Assembly: GCF_014268275.3 (NCBI RefSeq)
Contig: NZ_CP077084.1
Span: 4,712,001 to 4,776,000 of the forward strand
Direction: 5' to 3'
DNA length: 64,000 bases
Source of the DNA: Pseudomonas tritici
Lineage (GTDB): Bacteria; Pseudomonadota; Gammaproteobacteria; Pseudomonadales; Pseudomonadaceae
Shown: positions 1-64,000 of the stretch, one piece after another
Layout: each line of letters starts with the position of its first letter
Numbering within the stretch: the stretch's first letter is position 1
Translations under genes and position numbers: made by a program
The notes under the pieces: generated by a model
Told to the model about the DNA's origin: nothing
The model's database searches: none
Seen by the model: the letters and a program-made list of their open reading frames with translations, nothing else

Positions 1-157
1 TGCACGCGGTCACAAGTTCAAAGTCGGCTACGACATCGACAAGAACTTCGCTGTCGGCGCCACTTACTTCCTGACCAAAGCGGACTACGCCAGCGCCGCA
101 GGCTACCGCGATGCCAACGCCAACACCCTTCAGTTGGACGCAGAAGCCAAGTTCTAA
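1..157 (+). CDS. Putative outer-membrane porin, C-terminal end only
   Basis: The gene enters from the left edge; only the last 51 codons are visible, read from base 2 to the TAA at 155-157. The visible protein alternates polar and hydrophobic residues as beta strands do, and it ends in Phe after an EAEAKF-like strand (QLDAEAKF), the usual C-terminal signature of Gram-negative beta-barrel proteins recognised by the BAM machinery. This resembles the last strands of the putative porin families common in Pseudomonas. Substrate and full length cannot be judged. A strong hairpin follows the stop. Confidence 0.65.
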   Translation, partial: ARGHKFKVGYDIDKNFAVGATYFLTKADYASAAGYRDANANTLQLDAEAKF

Positions 158-210
158 GACGGACAGCGGTGAGTTTCACGCTACACGCTTCAAGGAAGAG
201 CATGTCACTT

Positions 211-239
211 GCAGCTTCAAGCCAACCGCTTGAAGCTGC
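211..239 (+). terminator. Hairpin after the porin gene
   Basis: A perfect 12-bp stem (211-222 with 228-239) with a 5-nt CAACC loop is followed by TTCTTTAACAGTCTT. It lies 53 bases after the porin stop and is a good candidate Rho-independent terminator, although the T run is interrupted. Confidence 0.6.
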
Positions 240-254
240 TTCTTTAACAGTCTT

Positions 255-298
255 GCGCGGTTGGATCGATCCCCATCATCCGTTCGATCCAACCGCGC
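255..298. terminator. Inverted repeat between porin and anti-sigma genes
   Basis: A 14-15 bp perfect inverted repeat (255-269 with 284-298) around a 14-nt loop lies directly beyond the stop of the minus-strand anti-sigma gene. It has no T run on either strand, so it could be a weak terminator or an mRNA-end stabiliser for the convergent genes. Confidence 0.4.
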
Positions 299-306
299 GA
301 GCCTGC

Positions 307-552
307 TTATTCCCCGCCTTTGTGATCCTTGAGCCGCTCGGCAGCCAGCCGCTGCGCCAAGGCATCCACGCCTTCAACCGGCTCATCCGGCATTATCTTC
401 AGCGTTGCCTGCATCAGGCGCATCTGGCGGATAAACCGTCGGCAGTTCGGGCAGAACATCAAGTGATGACGCACCAGCAGACGTTCGCGAAAGGTCAATT
501 GCCCATCGAGATAGTCACTGGAACGTGCCACTTGTTCTTTACAGGTCAGCAT
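307..552 (-). CDS. Zinc-finger anti-sigma factor
   Basis: An 81-residue cytosolic protein with no membrane segment. It has the ZAS-type motif His30-x3-Cys34-x2-Cys37 (HLMFCPNC) plus an early Cys4, the pattern of short zinc-binding anti-sigma factors that hold an ECF sigma factor inactive until redox or metal stress. Its start overlaps the end of the sigma gene by 7 bases, so the two are translationally coupled, as expected for a sigma/anti-sigma pair. The role is inferred from motif and position; the signal is unknown. Confidence 0.75.
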   Translation of the reverse strand: MLTCKEQVARSSDYLDGQLTFRERLLVRHHLMFCPNCRRFIRQMRLMQATLKIMPDEPVEGVDALAQRLAAERLKDHKGGE

Positions 553-1160
553 TCGCCCGTCTCCTCAAAATGCTCCACCGTGGCGAAGACTTTAAGCCGC
601 GCTCGGTGCAACAGCACACGGACATTGGAGAGCGACAGCGTCAGGAGATTACAAATCTCTTCCAGCTCCAGGCCCTGGCGTTCACGCAGCACCAGCACGC
701 TGCTTTGCAGCTCAGACAGGCTCAGCAATGTGTGTTCCAGGCATTCACGCAGTTCATCCTCGGTCAGCAAGGCTTCCGGAGTGTCCTGGTGCCAGGCGTA
801 GGGGGCGACGGCCCAGTGGCCATCGTCCGGGGCGAAACGGTCATCACCAATGGTGCCGTGGGGTGAAGGCAGATCATCGAGCAATACTTCGCGACGATTC
901 TGCTTGTAGCGCCCCTTGGCCGCGTTGGCGGTGATAGTCAGCAGCCAGGTCTTGAGGCTGGAACGCCCTTCGAATTTGCCCAGGTTGCGTACCACAGACA
1001 GCCAGGCATCCTGCACGATTTCGTCGGCGTGGCGCTGGCCGACGATGGCATAGGCCACTGCACGCATGGCGCTCTGATAGGTGGCGACCAACTCCTTATA
1101 GGCCCGTTGCTCACCCTTGAGCAGACGTTCAAGCAGGTGCGCGTCGTCCGCTGCTGCCAT
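546..1160 (-). CDS. ECF-family RNA polymerase sigma factor
   Basis: 204 residues. Region sigma-2 is visible around residues 20-90 (DEIVQDAWLSVVRNLGKFEG, then the WLLTITANAAKGRYKQNRR stretch). Region sigma-4 is at about 135-195 (LSELQSSVLVLRERQGLELEEI, then the helix-turn-helix with NVRVLLHRAR). It would direct core polymerase to a small stress regulon. The ATG at 1160 has a GAGG 9 bases upstream. It is paired with the downstream anti-sigma gene. In P. aeruginosa a similar regulator gene lies next to a KAS III gene, and the same neighbour is present here, separated by a REPIN. Target genes cannot be read from the window. Confidence 0.88.
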   Translation of the reverse strand: MAAADDAHLLERLLKGEQRAYKELVATYQSAMRAVAYAIVGQRHADEIVQDAWLSVVRNLGKFEGRSSLKTWLLTITANAAKGRYKQNRREVLLDDLPSPHGTIGDDRFAPDDGHWAVAPYAWHQDTPEALLTEDELRECLEHTLLSLSELQSSVLVLRERQGLELEEICNLLTLSLSNVRVLLHRARLKVFATVEHFEETGEC

Positions 1161-1197
1161 TGATTAACCTCGATTTCACTGTCGAAATCCGATCCCC

Positions 1198-1285
1198 TGT
1201 AGGAGCTGGCTTGCCTGCGATGGCATCACTGCGGTGTAACTGATACACCAAGGTGTCTGTATCGCAGGCAAGCCAGCCTCCCACA
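1198..1285. repeat. REPIN (GGAGCTGGCTTGCCTGCGAT family)
   Basis: Two inverted copies of a REP unit (TGTAGGAGCTGGCTTGCC... and its complement ending CTCCCACA) flank a short less-conserved centre. The same unit recurs at about 44076, 45363 and 58853 in this window. It sits between the KAS III gene and the sigma gene, and such paired REPs are spread through P. fluorescens-group genomes. Confidence 0.85.
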
Positions 1286-1308
1286 GTTGACCGTGATCGA
1301 CCGGTAGA

Positions 1309-2430
1309 TCAGCGTTTACGCAGGATCACGCTGCCAATCGAATAGCCCGCGCCAAACGAACTGAGCACGGCCACGGAACCCTTGGGCAAATCATCTTGAT
1401 AGGTGTGAAACGCAATCACCGAACCTGCCGAACTGGTATTGGCGTAGGTGTCGAGGATCACCGGCGCTTCTTCCACCGTGGCTTCGCGGCCGAGCAGTTT
1501 CTTCACGATCAGGTGGTTCATGCTCAAGTTGGCCTGATGCAGCCAAAAGCGCTTCACATCGGCCACGTTCAGCTGGTTTTCCGCCAGGTGCACGCCGATC
1601 AGCTCGGCCACCATCGGGCAGACATCGCGGAAAACCTTGCGGCCTTCCTGCACGAACAGCTTGTCAGGCGCGCCGACGCCCTCTTCCGCGGCGCGGTTGA
1701 GAAAGCCGAAGTTGTTGCGGATGTTATTGGAGAACTTGGTCAGCAGCTTGGTGCTCACCACGTCAAACTGATGCTCGGAGGTGGCCAGGTCGGCGCGCTC
1801 GAGGATCACAGCCGTGGCCGCGTCACCAAAGATGAAGTGGCTGTCACGGTCGCGGAAGTTCAGGTGGCCGGTGCAGACTTCCGGGTTGACCATCAGGATC
1901 GCCCGCGCCTGGCCCAGCTGGATGCTGTTGGCGGCGTTCTGGATGCCGAAGGTGGCCGAGGAACACGCCACGTTCATGTCAAAACCAAAACCCTCGATGC
2001 CCAGGGCTTCCTGGACCTCAATGGCGATGGCCGGGTAGGCGCGCTGCAGGTTCGAACAGGCGACTATGACACCGTCGATGTCAGCGGCGGTCTTGCCGGC
2101 GCGTTGCAGGGCTTGTTCGGCAGCACCGATGGCCATCTGGCAGAGCACCGACCACTCGTCGTTGCTGCGCTCAGGCAGGCGCGGGGCCATGCGCTGCGGG
2201 TCGAGGATGCCGTCTTTGTCCATCACGAAGCGGCTCTTGATGCCCGAGGCTTTTTCGATGAAGGCTGCGCTGGATTCAGTCAAGGCTTGCACGTCACCGC
2301 GCTCGATGGCGGCGGCGTTAGCGCTGTTGAACTGTTGCACGTAAGCATTGAAAGACTGCACCAGCTCTTCGTTGGAGATGCTGTTGGCCGGGGTGTACAG
2401 GCCAGTGCCGCTGATGACGACGTTATGCAC
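1309..2430 (-). CDS. Beta-ketoacyl-ACP synthase III-type enzyme
   Basis: 373 residues from a GTG at 2430, chosen because AGAGGA lies 8 bases upstream and the ISGTGLYTP start matches the family; the reading frame stays open to 2517. It is a thiolase-fold condensing enzyme. The KAS III triad is visible: Cys156 in NVACSS, His298 in WLHQAN and Asn331 in TYANTSS. Such enzymes condense an acyl-CoA or acyl-ACP with malonyl-ACP to start fatty-acid chains. A P. aeruginosa homologue (PA3286) is known to feed medium-chain acyl-CoA from beta-oxidation back into synthesis, and the neighbouring ECF sigma gene supports this being the same locus. Substrate is inferred. Confidence 0.85.
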   Translation of the reverse strand: MHNVVISGTGLYTPANSISNEELVQSFNAYVQQFNSANAAAIERGDVQALTESSAAFIEKASGIKSRFVMDKDGILDPQRMAPRLPERSNDEWSVLCQMAIGAAEQALQRAGKTAADIDGVIVACSNLQRAYPAIAIEVQEALGIEGFGFDMNVACSSATFGIQNAANSIQLGQARAILMVNPEVCTGHLNFRDRDSHFIFGDAATAVILERADLATSEHQFDVVSTKLLTKFSNNIRNNFGFLNRAAEEGVGAPDKLFVQEGRKVFRDVCPMVAELIGVHLAENQLNVADVKRFWLHQANLSMNHLIVKKLLGREATVEEAPVILDTYANTSSAGSVIAFHTYQDDLPKGSVAVLSSFGAGYSIGSVILRKR

Positions 2431-2463
2431 GGTCGTTCCTCTAAATCTGTCAGGCAGAAGATA

Positions 2464-2481
2464 TTGGTACCGTCGTACCAA
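2464..2481. promoter_or_regulatory. Palindromic operator candidate before the KAS III gene
   Basis: TTGGTAC-CGTC-GTACCAA is a perfect 7-bp inverted repeat lying 34 bases upstream of the GTG start at 2430, where a promoter would be expected. The form suits a dimeric TetR-like repressor. The regulator is not in the window. Confidence 0.45.
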
Positions 2482-2636
2482 ACTGTAAGTAGTCCGATTC
2501 CGCACCGCGGACACCAAACTGGCATCGCTTTATTCCATCGCGTCGCGACGCTTCACGACGATCCCGGCATTTATAACGGCGAAGTTTGCCACAAACCCTG
2601 GGATTTGGCGCCATCTCGCAGATATGTCCATTTTAA

Positions 2637-2725
2637 TGTGGGAGCGGGCTTGCTCGCGAAGGCGGTGTGTCAGTCACAGATGTATCAACTGAAACACCGC
2701 CTTCGCGAGCAAGCCCGCTCCCACA
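2637..2725. repeat. REPIN (GGAGCGGGCTTGCTCGCGAAGG family)
   Basis: Two inverted REP arms of about 32 bases (TGTGGGAGCGGGCTTGCTCG and its complement) enclose about 25 bases. It occupies the gap between the KAS III promoter region and the end of hrpA. The rest of 2520-2760 shows nothing else recognisable. Confidence 0.85.
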
Positions 2726-2760
2726 CTGGACCTGCGTCGTCCTTGAAACCGGGAACGATC

Positions 2761-5700
2761 TCAGGCCTCCACCAAGCTCCACTGTTTACTCAGGCGCTTG
2801 TCGGAAATCGGCACTTTGGTGCCCAATTGCTGGCCAAACAACGACACCCGATACTCCTCCAACCACCAGCGATACAGCTCCAACTGGGGATCGCGCTTGC
2901 CTTCCTGGGCGTGCTTTTTCAGGCGGTTTTCGTAGTGCGTCCACAAGCCTCCCAGCTCGCCGCTCCATACCCGATCCTTTTGTACTTGGCTGGGCAGTTT
3001 CTCCAGGCGCAGCTCGATAGCCTTGAGGTAACGCGGCAGTTCCTTGAACCACTGCGCCGGGGTTTCCCGCACGAAACCGGGGTACACCAGGCTGCTCAAC
3101 TGCTGCTTGATGTCATTTAGGGCCACGGCCTGGGCCAGGTCGATCTTGCCTTTGAAGCGCTTCTGCAAGCCATGCCAGAGTTTCAGCACCTCGAGGGTCA
3201 AGCGCGCCAGGCGTTCGGCGTGTTCAGTCCAGCTGCCACGCTTGCGCTCAGCCAAGGCAGCCAAACCGGCACCGTCACGCGGCAGGCTGGCTTCGCCTTC
3301 AAGTACGCAGGTGTCGAGGCTGGCCAGCAGAATGTCTTCCACCAGCGCGTCGATACGCCCCAATTCGCGGTACATCAGCCCCAGTTCGGTCAGGCCAGGC
3401 AACTTGCCGCGCAGGAACTTGGCCGGTTCCGCCAGTTGCTGCATCAGCAGACGCTGCAATGCGCGGCGATGCTGGAATTCAGCCTCGGCCGCCGTCGAGA
3501 AGCGCCCCTCCTTGACCGTGCCGTTTTCTTCCACCAGCGCCGGATACACCGTCATCGACAGCCCGGCAATCTTCTGTTGAGTTTTTTCCGCCACCGCCGC
3601 AAACACCTTGGCCTCCACCGGCTGCTGGCTTTTCGCGGTTTGCGGCACGGCCAACGCTGCCTGGCTGGCCTCGGCAAAGCGCGCCGTCAGTTCAGCCAGG
3701 TCGCGGCCTTCGCCGAGGAACTTGCCCTGGCCGTCGACCACTTCAAGGTTCATCTTCAGGTGGTTTTCCACCTGCTGTGACGCTTCGGCCCAGGCTTCAT
3801 CGCTGACCCGCGCGCCGGTCATGCGCAGCAGCTCGCGGCCCAACGCCTGAGGCAACGAGCCCTGGCCGAATTCGATGCGTTGCAAAGCGGCCTTGACGAA
3901 GTCCGGCACTGGCACAAAGTTTTTGCGCAGCGCCTTGGGCAGGTTGCGCACCAGGGCGATGCACTTGGCCTCGATCACCCCCGGCACCAGCCATTCCAGA
4001 CGCTCCGGCGGCAAGGCCGGCAACAGCGGTGCCGGCACGCGCAGGGTCACGCCGTCGCGCGGGTGATTGGGTTCGAAGTGGTAACTCAACGCCAGTTCCA
4101 GGTCGCCCAAGTGCAGGGTGTCCGGATAATGCGCGGCGGTGACTTCATTGGCCTCGCGGGCCAGCACGTCTTCTTCGCGCATGATCAGCAGTTGCGGGTC
4201 TTTCTGGCTGTTGACCTTGTACCAGCTGTCGAAGGTCGCGGTCTGGTGGATTTCTGCGGGCAGGCGCGCATCGTAGAAAGCGTAAAGCGTTTCTTCATCG
4301 GCCAGGATGTCACGGCGGCGCGCCTTGGCTTCCAACTCGTCGAGCTGTTCCAGCAATTGCTGATTGGCCGTCAGGCACTTGGCCCGCGATTGAATCTCGC
4401 CACGCACCAGGCCTTCGCGGATAAACAGCTCGCGCGACACCACTGGGTCGATCGGCCCGTAATGCACCGGCCGCCGCCCGACCACAATCAGCCCGAACAA
4501 CGTGATCTGCTCAAAGGCCACGACTTGCCCGCGCTTCTTCTCCCAATGGGGCTCAAAGTGGTTTTTCTTGATCAAGTGCCCGGCCAGCGGCTCGATCCAG
4601 TCGGCATCGATCTTGGCGACCATGCGCGCATACAGCTTGGTGGTTTCCACCAGTTCGGCGGTCATCAGCCATTGCGGGCGCTTCTTGCCGATGCCCGACG
4701 ACGGGTGAATCCAGAAGCGTCGCTGGCGTGCGCCGAGGTAATCGCCGTCTTCGGTTTTCTGGCCGATCTGGCTGAGCAAGCCGGACAACACCGCCTTGTG
4801 CAGCTTTGGAAAGTCCGCCGGCTCTTTGTTGAGGGTCAACTGCATATCGCGGCAGATCAGGCTCAACTGCCGGTGGGAATCGCGCCACTCGCGCAGGCGC
4901 AGGTAGTTGAGGAAGTTCTTGCGGCACCAGTTGCGCAGCGGGCTGGCGGTCAATTCCTGGCGCTGTTCTTCAAAGCCGCGCCACAAATTGACCAAACCAG
5001 CGAAGTCCGAGTCCGGATCTTTCCACTGCGCATGGGCCTGGTCGGCGGCTTGCTGACGTTCGGGCGGACGCTCGCGCGGGTCCTGGATCGACATAGCACT
5101 GGCGACGATCAGCACTTCCTGCAAGCTGCCGAGTTTGGCCGCTTCCAGCAGCATGCGGCCCATGCGCGGGTCCACCGGCAGGCGCGCCAGTTGGCGACCC
5201 AACGGCGTGAGCTGGCTGTTACGGTCGACCGCCGAGAGCTCTTGCAGCAGGTTGAAACCGTCGCTGATGGCCTTGCCGTCCGGCGGCTCGATAAACGGGA
5301 AGTCGGTGATTTCGCCGAGGCGCAGGTGCAGCATCTGCAAGATCACGGCAGCGAGGTTGGTGCGCAGGATTTCCGGGTCGGTAAATTCCGGGCGGCCGAT
5401 AAAGTCTTCTTCGCTGAACAAGCGAATGCAGATCCCCGGCTCGACCCGGCCACAGCGGCCTTTACGCTGGTTGGCGCTGGCCTGGGAAATCGCCTCGATC
5501 GGCAGGCGCTGCACCTTGGCGCGATAGCTGTAGCGGCTGATACGCGCGGTGCCGCTGTCGATCACATAACGGATGCCCGGCACAGTCAGCGAGGTTTCCG
5601 CAACGTTGGTCGCCAACACCACGCGCCGGCCCGGATGGGACTGGAAGATGCGCTGCTGTTCGGCCGGTGAGAGGCGCGCGTACAGCGGCAGGATTTCGGT

Positions 5701-6672
5701 GTGCTTGAGCTGGGCTTTGCGCAACATGTCGGCGGCGTCGCGAATCTCGCGCTCACCCGGTAGAAACACCAGCACGTCGCCGGGGCTGCGCCGTTCGCTG
5801 CGCTCATAAGCGGCGATCTCATCGAGGGTGGCGAGGATCGCCTGGTCAACCGTCAAGTCGTCTTCGACGCGGTTGCCCTCCTCGTCCTGCTCCAGGGTCA
5901 ACGGGCGATACCACGTGTCCACCGGGAAGGTGCGGCCCGACACCTCGACAATCGGTGCACCGTCAAAGTGTTTGGAAAAACGCTCCAGATCGATGGTCGC
6001 CGAGGTGATGATCACCTTCAGGTCCGGGCGACGCGGCAGCAGGGTTTTCAGGTAGCCCAGCAGGAAGTCGATGTTGAGGCTGCGCTCGTGGGCTTCGTCG
6101 ACGATGATCGTGTCGTAGCGTTCCAGATAGCGGTCGTTCTGGGTTTCCGCCAGCAGGATGCCGTCGGTCATCAGCTTGATCAGGGTGTTCGAATCGCTCT
6201 GGTCTTCGAACCGAACTTGATAGCCGACCAGCGCGCCCAGCGGCGTAGCCAGTTCTTCGGCCACCCGGCTGGCAACGCTGCGCGCAGCGATCCGGCGTGG
6301 CTGGGTGTGGCCGATCAGGCCGAACTGGCCCCGACCGATTTCGAGGCAGATTTTCGGCAGCTGGGTGGTCTTACCCGAACCGGTCTCACCGGCAATGATC
6401 AGCACCTGATGCTTGTTCAACGCCGCCTTGATTTCATCGCGCTTGGCGGCAATCGGCAGGCTGTCGTCGTAGCGAATCACCGGCAGGCTGGCACGCCGCG
6501 CCGTGACCTGGGCGCAGGACGCCTGCATCCGCGCAACCCACTGCGCCAGCTTTTCCTCGTCGGGTTTCTTGCGCAGCTCAAGCAACTGCCGCCGCAAGCG
6601 GTTGCGGTCGGCAAGCATGGCGTGATCGAGGGTTTTGAGCAGTTGGTCGATAGTCGGCGCTTGGTCAGTCAT
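2761..6672 (-). CDS. hrpA: ATP-dependent RNA helicase HrpA (DEAH box)
   Basis: 1303 residues, the full length of proteobacterial HrpA. Walker A GETGSGKT is at 95-102, the DEAH box at 192-195 and motif III SAT near 225; motif VI (QRKGRCGRVEPG) follows. The helicase-associated domains and the long C-terminal HrpA-specific region (DUF3418) follow after about residue 620. HrpA is a cytosolic DEAH helicase; in E. coli it has been linked to rescue of stalled or collided ribosomes and to mRNA processing. It stands alone as a monocistronic gene. Long open frames on the opposite strand are GC-driven shadows. Confidence 0.97.
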   Translation of the reverse strand: MTDQAPTIDQLLKTLDHAMLADRNRLRRQLLELRKKPDEEKLAQWVARMQASCAQVTARRASLPVIRYDDSLPIAAKRDEIKAALNKHQVLIIAGETGSGKTTQLPKICLEIGRGQFGLIGHTQPRRIAARSVASRVAEELATPLGALVGYQVRFEDQSDSNTLIKLMTDGILLAETQNDRYLERYDTIIVDEAHERSLNIDFLLGYLKTLLPRRPDLKVIITSATIDLERFSKHFDGAPIVEVSGRTFPVDTWYRPLTLEQDEEGNRVEDDLTVDQAILATLDEIAAYERSERRSPGDVLVFLPGEREIRDAADMLRKAQLKHTEILPLYARLSPAEQQRIFQSHPGRRVVLATNVAETSLTVPGIRYVIDSGTARISRYSYRAKVQRLPIEAISQASANQRKGRCGRVEPGICIRLFSEEDFIGRPEFTDPEILRTNLAAVILQMLHLRLGEITDFPFIEPPDGKAISDGFNLLQELSAVDRNSQLTPLGRQLARLPVDPRMGRMLLEAAKLGSLQEVLIVASAMSIQDPRERPPERQQAADQAHAQWKDPDSDFAGLVNLWRGFEEQRQELTASPLRNWCRKNFLNYLRLREWRDSHRQLSLICRDMQLTLNKEPADFPKLHKAVLSGLLSQIGQKTEDGDYLGARQRRFWIHPSSGIGKKRPQWLMTAELVETTKLYARMVAKIDADWIEPLAGHLIKKNHFEPHWEKKRGQVVAFEQITLFGLIVVGRRPVHYGPIDPVVSRELFIREGLVRGEIQSRAKCLTANQQLLEQLDELEAKARRRDILADEETLYAFYDARLPAEIHQTATFDSWYKVNSQKDPQLLIMREEDVLAREANEVTAAHYPDTLHLGDLELALSYHFEPNHPRDGVTLRVPAPLLPALPPERLEWLVPGVIEAKCIALVRNLPKALRKNFVPVPDFVKAALQRIEFGQGSLPQALGRELLRMTGARVSDEAWAEASQQVENHLKMNLEVVDGQGKFLGEGRDLAELTARFAEASQAALAVPQTAKSQQPVEAKVFAAVAEKTQQKIAGLSMTVYPALVEENGTVKEGRFSTAAEAEFQHRRALQRLLMQQLAEPAKFLRGKLPGLTELGLMYRELGRIDALVEDILLASLDTCVLEGEASLPRDGAGLAALAERKRGSWTEHAERLARLTLEVLKLWHGLQKRFKGKIDLAQAVALNDIKQQLSSLVYPGFVRETPAQWFKELPRYLKAIELRLEKLPSQVQKDRVWSGELGGLWTHYENRLKKHAQEGKRDPQLELYRWWLEEYRVSLFGQQLGTKVPISDKRLSKQWSLVEA

Positions 6673-6955
6673 CAGGGCGGCAAGGGTCTTTTGGGTAAGG
6701 CAGGCGAGACCTGCACAGCATTAATCGATTGAGTGGGAGGGATTGTCGCAGATTTCGACCCATCGGGAGACGTTCCATCATGTGGCGATGGTCTTTATGC
6801 CTAACCCAACCGCGACTTTTACTACATGGCTTTGGAGCCCCTTCTCACTGTTAAAAAGCGAAAGTCCGATTTGATGAATGAGGCGCACAGGCTTCAATAG
6901 ACCTCCAGATACGTCTCGCAAATCAGACCGCTCAACTATGAATACGGAGCTTTAT

Positions 6956-7297
6956 ATGCCAATCGATTCCGTCACGTCGCGCTTGCCAAGCTATGAAAAA
7001 TCCATGCGAGCAAAACCGCGTTCGGCGGATACGCAGCCACCGCCCCGCTATGAGTTCCCTCCGGCCTACACGGAAAAGCCGCCCTCACCCCCCCCCCAAC
7101 AGCCAAGTCTCGTCGGAGCAGCCAACCAACCTGAGGGCGAATATAATTTCGAACTACCCCGTTACAAGCCAAGCAGTACGAGGAATGAGTTTTATGAGCG
7201 GTCTATAACTCACAGAAGCAGCGATATCAGAGCTTTCTTACGAGAGAACGTTGAAAAAATCCCGCGCGCTTTTGAGATAAAGTTCATGTGCTCATGA
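6956..7297 (+). CDS. Orphan 113-residue Pro/Tyr-rich protein with C10 tract
   Basis: I do not recognise this protein. The ATG at 6956 is chosen because GGAG lies 8 bases upstream and the start MPID is shared with the next ORF; the frame is open from 6878. It has no signal peptide or membrane segment. Its middle is proline rich with Tyr-ending motifs (LPSY, PPPRY, PPAY, LPRY). A run of ten C at 7088-7097 lies inside the coding sequence, encoding the Ser-Pro-Pro-Pro stretch, so a one-base slip would change the frame and truncate the protein. Base composition is more AT-rich than the flanking genes, suggesting acquired DNA. Confidence 0.55.
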   Translation: MPIDSVTSRLPSYEKSMRAKPRSADTQPPPRYEFPPAYTEKPPSPPPQQPSLVGAANQPEGEYNFELPRYKPSSTRNEFYERSITHRSSDIRAFLRENVEKIPRAFEIKFMCS

Positions 7298-7360
7298 AGA
7301 CCTCCAAATCAGAGTGAGCGCTCCACTTATTAATTACCAAAATGGTTAGTCGGAGTATTT

Positions 7361-7774
7361 ATGCCTATAGATCGTATGTCTTCTTCTCGTGTCGGAGGCT
7401 ATGGACATTCATTTGCGGAAAAGCACCAACGCACCCCCGAATACACGTCACAAGGTGCATCGGCCCCCTCTTCCAGCTCATGGAAAACACTTGAGACTTT
7501 AAAAAAGCTCCCCACGGACTTCCCTACGTCCGTCGTGAGTCAAAGTTCCCTTGATAGACCTATAGGCTTATTACAGCGAAAAATAGAATTGGAGGGCAAG
7601 GGCGGTTCGACCAAGAATGTCGACCAAGCCTATAAGGATTCGATAAACAATCTGTATCAGGAAACTTCGAAAGCCCAGAGTAAGGCCCCAGACGAGAAAG
7701 ACAGGAACCGCCTGACCAACTGGAGTGATCAAATACTACAAACTAATCAATACACGCCGTTTTTGACAAAATAG
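7361..7774 (+). CDS. Orphan 137-residue hydrophilic protein
   Basis: Function unknown. The ATG at 7361 has CGGAG 6 bases upstream, the same start architecture as the preceding ORF, and both proteins begin MPID followed by Ser/Arg-rich sequence (MPIDSVTSR and MPIDRMSSSR). The first 50 residues are Ser-rich and look disordered; the rest is charged and helical (KNVDQAYKDSINNLYQETSK). No signal peptide or membrane segment is present. The pair may be diverged duplicates or share an N-terminal targeting segment. Composition is AT-richer than neighbouring core genes. Confidence 0.6.
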   Translation: MPIDRMSSSRVGGYGHSFAEKHQRTPEYTSQGASAPSSSSWKTLETLKKLPTDFPTSVVSQSSLDRPIGLLQRKIELEGKGGSTKNVDQAYKDSINNLYQETSKAQSKAPDEKDRNRLTNWSDQILQTNQYTPFLTK

Positions 7775-7822
7775 CAAATAAGCCTTACCGAAAATACACC
7801 ACCTGTAAATACCTCCCACCTC

Positions 7823-7856
7823 AAACTACTGACACTTTCATAAGTGTCGGTAGTTT
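7823..7856. terminator. Bidirectional hairpin between the orphan ORF and aceK
   Basis: A 15-bp stem (7823-7837 with 7842-7856, one G-U pair) with a TCAT loop has AAA at one end and TTT at the other. It lies between convergent genes and could serve both strands. Confidence 0.7.
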
Positions 7857-7915
7857 AACGGCACGTTCTAAAGATTACTAAGTCGCGATCATTAAGCTGT
7901 TCAAGACACTCCTCC

Positions 7916-9616
7916 TCACCTGCGCCGGTAAGGAAACACATCAATGACCTTGCCGGCGCGAATCGCTTCCTGCAGCCCTTTCCAGTAGTCGGCGTTGTAC
8001 AACTCGCCATGCAGCTCATCAAACAGCTTGCGCTGGCCGGCATCGGCGAACAGGAACGGTGGGAATTCTTCGGGGAACACATCCAGCGGGCCGATGGAGT
8101 ACCAGGGCTCGGAGGCCATTTCATCCTCGGGCGTACGCGGTGCGGGGATGTGGCGGAAGTTGGCCTCGGTGAGAAAGCAGATTTCGTCGTAGTCGTAGAA
8201 CACCACACGGCCGTGGCGGGTGACGCCGAAGTTTTTCAGCAGCATGTCGCCGGGGAAGATATTCGCCGCCGCCAGTTGCTTGATGGCCAGGCCGTAGTCC
8301 TCCAGGGCTTCGCGCACTTGGGCGGGGTTGGCATTCTCGAGGTAAAGGTTGAGCGGGGTCATGCGCCGTTCGGTCCAGCAGTGGCGGATCAGCACGGTGT
8401 CGCCTTCTACTTCAACGGTGCCGGCGGCGACTTCCAACAGCTCGGCCAGGCACTCGGGTTCGAATTTGCTCAGGGGGAAGCGGAAGTCGGCGAACTCCTG
8501 GGTATCGGCCATGCGCCCGACGCGGTCGACACTTTTAACCAGGCGATACTTTTCGATCACCGTGGCGCGGTTGACGTTTTTCGACGGTGAAAAGCGGTCC
8601 TTGATGATTTTGAACACGGTGTTGAAGCCCGGCAGAGTAAACACGCTCATGACCATGCCGCGCACACCGGGGGCCATGATGAATTGATCGTCGGTGGTCG
8701 CCAGGTGGTTGATCAGGGCACGGTAGAACTCTGACTTGCCGTGCTTGTAAAAACCGATGGAGGTGTACAGCTCGGCGATGTGCTTGCCCGGCAGGATGCG
8801 CTTGAGAAAACCGATGAATTCCGCCGGCACCGGCACATCGACCATGAAGTAGGAACGGGTGAACGAGAAGATGATCGACACATCGGCTTCGTCGGTGATC
8901 AGCGCATCGATCTGGATGCCCTGGCCTTCGCGGTGCAGCAGCGGGATCACCAGGGGCCATTGTTCGTCGCGGGTATAGATACGCCCGACGAGGTAGGCGC
9001 CTTTATTGCGGTAGAGCACCGAGGAAAACAGCTCGACCTTGAGGTCCGGGTCCTTGCAGACCCAGTCCGGCAGGTTTTCCCGCAGTTGGGCTTCAAGGCG
9101 GCGCAGGTCGGCGGCGAGGTCGGCGTAAGGTTCGCTGAAGCTGTAGTCGGCAAAGATCTGCGCGAGCATTTCCGGGATTTTCCCGGCGGGCGTGTAGGTG
9201 CGCGTCTGCGCGGCCCTTGCCCGGCGCAGGCTGGGCCGGGTGGTGTGGATAAACATGCAGCCGTCGCTGATCAGGTCGTGACTGAACAGGCCGCAGAAGA
9301 TCGAGTTGTACCAGGTCTCGGAAAGCTCATCGTCAAAACGCAGGTCGATCAGGCCGATGTAGGCGCTTTTCACCACGGGCCACACATCAATGTCGAGCAG
9401 CGCGGCAGCATCGAAGTGCTCGCGCAGGCGTGCGGTCACTTCACCGACCTTGTCTTCATAGAGGTTGATCCGCGCCGCCGACGCCGCCTGGCCCTGTTGC
9501 CACTGGGCCTTTTCAAAACGCTCGCGGGCGCCATCGGTGATCTGGCGGAAGTGCTCACGGTAATCGTCGAAGCCATCGAGGATCATCTGGGCGACAGCGA
9601 GGGCGGACTGCGACAT
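7916..9616 (-). CDS. aceK: Isocitrate dehydrogenase kinase/phosphatase
   Basis: 566 residues from the ATG at 9616, which has GAGG 9 bases upstream; an in-frame upstream ATG at 9637 lacks a good ribosome site. The sequence matches AceK throughout: an N-terminal regulatory region ([20 protein letters not shown]) and a C-terminal protein-kinase-like domain ([20 protein letters not shown]). AceK phosphorylates and dephosphorylates isocitrate dehydrogenase, switching carbon between the TCA cycle and the glyoxylate shunt during growth on acetate or fatty acids. Here it is monocistronic and not next to aceA or aceB, as is usual in Pseudomonas. Confidence 0.96.
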
Positions 9617-9743
9617 GCGGGAAACCTCTATGGGCATCTGGAGGCCCTGAGCTTAGCCAGTGTACGAGGGCAGGAGAAGGGTCATTTTTTGGACTGCCTT
9701 GTACAACTTCGTTCATTTCGTACATTTATTTTCAATTTTTTAA

Positions 9744-9775
9744 TTCGACCATTCGGTCAATAAACGCACCGTTTA
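9744..9775. promoter_or_regulatory. Two adjacent palindromes in the aceK-chemoreceptor gap
   Basis: The 388-base divergent gap (9617-10004) holds GACC-ATTC-GGTC at 9747-9758 and, two bases on, a perfect TAAACG-CAC-CGTTTA at 9761-9775. Both have the form of dimer operators and lie beside an AT-rich stretch (about 9717-9745) that could carry the aceK promoter. The rest of the gap shows nothing clear. Confidence 0.45.
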
Positions 9776-10004
9776 GTCGCGCTGCGTTTTATCTGCACGC
9801 TTGAAACGGCGGGCCTTGGCAGCTTGAGGCTGCAAAATCGTCTTCCTCACTGGTCTGGGTGAGCCACCAGGGCATTGGATCCAAGTAAGGGAAACCCTGA
9901 TTACCACAGTGATAGCACTTTGATATACAGCGCGCCCTCTCCCACCCTAACAAGGTCCAAAGACCGATCCGGGAGCAGGTTCTAATCGCCCAAGGAGCAT
10001 TGAG

Positions 10005-11630
10005 ATGTCATTGAGGAACATGAAGATCGGCCTGCGTGCCAGTCTGAGTTTTGCGGTTTTGGCCAGCTTGCTGGTGATCGTCGGGATGTTTGGCCTGGGC
10101 CAGATGGCCAAGCTGCGGCAAAGCGCACTGATCATTGAAGAATCGTGGATGCCGAGCATCGAGAATATCCACGACAGCGCGGCCATTGTCGCCAGTATCC
10201 GCCTGGAGGCCTTGCGTCTGGCGACTACTGACGAATCGCGGATCCGCGACAATAGCAAAGTCCAGATCACCCGCCAGCGCGTCGAACTGCAAACCCTGCT
10301 CGACCATCATAAAACCCTGCTCAGCGGCGACGAGGAAGGCGAGTTGCTCAAGCAGCTCGACGTTAACGTACACGCCTACCTGAGCCTGGTCGGGCAGATC
10401 ATTGCCCTGGTGGACAAGGATCAGCAACAAGAAGCCATCGACCTGCTCAACAGCCGCCTCGCGCCACAGGGCGTGGCCCTCAACAAGAGCCTGGAAGACA
10501 TGATCAGCTTCAACCAGAACGGCGTGGAAGCCGCAGCAGACGCCGCCGCGCAGACGTATTCCAGCGCGCAGTGGATCGTCGGCTTGATCATCGTGTTCGC
10601 GCTCATCGCCACCTTGCTGCTGGCCTGGCTGCTGACGCGCAGCATCACCGCCCCAATCGGCCAGGCGCTGATCGTGGCACGCACCATCGCCAGCGGCGAC
10701 TTGAGCCAGCCGATCGCCGTCAGCGGTAACGACGAACCGGCTCAATTGCTCACCGCCCTCGCCACCATGCAGTTGCAATTGCAGGGCACTATCCGCGGCA
10801 TCAGCGAATCGGCGCAACAGCTGGCGTCGGCTGCCGAAGAGATGAGTTCGGTGATGGAACAAAGCACCCGTGGCCTGCAGGCGCAGAACGATGAGATCGA
10901 ACAGGCCGCCACCGCCGTGACTGAAATGAGCGCCGCCGTGGACGAAGTGGCAGGCAATGCCGTGTCCAGCGCCGAGGCGTCCCAGGCCTCGGACGAGGAC
11001 AGCAAGCACGGCCACTACCAGATCAGCCAAACCATCAGCTCGATCCAGAACCTGGTGGACGAAGTGCTCGGCGCCTCGAACAAGGCCGAAGGCCTGGCGG
11101 TGCAGGCGCAGGACATCAGCAAAGTGCTGGAAGTGATCCGTGGCATCGCCGCGCAAACCAACCTGCTGGCACTCAACGCCGCCATTGAGGCGGCGCGTGC
11201 AGGCGAAGCCGGGCGTGGTTTTGCGGTAGTCGCCGACGAAGTGCGCTCCCTGGCGCAACGCACCCAGGACTCCACCGAAGAAATCGAACAGATGATCACC
11301 GGTATCCAGCAAGGCACCCAGGACACCGTCGAAGCCCTGAACAGCAGCGCCGAGCACGCCGGCCAAACCTTGCAACGGGCCAACAGCGCTGGCAGCGCCT
11401 TGGAGAAAATCACCGCGGCCATCTCGCAGATCAGCCAGCGCAACCTGGTGATCGCCAGCGCGGCCGAGCAACAGGCGCTGGTGGCACGTGATGTGGATCG
11501 CAGCCTGGTGAATATTCGCGACCTGTCCACCCAGACCGCCGCTGGCGCCACTCAAACTTCGGCGGCCAGCCAGGAACTGTCGCGTTTAGCGGTGGACCTG
11601 AATGGGATGGTGACGCGGTTTGTTCTGTAA
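10005..11630 (+). CDS. Methyl-accepting chemotaxis protein
   Basis: 541 residues with AAGGAGC 6-7 bases before the ATG. Order: TM1 at about 12-33, a periplasmic helical sensor of about 155 residues of the four-helix-bundle type, TM2 at about 190-212, a HAMP domain to about 265, then the cytoplasmic signalling domain with the conserved hairpin tip ([20 protein letters not shown]). It senses an unknown small ligand and controls CheA. There are no chemotaxis neighbours, so it is one of the scattered receptors typical of Pseudomonas. I found no FliA-type promoter upstream. Confidence 0.93.
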
Positions 11631-11681
11631 TCATTAGAAATGTCATGCAACACTCGCCGCCTATTTATGTGGGAGTGATCC

Positions 11682-12566
11682 GTGAGACCTGTCGACACCC
11701 TTTATCTGCTGGGGCTCGCCGCCATCTGGGGCGCGAGTTTCCTGTTCATGCGCATTATCGCGCCGGAAATCGGCACGGTGCCGACTGCGTTTTTCCGCGT
11801 GTCGATTGCCGCCGCCGGGTTGCTGGCGATCCTGGCGATGATGCGGGTGAGCTGGGATTTCCAGGGCAAGTTCAAGACCGTTTTGCTATTGGGGGTGATC
11901 AACTCCGGAATTCCGGCAACCATGTATTCGGTGGCGGCCCAGGTGCTGCCGGCGGGTTACTCGGCGATCTTCAATGCCACCACGCCGTTGATGGGCGTGC
12001 TGATTGGCGGGCTGTTTTTCAGCGAACGCCTGACGCCGTCGAAAGTCGCTGGGGTGTGCCTCGGCTTGTTGGGCGTGGGTGTGCTGACCCGCGCGGGGCC
12101 GGTGGCGTTTGACTTGGAGCTATTGATGGGCGCACTGGCCTGTCTGCTGGCAACCACCTGTTACGGCTTTGCCGGGTTCCTGGCACGGCGCTGGCTGGAT
12201 CAGCGCGGCGGCTTGGACAGTCGCCTGTCGGCCCTGGGCAGCATGCTTGGCGCGACCTTGTTTCTGCTGCCGTTCTTCGCCTACAGCGCGATCAGCCAGC
12301 CTCCAGCGAGTTGGGGTGGTTGGCAGGTGTGGTTGTCGCTACTGGGATTGGGGCTGGTGTGCACGGCGTTTGCCTACATCCTGTACTTCCGCCTGCTGAC
12401 GTCCATTGGGCCGGTGAGGTCGATGACCGTGACCTTCATGATCCCGCCGTTCGGCGTACTGTGGGGGGCGTTGCTGCTGGATGAGCCATTGTCCATGGCG
12501 CACCTGTATGGCGGGGTGTTGATTGCGGGCGCGTTGTGGTTGGTGTTGCGGCCGAAAAAACTGTGA
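11682..12566 (+). CDS. EamA-family (DMT) transporter
   Basis: 294 residues from a GTG at 11682 preceded by GGGAG. About ten hydrophobic helices form two EamA repeats (each with the family's LGL/GVL-rich helices; second repeat begins near residue 150). DMT proteins of this family usually export amino acids or other metabolites at the inner membrane; the substrate cannot be predicted. It converges with a second EamA gene across a shared terminator. Confidence 0.85.
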   Translation: MRPVDTLYLLGLAAIWGASFLFMRIIAPEIGTVPTAFFRVSIAAAGLLAILAMMRVSWDFQGKFKTVLLLGVINSGIPATMYSVAAQVLPAGYSAIFNATTPLMGVLIGGLFFSERLTPSKVAGVCLGLLGVGVLTRAGPVAFDLELLMGALACLLATTCYGFAGFLARRWLDQRGGLDSRLSALGSMLGATLFLLPFFAYSAISQPPASWGGWQVWLSLLGLGLVCTAFAYILYFRLLTSIGPVRSMTVTFMIPPFGVLWGALLLDEPLSMAHLYGGVLIAGALWLVLRPKKL

Positions 12567-12589
12567 GCGAAGCCGTTCGCTCACAGTTT
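12558..12589. terminator. Bidirectional terminator between convergent EamA genes
   Basis: The 14-bp stem AAACTGTGAGCGAA / TTCGCTCACAGTTT with a GCCG loop is flanked by an A run on one side and TTTGATT on the other. It serves both convergent transporter genes; the first gene's stop codon lies inside the stem. Confidence 0.85.
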
Positions 12590-12596
12590 GATTGGA

Positions 12597-13457
12597 TCAG
12601 TTTTTACGGAAGACAAACATCAACCCGATGATGATCAACCCCATCCCCAACAGGCTCAGCACAGCGAGCGTGTTGCCAAAGATCAGGTAGTCCATCACCG
12701 CCGTCACCGCCGGCACCAGGTAAAACAGACTGGTGACATTCACCAGGTTGCCCCGGGCGATCAGGCGGTACAGCAACAGCGTTGCCAGCACCGACACCAC
12801 CAGCGCCATCCACAACACCGGCAGGTAGAAACCGCTGTTATGCTCGAAGTGGAACGGCTGGAACGGCACCACCACCGAACACAGCAATAGCCCCGCCAGG
12901 TACTGCACCGGCAGCGTGCCCAAGGGGTTGTCGGTGATACGCTTTTGCATGATCGAGCCGAAGGTCATGCTTGCCAGGGCCAACAGCCCGAACAGCACGC
13001 CGGCCAGGGACATACCAGACAACCCGATGCCCTGGTAGACCACCATGATCAGCCCCGCCAACCCTAGCCCCAGGCCGAACAGCCGGCGCCACGAGCGCTG
13101 ACGTTCCATCAGCACCACCGTCAGGATCGGCTGCACGCCCATGATGGTTGCCATCATGCCGGGAGTGACTTTCAGGTCCAGGGCCAACAGATAAAAAATC
13201 TGGTAGGCCCCCAGCAACACCAGGCCGGTAGCCGCCGCATACGCCATGGGTTTGCCGGGGCGTGGCAATTTCAGCGTGAGGATCGGCACCAGAATCACCA
13301 ACCCCGCCAGGGCAATGGCAAAGCGGATCAACAGAAACGCGAAGGGTGAAGCATGGGCCAGGCCCAATTTGGAGAAGATCGCCCCGCTGCTCCACAGCAA
13401 GACAAACAGGCTCGTCGAGGCCGCTGCGGCCACGGATTGTTTCGAAAAAACAGACAT
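12597..13457 (-). CDS. EamA-family (DMT) transporter
   Basis: 286 residues from the ATG at 13457, preceded by AGGTGG; a GTG three codons upstream is also possible. Ten predicted inner-membrane helices form two EamA repeats (LFVLLWSSGAIFSKLGLAHA at the start is typical). It is a probable metabolite exporter, substrate unknown. It is not a recent copy of the convergent neighbour, since the sequences differ throughout. Confidence 0.85.
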   Translation of the reverse strand: MSVFSKQSVAAAASTSLFVLLWSSGAIFSKLGLAHASPFAFLLIRFAIALAGLVILVPILTLKLPRPGKPMAYAAATGLVLLGAYQIFYLLALDLKVTPGMMATIMGVQPILTVVLMERQRSWRRLFGLGLGLAGLIMVVYQGIGLSGMSLAGVLFGLLALASMTFGSIMQKRITDNPLGTLPVQYLAGLLLCSVVVPFQPFHFEHNSGFYLPVLWMALVVSVLATLLLYRLIARGNLVNVTSLFYLVPAVTAVMDYLIFGNTLAVLSLLGMGLIIIGLMFVFRKN

Positions 13458-13546
13458 GGATACCACCTGTCATCAGGCAAAAAAAGCCGATTCAGCAGTT
13501 GCTGAAACTCAGTAGGTTTTTTTCAGGCGGGCAGACGGGAACAGCA

Positions 13547-13568
13547 ATCAGCTGATCAGCTGATCAGC
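13547..13568. promoter_or_regulatory. Tandem CTGATCAG palindrome
   Basis: ATCAGCTGATCAGCTGAT is an 18-bp perfect palindrome extended by another half unit (three TCAG/CTGA steps). It lies 90 bases upstream of the minus-strand EamA start and may be an operator. The rest of the 430-base gap (13458-13887) holds only the CPBP promoter. Confidence 0.4.
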
Positions 13569-13854
13569 CCGAAAGGCCAACACCCGGCGGTGATACGACT
13601 GCGTACACCGGCGTGCGACTGACAGGTGGGGGGTAGTGGCTGATCTGCGCAGGCTGCTGGTTCCCGCACGGCACGACTGCAGCGTTGGACGCTGAATCGA
13701 CTACCGCTATGCGCTGGAAAGCTGGCATGGGCTGATCTTGTGTGAAGGGATGAAGAGGCCCGGACTATAACCAGTCGTTACCCGGGTTGGCAATCACTTC
13801 ACCCACGCGCAGTGCGTGGAGGCGTTTTCATGCAGGCCTTGGCGGACCGGTCGC

Positions 13855-13860
13855 TATAAT
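13855..13860 (+). promoter_or_regulatory. Sigma-70 -10 box for the CPBP gene
   Basis: A perfect TATAAT lies 28 bases before the CPBP start codon. No good -35 hexamer is seen at 16-18 bases upstream. Confidence 0.5.
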
Positions 13861-13887
13861 GCGCCCAGATTTTTCCAAGGACTTCCC

Positions 13888-14679
13888 ATGCTCGCATTGC
13901 CCTGGCTGTACCTGGCGCTTCTTTCTATCGGCTACCTATTGGCCTTGATCTACGGGCAACTGGGGGTGCTGGCGGGTGTGTCCGTCGCCCTGCTGCTGAT
14001 CGCCGGCTATGCCGTACGCCAGCAACGCACACCTTGGGCGCGCTACCTGGGCCACGGGCTGTTTATTGTATTGGCCCTGGGCCTGGCGATGCACTGGCTG
14101 CCGGGTTTCTACAACGGGCGTGGTATTGCCCCACAACGTTTCACCGCCGACGCCGTGCCCTTCTCGATGTACCTGAACCAGGACAAACCGCTGATTGGCT
14201 TCTGGCTGTTGCTGGCCTGCCCCTGGATCGTGGCGCGGCGCTCGCTGCGCCTGTCGATCTGCGTGACCGCCCTGGCCCTGACCCTCACCGCCATCGCCGC
14301 CTTGGGCACTGCCACCTTGCTCGGAGTGATCAGTTGGGCGCCGAAATGGCCGGAACCGGCCTGGCTCTGGGTGCTCAATAACCTGCTGTTAGTGACCCTG
14401 GTAGAAGAAGCCCTGTTCCGTGGCTATGTCCAGGGCGGCTTGAGCCAGCGCTTCAAACATCTGCCTTACGGCGAAAACCTCGCACTGCTGCTGGCCTCGC
14501 TGCTGTTTGGCCTGGTGCATGCCGGCGCAGGCTGGCACTGGGTGCTGCTGGCCAGCATTGCCGGGGTGGGATATGGCCTGGCTTATCGCTTCGGCGGCCT
14601 GGGCGCGGCGATAGCCACGCACTTTGGTTTGAATCTGCTTCACTTTGGGTTGTTTACCTACCCGATGCTGGCAGGCTGA
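13888..14679 (+). CDS. CPBP-family intramembrane protease
   Basis: 263 residues; the start at 13888 has CAAGG 7-8 bases upstream, and the longer open frame from 13816 is not needed. About eight membrane helices. The CPBP (Abi/CAAX-protease-like) motifs are clear: EEALFRGYV, then HAGAGWH and HFGLNLLHF, which supply the Glu-Glu, Arg and His residues of the family active site. Members process membrane proteins or prenylated peptides, some in bacteriocin self-protection. The substrate here is unknown. It has its own TATAAT and a terminator, so it is a single-gene unit. Confidence 0.88.
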   Translation: MLALPWLYLALLSIGYLLALIYGQLGVLAGVSVALLLIAGYAVRQQRTPWARYLGHGLFIVLALGLAMHWLPGFYNGRGIAPQRFTADAVPFSMYLNQDKPLIGFWLLLACPWIVARRSLRLSICVTALALTLTAIAALGTATLLGVISWAPKWPEPAWLWVLNNLLLVTLVEEALFRGYVQGGLSQRFKHLPYGENLALLLASLLFGLVHAGAGWHWVLLASIAGVGYGLAYRFGGLGAAIATHFGLNLLHFGLFTYPMLAG

Positions 14680-14701
14680 CTCGACCCGCTTTACGTGACA
14701 C

Positions 14702-14725
14702 AAAGGCCGCCTCAGGGCGGCTTTT
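14702..14725 (+). terminator. Rho-independent terminator after the CPBP gene
   Basis: GCCGCC / GGCGGC stem with a TCAG loop, A-rich before and CTTTT after, 23 bases past the stop. Confidence 0.8.
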
Positions 14726-14941
14726 GAGTTTTCACAAGACCGGTAACATGCCGTAACTAGCCGAACGGTCAGTAGTCGGCCACGCCCCCTTGAGGCAAAA
14801 TCAACTCTTCTTTTCGTACCCAACCCAATCCGCACAACCCAGTTACCACGTGCTCAAAAGCCTGGCACTGCGTTGAAGGCAGCTGTGCACCCGCGTTTCA
14901 GGCTCAGCGTTTATTCATCCGCTAAACAAGAAGCCATCCCC

Positions 14942-16093
14942 ATGCCTCTCAAGACACTGTGCATATTCGGCACTCGCCCCGAAGCCATCAAAATGGCACC
15001 GATGGTTATCAACCTCGCGAACGACGATCGTTTCCACTCGAAAGTGTGTGTCACAGCGCAACACCGCGAGATGTTGGACCAAGTGCTTGAACTGTTTGGA
15101 CTGGTGCCTGACTACGACCTGAACATCATGACCGTCGATCAGAGCCTGACCCATGTAACCACCGCGATCATTCAAGGGCTGCAATCGGTACTGGAAGACT
15201 TCAAACCGGATGTGATCCTTGTGCATGGCGATACGGCGACCACTTTTGCGGCAAGCCTGGCGGCTTATTACCAGCAAATCCCCGTCGCGCATATCGAAGC
15301 CGGGCTGCGTACACACAACCTTTACTCACCCTGGCCAGAGGAAGGCAACCGACGCCTCACGGGCAGCCTCGCATCGATGCATTTTGCGCCCACTCAAACC
15401 TCCCGGCAGAACCTGCTGAATGAGGGCGTCCTCGCCGAGCGCATTCATGTCACGGGCAACACTGTGATCGATGCGCTGCTCAGTGTTGTCGAGAAACTGC
15501 GCTCTGCTACATCGCCACTGCGCAGCCGACTTGACCAGCAATTTTCCTTCCTGCCCCCAGGTCAGCGCATGGTCCTGGTGACGGGGCATCGCCGAGAAAA
15601 CCTTGGCGACGGTCTTGAGCGTATATGCGAGGCGTTGGCAGAAACCGCCGCGAGCTTCCCAACCGTGGCCTTTGTTTACCCTGTGCACCTGAACCCCAAT
15701 GTGCAAGAACCCGTACAACGCCGGCTGGCTGGCATCAAGAATGTGCATCTGATCGGGCCACAGGACTACCTGCCGTTTGTCTACTTGATGACCCGCGCGT
15801 ACGTGATTCTCACGGATTCGGGCGGTATCCAGGAGGAAGCGCCTGCGCTCGGCAAGCCGGTGCTGGTAACACGCGACACAACTGAACGTCCCGAAGCCGT
15901 CGACGCCGGGACGGTCCGGCTGGTGGGCACCGAGATCGCGACTATTACCCATCACCTTAAAGAGTTGCTCAGCAATGAAGCCGTCTATCGAGCGATGAGC
16001 AACGCCCACAACCCCTACGGTGACGGCAACGCTTGCGGACGCATCCGCGAAGTTCTTATCGCAACCTGGCGCGAAAACGAGGTGGCGGCATGA
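14942..16093 (+). CDS. wecB: UDP-GlcNAc 2-epimerase (non-hydrolysing)
   Basis: 383 residues starting [20 protein letters not shown], the family's N-terminal signature. Further motifs are [15 protein letters not shown] and [16 protein letters not shown], all UDP-sugar binding. It converts UDP-GlcNAc to UDP-ManNAc in the cytosol. The ribosome site is weak (AAGAAG). It overlaps the dehydrogenase gene by 4 bases (ATGA), so the pair makes UDP-ManNAcA for a surface polysaccharide. It is the first gene of the 14.9-24.9 kb glycan block. The 216 bases before it hold the end of a terminator and no promoter I can defend. Confidence 0.93.
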
Positions 16094-17352
16094 GCCTTCC
16101 AACGTTATGCGTCGTGGGCCTGGGTTACATCGGCCTGCCCACCGCTGCGCTGTTTTCCTCACCTCAACGGCAGGTCATTGGCGTCGACATCAACCAGCAC
16201 GTTGTGGACCTCGTCAATCTTGGCCAAGTGCATATCGTCGAGCCAGCGCTGGACCCGTTGGTCCACTCAGCGGTCAGCCAAGGCTATCTGCGTGCGACAA
16301 CCCAGCCAGAACCAGCGGACGCCTTCTTGATTGCCGTGCCGACGCCATTCCTGGAAAACCGTGAGCCAGACCTGAGCTGTATCAAAGCGGCCAGCCGCGC
16401 CATTGCTCCTGTGCTGAAAAAGAACGACCTCGTGATCCTGGAGTCGACATCTCCGGTCGGCACCACCGAACTGATGGCTCAATGGCTGGCCAATGCCCGC
16501 CCGGACCTGACCTTTCCCCCAACCCATGGGGAAGCCAGCGATATCCGTATCGCTCACTGCCCGGAACGTGTGCTGCCGGGTCATATCTTGGGAGAACTGG
16601 TCTCCAATGACCGAATCATCGGCGGCATGACCCCTGCCTGCTCAAGCGCAGCAGTACGGCTGTATAAACAGTGTGTTGAAGGCCAGTGCATTGTCACCGG
16701 CACACGCACCGCCGAGATGTGCAAGCTGACCGAAAACAGTTTTCGCGACGTCAATATCGCCTTCGCCAACGAACTCTCGATGATCTGCGCGCAGTTGGAG
16801 ATAGACCCATGGGAGCTGATACGCCTGGCGAACCACCATCCACGCGTAAATATCCTGCAGCCAGGGTCTGGCGTCGGCGGGCACTGTATTGCGGTCGATC
16901 CTTGGTTCATCGTCAGTAAAACGCCCGAACTGGCGCGGTTAATCCACACTGCGCGCCGGGTCAACGACAGCAAGCCACAATGGGTTATCCAACAGGTCAA
17001 GCTGGCGGTGGCGAATCTTCTATTCAAGCACCCGGGGCTTAGCGCGCACGACGTGCGAATTGCCTGCTATGGCTTGGCGTTCAAGGCAGACATCGATGAC
17101 CTGCGCGAAAGCCCCGCACTTGGCATCGCCCGGCAGTTGGCCAAGGAATTGGGGGTTACGTTGCTGCTGGTCGAGCCGAACATTCATACGCTTCCCGCCG
17201 ATCTGCGCAGCCATACATTGACCGATACGGCCTGTGCCTGGGACACCGCGCATATCCATGTGTTGTTGGTCGGGCATCGCGAGTTCAGGTCACTGCCTGC
17301 GCAACACACCCACGAGGTGGTGATTGATGCTGCCGGCGTATTGGCGAACTGA
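16090..17352 (+). CDS. wecC: UDP-N-acetyl-D-mannosamine dehydrogenase
   Basis: 420 residues. The N-terminal NAD-binding Rossmann motif is [10 protein letters not shown] (about 9-18), the central domain carries the catalytic Cys in [13 protein letters not shown], and the C-terminal UDP-binding domain has DLRESPAL. The family oxidises UDP-ManNAc twice to UDP-ManNAcA using NAD. The start codon overlaps the stop of wecB (ATGA) and only 2 bases separate it from the next gene, so translation is coupled across the three. Other UDP-hexosamine dehydrogenases look alike, but the wecB neighbour favours this substrate. Confidence 0.92.
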
Positions 17353-17354
17353 CG

Positions 17355-20300
17355 ATGAATGCCCCACGGCCACTGGCCGATACCCACGATCGCGTCATGG
17401 AAGCCTACTACGGCAAGCTGGGTGAGCACTTCATGCAGGAGACGCGCGCGCGGATCCATTGGATCTGCGCCCAGATCATCGGCAAGACAGTCCTCGACGT
17501 AGGCTGCTCTCAGGGCATCATTCCTGTATTGCTCGCCCGTGAAGGGCATGTGGTCACGGGCGTGGACAGCAGCCCCCAGGCAATCAAACAGGCCGGCGAC
17601 TATCTGCGGGCGGAACCCGACCACGTGCAGCAGAATATTTGTTACTTGAACGCAGACTTTCTGTCGCTGGATACCGAGCGTGTCGAACCTGACAGCATCG
17701 TGATCAGTGAAGTGCTTGAACACCTCATCCACCCCGCCACCTTCGTCGAGAAAGCAGCGTCGATGCTCAAACCGCATGGCCGATTGATCATCACCGTGCC
17801 ATTCGGGGTGAATGATTTTATCGATCACAAGCACACGTTCTACCTGCTGGAGCCGTTTCGGTTATTGAGTTCGCACCTGCACGTCGTCCGGATTGAAATA
17901 CTGGGCAAGTGGGTGGGAATGGTCGCCATCAAAGCCGAGCCGGGGAAGAGCTCACTGGAGCTTGACCACATCCGCCAGCTCGAAACTGCGTTCGAGTCAG
18001 TCGAGCGAAGCCTGCTTCGCCAGCTAGCCGCCAGTCGCCAACACTGGGAGCAGGCGAATCAGAAATACCGTGGAACCACTGAACACATTGACCTACTCAA
18101 GAACAAGCTTAGGCTCTGTACCCAGCAAATGGAGGCCCTGACCGCCAGCCTGCAACGCGCGGATGCCAGATGCCATCTGCTGGAAAATCGCTTGATCAAG
18201 ACGCGGGCCAGCACGACCTATCAGTTGGGTTATCAACTGCGTATGGCGGCGGGCTCGCTGCGCGAGTGCCTGCGTTTGCCAGTGGCGTTATTCAAGCTGT
18301 ACCAGCACGCCTGCGCGCGTCGCAATGGCCAAGCACCCACGTCATTCGCAGACCGTGACGCTCTCCCAACAACGTCATCTGACACCGCCGTTTTCCTTGC
18401 AACACCGGCCCCCACGCCATTGCCGGATGCAGCCTATGTGCGCAGCCAACTGATGCTCGCCCCTCATGACACGGCCAAGCCCTTCAGAATTGCCTGCGTG
18501 CTGGACACCTTTTCCCATGAGGCATACCGGTATGAAAGCGAGCTGTTGCAACTGACGCCAGAGCAGGGCCTGGCCGAGCTGCGAGCATTTAAACCGGACC
18601 TGCTGTTCATCGAATCCGCATGGCGCGGCAAGGAGGACCGCTGGCAGAACAAGATCGCCCAGAACAGCGTAGAACTGCGCGGGATCTTGCACTGGTGCCG
18701 GGAACACAAAGTGCCAACAGTGTTCTGGAACAAAGAAGACCCGGTGCACTTTGAGACGTTCCTGGGTACCGCCAAGCAGTTTGACCTGGTGTTCACCACG
18801 GATATCGACTGTATTCAACGCTATAAAAGCGCGTTGGGGCATGAGCGTGTCTACCTGCTGCCCTTCGCCTGCCAACCGGCCATACACAATCCGCTCGAAC
18901 TGTATGAACGCAAGGATGCGTTCTGCTTCGCCGGCGCCTACTACACCCGATACACCGAGCGGACCCGCGATCTGGAACACTTTATCAACGACCTGCCTGG
19001 CTTCCGTCCCCTGGAGATCTACGATCGTAACTTCGGTACCACAGAGCCCAACTATCAGTTTCCAATCCGGTATCGGGGCCACATTGCTGGCACGTTGAAC
19101 GCGGCGCAAATGGACCTGGCTTATAAGGGCTACCGCTATGCGATGAATCTCAACTCGATCAAACAGTCGCAATCCATGTTCGCCCGCCGCATCTATGAAT
19201 TACTGGGGTCCAACACCCTCACCGTCAGCAACTTTTCTCGCGGCCTGCGTGTACTGATGGGTGATCTGGTCATTTGCAGCGACAGCAGTCAGGAAGTATT
19301 ACGTCGCCTCGACACTCCCGGTGAGCACGCCAGGCAGCGGTTGGCCGGCCTGCGCAAGGTGATGCAGGAACACACCTATGCCCATCGTTTGCGCTATGTG
19401 ACGAGCAAAATCACAGGTCGCGTGGATGACGTGCCTCTGCCGACCATTTGCCTCGTCGCCGAGGCGCTCAATGACGTTCAGCTGCAGGCACTCAAGGAGC
19501 ATCTGCAACGCCAGCGCTACCCCCACGTCAATCTGCATGTCGTGGTGAACGATTCGACAACAAGGCAGCCCGCCAGCGTGGATTCCCGCTTACACCTGAT
19601 TGGGCGCAGCCAGCTGGATAACCTTACCCTGGTCGACTTGGCAAATGGCGCAGAGTGGTGTGGCGTGATGATTGCGGCTGACTACTACGGCCCTCACTAC
19701 CTGCTCGACCTGGCCTTGGCCACGCGTTACAGCAAGGCGCATGTGATCGGCAAGATGGCTCATCATGCCGCGGACAAACAAGGCGTACACCTGATAAACC
19801 CGGGTCAGGAATACCGCTGCACGCTCGGTATAGCCGCACGCCGAGCCATGATCAGGACGGTGGCAGTGGCGCAACAGCGCGCCCGTGATTGGCTGGAAAG
19901 CCTGTCAAGTCTCACCTACACGCACCCTGATTCCCTCGCGATTGACGCTTTCAACTACTGCGAAAACGCCGCAGGCAGCGATCTACAGCATGTTATCAAC
20001 GTGGTGAACGACCTTGATTTGAATACCGGTATCAGCCTCGATCAGCTTCAGCGCAGCAGTGAAGCCATCCCGCCACTGAACGCAAGTAGCTCCGGCCCGC
20101 AGACCAGCGGCGAGGGCCTGGCAAAACTGTTCGGACCACTGCGCAGTAAGCATTTGCAAGCCCAGGTCGAAGGCAACACCTGGCATATCCACTCCTCTCT
20201 CGCAGACGGAAAACACGAATACCACTACGCCAGGCAGACCTTGAGTGTTGCGCAACTAGAGGGGACCGAAGGCACATTGAGATTGATGCTCGATGCCACG

Positions 20301-21719
20301 CCGGGCCTGAACCTGCAACTGGTTGTACTGTTTCTGGATGCGCAGGCCCAACGGATCAGCCATGTCATGCAACTGGCTAATCGGAGTCAGGCCTGGGATG
20401 TACCGCCAGAGACGGCTTCCTTGCGTCTAGGCCTGCGCGTCTACGGCAATGGCAGTTCGACGATCAAGACGCTGGTTCAAGGCCATTTCGACATTCAACC
20501 CTCTACCGTCCTCGCGAAGGCTAAGCATCTGCTGCTCACCAACCACTACCCGGCCTATGGCGACCTGTATCGAAATGGTTTTATTCATACCCGTGTCTCG
20601 GCCTATCAGGAGCAGGGCCTGCCCATAGACGTCTTTCGGTTGCGACCCAACGAACCGATCAGTTATCACGAATTTGACAATGTTGACGTAGTGACCGGGC
20701 CTGGAAGCGCCTTGAAGAACATGCTTGACGCCGGACACTACACATCGGTGCTGGTGCACTTTCTGGACCTGCAGATGTGGGAAATAGTGCGCCCCTACCT
20801 GCCTCGCCTTCGATTGATTGTCTGGGTGCACGGCGCGGAGATCCAACCCTGGTGGCGTCGGGCTTACAACTACGGCGATCAAGCGCAGTTGCAACTGGGC
20901 AAGCTCGACAGCGAAAGACGCATGGCATTCTGGCGCAGCGTGCTGCAACCCATGCCACCCAATCTGCAAGTGGTATTCGTGTCGCGGCAGTTCGCCGAGG
21001 AAGCAATGGAAGACCTAGGGTTCCGGTTGCCTCATAACCAACACCGAATCATCCACAACCCCATTGATACCCGACTGTTTTCTCACGCGGAGAAAGCGCT
21101 TGAACAGCGCAAAAAGATCCTGTCGATCCGCCCCTATGTATCACGCACTTACGCCAATGATCTGAGCGTCAAAGCCATTCAACTGCTGGAGACAAAGCCT
21201 TGGTTCAACGAGCTTGAGTTCCTGATGGTGGGCGATGGGCCGTTGTTTGAAGAAACCCTTGCACCGCTGCGCAAGTACCCGAACGTCCGGATCGAAAAAG
21301 GTTACTTGAAACAATCCCAGATCGCCGACCTGCATAAACACTACGGCGTATTTCTGTGCCCCAGCCGAATGGACACTCAAGGCGTTTCTCGCGATGAAGC
21401 GATGGCCTCAGGCCTGGTCCCTATTACCAATCGGGTCGGAGCAATCCCCGAGTTTGTTGATGACGCCTGCGGTTTTTTAGCTGATCCCGAGAGTTTTACC
21501 GGGATCAGCGACGCGATAGAAACGCTGTTTTTAAACCCGGGAATGTTCAAGGAAAAGTCCTTGAACGCCAGACAACGAGTGCTGATGCAAAGCGATGTGC
21601 AATTGATCACCGCATCAGAACTAAGCCTTATACGAGAACCCCACGGTGAGCCGAGAAATCAGGGCCTTGCACCACAGTATCCTGTCGACACTCATCTGGT
21701 GCGTACACTTGGGCCGTAA
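17355..21719 (+). CDS. 1454-residue methyltransferase/glycosyltransferase fusion
   Basis: One uninterrupted frame with several enzyme-like parts. Residues 1-200: a class I SAM methyltransferase (LDVGCSQG near 48-54, Asp71 at the end of strand 2). About 200-275: a coiled coil. About 375-690: a CgeB/YkvP-like glycosyltransferase region (VFWNKEDP, then RRIYELLGSNT). About 690-880: a weaker GT2-like stretch. About 915-1045: a beta-rich stretch. About 1055-1430: a GT4 domain with MVGDGPLFEE and the nucleotide-sugar region SRDEAMASGLVP. It probably adds and caps sugars on a surface glycan. The 2-base gap after wecC indicates one operon. Exact sugars and linkage are unknown. Confidence 0.8.
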   Translation: MNAPRPLADTHDRVMEAYYGKLGEHFMQETRARIHWICAQIIGKTVLDVGCSQGIIPVLLAREGHVVTGVDSSPQAIKQAGDYLRAEPDHVQQNICYLNADFLSLDTERVEPDSIVISEVLEHLIHPATFVEKAASMLKPHGRLIITVPFGVNDFIDHKHTFYLLEPFRLLSSHLHVVRIEILGKWVGMVAIKAEPGKSSLELDHIRQLETAFESVERSLLRQLAASRQHWEQANQKYRGTTEHIDLLKNKLRLCTQQMEALTASLQRADARCHLLENRLIKTRASTTYQLGYQLRMAAGSLRECLRLPVALFKLYQHACARRNGQAPTSFADRDALPTTSSDTAVFLATPAPTPLPDAAYVRSQLMLAPHDTAKPFRIACVLDTFSHEAYRYESELLQLTPEQGLAELRAFKPDLLFIESAWRGKEDRWQNKIAQNSVELRGILHWCREHKVPTVFWNKEDPVHFETFLGTAKQFDLVFTTDIDCIQRYKSALGHERVYLLPFACQPAIHNPLELYERKDAFCFAGAYYTRYTERTRDLEHFINDLPGFRPLEIYDRNFGTTEPNYQFPIRYRGHIAGTLNAAQMDLAYKGYRYAMNLNSIKQSQSMFARRIYELLGSNTLTVSNFSRGLRVLMGDLVICSDSSQEVLRRLDTPGEHARQRLAGLRKVMQEHTYAHRLRYVTSKITGRVDDVPLPTICLVAEALNDVQLQALKEHLQRQRYPHVNLHVVVNDSTTRQPASVDSRLHLIGRSQLDNLTLVDLANGAEWCGVMIAADYYGPHYLLDLALATRYSKAHVIGKMAHHAADKQGVHLINPGQEYRCTLGIAARRAMIRTVAVAQQRARDWLESLSSLTYTHPDSLAIDAFNYCENAAGSDLQHVINVVNDLDLNTGISLDQLQRSSEAIPPLNASSSGPQTSGEGLAKLFGPLRSKHLQAQVEGNTWHIHSSLADGKHEYHYARQTLSVAQLEGTEGTLRLMLDATPGLNLQLVVLFLDAQAQRISHVMQLANRSQAWDVPPETASLRLGLRVYGNGSSTIKTLVQGHFDIQPSTVLAKAKHLLLTNHYPAYGDLYRNGFIHTRVSAYQEQGLPIDVFRLRPNEPISYHEFDNVDVVTGPGSALKNMLDAGHYTSVLVHFLDLQMWEIVRPYLPRLRLIVWVHGAEIQPWWRRAYNYGDQAQLQLGKLDSERRMAFWRSVLQPMPPNLQVVFVSRQFAEEAMEDLGFRLPHNQHRIIHNPIDTRLFSHAEKALEQRKKILSIRPYVSRTYANDLSVKAIQLLETKPWFNELEFLMVGDGPLFEETLAPLRKYPNVRIEKGYLKQSQIADLHKHYGVFLCPSRMDTQGVSRDEAMASGLVPITNRVGAIPEFVDDACGFLADPESFTGISDAIETLFLNPGMFKEKSLNARQRVLMQSDVQLITASELSLIREPHGEPRNQGLAPQYPVDTHLVRTLGP

Positions 21720-21723
21720 CTTC

Positions 21724-21930
21724 ATGAACATCGCTCCACGCGCAATGTTGATGGCTCATGCTGCGCATTTTTGCGCACAGATGTTGTTGATAACGACCCA
21801 TTTCCTGCCGATCAAGATTGTCATTCTGCTCGGCTCAGAGACGGTTCCAGCCTATTTGCCGCCGGTGCTGAAAGACCTTAATAAAATCACCCTGATCATC
21901 GGGTTAGGCCTGTTGACGGTCATCCTCTAA
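21724..21930 (+). CDS. Short membrane protein, or first part of an interrupted gene
   Basis: 68 residues from the ATG at 21724, 2 bases after the upstream fusion gene's stop. It has a hydrophobic segment IKIVILLGSE and a second one (ITLIIGLGLLTVIL) that runs right up to the TAA at 21928. The next ORF is in the same frame and the codons between (VFYLGAGF) continue the hydrophobic segment, so this may be the first part of one membrane protein broken by a stop codon. No family recognised. A frame-consistent earlier start at 21646 inside the fusion gene is less likely. Confidence 0.45.
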   Translation: MNIAPRAMLMAHAAHFCAQMLLITTHFLPIKIVILLGSETVPAYLPPVLKDLNKITLIIGLGLLTVIL

Positions 21931-21954
21931 GTTTTTTACCTAGGGGCCGGTTTT

Positions 21955-22467
21955 ATGGCGTCCCGTTACTCAAGAAACGGCGCACGCGCTCTGATAAAAC
22001 GCTGCGCAGAACCAACACTGCTCAAAACCCAATTACCCCTGGCTGCCAAAGCGTTTTCCAGATTCACACGGGGCTTATCCGATGCCGTGTTTGCCCTGAC
22101 CGTTTTCATGGCATTGCTCTACCTTTACCCGTCACTCCTGGCCGTCAGCCTTATCTATTATGCAACCGCAGCGGCTGTGCTGATTGGTTTGAACAACCGT
22201 AGTCACCGCGTGCATTCGATGCTGTCCCGCCACCCTCTCACAGTAGCCGACACATTCCATGCCACCGGTTTCCTGGTGACATTCGCCTTCATCATTGTCG
22301 ACTTTCTTTATCTGACGCCTCCCCACCTTTACATCGCGCTTATAGCGCTGATTCTCCTGCGTCAAAGCTTCAGCCGGTTGAAGGTCCTCACACAGGACGT
22401 TCTTTACCTGAGCAGTCACTCGCTGAACATCAATCGGATGTTTCTTGCCACCAACCCGATTCACTGA
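21955..22467 (+). CDS. Small inner-membrane protein of the glycan block
   Basis: 170 residues, no family recognised. After a basic N-terminus there are about four hydrophobic helices (around 45-80, 100-122 and 125-140), and the C-terminus is polar. AGGGG lies 8 bases before the ATG, so it can be translated alone, but the upstream short ORF is in the same frame and separated only by one TAA and eight sense codons. Position between glycosyltransferase genes suggests a role in glycan assembly or export, although it is too small for a Wzx flippase or Wzy polymerase. Confidence 0.55.
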   Translation: MASRYSRNGARALIKRCAEPTLLKTQLPLAAKAFSRFTRGLSDAVFALTVFMALLYLYPSLLAVSLIYYATAAAVLIGLNNRSHRVHSMLSRHPLTVADTFHATGFLVTFAFIIVDFLYLTPPHLYIALIALILLRQSFSRLKVLTQDVLYLSSHSLNINRMFLATNPIH

Positions 22468-22496
22468 ACACCCGCGAAATCAACAGGAATTCCCCC

Positions 22497-23708
22497 GTGC
22501 CCCCTATCGCCATGATCGTCTGGAATGAGTTCCGCAATGACGCCCGCGTATTGAAACAAGCCCGGACACTCCAAGCGGCTGGTTATCAAGTGACAGTGTT
22601 CGCATTGCATACACCAGGCGTAACGCAGCGCCAGGAAGTACTGGCGGAAGGCATCCGTGTGATACGCGTGGCACGCAGCCTGAGATGGCGACCCGCAAGT
22701 GCTGGATCTTGCGATTCAACCGGCTCACCGCCAACAGAACAGTCGATGCCGCTGCCACGCATCCTTTCACGACTTTGGGTGCATGCAGGGCTAATGGTGC
22801 GGATCACTCTGCATCGCGCCGCAGTTGTGCATGCCCATGATGTTAATACGCTGCCCACTGCATGGCTGGCCGCCCGGCTCAGCAGAGCGAGACTGGTGTA
22901 CGACGCCCATGAAGTCAGTACCAGCCGCGAGGGGTATGCGCGCTTTCGCAAGTGGGTTGCCTGTATCGAAAAAGCCTTGATGCCCAGGGCTGAGGGCACC
23001 ATTACCACCACACAAAGCAGGGCTAAGTTCTTTGCCAGGGCCTACGGGATAACCCGTCCGCTGGTGCTGCAAAATCGTCCGTGCCTGATCGCCAGCCCAC
23101 CGAGCCAGAGGATTCGCCATGAGCTGGGTTTGAAACAGCCCTGGCCCATCGTTCTCTATCAGGGCGGCCTTCAACAGGGGCGCGGCCTGGAGCGTTTGTT
23201 ACGCGTCGCAGTCACATTGCAATGCGCTTACTTCGTACTGATCGGGGGCGGCAGGCTTACGACCCCCCTGAAGATGTTGAGCGAGGAGCTTGGCTTGACA
23301 GAGCGAGTGCACTTTATTCCGACTGTTTCATTAGCGGATTTGCCCAGCTATACCGCGTCAGCCGATATCGGTGTGCAGCCTATAGAAAATACCTGCCTGA
23401 ACCACTTCACCACCGACTCCAATAAGCTGTTCGAATACATCATCGCCGGGCTGCCCGTGGTCGCGACGGAGTTTCCGGAGATTCGCAAAATTGTCCGGTC
23501 CCACGCTGTGGGGGTGTTGGTGGCGGCAGGCTCGGATCAATCACTGCACCGGGAATTACAGCGGTTGATCGATGAACCGTTGTTACGTCAGACACTGGCC
23601 CAAAACGCAAAAAATGCCGCCTCGTCTCTAAGTTGGGAGCAGCAAGAAAGCAAATTGCTAACACTGTATGAACGCGTACTGACGGGCAAGACTGAGATGT
23701 GCATATGA
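22497..23708 (+). CDS. GT4-family glycosyltransferase
   Basis: 403 residues from a GTG at 22497 with AGGAA upstream; an ATG five codons in is an alternative. GT-B fold: the N-terminal acceptor half starts MIVWNEFRNDARVLKQA, the linker shows YDAHEV, and the C-terminal donor half has YQGGLQQGRGLERLL and EYIIAGLPVVATEFPEI, which fits the GT4 nucleotide-sugar site. It is a cytosolic or membrane-associated transferase for a surface glycan. Its stop overlaps the next glycosyltransferase start (ATGA). Donor and acceptor unknown. Confidence 0.87.
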   Translation: MPPIAMIVWNEFRNDARVLKQARTLQAAGYQVTVFALHTPGVTQRQEVLAEGIRVIRVARSLRWRPASAGSCDSTGSPPTEQSMPLPRILSRLWVHAGLMVRITLHRAAVVHAHDVNTLPTAWLAARLSRARLVYDAHEVSTSREGYARFRKWVACIEKALMPRAEGTITTTQSRAKFFARAYGITRPLVLQNRPCLIASPPSQRIRHELGLKQPWPIVLYQGGLQQGRGLERLLRVAVTLQCAYFVLIGGGRLTTPLKMLSEELGLTERVHFIPTVSLADLPSYTASADIGVQPIENTCLNHFTTDSNKLFEYIIAGLPVVATEFPEIRKIVRSHAVGVLVAAGSDQSLHRELQRLIDEPLLRQTLAQNAKNAASSLSWEQQESKLLTLYERVLTGKTEMCI

Positions 23709-24892
23709 CAGTGCGTATTCTTTTATTGAGCTATTACTTTCCGCCCGACCTGTCGGCCTTTCGCGTCGAGGCGCTGGTCAATGGCTTGCTCACCCACGGT
23801 AACGATGAGATAGCGATCGACGTGCTGACCACTCAGCCGAACCGCTACCCATCTTATAAGCTCTCCTGGGATCGCACCGCACATCAGCCAAGGCTGTCCA
23901 TCACCCGCATAGACCTGCCCACGCACGGATTCAGCGTTTGGGGCCAGGCCTTGGGGTTTGCCAACTATGCCTGCGGCGTACTTCGAGCGGTAAAAGGCAA
24001 GCAGTACGACGTGATTGTCGCGACTTCTTCCCGGCTGATGACGGCCGCACTGGGCGCCGCTATTGCGCGCCAAAAAAAGGCACCGTTCTATCTGGATATC
24101 CGAGATATCTTTGTCGACGTACTGCCTGAACTTTTCCCTGGCGTCCTGGGCAAACTCCTGGCGCAAGTATTTTCCCGCTTTGAAAAATTCACCCTTGATC
24201 GCGCAACGCGGGTAAACCTGATATCACCCGGGTTTCTGAGTTACTTCTCGGCTCGTTATCCACACAAACGCTTTTCAACTTTCACCCACGGTGTGGACGA
24301 TCTCTTTCTTGAAACCCCGTTCTATCCAGACACGCCTAACGAACCAACACGCCCACTGAAGATTGTCTACGCTGGCAATATCGGCGTCGGCCAAGGCTTG
24401 GATAAAATACTGCCATCACTGGCCGAACGGCTCGCGAACACAGCTTGTTTCTACGTGATTGGCGATGGCAGTACGATGAAAAAACTGCGCGAAACGCTGA
24501 TCAAGGGACATGTAAAGAATGTCGAGCTTATTCCGCCCATGCCCCGACACGAACTGATTCATTACTATCAGCAAGCCGATGTGCTTTTTTTGCACCTCAA
24601 TGACTTCAAGGCATTCTTGAAAGTCATTCCCTCCAAACTGTTTGAATATGCCGCTACCGGAAAGCCAATACTCGCGGGACTGGAGGGTTATTCAAAAGCG
24701 TTCACACTCAATCATATTCCCAATGCTTGCGTGTTTGCCCCCGGCAACGCGGACGCGGCGGTTGCCGCACTTGCCCGCCTTAGGCTCAGTGCGACTGACC
24801 GCGAGGCATTTTTAAGAGCGTATTCCCGAAGCACAATCCAGCAGCGCATGGCGTTCGACATTCTCGAGACCGCAAAACTTAAAGAACAGTGA
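23705..24892 (+). CDS. GT4-family glycosyltransferase (WbuB-like)
   Basis: 395 residues from the ATG at 23705 overlapping the preceding stop; a GTG two codons earlier is possible. It begins VRILLLSYYFPPDLSAFRVE, typical of WbuB/WcaI-like transferases, and has VYAGNIGVGQGLDK, YVIGDGS and KLFEYAATGKPILAGLEG in the donor half. It probably transfers an amino sugar to a lipid-linked glycan. It is the last gene of the block; 94 bases separate it from aer and no terminator is obvious. Confidence 0.87.
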   Translation: MTVRILLLSYYFPPDLSAFRVEALVNGLLTHGNDEIAIDVLTTQPNRYPSYKLSWDRTAHQPRLSITRIDLPTHGFSVWGQALGFANYACGVLRAVKGKQYDVIVATSSRLMTAALGAAIARQKKAPFYLDIRDIFVDVLPELFPGVLGKLLAQVFSRFEKFTLDRATRVNLISPGFLSYFSARYPHKRFSTFTHGVDDLFLETPFYPDTPNEPTRPLKIVYAGNIGVGQGLDKILPSLAERLANTACFYVIGDGSTMKKLRETLIKGHVKNVELIPPMPRHELIHYYQQADVLFLHLNDFKAFLKVIPSKLFEYAATGKPILAGLEGYSKAFTLNHIPNACVFAPGNADAAVAALARLRLSATDREAFLRAYSRSTIQQRMAFDILETAKLKEQ

Positions 24893-24930
24893 CGCGAGGC
24901 GTTGGTCGGTTGATTGTTGCAAAATTAAGT

Positions 24931-24957
24931 TAAATAAAAGCGTTTTCCGGCCGACAA
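24931..24957 (+). promoter_or_regulatory. FliA (sigma-28)-type promoter for aer
   Basis: TAAATAAA-N11-GCCGACAA fits the sigma-28 consensus TAAAGTTT-N11-GCCGATAA with exact spacing, an intact TAAA and 7 of 8 matches in the -10. It ends 29 bases before the aer start. Confidence 0.7.
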
Positions 24958-24986
24958 CCCTTGAAAGCCTTGCGGATTGAACAATC

Positions 24987-26552
24987 ATGCGTAATAACCA
25001 ACCCGTTACCCAGCGCGAACGTACCTTCCCCGCTCAGCAACGGTTGATCTCCACCACAGATGCCAAGGGCGTGATCACCTACTGCAACGACGCATTTGTC
25101 GAAATCAGTGGGTACACCCACGAAGAACTGGTCCGTGCCCCGCACAACCTGGTCCGTCACCCGGATGTTCCGGCGGGGGTGTTCGCGCACATGTGGTCGA
25201 CGCTCAAACAAGGCTTGCCATGGATGGGCATCGTCAAGAATCGCTGCAAGACCGGTGATCACTACTGGGTTAACGCCTATGTGACGCCCGTCTTCGACGG
25301 CAACCAGGTGGTCGGCTACGAATCGGTGCGCATCAAGCCCACCTCTGAGCAGATCCGCCGGGCCGAAGCGCTTTATCACCGCATCAACCAGGGCAAGTCA
25401 GCGATCCCGCAGCGGGACAAGTGGCTGCCGGTGTTGCAGGACTGGCTGCCGTTTATCCTGGTGAGCCAGCTGAGCTTCATGATCGGCGCGTCACTCAACT
25501 CCCACTGGGGCTTTGCCCTGGCGGCTGGGTTGTCGGTGCCGTTGGGCCTGCTCGGCCTGAGCTGGCAACAGCGTGGCCTCAAGCGCTTGCTGCGACTGGC
25601 CGAGCAGACCACGTCCGACCCGTTGATCGCGCAGATGTACACCGACAGCCGTGGCGCCCAGGCGCGCCTGGAGATGTCGATCCTCAGCCAGGAGGCGCGT
25701 CTGAAGACGTGTCTGACGCGCTTGCAGGACACTGCCGAGCACCTGAACGCCCAGGCGGCGCAGTCCAACACCCTGGCGCATAACAGCTCCAGCGGCCTGG
25801 AACGCCAGCGTGTGGAAACCGAGCAGGTGGCTACGGCGGTCAACCAGATGGCGGCGACGACCCAGGAAGTCGCCAGCCATGTGCAGCGCACCGCCGATGC
25901 GACCCAAGAGGCTAACCGCCTGACCGGTCGCGGTCGCGACATTGCCGGGGAAACCCGCGAGGCGATTCAGCGCCTGTCAGCCGCCGTTGGAGAGACGGGC
26001 GCGACCGTTACCCAGTTGGCCAAGGACAGTGATGAGATCGGCGGCGTAGTCGACGTGATCAAGGGCATTGCCGACCAAACCAACCTGCTGGCGCTGAACG
26101 CAGCCATCGAAGCGGCGCGTGCCGGTGAAATGGGCCGTGGGTTTGCGGTGGTCGCTGACGAAGTCCGTCAACTGGCCCAGCGTACCGCCGAGTCGACCGG
26201 GCAGATCCATGCCCTGATCGCCAAGCTGCAGCACACCGCTGCGGCGGCTGTGCAAACCATGGACGCCGGGCATCGCCAGGCCGAAGAAGGCGTAGCGCGG
26301 GTGATGGAAGCGGATCAGGCGTTGGTTGGCATCAGCGAAGCGGTGGCACATATCACCGACATGACCACCCAGATCGCTGCTGCCACTGAAGAGCAAAGCT
26401 CCGTGGCCGAAGAGATCAGCCGCAATATCAGCACGATTGCGCTGTTGGCGGACCAGACGTCGGAGCAAGCGTTGAACTCGGCGCAGTTGAGTGAAGAGCT
26501 GACGCATACCGCGAATACCCAGTATTCGCTGGTGGAGCGTTTTAACCGGTAA
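24987..26552 (+). CDS. aer: Aerotaxis receptor Aer
   Basis: 521 residues. An N-terminal PAS domain (about 10-125) has the FAD-binding features of Aer ([50 protein letters not shown]). Two membrane helices at about 155-195 follow without a periplasmic domain. The signalling domain ends the protein ([20 protein letters not shown]). It senses cell redox state and controls CheA for energy taxis. It lies beside the cbb3 oxidase genes, as in P. aeruginosa, and the sigma-28 promoter puts it in the flagellar regulon. Confidence 0.93.
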
Positions 26553-26558
26553 ATGGAT

Positions 26559-26588
26559 TGTGGCGAGGGAGCTTGCTCCCTCGCCACA
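26559..26588. repeat. REP hairpin, probable terminator
   Basis: A perfect 14-bp stem TGTGGCGAGGGAGC / GCTCCCTCGCCACA with a TT loop fills the gap between the convergent aer and hydrolase genes. This is a common Pseudomonas REP unit and may also end transcription. Confidence 0.75.
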
Positions 26589-26592
26589 GGTT

Positions 26593-27288
26593 TCACTCAA
26601 GCTCTCTAATAAAGCTAGAAACCCGCACCGCCGCAGCCTCCAGATGCTGCTCATGACTACACCCCGACGCCTTCAACGGCTTCAAATCATGATCCCCCGC
26701 CACCAGCCACATCACCTCGATGCTCGGCGACAAGTCGTACCTCTCCACCGCCGCCCGATTACCCAGCGCATCGCGCTCGCCCTGCACAATCAACGTCGGC
26801 GCCTTCAACCCGGCCAGGTGCTCGACCCGTGGTTTTTCTGGCTTGCCCACCGCATAGAACGGATACCCCAGGCACACCAGCCCATCGGCGCCCACTTCAT
26901 CGGCCAACAAACTGGCCATGCGTCCGCCCATGGACTTGCCGCCGATAACCAGTTTCCCAGCGACATGACGTCGCACCTCGGCATACACCTCACGCCAGGC
27001 TTCGAGCAGTTTTGGCGCCGGATTCGGTGGCCGCCTGCCCCCGTCCACCCGGCGCTGGGCCATGTACGGAAACTCGAAGCGCAACACGTTCACACCATGC
27101 CCGGCAAGGCGTGCAGCCATGTCGTTCATAAACCCGGAATCCATTGGTGCACCGGCGCCGTGGGCCAGGATCAGCGTGACGGGAGCGGCTGAAGTCGTCC
27201 TCGACGCCGCATCCCACAACCACCCATGTTCCCGCACACACTGCGCCCATTGATCCCCGTCAATACTGGCCTTGTGCTCTTTGCCCAT
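26593..27288 (-). CDS. Alpha/beta hydrolase (KANL3/Tex30-like)
   Basis: 231 residues from the ATG at 27288 with GAGG upstream; longer in-frame starts lack a ribosome site. Alpha/beta-hydrolase core with [12 protein letters not shown] (oxyanion loop), nucleophile Ser in GGKSMGGRM, Asp in VQGERDALG and His in AGDHDL. It belongs to the dienelactone-hydrolase-like group of small cytosolic hydrolases; substrate unknown. It diverges from the first ccoN with an 79-base gap. Confidence 0.85.
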
Positions 27289-27367
27289 GCTTGCCTCGCT
27301 TTTTAGTCTACCTATAACTCCAGCCCAAGTGCCGCATCTGCTTGGGTTGAACCGTGGATGGGGAACC

Positions 27368-28792
27368 ATGAACACTACTTTAAGTACCGCCTATAACTAC
27401 AAGGTGGTCCGCCAATTCGCCATTATGACGGTGGTGTGGGGCATCGTCGGCATGGGGCTCGGGGTTTTTCTCGCTGCTCAATTGGTTTGGCCTGCACTCA
27501 ACTTCGACTTGCCCTGGACCAGCTTCGGCCGCCTGCGCCCGTTGCACACCAACGCGGTGATCTTCGCCTTCGGTGGCTGCGCGCTGTTCGCCAGCTCCTT
27601 CTACTCGGTGCAACGTACCTGCCAGACGCAGCTGTTCGCGCCGAAAATCGCCGCATTCTGCTTCTGGGGCTGGCAGCTTGTCATTCTCTTGGCCGCCATC
27701 TCCTTGCCACTGGGCTACACCAGTTCCAAGGAATACGCAGAACTGGAATGGCCGATCGACATCCTGATCACCATTGTCTGGGTGGCGTATGCCATCGTGT
27801 TCTTTGGCACGATCATGAAGCGCAACACCAAGCACATCTACGTCGGCAACTGGTTCTTCGGTGCGTTCATCATCACCGTGGCCATCCTGCATATCGTCAA
27901 CAACCTGGAAATCCCGGTCAGCCTGACCAAGTCCTACTCCCTCTACGGCGGTGCGACGGATGCCATGGTGCAGTGGTGGTATGGGCATAACGCGGTAGGA
28001 TTTTTCCTCACCGCCGGCTTCCTCGGCATGATGTATTACTTCGTGCCGAAACAGGCCGAGCGCCCGGTGTATTCCTATCGGTTGTCCATCGTGCACTTCT
28101 GGGCACTGATCACCCTGTACATCTGGGCCGGCCCGCACCACTTGCACTACACCGCGCTGCCGGACTGGGCACAGTCGCTGGGCATGGTGATGTCGCTGGT
28201 GCTGCTGGCACCGAGCTGGGGCGGCATGATCAACGGCATGATGACGTTGTCGGGTGCCTGGCATAAGTTGCGCAGCGACCCGATCCTGCGCTTCCTCGTC
28301 GTCTCCCTGGCGTTCTACGGCATGTCGACCTTCGAAGGCCCGATGATGGCGATCAAGACCGTCAACGCCCTCTCCCACTACACCGACTGGACCATCGGCC
28401 ACGTACACGCCGGCGCCCTTGGCTGGGTGGCGATGATTTCCATTGGCGCGCTGTACCACATGATCCCGAAAGTCTTCGGTCGCGAGCAGATGTACAGCCT
28501 TGGCCTGATCAACGCGCACTTCTGGCTGGCCACCATCGGCACCGTGCTCTACATCGCCTCGATGTGGGTCAACGGCATTGCCCAGGGCCTGATGTGGCGT
28601 GCGGTCAACGAAGACGGCACCTTGACCTACTCCTTCGTCGAAACCCTGGTGGCCAGCCACCCTGGCTTCATCGTGCGGTTGGTGGGCGGTGCGATCTTCC
28701 TCAGCGGCATGTTCCTGATGGCTTACAACACTTGGCGCACCGTGCGTTCGGCGCAACCTGCCGAAGTTGCCGCTGCGGCGCAGATGGCCTGA
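27368..28792 (+). CDS. ccoN: cbb3 oxidase subunit I (first operon)
   Basis: 474 residues, catalytic subunit of the cbb3 cytochrome c oxidase: twelve membrane helices carrying haem b, haem b3 and CuB. Ligand histidines are visible in [22 protein letters not shown] (CuB), [15 protein letters not shown] and HVHAGALGW. It reduces oxygen to water with high affinity and pumps protons. It is first in ccoNOQP (10-base gap to ccoO). No ANR box is visible in the 79-base gap upstream; only an imperfect repeat CCCAAG-N11-CTTGGG (27324-27346). This copy may therefore be the constitutive isoform. Confidence 0.97.
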
Positions 28793-28802
28793 GGAGTCTG
28801 TG

Positions 28803-29411
28803 ATGAAACACGAAACGATTGAAAAGAACGTCGGCCTGCTGATGCTGCTCATGGTGCTAGCCGTGAGCATCGGCGGCCTGACCCAGATCGTCCCGCTGTT
28901 CTTCCAGGACGTGACCAACAAACCGGTTGAAGGCATGAAGCCCTACACCGCGTTGCAACTGGAAGGCCGTGACATCTACATCCGCGAAGGCTGCGTACAG
29001 TGCCACTCGCAGATGATCCGCCCGTTCCGCGCCGAAACGGAACGCTACGGCCACTACTCGGTCGCCGGTGAAAGCGTGTGGGACCACCCGTTCCTGTGGG
29101 GTTCCAAGCGCACCGGGCCGGACCTGGCGCGCGTTGGCGCACGCTACTCGGACGACTGGCACCGCGCGCACTTGTACAACCCGCGCAACGTGGTGCCCGA
29201 GTCGAAAATGCCGGCCTATCCGTGGCTGGTCACCGCCCAGGTCGACAGCAGCCATACCGAGACCAAGTTGAACGTGATGCGCACCCTCGGCGTGCCCTAC
29301 ACCGACGACGACATCAGTGCCGCCGTGGCCAGCCTCAAAGGCAAGACCGAGATGGACGCGCTGGTTTCGTACCTGCAAGTACTCGGTACTGCCATCAAGA
29401 GCAAGAGGTGA
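28803..29411 (+). CDS. ccoO: cbb3 oxidase subunit II, monohaem cytochrome c (first operon)
   Basis: 202 residues with an N-terminal membrane anchor (about 10-32) and a periplasmic cytochrome c domain. The haem c motif is Cys64-x-x-Cys67-His68 (CVQCH), and the axial Met lies in SKMPAYPWL. It passes electrons from CcoP to CcoN. GAGGAG lies upstream of the ATG. It is 81% or so similar by eye to the second copy, differing mainly in the region after residue 135. Confidence 0.96.
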
Positions 29412-29414
29412 GCC

Positions 29415-29615
29415 ATGGGATTTGAATTCGATGCGGGCACCATCCGCGGCCTCGGCACGCTGGTGGTCGCCATCGCCTTTATCGGCCTGTCGCTGTGGGT
29501 GTTCAACAACCGGCGCAATGCGGAATTCGAGCAGGCGCGCCTGCTGCCCTTCGCCGATGAACCTTCTCCATCCGACGCTCAAGAAGAGCCTGCAATAAGG
29601 AGCACTCGGCCATGA
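29415..29615 (+). CDS. ccoQ: cbb3 oxidase CcoQ subunit (first operon)
   Basis: 66 residues: one membrane helix (about 10-31, [16 protein letters not shown]), then NNRR and a charged tail. CcoQ stabilises the oxidase, especially under oxygen. Its stop overlaps the ccoP start (ATGA). Its tail is longer than in the second copy and unrelated at the end. Confidence 0.93.
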
Positions 29616-30559
29616 CCCTGTTTTGGAGTACATGGATCTGCGTACTGACCCTCGGCAGCCTGATCGGCCTGACCTGGCTCTTGATCGGTACCCGCAAGGG
29701 CGAGACCAAGGGCAGCGTCGACCAGACCATGGGCCACGCCTTCGACGGTATCGAGGAATACGACAACCCGCTGCCCCAGTGGTGGTTCATGCTGTTCGCC
29801 GGCACCCTGGTGTTTGCGGTCGGCTACCTGATCCTCTACCCGGGCCTGGGCAACTGGAAAGGCGTGTTGCCGGGCTATGAAGACGGCTGGACGTCGGCCA
29901 AGGAGTGGGACAAGGAGATGGCCAAGGCCGACACCAAGTTCGGGCCGATCTTCGCCAAATTCTCGGCCATGCCGCTGGAAGAAGTCGCAAAGGACCCGCA
30001 AGCGCTGAAAATGGGCGGTCGCCTGTTCGCTTCCAACTGCTCGGTGTGCCACGGCTCGGATGCCAAGGGCGCGTTTGGTTTCCCAAACCTGGCGGACAAC
30101 ATCTGGCGCTGGGGCGGTTCGGCTGAAGCGATCAAGACCACCATCCTGAACGGCCGCCACGCGGCGATGCCGGCCTGGGGTGACATGCTCGGCGACAACG
30201 GAGTGAAAAACGTCGCTGCGTACGTCCGCCACGACGTGGCCAAGCTGCCATTGCCTGCCGACAGCACCGCTGACCTGGCCGCAGGCCAAGCGGCGTTCAA
30301 CACCACGTGTGTCGCGTGCCACGGTCCAGAAGGCCACGGCATGGAAGCCATGGGCGCACCCGACCTGACCAAACCGGCCGGCTACATCTACGGCACCAGC
30401 CTCGCGCAGTTGCAGCAGACCATCCGTCACGGCCGCCAAGGCCAAATGCCGGCGCAGGAAGTGCTGCAAGGTAACGATAAGGTGCACTTGTTGGCCGCGT
30501 ATGTTTACAGCCTGTCCCACAACGCTGATGGTGCAACGCCAGAAAGCCAGCCCGAGTGA
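29612..30559 (+). CDS. ccoP: cbb3 oxidase subunit III, dihaem cytochrome c (first operon)
   Basis: 315 residues. Two N-terminal membrane helices (about 5-25 and 58-78) precede two periplasmic cytochrome c domains with haem motifs CSVCH (143-147) and CVACH (233-237); Met ligands lie in AAMPAWGDM and GQMPAQEVL. It takes electrons from soluble cytochromes and passes them to CcoO. Last gene of the first operon; a hairpin follows at 30568. Confidence 0.97.
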
Positions 30560-30567
30560 CCTCTGAA

Positions 30568-30590
30568 TGCCGCCCCAACTTGGGGCGGCA
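30568..30590 (+). terminator. GC-rich hairpin after the first cco operon
   Basis: Perfect 10-bp stem TGCCGCCCCA / TGGGGCGGCA with an ACT loop, 9 bases after the ccoP stop. No T run follows, so it may only attenuate or protect the mRNA end. Confidence 0.55.
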
Positions 30591-30605
30591 GCTCTACCCC
30601 GCTAC

Positions 30606-30620
30606 GCGACCAAGTGTCGC
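30606..30620. promoter_or_regulatory. GCGAC-N5-GTCGC palindrome upstream of the second ccoN
   Basis: GCGACCAAGTGTCGC followed by ACCCTT. The same element with the same tail lies at 35044 before ccoG. The form matches the GCGNC-N-GNCGC site described for PrrA/RegA, whose Pseudomonas relative is RoxR; RoxR binding here is inference. Confidence 0.45.
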
Positions 30621-30697
30621 ACCCTTCCAAAGCACACCTTTCCCCCCCTCACTTTCGGGTCTACGCTTGTTCCCACAGCGGACCAATTCTGGCGTAC

Positions 30698-30714
30698 GCA
30701 ACGACATGCGTTGC
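30698..30714. promoter_or_regulatory. GCAACG-N5-CGTTGC palindrome
   Basis: A perfect 6-bp inverted repeat within the 350-base gap before the second ccoN (30560-30909). No regulator can be named. Confidence 0.35.
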
Positions 30715-30811
30715 GACCCCAAAATTTTCCTGTCCACTTGATCAGCTTTCTATTTCGGATTTTATCCCTACGCTAAACATGGAAAGGGCGCAGAATCTGG
30801 CGTGGAACGCA

Positions 30812-30825
30812 TTGATACAGGTCAG
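30812..30825 (+). promoter_or_regulatory. Candidate ANR box for the second cco operon
   Basis: TTGATACAGGTCAG has a perfect left half-site and a near GTCAA right half-site, spaced N4. With the box at -41.5 the start of transcription would be about 30860, some 50 bases before ccoN. Confidence 0.5.
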
Positions 30826-30843
30826 CCATTGCGTTGCAATGGC
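30825..30843. promoter_or_regulatory. 19-bp perfect palindrome overlapping the ccoN promoter
   Basis: GCCATTGC-GTT-GCAATGGC, perfect 8-bp arms, abuts the candidate ANR box. It would cover the -35 to -17 area of an ANR-driven promoter, the place for a repressor. Confidence 0.5.
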
Positions 30844-30909
30844 CCCTCGCTTTCTCCATACTTGCGGCCGATTTTACCTATAAAAAAACCTAAACCGTGG
30901 AACCTTAGA

Positions 30910-32352
30910 ATGAGCACAGCAATCAGTCCGACTGCTTATAACTATAAGGTAGTCCGCCAGTTCGCCATCATGACGGTGGTCTGGGGGATCCTTGGCATGG
31001 GGCTCGGGGTGTTTATCGCCTCGCAACTGGTTTGGCCGGAATTGAATTTCGGTTTGCCATGGACGACCTTTGGCCGCCTGCGCCCGCTGCACACCAACCT
31101 GGTGATCTTCGCCTTCGGCGGATGTGCATTGTTTGCCACCTCCTACTATGTCGTGCAGCGAACCTGCCAGACGCGACTGATCTCCGACAGCCTCGCGGCC
31201 TTCACCTTCTGGGGTTGGCAAGCGGTCATTGTCGGCGCCATCGTCACCCTGCCACTGGGGTACACCACCACCAAGGAATACGCCGAGCTGGAATGGCCCA
31301 TCGCCATTTTGCTTGCCATTGTGTGGGTGACCTATGCCGTGGTGTTCTTCGGTACCATCGTCAAGCGCAAGACCAAGCACATCTATGTGGGCAACTGGTT
31401 CTACGGCGCCTTTATCCTGGTGACGGCGATGCTGCACATCGTCAACCACGCCTCGTTGCCGGTCAGCCTGTTCAAGTCTTACTCGGCTTACGCCGGGGCG
31501 ACTGACGCGATGATCCAGTGGTGGTACGGCCACAACGCCGTAGGGTTTTTCCTCACCACCGGTTTCCTGGGGATGATGTACTACTTCGTGCCGAAACAGG
31601 CCGAACGTCCTATTTACTCGTACCGCCTGTCCATCGTGCACTTCTGGGCGCTGATCACCCTGTACATCTGGGCCGGCCCGCACCACTTGCACTACACCGC
31701 GTTGCCGGACTGGGCGCAGTCCCTGGGCATGGCAATGTCGATCATCCTGCTGGCCCCGAGCTGGGGCGGCATGATCAACGGCATGATGACCCTGTCGGGG
31801 GCCTGGCATAAATTGCGCACTGACCCGATCCTGCGCTTCCTCGTGGTATCGCTGGCGTTCTACGGCATGTCGACCTTTGAAGGGCCGATGATGGCGATCA
31901 AGACCGTCAACTCGCTGTCCCACTACACCGACTGGACCATCGGCCACGTACACGCCGGTGCGCTCGGTTGGGTCGCGATGATCTCCATCGGCGCGATCTA
32001 CCACATGATCCCCAGACTGTTCGGCCGCGTGCAGATGCACAGTGTCGGGCTGATCAACACGCACTTCTGGCTGGCGACCATCGGTACCGTGCTCTACATC
32101 GCCTCGATGTGGGTCAACGGCATCACCCAGGGCCTGATGTGGCGTGCAATCAACGATGACGGCACCCTCACCTACTCCTTCGTCGAAGCGCTGCAGGCCA
32201 GCCATCCGGGCTTTATCGTCCGCGCGTTGGGCGGTGCGTTCTTTGCCACCGGCATGCTGTTCATGGCCTACAACGTCTGGCGCACCGTGCGTGCCTCGGA
32301 CCCTGCCGAAGCCGAAGCCGCCGCCAAGATCGCCGTTGTGGGAGCCCACTGA
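30910..32352 (+). CDS. ccoN: cbb3 oxidase subunit I (second operon)
   Basis: 480 residues, complete catalytic subunit with the same haem and CuB ligands as the first copy ([35 protein letters not shown]). It differs from the first mostly at residues 1-10, 75-95 and in a longer Ala-rich C-terminus. The frame is open from 30802 but the ATG at 30910 matches the first copy's start. A candidate ANR box and two palindromes lie upstream, so this is probably the oxygen-regulated isoform. Its stop overlaps the ccoO start (TGATG). Confidence 0.97.
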
Positions 32353-32960
32353 TGAAGCATGAAGTAGTCGAGAAGAATATCGGCCTGCTGGCCTTCTTCA
32401 TGGTCATCGCCGTGAGTATCGGCGGCCTGACCCAGATCGTTCCGCTGTTTTTCCAGGACGTCACCAACAAGCCGGTGGAAGGCATGAAGCCGCGCACCGC
32501 GCTTGAACTGGAAGGCCGCGACGTCTACATCGCCAACGGTTGTGTCGGCTGCCACTCGCAGATGATCCGTCCGTTCCGCGCCGAAACCGAACGCTACGGC
32601 CACTACTCGGTCGCCGGCGAAAGCGTGTGGGACCACCCATTCCTGTGGGGTTCCAAACGTACCGGCCCGGATTTGGCGCGTGTCGGCGGTCGTTACTCTG
32701 ATGACTGGCAACGTGCGCACTTGTACAACCCGCGCAACGTTGTGCCTGAGTCGAAAATGCCAGCGTACCCGTTCCTCGTGGAAAACAAGCTCGACGGCAA
32801 GGACACCGCGAAGAAGATGGAAGTCTTGCGCACCCTGGGCGTGCCCTACACCGACGAAGACATCGCCGGTGCAGCCGCAGCAGTGAAAGGCAAGACCGAA
32901 ATGGACGCATTGGTGGCCTACCTGCAAGGCCTTGGCACCATCATCAAAAGCAAACGGTGA
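32352..32960 (+). CDS. ccoO: cbb3 oxidase subunit II (second operon)
   Basis: 202 residues, N-terminal membrane anchor and a monohaem cytochrome c domain with CVGCH at 64-68. It has the same length and layout as the first copy; it differs in the linker after residue 135 ([14 protein letters not shown] against [13 protein letters not shown]). Start overlaps the ccoN stop by one base, so translation is coupled. Confidence 0.96.
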
Positions 32961-32966
32961 TTCTTC

Positions 32967-33152
32967 ATGGATATCGGGATGATTCGTGGCTTGGGCACCG
33001 TTGTGGTGATGGTGGCCTTTATCGGCCTGGCGTTGTGGGTGTTCAGCCCCAAGCGCAAGTCGGAGTTTGAAGACGCGACCTTGCTGCCCTTTGCGGATGA
33101 TCCCGAAGCCATCAAGCACGTCGAGCAAGCTTCTAGGAGTAACAAAGAATGA
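32967..33152 (+). CDS. ccoQ: cbb3 oxidase CcoQ subunit (second operon)
   Basis: 61 residues with one membrane helix ([15 protein letters not shown]) followed by [20 protein letters not shown], matching the first copy up to about residue 48. The stop overlaps the ccoP start (ATGA). Confidence 0.92.
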
Positions 33153-34126
33153 CTACGTTCTGGAGTCTGTACGTCACAGTCCTCAGTCTGGGTACCATCT
33201 TCGCCCTGACCTGGCTGCTGCTGTCGACCCGCAAGGGCCAGCGCGCCGAGCAAACCGACGAGACTGTCGGCCACTCGTTCGACGGCATCGAGGAGTACGA
33301 CAACCCACTGCCCAAGTGGTGGTTCATGCTGTTTGTCGGCACCATCATCTTCGCCCTCGGCTACCTGGTGCTGTACCCGGGCCTGGGCAATTGGAAGGGC
33401 CTGCTGCCGGGCTACAACTACCTCGACAACGACAAGCAAACCGCTTTCGCCAATGGCCAGACCGGTTGGACCGGCGTGCACGAGTGGGAAAAGGAAATGG
33501 CCAGGTCGGACGCCAAGTTCGGGCCGATCTTCGCCAAATTCGCCTCGATGCCGATTGAGGAAGTCGCCAAGGATCCGCAAGCCTTGAAGATGGGGGGCCG
33601 CCTGTTCGCCTCCAACTGCTCGGTGTGCCACGGTTCCGACGCCAAGGGCGCCTATGGCTTCCCCAACCTGACCGACGCCGACTGGCGATGGGGTGGCGAG
33701 CCCGCCACCATCAAGGAAACCATCATGAAGGGCCGCCATGCCGTGATGCCGGCCTGGCTGGATATCCTCAAGGAACAAGGCGTCAGCGATGTCGCCGCCT
33801 TCGTGGTGACCAACCTCGACGGTCGCAAGCTGCCAGAAGGCGTCAAGGCTGACGTGGCCAACGGCGAAAAACTCTTCGCCGCCAACTGCGTGGCCTGCCA
33901 TGGCCCGGCCGGTAAAGGCACGCCCGCCATGGGCGCACCCGACCTGACCCACCCGGGTGCATTCATCTACGGTTCGAGCTTCGCCCAACTGCAACAGACC
34001 ATCCGTTGGGGCCGCCAGGGCCAGATGCCTGCGCAGGAGCAACTGCAGGGGAACGACAAGGTGCACTTGCTGGCAGCCTATGTTTACAGCTTGTCCCATG
34101 GGGATAAGAAGGCTGAAGAGCAGTAA
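33149..34126 (+). CDS. ccoP: cbb3 oxidase subunit III (second operon)
   Basis: 325 residues with two membrane helices and two cytochrome c domains (CSVCH and CVACHG). Relative to the first copy there is an insertion of about ten residues after LLPGY ([14 protein letters not shown]), in the linker before the first haem domain. It ends the second operon before a strong terminator. Confidence 0.97.
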
Positions 34127-34140
34127 GACCTCGAAACATC

Positions 34141-34173
34141 AAAGCCCCGTGCAGCGAACGCTGGCGGGGCTTT
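34141..34173 (+). terminator. Rho-independent terminator of the second cco operon
   Basis: AAAGCCCCG stem pairing with CGGGGCTTT, with an inner CAGCG/CGCTG stem, followed by GTTCATT. It starts 15 bases after the ccoP stop. Confidence 0.85.
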
Positions 34174-34297
34174 GTTCATTCTGGCTTTCGAAGACTCTGT
34201 AAGCAGGTACCCGCTACCACTCGTAGCCTCACACTTGCGACCTGCAACAACCAAGTAGTAACGTAACTACATCCAGCCAAATAAAGGGGGCTCCCCC

Positions 34298-34552
34298 ATG
34301 ACCATCACCACCATTTCCAGCCGCGAATTCAACCAAGACACAAGTGGTGCCAAAAAAGCAGCCCGCCAAGGGCCGGTTTTTATCACCGATCGCGGCAAGC
34401 CGGCCCATGTACTGCTAAGCATTGAGGACTACCAGAAACTGACAGGGCTCAATGCCGACATCGTTGATCTGCTAGTGATGCCAGAAGCGGCCGATATCGA
34501 CTTCGAAACCGAACGCGCCGTGATCACTCATCGACCTGTGGACCTCTCTTGA
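34298..34552 (+). CDS. Phd/YefM-family antitoxin
   Basis: 84 residues. The N-terminal Phd/YefM DNA-binding fold is clear (ISSREFNQDTSGAKKAARQGPV, then DRGKPAHVLLSIEDYQKL at 32-49); the C-terminal tail (from about residue 55) would wrap the toxin. GGGG(G)CTCCCCC precedes the ATG. It would bind and neutralise the adjacent PIN toxin and repress the operon. The stop overlaps the toxin's start (TGATG). Confidence 0.88.
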   Translation: MTITTISSREFNQDTSGAKKAARQGPVFITDRGKPAHVLLSIEDYQKLTGLNADIVDLLVMPEAADIDFETERAVITHRPVDLS

Positions 34553-34962
34553 TGTATCTACTCGACACCAATGTTATTTCTGAACTTCGCAAACCCCACG
34601 CCGACGCAAAGGTGGTCGCATGGGCAAAGAGTGTCATCGCTCCACGCATGTTTATCTCTGCGATAACGCTTAAAGAACTGGAGACCGGAGTCTTGCGCAT
34701 AGAGCGGCGAGACCCGGCGCAGGGGAAGGTATTGCGTACCTGGCTCAAACGCCATGTGATGCCCGCTTTCGATACCCGAATCCTGCCTGTTGACGCTGCG
34801 GTCGCACTGCGTTGCGCACATTTGCATGTTCCAGATCGGGCCAATGAAAGTGATGCGTTGATCGCCGCTACCGCCTTGGTTCATGGCCTCACCGTTGTGA
34901 CGCGCAACGTCAGTGACTTCACATCCAGTGGCGTTTCACTGATTAATCCATGGGACGAATAA
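34552..34962 (+). CDS. PIN-domain toxin (VapC/FitB-like)
   Basis: 136 residues, start ATG overlapping the antitoxin stop. PIN-domain acidic residues are visible: Asp5 in YLLDTNVIS, Glu in TLKELETGV, and Asp in ANESDALIAATA with NVSDF near the end. PIN toxins are RNases that cleave tRNA or mRNA when freed from the antitoxin. The pair has no relation to respiration and sits between two parts of the cco region, so it looks like an insertion. No broken gene is visible around it. Confidence 0.88.
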   Translation: MYLLDTNVISELRKPHADAKVVAWAKSVIAPRMFISAITLKELETGVLRIERRDPAQGKVLRTWLKRHVMPAFDTRILPVDAAVALRCAHLHVPDRANESDALIAATALVHGLTVVTRNVSDFTSSGVSLINPWDE

Positions 34963-35002
34963 CCGGCTTGGCCGCAAAAACCGTCCATACTTCCCAAGTC
35001 AA

Positions 35003-35016
35003 TTGATCCAGGTCAC
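35003..35016 (+). promoter_or_regulatory. Candidate ANR box before ccoG
   Basis: TTGATCCAGGTCAC resembles the box before the second ccoN (TTGATACAGGTCAG). A further ATCAATTGAT palindrome lies at about 35022-35032. The distance to ccoG (about 155 bases) is long for direct activation. Confidence 0.4.
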
Positions 35017-35043
35017 GTACACCATCAATTGATTTCACCCAAC

Positions 35044-35058
35044 GCGACCAAAGGTCGC
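35044..35058. promoter_or_regulatory. GCGAC-N5-GTCGC palindrome before ccoG
   Basis: GCGACCAAAGGTCGC followed by ACCCTT, the same element as at 30606. A TTGACG (35063-35068) and TATCAT lie just downstream but are spaced 14 bases, short for a sigma-70 promoter. The remaining 34963-35169 gap holds nothing else recognisable. Confidence 0.45.
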
Positions 35059-35169
35059 ACCCTTGACGTACTATCGGGGGCGTATCATTAGGCCACCGCA
35101 ACACCCTTAATTTGACCCCGGTTGGCACGTACTGGCCGAGGCAAATCTCCACCGCCGTGGGATGCAATG

Positions 35170-36573
35170 ATGAGCGACCAAATACCGGTACATAACGTTA
35201 CCCCGCCTGCCAAAACCGTCGACCTCTACGCCTCGCGAGAGAAAATCTACACCCGTGCCTTCACCGGCCTATTCCGCAATCTGCGCATGCTCGGTGGTGC
35301 CGGCCTGTTCCTGCTCTACTTCGGCACCGTGTGGCTGAACTGGGGTGGCCACCAGGCCGTGTGGTGGAACCTGCCGGAACGTAAGTTCTTTATTTTTGGT
35401 GCGACCTTCTGGCCCCAGGACTTCATCCTGCTCTCAGGTATTTTGATTGTTGCGGCGTTTGGCCTGTTCTTTATCACTGTGTACGCCGGTCGCGTGTGGT
35501 GCGGGTATACCTGCCCGCAAAGCGTGTGGACATGGATCTTCATGTGGTGCGAAAAGGTCACCGAAGGCGACCGCAACCAGCGCATCAAGCTGGATAAAGC
35601 GCCGATGGGCGCCAACAAATTCTTGCGCAAATTCAGCAAGCACACCCTTTGGCTGCTGATCGGTTTTGTCACCGGCATGACCTTTGTCGGCTACTTCTCA
35701 CCGATCCGCGAACTGGTGTTCGAGTTCTTCACCGGCCAGGCCGATGGCTGGTCGTATTTCTGGGTCGGTTTCTTCACCCTCGCCACCTATGGCAACGCCG
35801 GCTGGCTGCGCGAACAGGTGTGCATCTACATGTGTCCGTATGCGCGCTTCCAGAGCGTGATGTTCGACAAAGACACCCTGATCGTCTCCTACGACCCACG
35901 TCGTGGCGAACTGCGCGGCCCGCGTAAAAAGGGCGTCGACTACAAGGCCCAGGGCCTGGGGGATTGCATCGATTGCACGATGTGCGTGCAGGTGTGCCCG
36001 ACCGGTATCGACATCCGCGACGGCCTGCAGATCGAGTGCATCGGCTGCGCCGCCTGTATCGACGCCTGCGACAACATCATGGACAAGATGGACTATCCGC
36101 GCGGCCTGATCAGCTACACCACCGAGCACAACCTGTCGGGGCAGAAAACCCACAAGCTGCGCCCGCGATTGATCGGCTACGCGCTGGTGTTGCTGGCGAT
36201 GATCAGCCTGCTGGTGGCGGCGTTCTTCATGCGCTCGCTGGTGGGTTTCGACGTGAGCAAAGACCGCGTGCTGTTTCGCGAAAACGCCGAAGGGCGTATC
36301 GAAAACGTCTACAGCCTGAAGATCATGAACAAGGACCAGCGCGACCACACCTACGTGCTCGATGCTTCGGGCCTGCCGGACCTCAAGCTGCAGGGCCGCC
36401 GCGAGATCAAGGTGGCCGCCGGCGATATCGTCAGCATGCCGGTGGAGCTGTCGAGTGCGCCGGAGCAATTGCCGTCGAGCACCAACGAGGTGACCTTCAT
36501 GCTCAAGGATGCCGATGACACCAGCGTCCAGATTGAAGCCAAGAGCCGATTCATCGGCCCGCAAGTTCGTTAA
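35170..36573 (+). CDS. ccoG: cbb3 oxidase accessory protein CcoG (FixG)
   Basis: 467 residues from the second of two adjacent ATGs (35167, 35170). About five membrane helices, a redox-type CxxxCP in WCGYTCPQS, two [4Fe-4S] ferredoxin motifs (CIDCTMCVQVCP and CIGCAACIDACD) in the middle, and a C-terminal IgG-like fold. CcoG is thought to reduce Cu(II) to Cu(I) for insertion into CcoN. It heads ccoGHIS and carries the regulatory sites described upstream. Confidence 0.95.
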   Translation: MSDQIPVHNVTPPAKTVDLYASREKIYTRAFTGLFRNLRMLGGAGLFLLYFGTVWLNWGGHQAVWWNLPERKFFIFGATFWPQDFILLSGILIVAAFGLFFITVYAGRVWCGYTCPQSVWTWIFMWCEKVTEGDRNQRIKLDKAPMGANKFLRKFSKHTLWLLIGFVTGMTFVGYFSPIRELVFEFFTGQADGWSYFWVGFFTLATYGNAGWLREQVCIYMCPYARFQSVMFDKDTLIVSYDPRRGELRGPRKKGVDYKAQGLGDCIDCTMCVQVCPTGIDIRDGLQIECIGCAACIDACDNIMDKMDYPRGLISYTTEHNLSGQKTHKLRPRLIGYALVLLAMISLLVAAFFMRSLVGFDVSKDRVLFRENAEGRIENVYSLKIMNKDQRDHTYVLDASGLPDLKLQGRREIKVAAGDIVSMPVELSSAPEQLPSSTNEVTFMLKDADDTSVQIEAKSRFIGPQVR

Positions 36574-36589
36574 TCAAGAGAACCGAACA

Positions 36590-37129
36590 ATGTCCGTAGC
36601 AACTGCTGCAAGCCCTTGGTACAAGCATCTGTGGCCCTGGATCATCATCGGGATCCTGGCCTGCTCGGTGACCTTGACCCTGTCCATGGTGACCATCGCG
36701 GTGAACAACCCGGACAACCTGGTCAACGACAACTACTACGAGGCCGGCAAAGGCATCAACCGTTCTCTCGACCGTGAGCTGCTGGCCCAGACCCTGCAAC
36801 TGCGCGCCAAGGTGCACCTGGATGAGTTGACCGGTGAAGTCGAGGTGAACCTCACCGGCAACAGCAACCCGACCACCCTGGAATTGAACCTGATTTCCCC
36901 GACCCAGCCCGAGAAGGATCGCAAGATCAACCTGGCCCGCAGTGACAGTGAACCCGGCCGCTACATAGGGCAGGTCACCGACAAGGTCGAAGGCCGTCGC
37001 TTCGTCGAATTGCTCGGCGTGGAAGGCGACCGCACCTGGCGCATGTTCGAGGAAGAACAGGTCAGCCACGACAAGGACTTGCTGCTGGGTGATGAACCGC
37101 TGCAGGGTGCCGAAGACCTGAAAAAGTAA
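36590..37129 (+). CDS. ccoH: cbb3 oxidase assembly protein CcoH (FixH)
   Basis: 179 residues from the ATG at 36590 (the open frame begins earlier). One membrane helix near 15-40, then a periplasmic FixH domain (VNNPDNLVNDNYYEAGKGIN is the family signature). It associates with the oxidase subunits during assembly. It is 16 bases after ccoG and 45 before ccoI. Confidence 0.93.
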   Translation: MSVATAASPWYKHLWPWIIIGILACSVTLTLSMVTIAVNNPDNLVNDNYYEAGKGINRSLDRELLAQTLQLRAKVHLDELTGEVEVNLTGNSNPTTLELNLISPTQPEKDRKINLARSDSEPGRYIGQVTDKVEGRRFVELLGVEGDRTWRMFEEEQVSHDKDLLLGDEPLQGAEDLKK

Positions 37130-37174
37130 AAACCTGCGCAAAGAGGTCCTCCCTGCCACCTTAGATTCCAGATC

Positions 37175-39619
37175 ATGACCATCCCGTGCTACCACTGCGC
37201 CCTCCCCGTCCCCTCCGGCAGCCGGTTTACCGCCGTGATCCTCGGCGAACGCCGCGAACTCTGCTGCCCCGGCTGCCAGGCAGTGGCCGAAGCGATTGTC
37301 GCCGGTGGCCTGGAAAGCTACTACCAGCACCGTAGCGAAGCCTCGGCCAACCCCGAGGCGTTACCCGTGCAGTTGGTGGACGAGCTGGCGCTGTTCGACC
37401 GCGCCGACGTGCAAAAACCCTTTGTACGCCACGACGGCGAACTCGCCGAGGCCACCCTGCTGATGGAAGGCATCAGCTGCGCCGCCTGTGGCTGGCTGAT
37501 CGAGAAACACCTGCGCAGCCTGCCCGCTGTGGCCGAGGCGCGGCTGAACTTGTCCAACCACCGCTTGCTGGTGCGTTGGGCTGACGGGCAGTTGCCGTTG
37601 AGCCAGTTACTCAGCGAGCTGCGCCATATCGGTTACGCCGCCCACCCGTATCAAGCGGACCGCGCGGCCGAGCAATTGGCCAGCGAAAACCGCCTGGCCC
37701 TGCGCCAATTGGGTGTTGCTGGGCTGCTGTGGTTCCAGGCGATGATGGCAACCATGGCTACCTGGCCGGAATTCAACATCGACCTGAGCCCGGAGCTTCA
37801 TGTGATCCTGCGCTGGGTGGCGATGTTTCTTACAACACCCATCGTGTTCTACAGCTGTGCACCGTTTTTCAAGGGTGCCCTGCGCGACTTGCGTACGCGT
37901 CACCTGACCATGGATGTGTCGGTTTCATTGGCCATCGGCGGTGCATATCTGGCGGGCATCTGGACCACGATCACCGGCCTAGGTGAGTTGTACTTCGATG
38001 CGGTGGGCATGTTTGCGCTGTTCTTGCTGGCCGGTCGCTACCTCGAGCGGCGTGCCCGCGAGCGTACAGCCGCCGCGACGGCGCAGTTGGTCAACTTGCT
38101 GCCCGCCTCGTGCCTGCGGCTGAAGGCGGATGGTCAAAGCGAGCGCATCCTGCTTCCCGAGCTGGCGTTGGGTGACCGTGTACTGGTGCACCCAGGTGCC
38201 GTACTGCCGGCGGATGGCGTGATTCTCGACGGCCAATCCAGCATCGATGAATCCCTGCTCACCGGTGAATACCTGCCGCAACCGCGCCAAACCGGGGATG
38301 CGGTCACGGCGGGCACGCTCAATGTGGAAGGCGCCTTGACAGTCGAAGTGCGCGCCTTGGGCCATGACACGCGCCTGTCCGCCATCGTGCGCCTGCTGGA
38401 GCGCGCCCAGGCCGAGAAACCGCGCCTGGCGCAGATCGCTGACCGCGCTGCGCAGTGGTTCCTGCTGTGCTCGCTGATCGCCGCCGCCCTGATCGGCTTG
38501 CTGTGGTGGGAATTGGATTCTTCGCGGGCGTTCTGGATTGTACTGGCGATGTTGGTCGCGACCTGCCCCTGTGCATTGTCCCTGGCCACCCCCACCGCGC
38601 TCACTGCCGCCACTGGCACCTTGCACAAACTCGGGTTATTGCTGACCCGCGGACACGTGCTGGAAGGGCTGAACCAGATCGACACGGTGATTTTCGACAA
38701 GACCGGCACCCTCACCGAAGGCCGCTTGGCCTTGAGAGCCATCCGCCCCCTGGGCACATTAAGCACGGACCTGTGCCTGAGCCTTGCCGCCGCCCTGGAA
38801 AACCGTTCCGAACACCCGATTGCCCGCGCCTTTGGTCGCGCGCCGCTGGCCGCCGATGAGGTGCTCAGTTCGCCTGGGCTTGGTCTTGAAGGTCGCGTTG
38901 GCGAGCGCCAATTGCGCATTGGTCAACCCGGTTATGTCTGCGAACTCAGTGGTTGCGCGATCCCCGCCTCACCGACAGATTCGGGTCAATGGCTGCTGCT
39001 CGGCGACCGCGAAGGCGCCCTCGCCTGGTTTGTGCTCGATGACCGCCTGCGCAGCGACGCGCCGGCCCTGCTGGCCGCCTGCAAGGCACGCGGCTGGCGC
39101 ACGCTGTTGCTGTCCGGGGACAGTTCGCCGATGGTCGCCAGTGTCGCCGCCGAATTGGGCATCGACGAAGCCCACGGCGGCCTGCGCCCTGATGACAAGT
39201 TGCAGGTGCTGCAACAACTGCACAAGGAAGGCCGCAAGGTGCTGATGCTCGGCGATGGGGTCAACGATGTGCCCGTGCTCGCCGCCGCGGATATCAGCGT
39301 GGCCATGGGCACCGCCACCGACCTAGCCAAGACCAGCGCCGATGCGGTGTTGCTGTCCAACCGCCTGGACGCGCTGGTGCAAGCCTTTTCCCTGGCGCGG
39401 CGCACCCGTCGCGTGATCATTGAAAACCTGCTGTGGGCCGGGCTGTACAATGGCCTAATGCTGCCGTTTGCCGCCCTGGGTTGGATCACGCCCATCTGGG
39501 CGGCTATCGGTATGTCCCTCAGTTCGTTGACCGTGGTGCTCAATGCCCTGCGCCTGACTCGCCTGCCGAGCGCGCCAGTTGCCCGAGCCCCCTCAGTAAC
39601 CCGCCCGCTGCCGGTGTGA
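37175..39619 (+). CDS. ccoI: Copper-transporting P1B ATPase CcoI (FixI)
   Basis: 814 residues. N-terminal Cys-rich metal-binding region (CYHC, CCPGC), then an HMA domain with MEGISCAACGW, then eight membrane helices. The CPC motif is in TCPCALSLATP, the phosphorylation site in DKTGTLTEG and the hinge in GDGVNDVPVL. It moves Cu(I) across the inner membrane for cbb3 oxidase CuB, and is distinct from the detoxifying CopA. Confidence 0.96.
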   Translation: MTIPCYHCALPVPSGSRFTAVILGERRELCCPGCQAVAEAIVAGGLESYYQHRSEASANPEALPVQLVDELALFDRADVQKPFVRHDGELAEATLLMEGISCAACGWLIEKHLRSLPAVAEARLNLSNHRLLVRWADGQLPLSQLLSELRHIGYAAHPYQADRAAEQLASENRLALRQLGVAGLLWFQAMMATMATWPEFNIDLSPELHVILRWVAMFLTTPIVFYSCAPFFKGALRDLRTRHLTMDVSVSLAIGGAYLAGIWTTITGLGELYFDAVGMFALFLLAGRYLERRARERTAAATAQLVNLLPASCLRLKADGQSERILLPELALGDRVLVHPGAVLPADGVILDGQSSIDESLLTGEYLPQPRQTGDAVTAGTLNVEGALTVEVRALGHDTRLSAIVRLLERAQAEKPRLAQIADRAAQWFLLCSLIAAALIGLLWWELDSSRAFWIVLAMLVATCPCALSLATPTALTAATGTLHKLGLLLTRGHVLEGLNQIDTVIFDKTGTLTEGRLALRAIRPLGTLSTDLCLSLAAALENRSEHPIARAFGRAPLAADEVLSSPGLGLEGRVGERQLRIGQPGYVCELSGCAIPASPTDSGQWLLLGDREGALAWFVLDDRLRSDAPALLAACKARGWRTLLLSGDSSPMVASVAAELGIDEAHGGLRPDDKLQVLQQLHKEGRKVLMLGDGVNDVPVLAAADISVAMGTATDLAKTSADAVLLSNRLDALVQAFSLARRTRRVIIENLLWAGLYNGLMLPFAALGWITPIWAAIGMSLSSLTVVLNALRLTRLPSAPVARAPSVTRPLPV

Positions 39620-39641
39620 GCCGCGCGGGCATGGAGTGCAG

Positions 39642-39854
39642 ATGCCAGCTTTATACGTGATGATTCCGGCGGCGCTGCTGTTAGTGGGCGTGGCCATCTA
39701 CATCTTCTTCTGGGCCGTGGACAGCGGCCAATACGACGACCTCGATGGGCCGGCCCATAGCGTGCTGTTCGACGACCAGGACCCGAATCACCTGGCCGGC
39801 GTCGAAGAAGCCAACCACCCCGAACAACCGCCTAAAGACCCACCCCATGCTTGA
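39642..39854 (+). CDS. ccoS: cbb3 oxidase maturation protein CcoS
   Basis: 70 residues from the ATG at 39642 (GGAG 5 bases upstream). One N-terminal membrane helix (LYVMIPAALLLVGVAIYIFFW) followed by an acidic tail with GQYDDLDGPAHSVLFDDQ, the CcoS signature. Needed for cofactor insertion into the oxidase. It overlaps the next gene by 8 bases. Confidence 0.93.
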   Translation: MPALYVMIPAALLLVGVAIYIFFWAVDSGQYDDLDGPAHSVLFDDQDPNHLAGVEEANHPEQPPKDPPHA

Positions 39855-40530
39855 ACTGGCGCCGCTGCTGGTCTCCGCACTGATCCTCGGCCTGCTGGGG
39901 GGCGGCCATTGCCTGGGCATGTGCGGCGGGCTAATGGGCGCGTTGACCCTGGCGATCCCCAAGGAGCAGCGCAGCCGCAGGTTTCGCCTGCTGCTGGCGT
40001 ACAACCTGGGGCGCATCCTCAGCTATGCCGCTGCCGGCGTGTTGATTGGCCTGGCCGGCTGGGCGGTGGCGAACAGCCCGGCCGCGATGTTCATGCGCGT
40101 ACTTGCCGGGCTATTACTGATCAGCATGGGCCTGTACCTGGCGGGCTGGTGGAGCGGCCTCACCCGCGTCGAAAGCCTCGGGCGCGGCCTGTGGCGGCAT
40201 ATCCAGCCGGTTGCCAACCGTTTGCTGCCGGTGTCCAGCCTGCCGCGCGCGTTGCTGCTGGGCGCACTCTGGGGCTGGTTGCCGTGCGGATTGGTCTACA
40301 GCACGTTGCTGTGGGCGGCGAGCCAGGGGAATGCGCTGGACAGCGGGTTGCTGATGCTGGCGTTTGGACTGGGCACTTGGCCGGTACTGTTGGCCACCGG
40401 CCTGGCGGCTGAGCGGGTCACGGCGCTACTGCGCAAACGCAGCGTGCGGATGGCCGGTGGCTTGTTGGTGATCCTGTTTGGTATCTGGACGTTGCCGGGG
40501 CCGCACCAGCACTGGCTAATGGGCCACTAA
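39847..40530 (+). CDS. TauE/SafE-like membrane protein
   Basis: 227 residues, about six membrane helices, with a GGGHCLGMCGG motif near the start and WGWLPCGLVYS in the second half. It belongs to the sulfite-exporter TauE/SafE group found after ccoS in Pseudomonas and related to DsbD-like membrane cores (paired Cys-His and Pro-Cys motifs in helices). It probably supports copper or thiol handling for the oxidase. Overlaps ccoS and precedes hemN by 94 bases. Confidence 0.85.
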   Translation: MLELAPLLVSALILGLLGGGHCLGMCGGLMGALTLAIPKEQRSRRFRLLLAYNLGRILSYAAAGVLIGLAGWAVANSPAAMFMRVLAGLLLISMGLYLAGWWSGLTRVESLGRGLWRHIQPVANRLLPVSSLPRALLLGALWGWLPCGLVYSTLLWAASQGNALDSGLLMLAFGLGTWPVLLATGLAAERVTALLRKRSVRMAGGLLVILFGIWTLPGPHQHWLMGH

Positions 40531-40550
40531 ATGCATAGCGCCGCTCCCCG

Positions 40551-40564
40551 TTGATGCAAATCAA
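40551..40564 (+). promoter_or_regulatory. Perfect ANR box for hemN
   Basis: TTGATGCAAATCAA matches TTGAT-N4-ATCAA exactly. With its centre at -41.5 the start of transcription falls near 40599, and TAGACT at 40587-40592 is a suitable -10. The box is 60 bases before the hemN ATG. Confidence 0.85.
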
Positions 40565-40624
40565 GATGCCACCTTCGACGCGCCCCTAGACTCACCCCAC
40601 TAGCCAATCCGGGGGAGCGCCCGC

Positions 40625-42007
40625 ATGCTCGACGCCATTCGTTGGGACACCAATCTGATTCACCGCTACGACTTGGCGGGACCGCGCTACACGTCCTACC
40701 CCACCGCCGTACAATTCGACAGCCAGGTCGGCACGTTCGACTTGCTCCACGCCCTGCGCGACAGTCGCAAGGCTGTGCGGCCATTGTCACTGTATGTGCA
40801 TGTGCCGTTTTGCGCGAACATTTGCTACTACTGCGCCTGCAACAAAGTCATCACCAAGGATCGTGGCCGCGCCCAGGCTTACCTGCAACGCCTGGTGCAG
40901 GAAATCCAACTGGTGGCCTGCCACCTCGACCCGAAACAACCGGTGGAACAACTGCACTTCGGCGGCGGCACGCCGACGTTTCTCAGCCACGACGAACTGC
41001 GCCAGGTCATGGCATGCCTGCGTCAGCACTTCAATTTGCTGGATGATGATTCCGGCGACTACGGCATCGAGATCGACCCCCGCGAGGCGGATTGGGCCAC
41101 GATGGGCCTGCTGCGTGAGCTGGGCTTCAACCGCGTCAGCATCGGCCTGCAAGACCTCGACCCCGAGGTGCAACGCGCGGTCAACCGCCTGCAAAGCCTG
41201 GAAGAAACCCGTGCGGTCATCGACGCGGCGCGCACCCTGCAATTTCGCTCGATCAATATCGACCTGATCTACGGCCTGCCCAAGCAGACCCCGCTGAACT
41301 TCGCGCGCACCATCGAGGAAGTGATCAACTTGCAACCGGACCGCCTGTCGGTATTTAACTATGCGCATCTACCGGAACGCTTCATGCCGCAGCGGCGCAT
41401 CAACACCGACGACTTGCCTTCACCGGCAGAAAAGCTGCTGATGCTGCAAACCACCATCGAGCAATTGACCCAGGCCGGCTATCGCTACATCGGCATGGAT
41501 CACTTCGCTCTACCGGACGACGAGCTGGCCATCGCCCAGGAAGAAGGCACCCTGCAACGCAACTTCCAGGGCTACACCACCCACGGTCATTGCGACCTGA
41601 TCGGGCTCGGGGTGTCGGCGATCAGCCAGATCGGCGACCTGTACTGCCAGAACAGCAGCGACCTCAACGCCTACCAGAACAGCTTGGCCGGCGCGCAACT
41701 GGCCACCAGCCGCGGCTTGGTCTGCACCACGGACGATCGGTTGCGGCGGGAGGTTATCCAACAGTTGATCTGCAATTTCAGCCTGGCGTTCGAGAAGATC
41801 GAGCCGGCCTTCAACATTGATTTTCGCGGGTATTTTGACGACATCTGGCCGCAACTGGAGACCATGGCCGAAGATGGCCTGATCGAACTCGGCGCCCAGG
41901 GCATTCGTGTATTGCCCGCCGGGCGACTGCTGGTGCGTTCGGTGTGCATGGTGTTCGATGCCTACCTGGAGCACCAGAATCGGCAACGATTTTCACGGGT
42001 AATCTGA
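40625..42007 (+). CDS. hemN: Oxygen-independent coproporphyrinogen III oxidase
   Basis: 460 residues. Radical-SAM cluster Cys63-x3-Cys67-x2-Cys70 in HVPFCANICYYCAC, then GGGTPTF and the HemN C-terminal domain (SFEKIEP-like SLAFEKIEP). Makes protoporphyrinogen IX without oxygen, supplying haem for the cbb3 oxidases in microaerobic growth. The ANR box upstream and anr nearby explain its control. Its stop abuts the convergent hypothetical gene with no base between. Confidence 0.96.
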   Translation: MLDAIRWDTNLIHRYDLAGPRYTSYPTAVQFDSQVGTFDLLHALRDSRKAVRPLSLYVHVPFCANICYYCACNKVITKDRGRAQAYLQRLVQEIQLVACHLDPKQPVEQLHFGGGTPTFLSHDELRQVMACLRQHFNLLDDDSGDYGIEIDPREADWATMGLLRELGFNRVSIGLQDLDPEVQRAVNRLQSLEETRAVIDAARTLQFRSINIDLIYGLPKQTPLNFARTIEEVINLQPDRLSVFNYAHLPERFMPQRRINTDDLPSPAEKLLMLQTTIEQLTQAGYRYIGMDHFALPDDELAIAQEEGTLQRNFQGYTTHGHCDLIGLGVSAISQIGDLYCQNSSDLNAYQNSLAGAQLATSRGLVCTTDDRLRREVIQQLICNFSLAFEKIEPAFNIDFRGYFDDIWPQLETMAEDGLIELGAQGIRVLPAGRLLVRSVCMVFDAYLEHQNRQRFSRVI

Positions 42008-42475
42008 TTACATCGACAACGAGGCGGCCTTCATCGAGTCGTTGGCGCTCATACCTTTCATCGACTTGGCCAGGGAGGTCTGAGCCGACATCAGGCCCGC
42101 CTGCAAAGCACTGATTTCGCTTTGCAGAGCACTGGTCTTGGCTCGAGCCTCTTCGGGCGAGAGGTTATTGGCCGCCGCGACTGCCGCCAGTTCGGCCTGT
42201 TTTTCGGCGATCTGCTGTTTCAGTTGGCGGATCATTTTCAGCACCTGTTTGACGTTGTCGTCCAGGCCACTGTCATCGATATCCGCATTGGAGCTTTTGG
42301 CCGCACCAGCGGCTTTGAAGGCATCGGCGGAAATAGTCACGGTCACACCTTCAACCACTTTGGGTGCAGTAGCCGTTTCAGCGCCTGGTGCTTCTTCCTT
42401 GGCCTCAGCCAGTGGTTTTGCATCCGGCACAGTCGGAATGCGGATGGCAGGGTTGTAGGCGGCGATAACAGACAT
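42008..42475 (-). CDS. Hypothetical coiled-coil protein
   Basis: 155 residues from the ATG at 42475 (GGAGCC upstream); the frame is open to 42526. No family recognised. An Ala/Pro/Glu-rich disordered first 60 residues is followed by a heptad-rich coiled coil (KQVLKMIRQLKQQIAEKQAELA) and a Met/Ser-rich end. No signal peptide. It sits between hemN and anr on the opposite strand, with its stop codon touching that of hemN. Confidence 0.65.
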   Translation of the reverse strand: MSVIAAYNPAIRIPTVPDAKPLAEAKEEAPGAETATAPKVVEGVTVTISADAFKAAGAAKSSNADIDDSGLDDNVKQVLKMIRQLKQQIAEKQAELAAVAAANNLSPEEARAKTSALQSEISALQAGLMSAQTSLAKSMKGMSANDSMKAASLSM

Positions 42476-42628
42476 GATCCAGGCTCCGACTAAATAGGTA
42501 TGCCTGCTGTATCGACCTCGGTACAAAAACCTTTATATGGTTGCCGGTTTTTTGTACACGCTGGCTTCAGCGACCTCCAGTGCGTTACCCTTACGTCTTA
42601 TGTGTGTTTTCCCACAAGGATTTAAGAA

Positions 42629-43363
42629 ATGTCCGAGCCAGTTAAACTGCGCGCTCACAGCCAGGCCCATTGCAAGGATTGCAGCCTGGCCCCCCTGTGC
42701 CTGCCACTTTCGTTGAATTTGGAAGACATGGAAGCGCTGGACGAGATCGTTAAACGCGGTCGCCCGCTGAAAAAAGGCGAGTTTCTGTTTCGCCAGGGCG
42801 ACAAGTTCGATTCCGTTTATGCAGTGCGTTCGGGCGCGTTGAAGACGTTCAGCCTGAGCGATGGCGGCGAAGAACAGATCACGGGGTTCCACTTGCCCAG
42901 CGAACTGGTGGGGCTGTCAGGCATGGACACCGAGATTCACCCGGTGTCGGCCCAGGCTCTGGAGACTACGTCAGTGTGCGAAATCCCCTTCGAGCGCCTG
43001 GACGAACTGGCCCTGCAATTGCCGCAACTGCGCCGTCAGCTGATGCGCGTGATGAGCCGCGAGATTCGCGACGACCAGCAAATGATGCTGCTGTTGTCGA
43101 AGAAAACCGCCGACGAGCGCATCGCCACCTTCCTGGTCAACTTGTCCGCGCGGTTCCGTGCCCGTGGTTTCTCGGCCAACCAGTTCCGCCTGAGCATGTC
43201 GCGCAATGAAATCGGCAACTACCTGGGCCTGGCGGTGGAAACCGTGTCCCGCGTGTTTACCCGTTTCCAGCAGAACGAGTTGATCGCTGCCGAAGGCAAG
43301 GAAGTGCATATCCTCGACCCGATCCAACTGTGTGCGTTGGCCGGCGGCACGGTCGACGCCTGA
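42629..43363 (+). CDS. anr: Oxygen-sensing regulator Anr (Crp/Fnr family)
   Basis: 244 residues. Cys15, Cys18, Cys24 and Cys117 are the four [4Fe-4S] ligands of Fnr-type sensors ([11 protein letters not shown] and SVCEIP). A cyclic-nucleotide-binding-like domain (to about 130) and a C-terminal helix-turn-helix ([20 protein letters not shown]) follow; the recognition helix with ETVSR reads TTGAT half-sites. Without oxygen it dimerises and activates hemN, cco and fermentative genes. No Anr box is visible before its own start. Confidence 0.96.
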
Positions 43364-43441
43364 TCCAGACGCTGCGGCCGCGCCAACTGGCGAGGCCGCA
43401 GGTATACTTCGAGTCCGTTTCCAGCCCAGGACTCTTCGACG

Positions 43442-43990
43442 ATGACCTTTGATTCGTTCGACATCAAATCCCTGATCCGCCCTGTCATCGACTTCCCCAA
43501 GCCTGGGGTGATCTTTCGTGACATCACCCCGCTGTTCCAATCGCCTCGCGCCCTGCGCCTGGTGGCCGACAGTTTTGCCCAGCGTTATGTCGAGGCTGAC
43601 TTCACGCACATCGGCGCGATGGATGCGCGGGGGTTCCTGATCGGTTCGATCATCGCCTATCAACTGAACAAGCCGCTGATCCTGTTTCGCAAGCAGGGCA
43701 AGCTGCCAGCCGACGTGCTGGCCGAGGGTTACCAGACCGAGTACGGCGAGGCCTTCCTGGAAGTGCACGCTGACAGCCTGTGTGAGGGTGACTCGGTATT
43801 GATCTTTGATGATTTGATTGCCACCGGCGGCACCCTGATCGCGGCGGCGAACCTGGTGCGGCGCATGGGTGCGCAGATTTTTGAAGCGGCGGCGATCATT
43901 GATTTGCCGGAGTTGGGTGGGTCGCAGCGGTTGGAAGACATGGGGATTCCGACGTTTTGTCTGACGCAGTTCGCGTTGACTGAAAGGTAA
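43442..43990 (+). CDS. apt: Adenine phosphoribosyltransferase
   Basis: 182 residues, full length. The PRPP-binding motif is [13 protein letters not shown]; the hood and adenine loop start with [16 protein letters not shown]. Converts adenine and PRPP to AMP, salvaging purine. TATACT at 43403 may be its -10 box. Next to anr, as in P. aeruginosa. Confidence 0.96.
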
Positions 43991-44012
43991 CGGTTGCCTG
44001 GACTGGCCTTTT

Positions 44013-44104
44013 CGCGGGCAAGTCGAATCGTCGCACCGCCGCTCCCACATTTGATTGGGTCCACACATTCATATCTGTGGGAGCTGGCTTGCCTGCGATG
44101 AGGC
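44013..44104. repeat. Degenerate REP arm plus one intact REP unit
   Basis: Left arm 44013-44049 (CGCGGGCAAG...GCTCCCACA) has decayed; the second unit at 44076-44104 (TGTGGGAGCTGGCTTGCC) is intact. It fills the gap between apt and the acyl-CoA dehydrogenase. Confidence 0.7.
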
Positions 44105-44122
44105 CCGAAAGAACACTGCAGC

Positions 44123-45271
44123 TCACAACCCCATCTGCTTGCTGATGATTTCATTCATCACTTCCCGGGTCCCTCCCCCGATGGACAGGATGCGGTTGTC
44201 CCGATACAGCCGCTCCACCAGGCTCCCACGCATATACCCCTGGCCCCCGAGTATCTGCACGGCGTCAAACGTCACGCGGTCGGCGGTGTCGGTGGCGAGA
44301 TTCTTGGCCATGGAAATTTCCTTGATCACACTTTTTCCGGCGGCCATCTTTGCCGCCTGGCGATAGGTGAATTCGCGGGAGACTTCAACGGCGGTGGCCA
44401 TTTCCGCCAGGCGATGCTTGATCACTTGGAATTTGCCGATAGGCTTGCCGAAGGCTTCGCGTTGCGCGGCCCATTTGAGGCTTTCCTCAAGTGCCAACTG
44501 TGCGGTCATGTTGGCCATAAGGGCCAAGGCCAGGCGTTCGCTCTGGAAGTTGCCCATGATGCAGGCGAACCCCATGTTCTCGGCGCCGATCAGGTTGCCC
44601 ACCGGCACCCGGCAATCGTCGAAGAACAATTCAGCCGTGTCCGACGCCCACCAGCCCATTTTCTTCAGAGGCTGGCCGACGGTAAAACCGGGGGTGTCTT
44701 TTTCGATCAGCAGCAGGCTGATACCGGCAAAGCCCGGCCCGCCGGTGCGCACGGCCACGGTGTAGAAATCGGCGCGGATGCCGCTGGTGATAAAGGTCTT
44801 GCTGCCGCTGACGCGGTAGTGGTCGCCGTCGCGAATGGCGCGGGTTTGCAGGCTGGCCACGTCGGAACCGCCGCCCGGCTCTGTGACAGCCAGGGCGATG
44901 ATCTTCTCACCCGACAACACCAGCGGCGCTACGCGCTGACGGACGTCGGGTCGCGCCCACTTGACGACAGGCGGCAGGCCGATATCCAGCGAACCCAGCC
45001 CCGCCACCACGCCGCCGGAGCCGCAGCGCATCAACTCCTCGCTGGCGGCCACTTTGGCGAACAGATCACCTTCATGGCTGCCCCCCAGGGCTTCGGGGTA
45101 ACCGATGCCCAGTATCCCCGCCGCGCCGGCCTTGAGGTACAGCGCTCGGGGAAAACTCTCGGCCTCTTCCCACTGCTCGACGCCGGGCAACATTTCGCGT
45201 TCGACAAAACGGCGCACGCTGTCGCGGACCAATTGGTGGCTGGGGTCGAAGTAGTCCTGATAGGCAGACAT
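44123..45271 (-). CDS. Acyl-CoA dehydrogenase
   Basis: 382 residues from the ATG at 45271 (GGAGC 7 bases upstream; a TTG at 45277 is less likely). FAD-dependent acyl-CoA dehydrogenase fold: N-terminal helical domain (SVRRFVEREMLPGVEQWEEA), middle beta domain (ALAVTEPGGGSDVASLQT, SGSKTFITSG) and C-terminal helical domain (QILGGQGYMRGSLVERLYRD). It oxidises an acyl-CoA at alpha-beta carbons, passing electrons to ETF. Chain length specificity unclear. In P. aeruginosa an acyl-CoA dehydrogenase also follows recR, but here a REPIN separates them. Confidence 0.9.
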   Translation of the reverse strand: MSAYQDYFDPSHQLVRDSVRRFVEREMLPGVEQWEEAESFPRALYLKAGAAGILGIGYPEALGGSHEGDLFAKVAASEELMRCGSGGVVAGLGSLDIGLPPVVKWARPDVRQRVAPLVLSGEKIIALAVTEPGGGSDVASLQTRAIRDGDHYRVSGSKTFITSGIRADFYTVAVRTGGPGFAGISLLLIEKDTPGFTVGQPLKKMGWWASDTAELFFDDCRVPVGNLIGAENMGFACIMGNFQSERLALALMANMTAQLALEESLKWAAQREAFGKPIGKFQVIKHRLAEMATAVEVSREFTYRQAAKMAAGKSVIKEISMAKNLATDTADRVTFDAVQILGGQGYMRGSLVERLYRDNRILSIGGGTREVMNEIISKQMGL

Positions 45272-45362
45272 CGGCAAGCTCCACGGAGAGGTGGAGCAAA
45301 ATTACCAAGCGCTTGCTTGGTTATCAAGCCGGATGCAGATTTCACCAACAACACAAAACCAG

Positions 45363-45449
45363 TGTGGGAGCTGGCTTGCCTGCGATGCAGGCACCGGGGT
45401 GTGTCAGTTACACCGTGGTGATGCTATCGCAGGCAAGCCAGCTCCCACC
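45363..45449. repeat. REPIN (GGAGCTGGCTTGCC family)
   Basis: Two inverted arms (TGTGGGAGCTGGCTTGCCTG and its complement) around about 40 less-conserved bases, between recR and the acyl-CoA dehydrogenase. Confidence 0.88.
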
Positions 45450-45468
45450 GTTGTAGTGCGGTGTGCCT

Positions 45469-46071
45469 TTAGAGGGCGATGGGTTTGCGACCGGCGAAGG
45501 AATGCGCCAGCGTCCCACCGTCCACCAATTCCAACTCGCCACCCAGCGGCACGCCATGGGCGATGCGCGAGGTGATCAGGCCTTTGTTACTCAGGAGTTG
45601 GGCGATGTAATGCGCGGTCGCCTCACCTTCCACCGTCGGATTGGTGGCCAGGATCACTTCGGTAAAGGTGCCCTGCTCTTCAATTCGCGCCACCAGTTGC
45701 GGAATGCCGATGGCTTCCGGGCCCAAGCCGTCCAGCGGCGACAGGTGGCCCTTGAGCACGAAGTAGCGCCCGCGATAGCCCGTCTGTTCCACCGCGTACA
45801 CATCCATCGGCCCTTCCACCACGCACAGCAGCGTGTCGTCGCGGCGCGGGTCGGCACATTGCGGGCAGAGTTCCTCTTCGGTGAGGGTGCGGCACTGGCG
45901 GCAGTGGCCCACTCCGGTCATGGCCTGGCTCAGGGCCTGGGCCAACCGGGTGCCGCCGCTGCGATCACGCTCCAGCAGTTGCAGCGCCATGCGCTGGGCG
46001 GTTTTCTGGCCCACGCCCGGCAAAGTGCGCAGGGCGTCGATCAGTTGGCGAATCAGGGGGCTGAAGCTCAT
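45469..46071 (-). CDS. recR: Recombination protein RecR
   Basis: 200 residues from the ATG at 46071 ([21 protein letters not shown]); an upstream ATG at 46089 is also in frame. Helix-hairpin-helix at the start, a Cys4 zinc finger ([16 protein letters not shown]), a Toprim domain ([12 protein letters not shown]) and a C-terminal Walker B-like segment. It works with RecF and RecO to load RecA at gaps. Usually it follows ybaB directly; an oxidoreductase gene and a repeat intervene here. Confidence 0.96.
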
Positions 46072-46137
46072 GGGCGAAAGGTCCGACAAAACAACGAGAC
46101 GCGGTTTATACCCGCGCCTCGGATTAGCGTCAAATGC

Positions 46138-47172
46138 TCAATCCTGTGCGACGCGCACCACCAACTTGCCGAAGTTGCGTCCCTCCAGCAAACCGATGAA
46201 GGCTTCGGGCGCCTGCTCCAGGCCGTCGACCACATCTTCGCGGAACTTGATCTTGCCATCGCGCACCCACGGCGCCATGGCGCTGAGGAACTCGGGCTGG
46301 CGATCACCGTAGTCGTCGAACACGATAAAACCCTGGATGCGCACACGCTTGGTCAGCAACGTACGCTGCAAGGCCGGCAACCGGTCCGGCCCGCTGGGGG
46401 CTTCATGGGCATTGTAGCCGGCGATCAACCCGCACAGCGGAATGCGCGCCTTGGGGTTGAGCAAGGGCACCACGGCGTCGAAGACTTTGTCGCCGACGTT
46501 CTCGAAATAGATGTCCACGCCCTTGTCGCACGCCTGCGCCAATTCGTTGGCAAAGTCCTCGCTCTTATGGTCGATGCAGGCATCAAAGCCCAATTCGTCC
46601 ACCACGTAGCGGCACTTGTCCGCCCCCCCGGCGATCCCGATGACGCGCAAGCCCTTGAGCTTGGCCACCTGCCCCACCACCGAACCGACCGCGCCGGATG
46701 CCGCTGCCACTACCAGGGTTTCCCCCTCCTTGGGCTGGCCGATGTCCATCAGCCCCATGTAGGCGGTCATGCCCGGCATGCCCAGCACACCCAGGGCCAT
46801 CGACGGGCTGGCGAGCCCTTTTGGCACCGGCATCAGGTTGCGACCATCGGAAATGCTGTGGCTCTGCCAGCCGGTAGCACCGACTACCAGGTCGCCTACT
46901 TCGAATTTCGGATTACGCGACTGCTCGATACGGCTGACAGCGCCACCGGTCATCACTTCGTCGATTTCCACCGGCGCTGCGTAGGACGGTGCGTCGCTCA
47001 TGCGTCCGCGCATATACGGGTCAAGTGACAGGTACAGCGTCTTAAGCAGGACCTGGCCGTCTGCCAGGTCCGGCAGATTCACCCGCTCCAGGCGGAAGTT
47101 TTCCGGGGTGGGGGCGCCCTGCGGGCGTGAGACCAGGACAATGCGCTGGTTCAGGATCGGTTCTTGAGACAT
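46138..47172 (-). CDS. NADP-dependent oxidoreductase (CurA-like MDR)
   Basis: 344 residues. Medium-chain dehydrogenase/reductase fold of the leukotriene B4 dehydrogenase/CurA group: N-terminal GroES-like part (LPDLADGQVLLKTLYLSLDPYMRG), Rossmann part with AASGAVGSVVGQVAKLKG, and no zinc ligands. Such enzymes reduce double bonds in enones, such as curcumin, with NADPH. Not a usual neighbour of recR, so this is probably a later insertion. Confidence 0.92.
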   Translation of the reverse strand: MSQEPILNQRIVLVSRPQGAPTPENFRLERVNLPDLADGQVLLKTLYLSLDPYMRGRMSDAPSYAAPVEIDEVMTGGAVSRIEQSRNPKFEVGDLVVGATGWQSHSISDGRNLMPVPKGLASPSMALGVLGMPGMTAYMGLMDIGQPKEGETLVVAAASGAVGSVVGQVAKLKGLRVIGIAGGADKCRYVVDELGFDACIDHKSEDFANELAQACDKGVDIYFENVGDKVFDAVVPLLNPKARIPLCGLIAGYNAHEAPSGPDRLPALQRTLLTKRVRIQGFIVFDDYGDRQPEFLSAMAPWVRDGKIKFREDVVDGLEQAPEAFIGLLEGRNFGKLVVRVAQD

Positions 47173-47252
47173 GAGGGGGCTCCTTTATCGAATTCATCGG
47201 TATAGGGTGCAGACACCGGCTGATACCTCGAGGTTCTATAGAGTCACCGACT

Positions 47253-47364
47253 CGTAGCAGCTGTCGAGCGCCAGCGAGGCTGCGTCGGCCACACCAATGT
47301 CTTGCGCCAGGCGAATATCCGAGGCGCCCCCACGCAGCCTCGCTGGCGCTCGACAGCTGCTACG
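47253..47364. repeat. Palindromic repeat, second family (CGTAGCAGCTGTCGAGCGCC)
   Basis: Two exactly matching inverted arms of 33 bases enclose about 46 bases in the gap between ybaB and the oxidoreductase gene. The same family occurs at 60153-60266. Confidence 0.85.
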
Positions 47365-47371
47365 GGCGAGT

Positions 47372-47401
47372 AAAAAAAATGCCAGGCACGAGGCCTGGCA
47401 T
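47372..47401 (-). terminator. Rho-independent terminator of dnaX-ybaB
   Basis: On the minus strand: stem ATGCCAGGC / GCCTGGCAT with a CTCGT loop and a run of eight T. It lies 24 bases after the ybaB stop, so recR and the oxidoreductase need a promoter further downstream. Confidence 0.92.
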
Positions 47402-47425
47402 TGGAGTCTAGCTAAAGCTTGCCGG

Positions 47426-47764
47426 TCAGAACGGCAGCTTCATGCCCGGTGGCAATTGCATGCCAGCGGTCACGCCGCCCATTTTTTCCTGGCTGTTGGC
47501 TTCGATCTTGCGCACGGCGTCGTTGACGGCCGCGGCGAACAGCGCCTCGAGCATTTCCAGGTCATCTTCGCTGGTGCCTGGCAATACGCTTGGGTCGATG
47601 CTCACGCGCTTGATGTCGTGACGACCGGTCATTACCACACTGACCATATCGCCACCGGCCTTACCGGTGACTTCGGCGTTGGCCAGTTCTTCCTGCATCT
47701 TGGCCATCTTTTCCTGCATCTGCTGCGCCTGCTTCATCAGGCCGGCCATGCCACCTTTCATCAT
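47426..47764 (-). CDS. ybaB: YbaB/EbfC nucleoid-associated protein
   Basis: 112 residues from the first of two ATGs at 47764 (GAGGTGATTCCC upstream); the longer open frame to 47869 overlaps dnaX. Family features: N-terminal helix rich in Met, Gln and Lys ([20 protein letters not shown]), beta hairpin [19 protein letters not shown], and a C-terminal helix. It binds DNA as a dimer and is normally cotranscribed with dnaX and recR; here a terminator follows it directly. Confidence 0.95.
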
Positions 47765-47807
47765 GGGAATCACCTCAAAAGTACGTGGATCAATGAGTAG
47801 CCCGGTG

Positions 47808-49856
47808 TTATGACGCTTGGGGCACCGGGGCTTCGACGGGTTCAATAGTATCGTGACGGACGACCGCACCGAACTGTTGCATCATTTGCTGGATGAGCGG
47901 ATCAGCGTGGATCGAGTCCTCTGCTTCACGCTGGCGGTTGATACGCCGGCGGCTCGCGGCCTGGGCCGGGGTTTCCTGCTCAGGCTTGATCAGCTCGATG
48001 GCGATGGTCAGCGTGCGCTCATGGTACTGGTTCAGCGCATCGTTCAGGCGGCGCTGCTGGGTCGCGTTGAACAGGGCGCTGTGGGCCGGGTCCAGGTGCA
48101 ACAGCCAGTGGTCGCCCTCAATGGAAATCAGTGTGCAGTTGGCGGCGATGCTGCCGGTCATGCCGGAGATCGGCAGTTTCGGGAACAGCTCCAGCCATTG
48201 CAGGGCCAGGCCGGTGGCCGGGGCTGCAGCGGGTTCCGCCTCGGGCTCAGGGGCCGGCTCGGCGGTGTGTTCGCTGGCCAGGTCGTCCAGGTAGCTGTAG
48301 GCCGAATCCATGTCCGGCTCGATATAGTCTTCGTCCAGCGGCGGTTCGTCGTCGAGGTCGATGCCTGGGGTGGCAGCTTCCACTTGGGCCACGGTTGGCT
48401 CGGGGACAGGCGCAGAGGCCCACTCAGGGGCATCCGGCACCACGCTGTCCGGGGTCGGCGTGGGCATCGGCGTCAGCTCGGGCTGCTCGCTGCTGGTTTC
48501 CAGCACGGGCTCCACGGCAGGCACCTGCTCGACTTCAGCGTCGGCGTCTACCGGATCATTCCAAGGCAAATCGACGACCGGCTCAGGCTCGACAATCGGT
48601 TCCGGCTCGACCACTGGCGCCACAGGCTCAGGCTCAGGTGCCGGCGCGACCGGCGCGGGTGCAGCCACCACTGGCGCAACCGCTGCCGCGCCAGCCACTG
48701 GTTTGGCGGAATCAACTGTGGCCTGGCTGATCCCCACTGGCTTTAGCGGCTGTCTCGGCGCATCGGCCGAGTCGGCGGGCCGGAAGGCCAGCATGCGCAG
48801 CAGCACCATTTCAAAGCCACCGCGCGGGTCCGGCGCCAAAGGCAGATCCCGGCGACCGATCAGGCCCATCTGGTAGTAGAACTGCACATCTTCGGCCGGC
48901 AATGCCTGGGCCAGGGCCAGCACGCGGTCGCGGTCGCCATGGCCATTGTCGACACCTTCCGGCAGAGCCTGGGCGATGGCAACGCGGTGCAGCACATTGA
49001 GGATTTCCGACAGCACGCCGTTCCAGTCCGGGCCTTGCTCCGACAGGTGACGCACGGCTTCGAGCAACGCCTTGGCGTCGCCTTCGATCAGCGCGTGCAG
49101 CACGTCGAATACCTGACCGTGGTCGAGGGTGCCGAGCATGGCGCGCACGTCGGCGGCCATGACCTTGCCTTCACCAAAGGCGATGGCCTGATCGGTGAGG
49201 CTCATGGCGTCCCGCATCGAACCATCGGCGGCGCGGCCGAGCAGCCACAAGGCGTCGTCTTCAAACGGTACGTTCTCGACGCCCAGCACGTGGGTCAAAT
49301 GCTCGACCACTCGCTCGGGGGTCATGTTTTTCAGGGAGAACTGCAGGCACCGCGACAGAATAGTTGCAGGTAGTTTCTGCGGGTCGGTGGTGGCCAGGAT
49401 GAATTTGACGTAGGGCGGCGGCTCTTCCAAGGTTTTCAACAAGGCGTTGAAGGAATGGCTGGACAGCATGTGCACTTCGTCGATCAGGTAGACCTTGAAG
49501 CGGCCACGGCTCGGCGCGTACTGCACGTTATCCAGCAGCTCGCGGGTGTCTTCGACCTTGGTACGGCTCGCGGCGTCGATCTCGATCAGGTCGACAAAAC
49601 GCCCTTCGTCGATTTCCTTGCACACCGAGCAGGTGCCGCAGGGCGTCGAAGTGATACCGGTTTCACAGTTCAGGCATTTGGCGATGATGCGCGCAATGGT
49701 GGTCTTGCCCACTCCCCGGGTACCGGTGAACAGGTAGGCATGGTGCAGCCGTTGGCTGTCCAAGGCATTGATCAGAGCCTTGAGCACATGGGTCTGGCCG
49801 ACCATTTCGCGGAACGAGCGCGGACGCCATTTACGTGCAAGAACCTGATAACTCAT
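47808..49856 (-). CDS. dnaX: DNA polymerase III subunits gamma/tau
   Basis: 682 residues from the ATG at 49856 ([20 protein letters not shown]). AAA+ clamp loader with Walker A GTRGVGKT (45-52), zinc Cys in [15 protein letters not shown] and Walker B/DEVH motif IDEVHMLS. A long Pro/Glu/Val-rich low-complexity linker (about 380-560) and the tau C-terminal domain ([21 protein letters not shown]) follow. Loads the beta clamp and couples the polymerases and helicase. The ribosome site is weak (GGTTTTCG); I see no slippery sequence of the E. coli type for making gamma. Confidence 0.96.
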
Positions 49857-49989
49857 CGAAAACCGTCGCAACTGGGAAGCGGAAGCCGGTAATGCTAGCG
49901 GAGCAAGGGGGAAATTGCATCCGGCACGCTCGCCTAATCTGACTAAGCTTGCCTGATTGGCCCCAAAAAGGCCTGAACCCGGAGAGCAT

Positions 49990-50748
49990 ATGCGCGTAGT
50001 CCTGGGCGCCTTATGGATGATTACCACGGCAAGCCTGGCAGCGCCCGCACCGTTGCGTTTCTCGGTTTCCGACAGCTGGGCGATGCCCATGGTGCAATTG
50101 GAGGGCGGACAGCCCACCCAAGGCATTTTGTATGACCTGATGTTGAGCCTGGCCACCCAGGTCGGCCACCCGGCCGAATTCCACGTACTGGCTCGCGCGC
50201 GAATTGCCAGCGCTATGGAGCATGGCGAGATTGATGTGCGCTGTTATGTCACCCAGGCCTGGGTCGACAACTTGTCCGGTGACTACACGTGGAGTATCCC
50301 GTTGATGGTGCAGCGCAACCTGTTGATCAGCACCCATATCCCTGCGCAGCCGGTTCAGGTTGTCAAACTTGCGCCACAAGCCATCGGCACGGTGCTCAAT
50401 TATCGCTACGCCACCCTTGAGCCTTTGTTTGCCAGCGGCCAGCTCAGCCGTGACGATGCCCGCAGCGAAGAGCAGGTGCTGCAAAAACTGGTGGCCGGGC
50501 GCTTCAAGTTCGCCGTGACCAATGAATGGACACTCGACCGGTTCAACCAGCGGATGCCGGTCGGCAAACGCCTGCACAAGGTCGCGGTGATCGATCAACA
50601 GAACCTGGGCTGCACCGTGCGCAATGATCCGAATGTGCCCGTGCAAAAAATCCTGCGCACCTTATTGCGGATGAAGATATCGGGCGAGATCGACGAAATC
50701 ATCAAGCTGTATACCGGAGAGGCCAGCGTAAACGCCCCTCCAGACTGA
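49990..50748 (+). CDS. Periplasmic solute-binding protein (SBP_bac_3-like)
   Basis: 252 residues from the ATG at 49990 (GGAGAGC at 49981). Signal peptide MRVVLGALWMITTASLAAPA, with cleavage near residue 20. The rest looks like the amino-acid-type extracellular binding fold (PTQGILYDLMLSLATQVG, ARARIASAMEHGEIDVRC). No permease genes adjoin, so it could be an orphan or a sensor-like protein. Its last 47 bases overlap the end of the convergent EamA gene. Confidence 0.72.
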   Translation: MRVVLGALWMITTASLAAPAPLRFSVSDSWAMPMVQLEGGQPTQGILYDLMLSLATQVGHPAEFHVLARARIASAMEHGEIDVRCYVTQAWVDNLSGDYTWSIPLMVQRNLLISTHIPAQPVQVVKLAPQAIGTVLNYRYATLEPLFASGQLSRDDARSEEQVLQKLVAGRFKFAVTNEWTLDRFNQRMPVGKRLHKVAVIDQQNLGCTVRNDPNVPVQKILRTLLRMKISGEIDEIIKLYTGEASVNAPPD

Positions 50749-51598
50749 TTGCTGCCACGCTGGCCAATACAATCACGCCGCCCAGCACCACTTGCAGGGC
50801 GATGTGCTCACCCAGCAACGTCGCCGCCATCACCATGGCGACCGGCGGGATCAGGTACATCGCCACCGAGGCGCGGCTGACCTCGACATGCTTCAACACG
50901 TAGCCCCACGCCAGGTACGCCAAAGCGCTGGGGAAAATCCCGAGCACCAGCACTGCAAGGTTCTCCGACAGCGGCGCCTGCATCACGGCAGCGGGCAGGC
51001 CTGGCAGGTTCACGCAGAGCATCAACGTGCCCACCCACACCATGTAGCACGCCATCGTCAGCGGGCTATAGCGATGGGCATAGTGTTTCTGGATGACGAA
51101 GTACAGGCTCCACGACACCGCCGCCAGCAGGATCAGCGAACCGCGCGGGTCGATATCGCCCACGACGTGATCGCCCCAGATCACCACCAGCACGCCGAGC
51201 AAGCCAAGCAACACGCAGCTCCAGCGCCAGAGGCTGACTCGCTCCTTCAAGCAGAAAAACGCGATCAAAACACTGAACAGGGGTGCCGATTGCGCCAGTA
51301 CGCTGGACGCCGCGGCACTCACGAATTGCTGTCCATAATTGAGGCTGGTGTGATGCAGGAACACCCCGAAAAAGCTCAACACCAGCAGCCACGGCACATC
51401 CCTCAGGCGCGGCCGGCCGATGCCCATCACCAGCGCCACACCAGCCATGAACACCGAAGCGATCAGAAACCGCAGCAGCGCGAGCTGCCCAGGGCTGTAG
51501 CTGTGCAGCCCGATGTGCACGCCAATCGGCGAATAGGCCCAACAGAGGATGACGCTGGCGATGACTAGCGTAAGCTTCAGGGGTGACGGGGTGTTCAT
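50702..51598 (-). CDS. EamA-family (DMT) transporter
   Basis: 298 residues from the ATG at 51598; ATG at 51607 is also possible and both have weak ribosome sites. About ten membrane helices in two EamA repeats (VASVFMAGVALVMG region and the second after residue 150). Probable metabolite exporter. It diverges from a LysR gene 103 bases away, which probably controls it. The 3' end overlaps the upstream convergent binding-protein gene. Confidence 0.86.
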   Translation of the reverse strand: MNTPSPLKLTLVIASVILCWAYSPIGVHIGLHSYSPGQLALLRFLIASVFMAGVALVMGIGRPRLRDVPWLLVLSFFGVFLHHTSLNYGQQFVSAAASSVLAQSAPLFSVLIAFFCLKERVSLWRWSCVLLGLLGVLVVIWGDHVVGDIDPRGSLILLAAVSWSLYFVIQKHYAHRYSPLTMACYMVWVGTLMLCVNLPGLPAAVMQAPLSENLAVLVLGIFPSALAYLAWGYVLKHVEVSRASVAMYLIPPVAMVMAATLLGEHIALQVVLGGVIVLASVAAISLEGRLRWPLRYTA

Positions 51599-51700
51599 CG
51601 ACGGCATCCGAAAACTGAGAAGGAATGCCGTCAGTCTTGGCCCGGGCAAGGCGTAGGACAATTAAGCGTTTCTGACTTCTGAAATCACTGGAACTGAGTA

Positions 51701-52564
51701 ATGGAACTGGCCCAACTGAAAATGGTGCGAGCCGTGGCGCAGACCGGCAGCGTGGCCCAGGCCGCCCTGCAATTGCACTGTGTGCCGTCCAACATCACCA
51801 CGCGTATCAAGCAGTTGGAAGGCGAGTTGGGCACGCCGCTGTTTATCCGCGCCGGGCGCGGGCTGGCGATCAGTGCTGCCGGTGAGATTTTCCTCGAGTA
51901 TTGCGAACGCATCCTGGCCTTGGTCGACGAATCCAAACGCGCCGTGGATGCCAACGCCATTCCCCGTGGCACCCTGCGCATCGGTGCGGTGGAGTCCAGC
52001 GCCAGCGGCCGTCTGCCGCCGCTGCTGGCGGAATATCACCGGCGCTACCCGGATGTGAGCCTGGAGCTGGTCACCGGCGCCTGGGGCGAACTGCTCGATG
52101 ACCTGCAACACCACCGCCTGGATGTGGCGCTGGTGGCTGCCGGCAACAAACGCGCGAAGCTCGAGCACAGCGTGGTCTACAGCGAACGCCTCGTATTGAT
52201 CGCCAGCGCCTCCAGCGCACCGATCCACAGCGCCGAGGACCTGGCCGGCCGTACCCTGCTGGTATGGCCGCCTGGCTGCCCGTATCGGGCGGCGCTGGAG
52301 AACTGGGTCAAGCCCCATGACTTCAAGCCGGCCATCGCCAGCTATGCCAGCTGGGGCACGATCATCGGTTGTGTCAGCGCGGGGATTGGCGTGGCGCTCG
52401 CGCCGGAAGGCATCCTGGCCCGCTATGAGCAGGCCAATCAGCTGGCGTCGTACCGGTTTGATGAACTGCAGGCCGTGGGCAATTTGCTGTTCTGGCACAA
52501 GGACACCCAGCGGCACCTGGCGCGGGATGCGTTTGCCGGGTTGTTGCGGGAGACTTTTGGCTAA
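51701..52564 (+). CDS. LysR-family transcriptional regulator
   Basis: 287 residues. N-terminal winged helix (MELAQLKMVRAVAQTGSVAQAALQLHCV, then RIKQLEGELGTPLFIRAG) and a C-terminal effector domain (from about 90, TLRIGAVESSASGRLPPLLAEY). The divergent EamA transporter gene is the likely target. The inducer is unknown. Confidence 0.92.
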   Translation: MELAQLKMVRAVAQTGSVAQAALQLHCVPSNITTRIKQLEGELGTPLFIRAGRGLAISAAGEIFLEYCERILALVDESKRAVDANAIPRGTLRIGAVESSASGRLPPLLAEYHRRYPDVSLELVTGAWGELLDDLQHHRLDVALVAAGNKRAKLEHSVVYSERLVLIASASSAPIHSAEDLAGRTLLVWPPGCPYRAALENWVKPHDFKPAIASYASWGTIIGCVSAGIGVALAPEGILARYEQANQLASYRFDELQAVGNLLFWHKDTQRHLARDAFAGLLRETFG

Positions 52565-52625
52565 CCCGTAACAGGTTCTTTCAGTTATTATTTTGCGAAA
52601 TTAATTCAAAATGTAAGGGACTACC

Positions 52626-53528
52626 ATGAATTACTTCCGCCTGTTGTTGGCGGCGGCCGTTTTGAGCCTGCCTGCCGCCCCCGCCTTTGCCGCTTCCACA
52701 CCCGCGCCCGTTGAAGCCAGTGCGCCCGCCGAAACGGCCGAGCACTTCCTCAAGTCCCTCAAGCAGAAGACCGGCACGGTCACCCTGCCCAGTGGCATAG
52801 CAACCCTCAAGCTCAACGACGAGTTCTATTACCTCGACCCCGCCGACACCGAGCGCTTGCTGACGGACGGCTGGGGCAACCCGCCGGGCTTCAAGACCCT
52901 GGGCATGATCGTGCCGAAAGCCGTTAGCCCACTGTCGGAACGTGGCTGGGGCGTGATCGTCAGCTACAAGGCCGACGGGCACATTTCCGACGAGGACGCC
53001 GCAAAAATCGACTACGCCGAACTGCTCAAACAAATGCAGGAAGAAGACGAGGCCGAAAACAAAGAACGCCAGCAACAAGGCTACGCCGGCCTGCACTTGC
53101 TGGGCTGGGCCGAGCCGCCGCACTACGACGACACCACCCACAAGATGTATTGGGCCCGCGAACTGAAGGCCGACGACGCCGAGCAGACCACCCTCAACTA
53201 CAGCATCCGCGTGCTGGGCCGTGAAGGCGTGCTGGAACTCAACGCCGTCGCCGCCATGACCGACCTGCCCACCATCAAGCAGGAATTGCCCAAGGTCTTG
53301 GCCTTCACCAACTTCACCGACGGCAACCTGTACACCGACTTCAACCCGAGCACCGACAAGCTTGCCACTTACGGCCTCGCGGCGTTGGTCGCCGGCGGGA
53401 TTGCGGCCAAAGCCGGATTGTTCGCCAAGATCGGCATCTTCCTGCTGGCCGCGAAGAAGTTCCTGGTGATAGGCGTGGTGGCGTTGTTCGCCGTGATCCG
53501 TAAGCTGTTCAACCGCAACAAAGCCTGA
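52626..53528 (+). CDS. DUF2167-family membrane protein
   Basis: 300 residues with a signal peptide (ending APAFAAS near residue 24), a large extracytoplasmic region with the family motifs (LNDEFYYLDPADTERLLTDGWGN, LGMIVPKAVSPLSERGWG, GLHLLGWAEPPHYDDTTHKM) and C-terminal hydrophobic helices from about 245 (ATYGLAALVAGGIAAKAGLF, FLVIGVVALFAVIRKLF). The function of the family is unknown. AAGGGA lies 4-5 bases before the ATG. A hairpin follows the stop. Confidence 0.85.
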   Translation: MNYFRLLLAAAVLSLPAAPAFAASTPAPVEASAPAETAEHFLKSLKQKTGTVTLPSGIATLKLNDEFYYLDPADTERLLTDGWGNPPGFKTLGMIVPKAVSPLSERGWGVIVSYKADGHISDEDAAKIDYAELLKQMQEEDEAENKERQQQGYAGLHLLGWAEPPHYDDTTHKMYWARELKADDAEQTTLNYSIRVLGREGVLELNAVAAMTDLPTIKQELPKVLAFTNFTDGNLYTDFNPSTDKLATYGLAALVAGGIAAKAGLFAKIGIFLLAAKKFLVIGVVALFAVIRKLFNRNKA

Positions 53529-53542
53529 ACCCAGACATGAAA

Positions 53543-53573
53543 ACGCCGCAACGTGCGTGGCACGTTGCGGCGT
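53543..53573. terminator. Hairpin between DUF2167 and the exported SH3-like gene
   Basis: Perfect 14-bp stem ACGCCGCAACGTGC / GCACGTTGCGGCGT with a GTG loop, flanked by AAA on the left, between convergent genes. Confidence 0.7.
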
Positions 53574-53604
53574 AATCGGAGGTTCTGAGTTGGGCTGCGC
53601 GTGT

Positions 53605-54195
53605 CTAGGGTTTAGGCGCAGACAAACGGCTGTACTGATCCTGGCTGATCCAACCGGTAAACGAACGGCTCTGCGCATTGATGAATTCGACCTGCGCCCA
53701 ACCATCCTTAAAGGCCAGCACGCCGACCACGTCGTTTTTGACAATGTAGGGGCGTTTCACGGGCTTGGCAGTTGGGGTTTTCAGCAAGTACGCCTTGTCG
53801 GCGGACACCGTCACCAGGCCGATCCATTTCTTGTTGGCGGTCTGGGTCAAGTCCAGGCCGGTGGCGATCTCCGGCATCAGCACATTCAAGCAACCGGGGT
53901 GCTGGCGGCCCTCTTTTACGGTCAGGGTCACGCCGTCCGAAGAAGGCGCCACGCTGCCAGGGTAGGCCTCATCGTTCCAGGTGGTCAGCGCGTCAGGCTT
54001 GCCTTGCAGGTAGAACGTGCAACTGCGCGTGACACCCTCACCCATCGCTTCTGCGTAATAGCCTTCGACCTGATGCTCGGGCGTCACCGCCAGCATCAAC
54101 CCCTCGTACTTGCCCGAATGCAACGCGGGTGCACCGGCCAAGGCAGGCGCTACGGCGCACAACGACAACACACCCACTGCTAGAAAACGGATCAT
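53605..54195 (-). CDS. Exported protein with SH3-like end, candidate muramidase immunity protein
   Basis: 196 residues from the ATG at 54195; a TTG at 54213 is less likely. Signal peptide MIRFLAVGVLSLCAVAPALA, cleavage after residue 20. The middle is beta-rich with Cys in SCTFYLQ and PGCLNVLM. The end (about 140-190) looks SH3-like: VVGVLAFKDGWAQVEF, FTGWISQDQYSRL. Its ribosome site (GAAGGG) is inside the end of the muramidase gene, one base before this start, so the two are tightly coupled. A periplasmic partner of a muramidase fits an immunity or inhibitor role, which is inference. Confidence 0.7.
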   Translation of the reverse strand: MIRFLAVGVLSLCAVAPALAGAPALHSGKYEGLMLAVTPEHQVEGYYAEAMGEGVTRSCTFYLQGKPDALTTWNDEAYPGSVAPSSDGVTLTVKEGRQHPGCLNVLMPEIATGLDLTQTANKKWIGLVTVSADKAYLLKTPTAKPVKRPYIVKNDVVGVLAFKDGWAQVEFINAQSRSFTGWISQDQYSRLSAPKP

Positions 54196-54196
54196 C

Positions 54197-55243
54197 TTAT
54201 TTTTTCCCTTCAAGTTTCTCGTAGGCTTCTTTCATCAGGACGTCATAGTTGCCGTAGTCCTTGCCGTTATAGTTTCGCGCCATGGAAGTGAAATCCTTGG
54301 CTTTCATGGCCGTCATCAACGCTGAGCTGTTAGCGCAAAACGCGAGAAACGCCTTCAGTTGGTTACCGACATTCACTTTCAATGCCGCGGCAAACTCAAA
54401 CACCGTCTTGTAACCGCATGAGGCGTAGTTGAACCCCATGGTCTGAAACATGCCCCACGACGCCGACATCAACGCCGCTTCCTGATCCAGGGCGAAGGCG
54501 GTGGCCATGGTTTCCCAGGCCTTGACCTGATCCTTGTTATTGACCTGCCACTGCGGCCCGGCCTTTCTTACATAGACGTACGAAAGCAACGGGTGCGCCT
54601 GGTCGTAGATATGCTTGGTGTACTTGCGAAACTGGTGCCCTTCAAACGCAATGATCGGCAACTTGGCCGGCCCAAAACCTGATCGACCACCGGACTCAAC
54701 CGTGGCGAAGGCCCTGATGACATTCACCGAAATGCCGTTGCCCAACTGCTTGGCGGCATTCTGAAAATCCGCATCGGAGAGCGTCATGCCGCCGTCGCAC
54801 GTGGCCTGGAGCATTAACTGGCGGTTACGTCGCTCGGCTTCGATCATCGCGCGCATGCGGTCCAGGTACACGTTGACCGTCGCCTGCACTGCATCACCCT
54901 GATTGTTACCGAATGCGTTCAGAAAGCTTGGAATGCGCATGCTCGGGAAGGCCTTCAACGGCACCTTTACCGCTTCTTCGATCAAGCTGTTGAAGGTGCG
55001 ACCGGTGGGGTCGATCACGCCATCGGGGTGGGCGTATTTGAGGTGACGGAACTGGTACTGGCTGATGCACTGCACCAACTGGCCATCGCACTTGCCGTTC
55101 TCGGCCAGCGGAAAACCCAGTTTGGGAATGATCAGGTTGAATAAATACTGGATGCACTGCACATCGGCGGGCAAGTTGCGGGCTTTACCGGGAGTCCCTA
55201 CCGAAGCACTGATAAGACGGGGTAACCCTTGCAGGCTTTTCAT
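54197..55243 (-). CDS. N-acetylmuramidase with peptidoglycan-binding-like N-terminus
   Basis: 348 residues from the ATG at 55243, where AAGGA is 9 bases upstream; the ATG at 55252 has its ribosome site too close. About 25-95 resembles a peptidoglycan-binding fold (ADVQCIQYLFNLIIPKLGF, DGVIDPTGRTFNSLIEE). From about 165 it matches the N-acetylmuramidase family (PF11860): likely catalytic Glu183 in ATVESGGRSGF, then PIIAFEGHQF, SASWGMFQTMGFNY and ARNYNGKDYGNYD. No signal peptide is seen, so it needs a secretion route such as type VI. No phage lysis genes adjoin. Confidence 0.85.
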   Translation of the reverse strand: MKSLQGLPRLISASVGTPGKARNLPADVQCIQYLFNLIIPKLGFPLAENGKCDGQLVQCISQYQFRHLKYAHPDGVIDPTGRTFNSLIEEAVKVPLKAFPSMRIPSFLNAFGNNQGDAVQATVNVYLDRMRAMIEAERRNRQLMLQATCDGGMTLSDADFQNAAKQLGNGISVNVIRAFATVESGGRSGFGPAKLPIIAFEGHQFRKYTKHIYDQAHPLLSYVYVRKAGPQWQVNNKDQVKAWETMATAFALDQEAALMSASWGMFQTMGFNYASCGYKTVFEFAAALKVNVGNQLKAFLAFCANSSALMTAMKAKDFTSMARNYNGKDYGNYDVLMKEAYEKLEGKK

Positions 55244-55489
55244 CACAGACATCCTTGTTAGTTAAAGAAGTGATAGCACTTCAATATCAACTACACACCC
55301 TTGTCATACTCTGAAACAAGTGGCTGGCGGAAACTAGCAAGGCGGTTTGGGGTTGTCCAGAAAGTGTTTTAAAAGCTGTGAGGGAGCCCTCAAGGACAGA
55401 TCGGGAACACGCAGTTTTTCGACTGATAGGCAGTATTCAGCCGCCTGTTGGGCTACTGTCTCTGCCTCACATTATTTTCAAGGATTGAA

Positions 55490-56056
55490 ATGAAAATCAC
55501 GTTAGTTGTTTTGTCTGTCTTGGCCCTGCTCTGCGGTTGCACTTCGCCCCCAGCCACTGTTGCCCCCGACCTGTCGCGCCCATCCATTGCCGAAACCAAA
55601 TCGGTGGTGTTCGACGGCAAGACATTCGTCCTGAAATTTCAGAAACCCGGCCTATGGGAATACTTCCCGGCGCAGGAAAGCGTCGATGCCTGGAATGAGA
55701 TGGTGGATTTTACCGTGGTCCCTCGCGAGATGAACCGTTTCGAACCCCTCGACCTCGCCAAGAATACCGTCCGGCTTCACCAGCAGGAAAACCCCAATAT
55801 GCCGTCGATCCTCGCGACGGACAATGCCACCGGGATCGTGTATTTGGTGATGTATTTCCCCGAGTCTCTGCGCAAGGACGGACGTTTCTCTGAAGTCAGT
55901 TTCTTCAAATATTACCGGGACAGTGGCACCGGCCAGACCATCATCTTTCACTTTGCCAGGAACATTCCAACACCGAGCGATCCGCCAAAAACGGTAGAGG
56001 CGATGGGCCCCGAAATTGTCCCGGTGATCAAGGCATTCCCGGTGTACCGGCCGTAA
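55490..56056 (+). CDS. Putative lipoprotein of unknown function
   Basis: 188 residues from the ATG at 55490 (AAGGA 5 bases upstream). N-terminal signal with a lipobox near LALLCGC; lipidated Cys at about 15-17. The rest has no recognised family (FVLKFQKPGLWEYFPAQESV, MYFPESLRKDGRFSEVSFFK). It diverges from the muramidase with a 246-base gap and ends 3 bases before the convergent NTPase gene's stop. The 246-base gap shows nothing certain. Confidence 0.7.
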   Translation: MKITLVVLSVLALLCGCTSPPATVAPDLSRPSIAETKSVVFDGKTFVLKFQKPGLWEYFPAQESVDAWNEMVDFTVVPREMNRFEPLDLAKNTVRLHQQENPNMPSILATDNATGIVYLVMYFPESLRKDGRFSEVSFFKYYRDSGTGQTIIFHFARNIPTPSDPPKTVEAMGPEIVPVIKAFPVYRP

Positions 56057-56058
56057 TA

Positions 56059-58020
56059 TCAGTAACCGTGCGACCCGCTGAACCCCTGATAATGGTGATA
56101 CTTGAGCCATTCGACCACATCGTAAGGGACGTAAAGCTGTTGCTTTGCGCGGGAAATTGCGATGTACACGGCACAGATCCGCTGATCGAACGCGTAGGCA
56201 TCCTTGAACTTCACGTTGGTCAGCAGCTCAGGGGTCAGCAGCACCCGATTGAATTCCATGCCACCCGCCTCTTCCGCCAGCATCAGCAGGCAACGCTTGC
56301 CGGGGACCCCGCCCAAGCGGTTCAAGCGTGTGATATCGGCGACATTGAAGCCTTTTTCCAGCTCACTCTCGACCCACAGGAACGACTCATCAAACTGGCT
56401 GGCATCACGCACCTGTTGCCAGTCAGCCATGTCGCTGAAATACACGTGCGGCCCGTTCTCGTTGTGCTCGTTGCTGTAGAACTGCGGCTTGAACAGGGCG
56501 ATGGCGCTGATCATGAAGCGCTGGAGATCCTGCTGCGCCGCGTTGTCGGGGAACCCGAACGGGCAGTTGGCCTGCTGCAAATGAATGGCCCATTTCATCG
56601 TGTCCCAAGGCGACGCGGTCAACACCACGCAGCCTTCCGGCGGCACGAAGCCCTGGGGGTAATGTTCGATGCCGACGTCCGCATCCCGCGCGCCTTCGAA
56701 GGGGGTCTTGCACTTTTGCGAGTGCACGCTGATCAACGGGTTGACCAGCCGCTCGACGTTGCGGCCCGAGCGCACGGAATAGCTGATGTCGGTGTGCCGG
56801 ACTTCGCGCTTTCTTCTGACCATCACACCGCTGGCCAATTGGTACTCATCGCCGAGGGTGATCAGCACTTGGCGGCCGCGTTCGATAATCTGCAACAACG
56901 AAGGCGGGATGTCCTGGCTTTCATCGATCAATACATGGGTGTACCGAGGCGGCACCACACAACCGTCGAGACTCGCGCGCTTGATCAGCAACAACGCCGC
57001 GAACTCGGGTGGGCTGGCCCATTGCGGGTTGGCCTCCAGGTAAGTCCACACACGGCTGGAATACTCCAGTAACACCTGGGCATCCACACCTGACAACGGT
57101 TGTTTGAAATGCGGCAAATGCCTGGCCGAGAGGCTGTGATGGCTGGAATGACAATAGCGTTCGAGCACCTTGAGACACACATCGACGGTCGCTGGACCCT
57201 CGTGGCCGCGCCACCCATGGATATCCAGGGTTTGCGCCACAGCCAGTTTGCCGGGCAACCTGGCCGGCGTTGCCTGCGCGGGCGGGCGTGGCCCGTGCAA
57301 CAGGGCCTTGGCGAAACCAGCAAACGTCGAGCCGGCCTTGCTGTCGCGCCCCAACCCCATACGTTCGCGAAGAGTCGCCAGCTTTGCTGGCGTGCGCGCC
57401 AGTATCAGGGTCTGTTCAGGCCGCAGGCACTCCATCAAGGCGCCGAGCAGGTGGCTCTTGCCGATGCCCGCGTAGCCTTGAACATGCAAGTCTTCATTCA
57501 AGTTGGCCCGAAAGGTGCGCACCAGCTTGTCCTGAGCCGGGCTGAGCCAGCGTTCGCGGTGCCGGGGTGTAATCATTTGCTGGCTGAACGGGTCATTGCT
57601 GCGCAGATGGCGGACCTTGTAGCCGATATCCCATTTACCCGTAGGCAACAGGTAATACCGCGCCGCCACTTCTTCAGCTGAAAGCAGGCGCAGGTTCACG
57701 CTTTTGAGCGCGTTAAACCCAAAGTACAGCTTGCGCGGGTCGAACAGCCGTTGCGCTTCAGACAGCAACGTCGCAGCGCCCGAAGACGGTGAATCCACTG
57801 CCCAGCCGAGCAACTTTTCCAGGATGCGTTCAGCGCCAGCGCACGTCAGGTCTTTTTCCGCGGCCTGGGCCAGGTTCTGGATGACGAGCACGGCGGCCAG
57901 CTCCGGGTCCGTCAGGCCGACCAAGGCCTCGGCGCCGTTCGTGCCGAGCAGGGCGGTGCAGGTTTCGTCCGTGACGGGCAGGAAGACGGGGCTGGATAAA
58001 TCAAAGTGTTCCGGTTGCAT
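56059..58020 (-). CDS. UvrD-like superfamily 1 NTPase/helicase of unknown role
   Basis: 653 residues with GAGGAACT before the ATG. SF1 motifs: Walker A GYAGIGKS (about 193-200), DESQD motif II in HVLIDESQDIPP, motif III ITLGDEYQLASG and motif VI YIAISRAKQQL, in the order and style of UvrD/Rep enzymes. The first 170 residues are not recognised and may be a specificity part. Short for UvrD, and not in a known repair operon; it follows a 157-residue gene by 38 bases. It could act in DNA repair or mobile-element defence. Moderately sure of the NTPase class only. Confidence 0.78.
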   Translation of the reverse strand: MQPEHFDLSSPVFLPVTDETCTALLGTNGAEALVGLTDPELAAVLVIQNLAQAAEKDLTCAGAERILEKLLGWAVDSPSSGAATLLSEAQRLFDPRKLYFGFNALKSVNLRLLSAEEVAARYYLLPTGKWDIGYKVRHLRSNDPFSQQMITPRHRERWLSPAQDKLVRTFRANLNEDLHVQGYAGIGKSHLLGALMECLRPEQTLILARTPAKLATLRERMGLGRDSKAGSTFAGFAKALLHGPRPPAQATPARLPGKLAVAQTLDIHGWRGHEGPATVDVCLKVLERYCHSSHHSLSARHLPHFKQPLSGVDAQVLLEYSSRVWTYLEANPQWASPPEFAALLLIKRASLDGCVVPPRYTHVLIDESQDIPPSLLQIIERGRQVLITLGDEYQLASGVMVRRKREVRHTDISYSVRSGRNVERLVNPLISVHSQKCKTPFEGARDADVGIEHYPQGFVPPEGCVVLTASPWDTMKWAIHLQQANCPFGFPDNAAQQDLQRFMISAIALFKPQFYSNEHNENGPHVYFSDMADWQQVRDASQFDESFLWVESELEKGFNVADITRLNRLGGVPGKRCLLMLAEEAGGMEFNRVLLTPELLTNVKFKDAYAFDQRICAVYIAISRAKQQLYVPYDVVEWLKYHHYQGFSGSHGY

Positions 58021-58058
58021 AGTTCCTCGCAGCCAGGGGCCGACGTACGTCGCGTGGA

Positions 58059-58532
58059 TCAGGCATGGTCCTGGCTACCCAGTTCGAACCGATACTCGCC
58101 CAGGGAGCCTGACATCCCGCCGCAGCGGGCCGGCGAGTCAGCCCCAGAGGCCATCGCATTGATCTGCTGCTGGAGTTCGAAAACCGCCATCTCGAGCAAC
58201 CTGCGCAAGTCTTCGGCACTCTGCGCGGCCACATTCAATTGCAGCGTGCAGGCGCCCGCGAGTGGCGGCGGCGCGGGCTGGGCGATCGGCGCGGGGGCAT
58301 CCGTCACTTCCTCGACCCGGATCATTTGCGCCTCGCTGAGGATTTGCGCGTGTTCGTCGTCCATCAGGTCCAATACCCTCGACAATTCCAGGGTCTGTTC
58401 AGGATGCGATTGAATACGGTCCTTGATCTCCAGGCGCCGCATCTGCCATTCCCGCAGTTTTTCGCGCGTGAGGTCGTCGACTTTTTCCACGTGTGCTGTC
58501 TCCGGATGCCAGGCATAGGAGTATGCCGCCAT
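58059..58532 (-). CDS. Hypothetical protein upstream of the UvrD-like gene
   Basis: 157 residues from the ATG at 58532, with no strong ribosome site; the frame is open to 58640 but that part overlaps the 4.5S RNA gene. Charged coiled coil (REKLREWQMRRLEIKDRIQ), a Pro-rich linker (APAPIAQPAPPPLAGA) and a second short helical part. No family recognised. Same operon as the downstream NTPase, with a 38-base gap. Confidence 0.6.
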   Translation of the reverse strand: MAAYSYAWHPETAHVEKVDDLTREKLREWQMRRLEIKDRIQSHPEQTLELSRVLDLMDDEHAQILSEAQMIRVEEVTDAPAPIAQPAPPPLAGACTLQLNVAAQSAEDLRRLLEMAVFELQQQINAMASGADSPARCGGMSGSLGEYRFELGSQDHA

Positions 58533-58610
58533 GGACTGCCCGATGGCAGATGGCGTGAAAGCATTTTTGAATTGAAAGTGATGAGGTGTTGCAAGAAAGA
58601 GCGTTATGGA

Positions 58611-58720
58611 GGCAACCCCACCAGCCACACCCCGGCACACAATGTTCCCGCTGTGGCTGCTGCCTTCCGGCTCTGACCAGGTTCACGGGTAATCGTTGCG
58701 GGGGGACCGATGGGGTCACC
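58611..58720 (-). ncRNA. ffs: 4.5S signal recognition particle RNA
   Basis: The conserved SRP core is plain on the minus strand: CTGGTCAGAGCCGGAAGGCA, then GCAGCC, with the GGAA-type tetraloop region bound by Ffh. The ends pair (GGTGACCCCA at 58720 with TGGGGTTGCC at 58611), giving a hairpin RNA of about 110 bases. It is the RNA part of the membrane-protein targeting particle. Exact ends are inferred from pairing. Confidence 0.93.
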
Positions 58721-58752
58721 ATAACGACGCCTGCCTCTCGGCAAGCGGGGCC

Positions 58753-58780
58753 ATTGTACCGATCTCATCGGAAGTTACAA
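58753..58780 (-). promoter_or_regulatory. Sigma-70 promoter of the 4.5S RNA gene
   Basis: On the minus strand TTGTAA (58775-58780), 16 bases, TACAAT (58753-58758). A start near 58745 leaves a leader of about 25 bases with a small hairpin (CTTGCCGAGAGGCAG) to be trimmed. Confidence 0.75.
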
Positions 58781-58852
58781 CCGTTGGGGCCGGATTAAAA
58801 ATATGAAGGAGCTCAAGCACTTGTCTGCGCCCCAGGGAGCCACACAGAACCC

Positions 58853-58939
58853 TGTGGTAGCCGGGCTTGCCCGCGATGCTGACGACTCGGTCTGCCTGGG
58901 CTACCGAGTGATGCCATCGCAGGCAAGCCAGCTCCCACA
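58853..58939. repeat. REPIN with one diverged arm
   Basis: Right arm ATCGCAGGCAAGCCAGCTCC is intact; left arm (TGTGGTAGCCGGGCTTGCCC) has several changes. It lies between the 4.5S gene and the metallopeptidase gene. Confidence 0.75.
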
Positions 58940-58948
58940 CACGGCGAG

Positions 58949-60115
58949 TTACTGCGCCTGTACCACCTCATCCGCCCTACCGCCCTCTTCCTGGATCACC
59001 AGGTGAATAAAGTGCAGCTTGGCGATTACTGCCGGTGGCAGCACGAAGGGATAGAAATCCGGCTGGCCCATGCTGCGCGACAGCTCGTTAAGCATGCCGG
59101 CCAGTTCGATCCAGGCATTGACGAACGACAGGAACGCTGCACCGCCAGGGTGTTCAGGGTCGTAGAGCGTGCTGAGCGGGAATGGCTGGTAATCCAGCTC
59201 CATCGTGCGGGCGCTCATGCCGAAGCCGAGGGCGGTGTCGACCGCGTCCATCATGTGCAGGTAGTGGGCCCAGGTTTCGGCCCAGTCTTCCCAGGGGTGC
59301 ATGGTGGCGTAGGCACTGACGCAGGTTTGCTGCCAGTCGGGGCGTGGCCCGTTCTGGTAGTGCTGGTCGAGCGCATCGGCATAACTGGCGCGTTCGTCGC
59401 CGAACAGGTTGCGAAACGCTTCAAGCCAATGGGTATTGGCGACCAGGCGATCCCAGTAATAGTGACCGACCTCATGGCGAAAGTGCCCGAGCAAGGTGCG
59501 ATAGGGTTCGCGCATTTGCACACGGACTTTTTCACGGTGGGCGTCGTCGGCTTCCTTGATGTCGAGGGTGATCAGACCGTTCGCATGGCCGGTCATGGGC
59601 GCGTTGCCTTCCAGGTCGATACCAACGAAGTCGAAGGCCAGGCCGTTATCTTCATCGGCACTCTTTGGCACAACGCGCAAACCCAAGCTGATCAGTTGCG
59701 CGACCAAGCGGCGCTTGGCGGTCTCGACCTTGCGCCAGCGGTCGTGGTTTTCCGCGATCGACAGGTCGGGGATGGTGCGGTTCAAGCTGCAGGCCACGCA
59801 CAGCGATGCCGTGCTGTGGGCCGGGATCAGCCAGTTGCAGGCGGCCGGCGTGTCGAGGTTGGCGCAGCGGCGGAAGGCGCCGGCGGCGAGGTTGTCGTCC
59901 TGTAGCCAGGTGCCCTCGACGGGACCGGGCTGCAGGGAGGACAGGCGACTTTGTTGCGCTTGATACCCCAGCAACGCCTGGCAGGCCAGGCATTGGCTGT
60001 TGCGAAAAAACAGCGATTGACCGCACCGGCACTGCCACACCTTGCTATCGCGAGACGTGCCGGCTACGAACGGTGCAGCGATGCGCGAACTGAGTTGTTC
60101 GAAGTAGCGGAACAT
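58949..60115 (-). CDS. Putative zinc-binding metallopeptidase
   Basis: 388 residues. N-terminal zinc-ribbon-like cysteines (Cys29-x-Cys31, Cys42, Cys45) and a second set (Cys84, Cys93, Cys106, Cys109), then a metallopeptidase domain with His214-Glu-x-x-His218 (RHEVGHYYW) and a downstream Glu in WEDWAETWAHYLH. No signal peptide, so cytosolic. This matches the bacterial putative zinc-binding peptidase family (PF15887). Substrate unknown. Monocistronic, near the 4.5S RNA as in other pseudomonads. Confidence 0.85.
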   Translation of the reverse strand: MFRYFEQLSSRIAAPFVAGTSRDSKVWQCRCGQSLFFRNSQCLACQALLGYQAQQSRLSSLQPGPVEGTWLQDDNLAAGAFRRCANLDTPAACNWLIPAHSTASLCVACSLNRTIPDLSIAENHDRWRKVETAKRRLVAQLISLGLRVVPKSADEDNGLAFDFVGIDLEGNAPMTGHANGLITLDIKEADDAHREKVRVQMREPYRTLLGHFRHEVGHYYWDRLVANTHWLEAFRNLFGDERASYADALDQHYQNGPRPDWQQTCVSAYATMHPWEDWAETWAHYLHMMDAVDTALGFGMSARTMELDYQPFPLSTLYDPEHPGGAAFLSFVNAWIELAGMLNELSRSMGQPDFYPFVLPPAVIAKLHFIHLVIQEEGGRADEVVQAQ

Positions 60116-60152
60116 GGCGATCTCTTCCTGTCTTGAGTACCAAAAATAACCG

Positions 60153-60266
60153 CGTAGCCGCTGTCGAGCTTAAGCGAGACTGCGTCGGCAACACTGCCCA
60201 TCCTGCGTCGGGCCCTGCACCGCATCGCCTCCAACGCAGCCTCGTTGGCGCTCGACAGCTGCTACG
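60153..60266. repeat. Palindromic repeat, second family (CGTAGC.GCTGTCGAGC)
   Basis: Imperfect inverted arms of the family also seen at 47253-47364; left arm diverged (CTTAAGCGAGACTGCG). It occupies the gap between ligA and the metallopeptidase gene. Confidence 0.8.
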
Positions 60267-60318
60267 GGGCGCGCGTAGGAACTCTGAGCATCGCCAGTAA
60301 GAGATCGTTCAGTAAGAA

Positions 60319-62717
<2,399 letters not shown>

Positions 62718-62763
62718 AATATGTTAGTGCACGGATTCTACAGGCAACGCTTAAGATCAGGCC

Positions 62764-63633
62764 TCAGCGTTTCTGTGTCAGGGCGCGACGCTCGAACTCG
62801 ACGATGCGCTGACGGTAATGTTCGATGGTCTGCGCAGTGAGGACGCTGCGCTGGTCGTCCTTGAGCTCGCCATTCAGTTCCTGGGACAGCTTGCGGGCTG
62901 CGGCCACCATCACGTCGAATGCTTGTTTCGGGTGACGTGGGCCTGGCAGGCCAAGGAAGAAGCTCACTGCCGGGGTGCTGAACAGGTCGATATCGTCCAG
63001 GTCGAAAGTGCCCGGCTTGACCGCATTGGCCATGGAGAACAGTACTTCGCCGTTACCCGCCATGCTTTCGTGACGGTGGAAAATATCCATCTCGCCAAAA
63101 CGCAGGCCGCTTTCCAGGATGTTCTGCAGCAGGGCCGGGCCTTTGAAACCGGCGGCGTCGCGGCAGATCACGCTGATCACCAGCACTTCTTCGGCGGCGG
63201 GCTGGTCGTTGACCGATTGGCGCGGCGCGCTGGAGGTCTTGCCGACGTTTTCGTCCGGGAAATCATCGTCGCGGCTGCTGAAGCTCGGGCCTTCATCGAC
63301 GTCAAGGTTCAAGTCGCCCTGATGCGGCTCGGCAGCGCCGGTACTGGCGCGCTTGCCACGCTTGGACGACGGCTCGCGGGCTTCACGCAGCGGCGCGCTC
63401 ATCGACGGCAAGTCGTGCTCGTCCAACTGAGGTTCTTTATGGGTATCGAGCACACGGGGCGGCCCCAGCAGCTCGGCGGCACCGTCGTCGTCAGGCAAGT
63501 TGGACAGATTGCGGTCCAGACGAAATTTAAGCTTCCCCTTGCCACCGCGCATGCGGCGCCAGCCATCAAAAAGAATACCGGCAATGACAATGATGCCGAT
63601 GACGATCAGCCACTCGCGCAGACCGATTTCCAT
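62764..63633 (-). CDS. zipA: Cell division protein ZipA
   Basis: 289 residues from the ATG at 63633; the frame is open to 63690. N-terminal membrane anchor ([15 protein letters not shown]), a basic then acidic disordered linker (about 40-140), and the C-terminal FtsZ-binding domain ([39 protein letters not shown]). Anchors the Z-ring to the inner membrane. The 259-base gap before it holds AT-rich sequence and probably its promoter, which I cannot place. Confidence 0.95.
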
Positions 63634-63892
63634 GTAATCCCGTGCCTCTAATAAAAAATGCTGAAAAATAAGGGGTTTAGCACTGTGCAAACCGCTTTAA
63701 AACGTGGCGCCAACTCTATGTTCTGACTGACGTTTTGCCCACGCAGATGAAAATTTGACATTAAACTAGCACGACCAAAGATAACTTTACACCGTCTGTC
63801 AAAATGGCTTGAACAAATATGTCCATTTGCCACTTTCGCCAGACCGGTAAAGCGTCTTACCGCACGCTATAAAAATTCTCCCCCGGCAGGGC

Positions 63893-64000
63893 TCAAGACT
63901 CCACCAACGCCATCGCTTCTTCGACATCCACCGCTACCAAACGCGAGCAGCCGGGCTCATGCATCGTCACACCCATCAACTGATCCGCCATTTCCATGGC
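63893..64000 (-). CDS. smc: Chromosome segregation protein SMC, C-terminal end only
   Basis: The last 35 codons lie at the right edge, ending [20 protein letters not shown] then EEAMALVES. This is the tail of bacterial SMC after the Walker B/D-loop region. Position beside zipA and ligA agrees with Pseudomonas gene order. The rest is outside the window. Confidence 0.88.

Follow-up and report, generated by a model that had tools for sequence, protein, structure and literature searches.

What does a single gene that joins a methyltransferase to several glycosyltransferases (GTs) do beside wecB and wecC in Pseudomonas tritici? We analysed this gene within a 64,000-nucleotide stretch of the genome (the window), where it forms one uninterrupted frame. 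Pfam profiles, together with structure models that covered the GT part and the membrane protein of a relative, gave the order class-I SAM methyltransferase, short coiled coil, CgeB-like domain, GT-A-like domain, beta-rich domain and C-terminal GT4 domain (Table 1). The fusion and the domain order claimed in the first-pass annotation are thereby borne out. The giant gene begins 2 nt after wecC, whose start overlaps the wecB stop; the open frames of wecB and wecC begin upstream at TTG 14873 and TTG 16033, and the ATG starts at 14942 and 16090 were selected from the sequence. A search of its own genome for paralogues of the giant protein returned short methyltransferase or GT4 matches only. Phage records gave just two matches, both to the methyltransferase, and so suggest no phage origin.

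Table 1. Features of the locus, numbered from the first nucleotide of the window; residues are those of the giant protein.
Feature	Position	Strand	Residues	Basis
wecB, non-hydrolysing UDP-GlcNAc 2-epimerase	14942..16093	+		TIGR00236 508 bits, cut-off 210
wecC, UDP-ManNAc dehydrogenase	16090..17352	+		NF008286/PRK11064 680 bits, cut-off 459
Methyltransferase - coiled coil - glycosyltransferase protein (giant), 1454 aa	17355..21719	+		open frame, Pfam, homologues
Methyltransferase domain	17445..17924	+	~31-190	Pfam Methyltransf_11/23, alignment with 3cc8 and UbiG
Coiled-coil spacer, short	17952..18188	+	~200-278	composition and heptad test
Candidate amphipathic helix, behind coil			~291-320	hydrophobic moment
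CgeB-like domain, GT-B by model	18480..19415	+	~376-687	PF13524 at 575-681, model
GT-A-like domain	19437..20141	+	~695-929	model, alignment columns
Beta-rich domain	20148..20486	+	~932-1044	secondary structure in model
C-terminal GT4 domain	20514..21635	+	~1054-1427	
Membrane-protein gene, short form	21646..22467	+		one in-frame stop in first half; frames compared with L009 and L010
GT4 glycosyltransferase	22497..23708	+		Pfam
GT4 glycosyltransferase, WcaI-like	23699..24892	+		Pfam and NCBIfam, below WcaI cut-off

Judged by its motif and family profiles, the N-terminal domain is a class-I SAM methyltransferase. The SAM motif VLDVGCSQG (residues 46-54) aligns with 3cc8 and 4kdr, and the domain scores 53 bits against PF13489 (cut-off 27) and 51 bits against PF08241 (cut-off 21). 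At the other end, the C-terminal domain is a GT4 enzyme, with a GT-B fold and conserved active-site residues; both the SAM-binding and the GT4 residues are thus present in the alignments. In the CgeB-like domain, E615 is kept in 40 of 41 aligned sequences. The stretch between, previously described as GT2-like, appears GT-A-like in the model, to which the fold assignment of residues ~695-929 is owed, but no Pfam GT2 profile matched the giant protein at E<=0.1 and the DxD motif is incomplete (A774-x-D776), its first Asp being absent from all 41 sequences. A BFVD search returned general glycosyltransferase matches only; the fold-search matches listed span model residues 726-1103, and individual fold matching covered GT4 only.

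The same architecture recurs in other genomes. Relatives of the GT block were found in 30 loci, and wecB and wecC matches lie nearby in 30/30, so that the proposed coupling to wecB-wecC holds and the homologues are not always separate genes unrelated to ManNAcA loci. The layout varies in three of them: the wecB match is partial in L022, wecB/wecC lie 6-8 kb off on the opposite strand in L032, and the giant gene is on the opposite strand in L051. The first downstream GT4 has a match in 25/30 loci (including a distant one in L029, 24%, and a cut one in L025) and the WcaI-like GT4 in 23/30 (L029 merely distant, 23%). In the genus, 18 of 298 genomes match the giant protein: in 15 the match spans some 1000 residues or more, and in the other three just ~420 residues, at 34-35%. 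The class-wide search matched 2/369 genomes and the search with the membrane protein within the order 7/390, own genome included in both; both proteins are rare in these samples. No publication recognised as describing this family came up in a literature search; it may be covered by a survey from 2019 on the chemistry of chain termination (Glycobiology 29:822).

We propose, with a probability of roughly 0.6, that the gene encodes a polymerase of a ManNAcA-containing surface polysaccharide that carries its own terminator, with the coiled coil as ruler and a methyl group as cap. WecB and WecC, assigned from named families, would make UDP-ManNAcA, and the C-terminal block (CgeB-like GT-B, GT-A-like, beta-rich and GT4 domains) would extend the chain at the membrane, its two GT-B sites suggesting a repeat with two linkages. 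The coiled coil would keep methyltransferase and polymerase apart, and a chain would thus have to be at least as long as the coil to reach the methyltransferase and receive the methyl cap. The primer probably comes from the two GT4s encoded downstream. We infer the polymerase activity, the methyl cap, the control of length, the identity of the sugar and the export route.

The membrane-protein gene is present in 23/23 Pseudomonas loci. The window's copy matches the L010 protein at 75% (tblastn) and is interrupted by a stop, which may impair the pathway in this P. tritici strain, while intact copies occur in relatives. In the window's clade the protein has a short form without the kinase-fold domain, whereas the protein of a relative is predicted by its model to combine an ABC-exporter-like bundle with a kinase-fold domain; in this aminoglycoside-phosphotransferase-fold domain the metal-binding position is altered, with His, Asn or Gln in place of the DFG-Asp in 53/56 sequences. 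The in-frame stop, the short membrane form, the shortened coil, the absence of heparinase, DUF6270 and lipoprotein genes from the clade's locus and the loss of the methyltransferase in the close kin L005 and P0008 would fit a decaying or specialised remnant that makes little or no polymer in the window's lineage. Nevertheless, the giant gene, wecB, wecC and both GT4 genes have open frames in the window, the short membrane gene is open in six related loci (L005-L010), and a sequencing error could account for the stop; we regard decay as possible but somewhat unlikely.

Methyltransferase and GT block are separated by a spacer of 182 to 1052 residues across 122 rows, in which some proteins appear twice, while the GT block match in the same rows is near-constant (1009-1072 residues, mean 1052, sd 6). 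The window's coil, of about 78 residues, is proline-free and lies at the short end of the family range. The spacers are low in Pro and high in Q/E/K/R. For 11 of the 14 spacers tested, no more than 15 of 300 shuffles reached the heptad signal, and the test failed in P0105, L027 and L032; as a control methyltransferase domain was also high (3/300 shuffles), this test is not specific. Of 28 locus genes, 8 carry tandem DNA repeats of 63, 105, 117 or 237 nt in their N-terminal part, and some near-identical relatives differ by length steps of 35- or 39-residue repeats; L016 and L026 (95.8% GT identity), for instance, are one 35-residue unit apart in the alignment. Pairs at 99.5% and 99.1% identity are 32 and 24 residues apart, which are not whole repeats, and a repeat array was undetected in the long spacers of L017, L018 and L020. 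A heptad step rule for spacer length was rejected, the differences often not being multiples of 7. Behind the coil, the hydrophobic moment of residues 291-320 reaches 0.50, where the 95th percentile for the protein is 0.45; WbdD is described as having an amphipathic helix (PMC11231755).

The methyltransferase itself behaves as a module: in relatives it is swapped for an FkbM type or deleted, and the coil and the GTs stay. An N-terminal methyltransferase is found in 21/30 loci, 18 of the window's type and three FkbM; L029 holds a fourth FkbM match, as a gene of its own. Over coil plus GTs, P0114 shares 75% identity with P0217, yet the methyltransferases of the two belong to different families. 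Five of 23 Pseudomonas loci (L005, L006, L007, L008 and L012) keep the coil and GT block without a methyltransferase, which makes the cap dispensable there. In 11 betaproteobacterial-type proteins (P0132, P0136, P0138, P0140, P0143, P0149, P0150, P0154, P0160, P0162 and P0164) methyltransferase Pfams are listed and an N-terminal coil is absent; as their GT block begins at residue 64-66, the methyltransferase must lie behind it. On a tree of 83 chosen rows the six architecture labels require 23 changes and methyltransferase presence among coil proteins changes 9 times, counts that are rough because the automatic labels contain errors: spurious GT-profile starts in the coil misplaced P0011, P0061 and P0105, and L032 was labelled coil-only from its annotated start, with a methyltransferase match (38%) upstream in the same longer frame. 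Some coil-only proteins may also be cut by contig ends (P0208 is without a start Met).

These losses, the 11 rearranged proteins and a rapid, repeat-driven change of length, which would fit weak constraint, would be expected if the methyltransferase decorated internal sugars or a lipid primer and the coil were a flexible or oligomerising scaffold of unselected length. Against this, the coil is retained between swapped methyltransferase families and the plan matches that of experimentally tested terminators (PMC11231755); we consider such a scaffold unlikely.

CgeB/GT4 multidomain proteins also serve in protein glycosylation, and chemotaxis receptor genes flank the locus on both sides, but an enzyme glycosylating a protein such as flagellin, and not a polysaccharide polymerase, is highly improbable, given the heparinase-like, export and deacetylase genes of related loci, the constant wecB/wecC association and the lack of a flagellin gene among the annotated neighbours (part of the window being annotated).

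For the polymerase with its own terminator, the length-control role suggested in the first-pass annotation keeps the standing of an inference, though one with added backing from the sequence. The variable coil between conserved ends, the repeat-unit steps in some close pairs and the methyltransferase swap speak for it; the Pseudomonas loci without methyltransferase, the short coil of the window, the length differences that are not whole repeats, the incomplete DxD and the failure to find a classical polysaccharide ABC exporter in the genome speak, or may speak, against it. The polymerase reading as a whole also draws on the constant wecB/wecC association, the kept active-site residues and the KpsM/KpsT-type genes of L029, L030 and L033. 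The own-genome search found no KpsM/Wzm-type exporter, no Wzt_C (PF14524) and no KpsC/KpsS (PF05159) match, with E. coli and B. subtilis giving matches as controls for the latter. The sole PF01061 match, and single ABC2 permease, is of YadH type (PRK15066 420 bits, cut-off 225) with a DrrA-like ATPase and was dropped as an exporter candidate. Elsewhere in the genome there are two Poly_export and two Glycos_transf_4 matches. In other systems a Wzt binding module reads the capped chain end. Quite doubtfully, ruler-type termination might operate in Pseudomonas without a classical ABC exporter, the membrane protein with its bundle and phosphotransferase fold substituting for it and reading the capped end, and the ruler drifting rapidly by 35-/39-residue repeats towards strain-specific chain lengths. 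If the membrane protein does replace the ABC exporter, it would add a so far unknown step of export or quality control.

Coiled-coil glycan rulers have so far been tested in a few O-antigen systems. The present family is a natural series, with near-same polymerase and methyltransferase, spacers of ~180 to 1050 residues, and swaps and losses. Since the length of the rod varies between relatives, the idea of a built-in ruler is testable, and a comparison of polysaccharides among such strains would test it without engineering.

The architectural plan is already known, as described in PMC11231755, from Klebsiella pneumoniae O7 ORF6, a methyltransferase(-kinase)-coil-GT-GT protein with a methyltransferase-kinase, a CBM-like domain, a coiled coil and two GT2 modules. 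By described domain order, it shares with the giant protein a methyltransferase at the N-terminus, a coiled coil in the middle and GT modules at the C-terminus, all in one polypeptide. O7 differs by its kinase between methyltransferase and coil, its GT2 rhamnosyltransferase modules and wzm/wzt, whereas the giant protein has CgeB-like and GT4 modules without a kinase domain and is accompanied by wecB/wecC, no wzm/wzt-like gene being found in its genome. Kps-type, ABC-transporter-dependent capsule loci are approached by L029, L030 and L033, where a related GT block and wecB/wecC stand beside KpsM/KpsT-type genes; the window's genome differs in having neither a KpsC/S family match nor a KpsM-type gene. 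WbbB of Klebsiella O12 likewise unites a terminator, a ruler formed by a coiled coil and two polymerising GTs in a single protein (PMC11231755), but its GT99 module terminates with Kdo and it depends on an ABC transporter. In E. coli O8/O9a, WbdD carries an N-terminal methyltransferase on a coiled-coil ruler and places a methyl or methyl-phosphate cap (PMC3482155, PMC11231755); its polymerase WbdA is a separate protein and the O9a WbdD carries a kinase. The 54 PDB sequences listed included no chain of WbdD. Because no Wzm/Wzt-type exporter was found in its own genome, we describe the system as working like the WbdD/WbbB/ORF6 family and do not file it as a member. What the giant protein shares with that family, by Pfam, model, coil composition and heptad signal, is the anatomy: a terminating enzyme, an extended coil and a polymerase end.

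The giant gene of the window is open throughout, in agreement with the first-pass annotation, which had claimed a single-frame fusion of 1454 residues, and the genome (6.24 Mb) holds only one full-length giant, the window copy. Directly upstream lie wecB and wecC, both identified by NCBIfam matches above the cut-off, with 2 nt separating the wecC stop from the giant ATG; on the 3′ side, a membrane-protein gene is followed by a pair of GT4 genes and then by a chemotaxis receptor. This membrane-protein gene is broken by one in-frame stop in the window, its copies being open in related loci. After the locus, the window carries cbb3 cytochrome oxidase genes (FixO, COX1 and two FixP-type), followed by FixG- and copper-ATPase-like genes. 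Away from the window locus, a second Epimerase_2 (wecB-type) gene is located close to a Glycos_transf_4 gene, a pair that is perhaps an O-antigen locus.

Coordinates of the features described and tandem DNA repeats detected in giant genes
Feature	Location	Strand	Remark
Giant gene	window 17355-21719	+	open frame, 1454 aa
Membrane-protein gene	window 21646-22467		
cbb3 cytochrome oxidase genes	window 28767-34126		
Epimerase_2 and Glycos_transf_4 genes	G000:C1:2069998-2073168		window's own genome
Gene of the ~580-aa protein	L016:17499-19238		
105-nt tandem repeat	giant genes of L014, L016, L026		
117-nt tandem repeat	giant genes of L015, L019, L024		
63-nt tandem repeat	giant gene of L013		
237-nt tandem repeat	giant gene of L032		

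The protein search for giant homologues yielded 1665 of 7994 scored candidates, of which the best 120 were used, and the same search with a Bordetella query yielded 2426 of 7990. Homologues were located in 26 genome-contig loci, which, together with the window, two plasmids and one further genome, formed the set of 30 loci analysed by tblastn. The coupling to wecB-wecC read from the window holds in these other genomes, as both genes were matched along with the GT block in 30/30 loci; the wecB match is partial in L022, the GT block of L030 runs off the end of its locus, and the orientation of L032 and L051 differs from that of the other loci. In the genus sample, 15 of the 298 genomes matched over a length of roughly 1000 residues or above, and the class sample gave 2 positive genomes out of 369, the own genome being counted in each case. 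The giant family is therefore taxonomically widespread yet sporadic. One relative (P0025, 56%) is labelled Escherichia coli in one source, which we guess is perhaps a mislabelled Pseudomonas assembly. Additionally, a protein of about 580 residues, encoded in L016 and with relatives P0221-P0304, is modelled as an ABC-exporter-like helical bundle joined to a domain of APH/choline-kinase fold; no Pfam or NCBIfam match was found for this protein and its relatives, and it also occurs in other polysaccharide-like loci (L046-L050).

The methyltransferase is a modular part of the protein, swapped or lost in some relatives. The homologues P0114 and P0217 share 75% identity across 1389 columns of coil and GTs, whereas their methyltransferase families differ. 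The window-type methyltransferase is present in 18 of the 30 loci and an FkbM-type enzyme in three (L023, L025, L027), while five Pseudomonas loci (L005, L006, L007, L008, L012) present neither. In these five, wecC abuts or overlaps the shortened giant gene, and the loss is therefore real. The close window relative P0008 retains residues 1-24, the match picking up again at residue 243, and in the tree such losses are scattered, by rough counts, among methyltransferase-bearing relatives. In 11 proteins of betaproteobacterial type the only place left for the methyltransferase is behind the GT block, and in L029 the adjoining gene encodes a deacetylase-plus-methyltransferase. Taken together, these arrangements indicate that a methyltransferase recurs with the giant polymerase by several routes. 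Other family members depart in their own ways: P0113 has an altered SAM motif in its methyltransferase domain and has retained coil and GT block, P0219 has a different N-terminal stretch, P0180 carries a polysaccharide deacetylase Pfam and P0184 an unassigned C-terminal extension.

The spacer between methyltransferase and GT block ranges from 182 to 1052 residues, with a median of 598 (122 rows, some proteins being included twice), while the GT block match stays within 1009-1072 residues. The 14 spacers examined contain 0-2.7% Pro and 31-42% Q/E/K/R. In 11 of them no more than 15 of 300 shuffles matched the hydrophobic heptad signal, whereas P0105, L027 and L032 failed this test; of the two control domains, the GT block did not pass (39/300) but the methyltransferase domain did (3/300), so that the signal is not coil-specific.

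Among the 843 pairs whose GT blocks are 90% identical or more, 724 have spacers of unequal length. Tandem DNA repeats were detected in the N-terminal part of 8 of 28 locus genes, and those of 105 and 117 nt, in all the loci listed for them, are in-frame and inside the coiled-coil part, a likely source of length variation. Steps equal to repeat units separate P0057 from P0064 (39 residues, 99.5%), P0040 from P0042 (70 residues, 99.5%) and L017 from P0051 (78 residues, 99.4%), and for the 35-residue step between L016 and L026 (95.8%) the alignment shows one extra unit. Steps of 32 (P0034/P0044) and 24 residues (P0081/P0088) do not equal repeat units. No tandem repeat was found in the window giant gene, nor in L017, L018 and L020, although the spacers of these three are long.

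The observed anatomy, wecB/wecC association and modularity of the giant are best read as a scheme of supply, polymerisation and capping, in which the enzyme activities, the methyl cap, the sugar identity and the length control are inferred. UDP-ManNAcA would be supplied by WecB/WecC and polymerised by the GT block; only chains long enough to reach the methyltransferase, held away from the GT block by the coil, would then be capped. Alternatively, internal sugars may be methylated, the coil serving as a scaffold whose length is unselected, or the locus may be decaying in the lineage of the window. A third proposal makes the giant a protein glycosylation enzyme.

The domain plan of the giant has a precedent in ORF6 of Klebsiella pneumoniae O7. 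The ABC exporter, a defining part of the O7-type system, was sought in the genome of the window and not found, and for this reason the giant is said to work like these systems rather than ranked as a member. The two proteins follow the same plan, the giant having no kinase and other GT modules; since this plan is that of O7 ORF6, the giant is of a kind already known.
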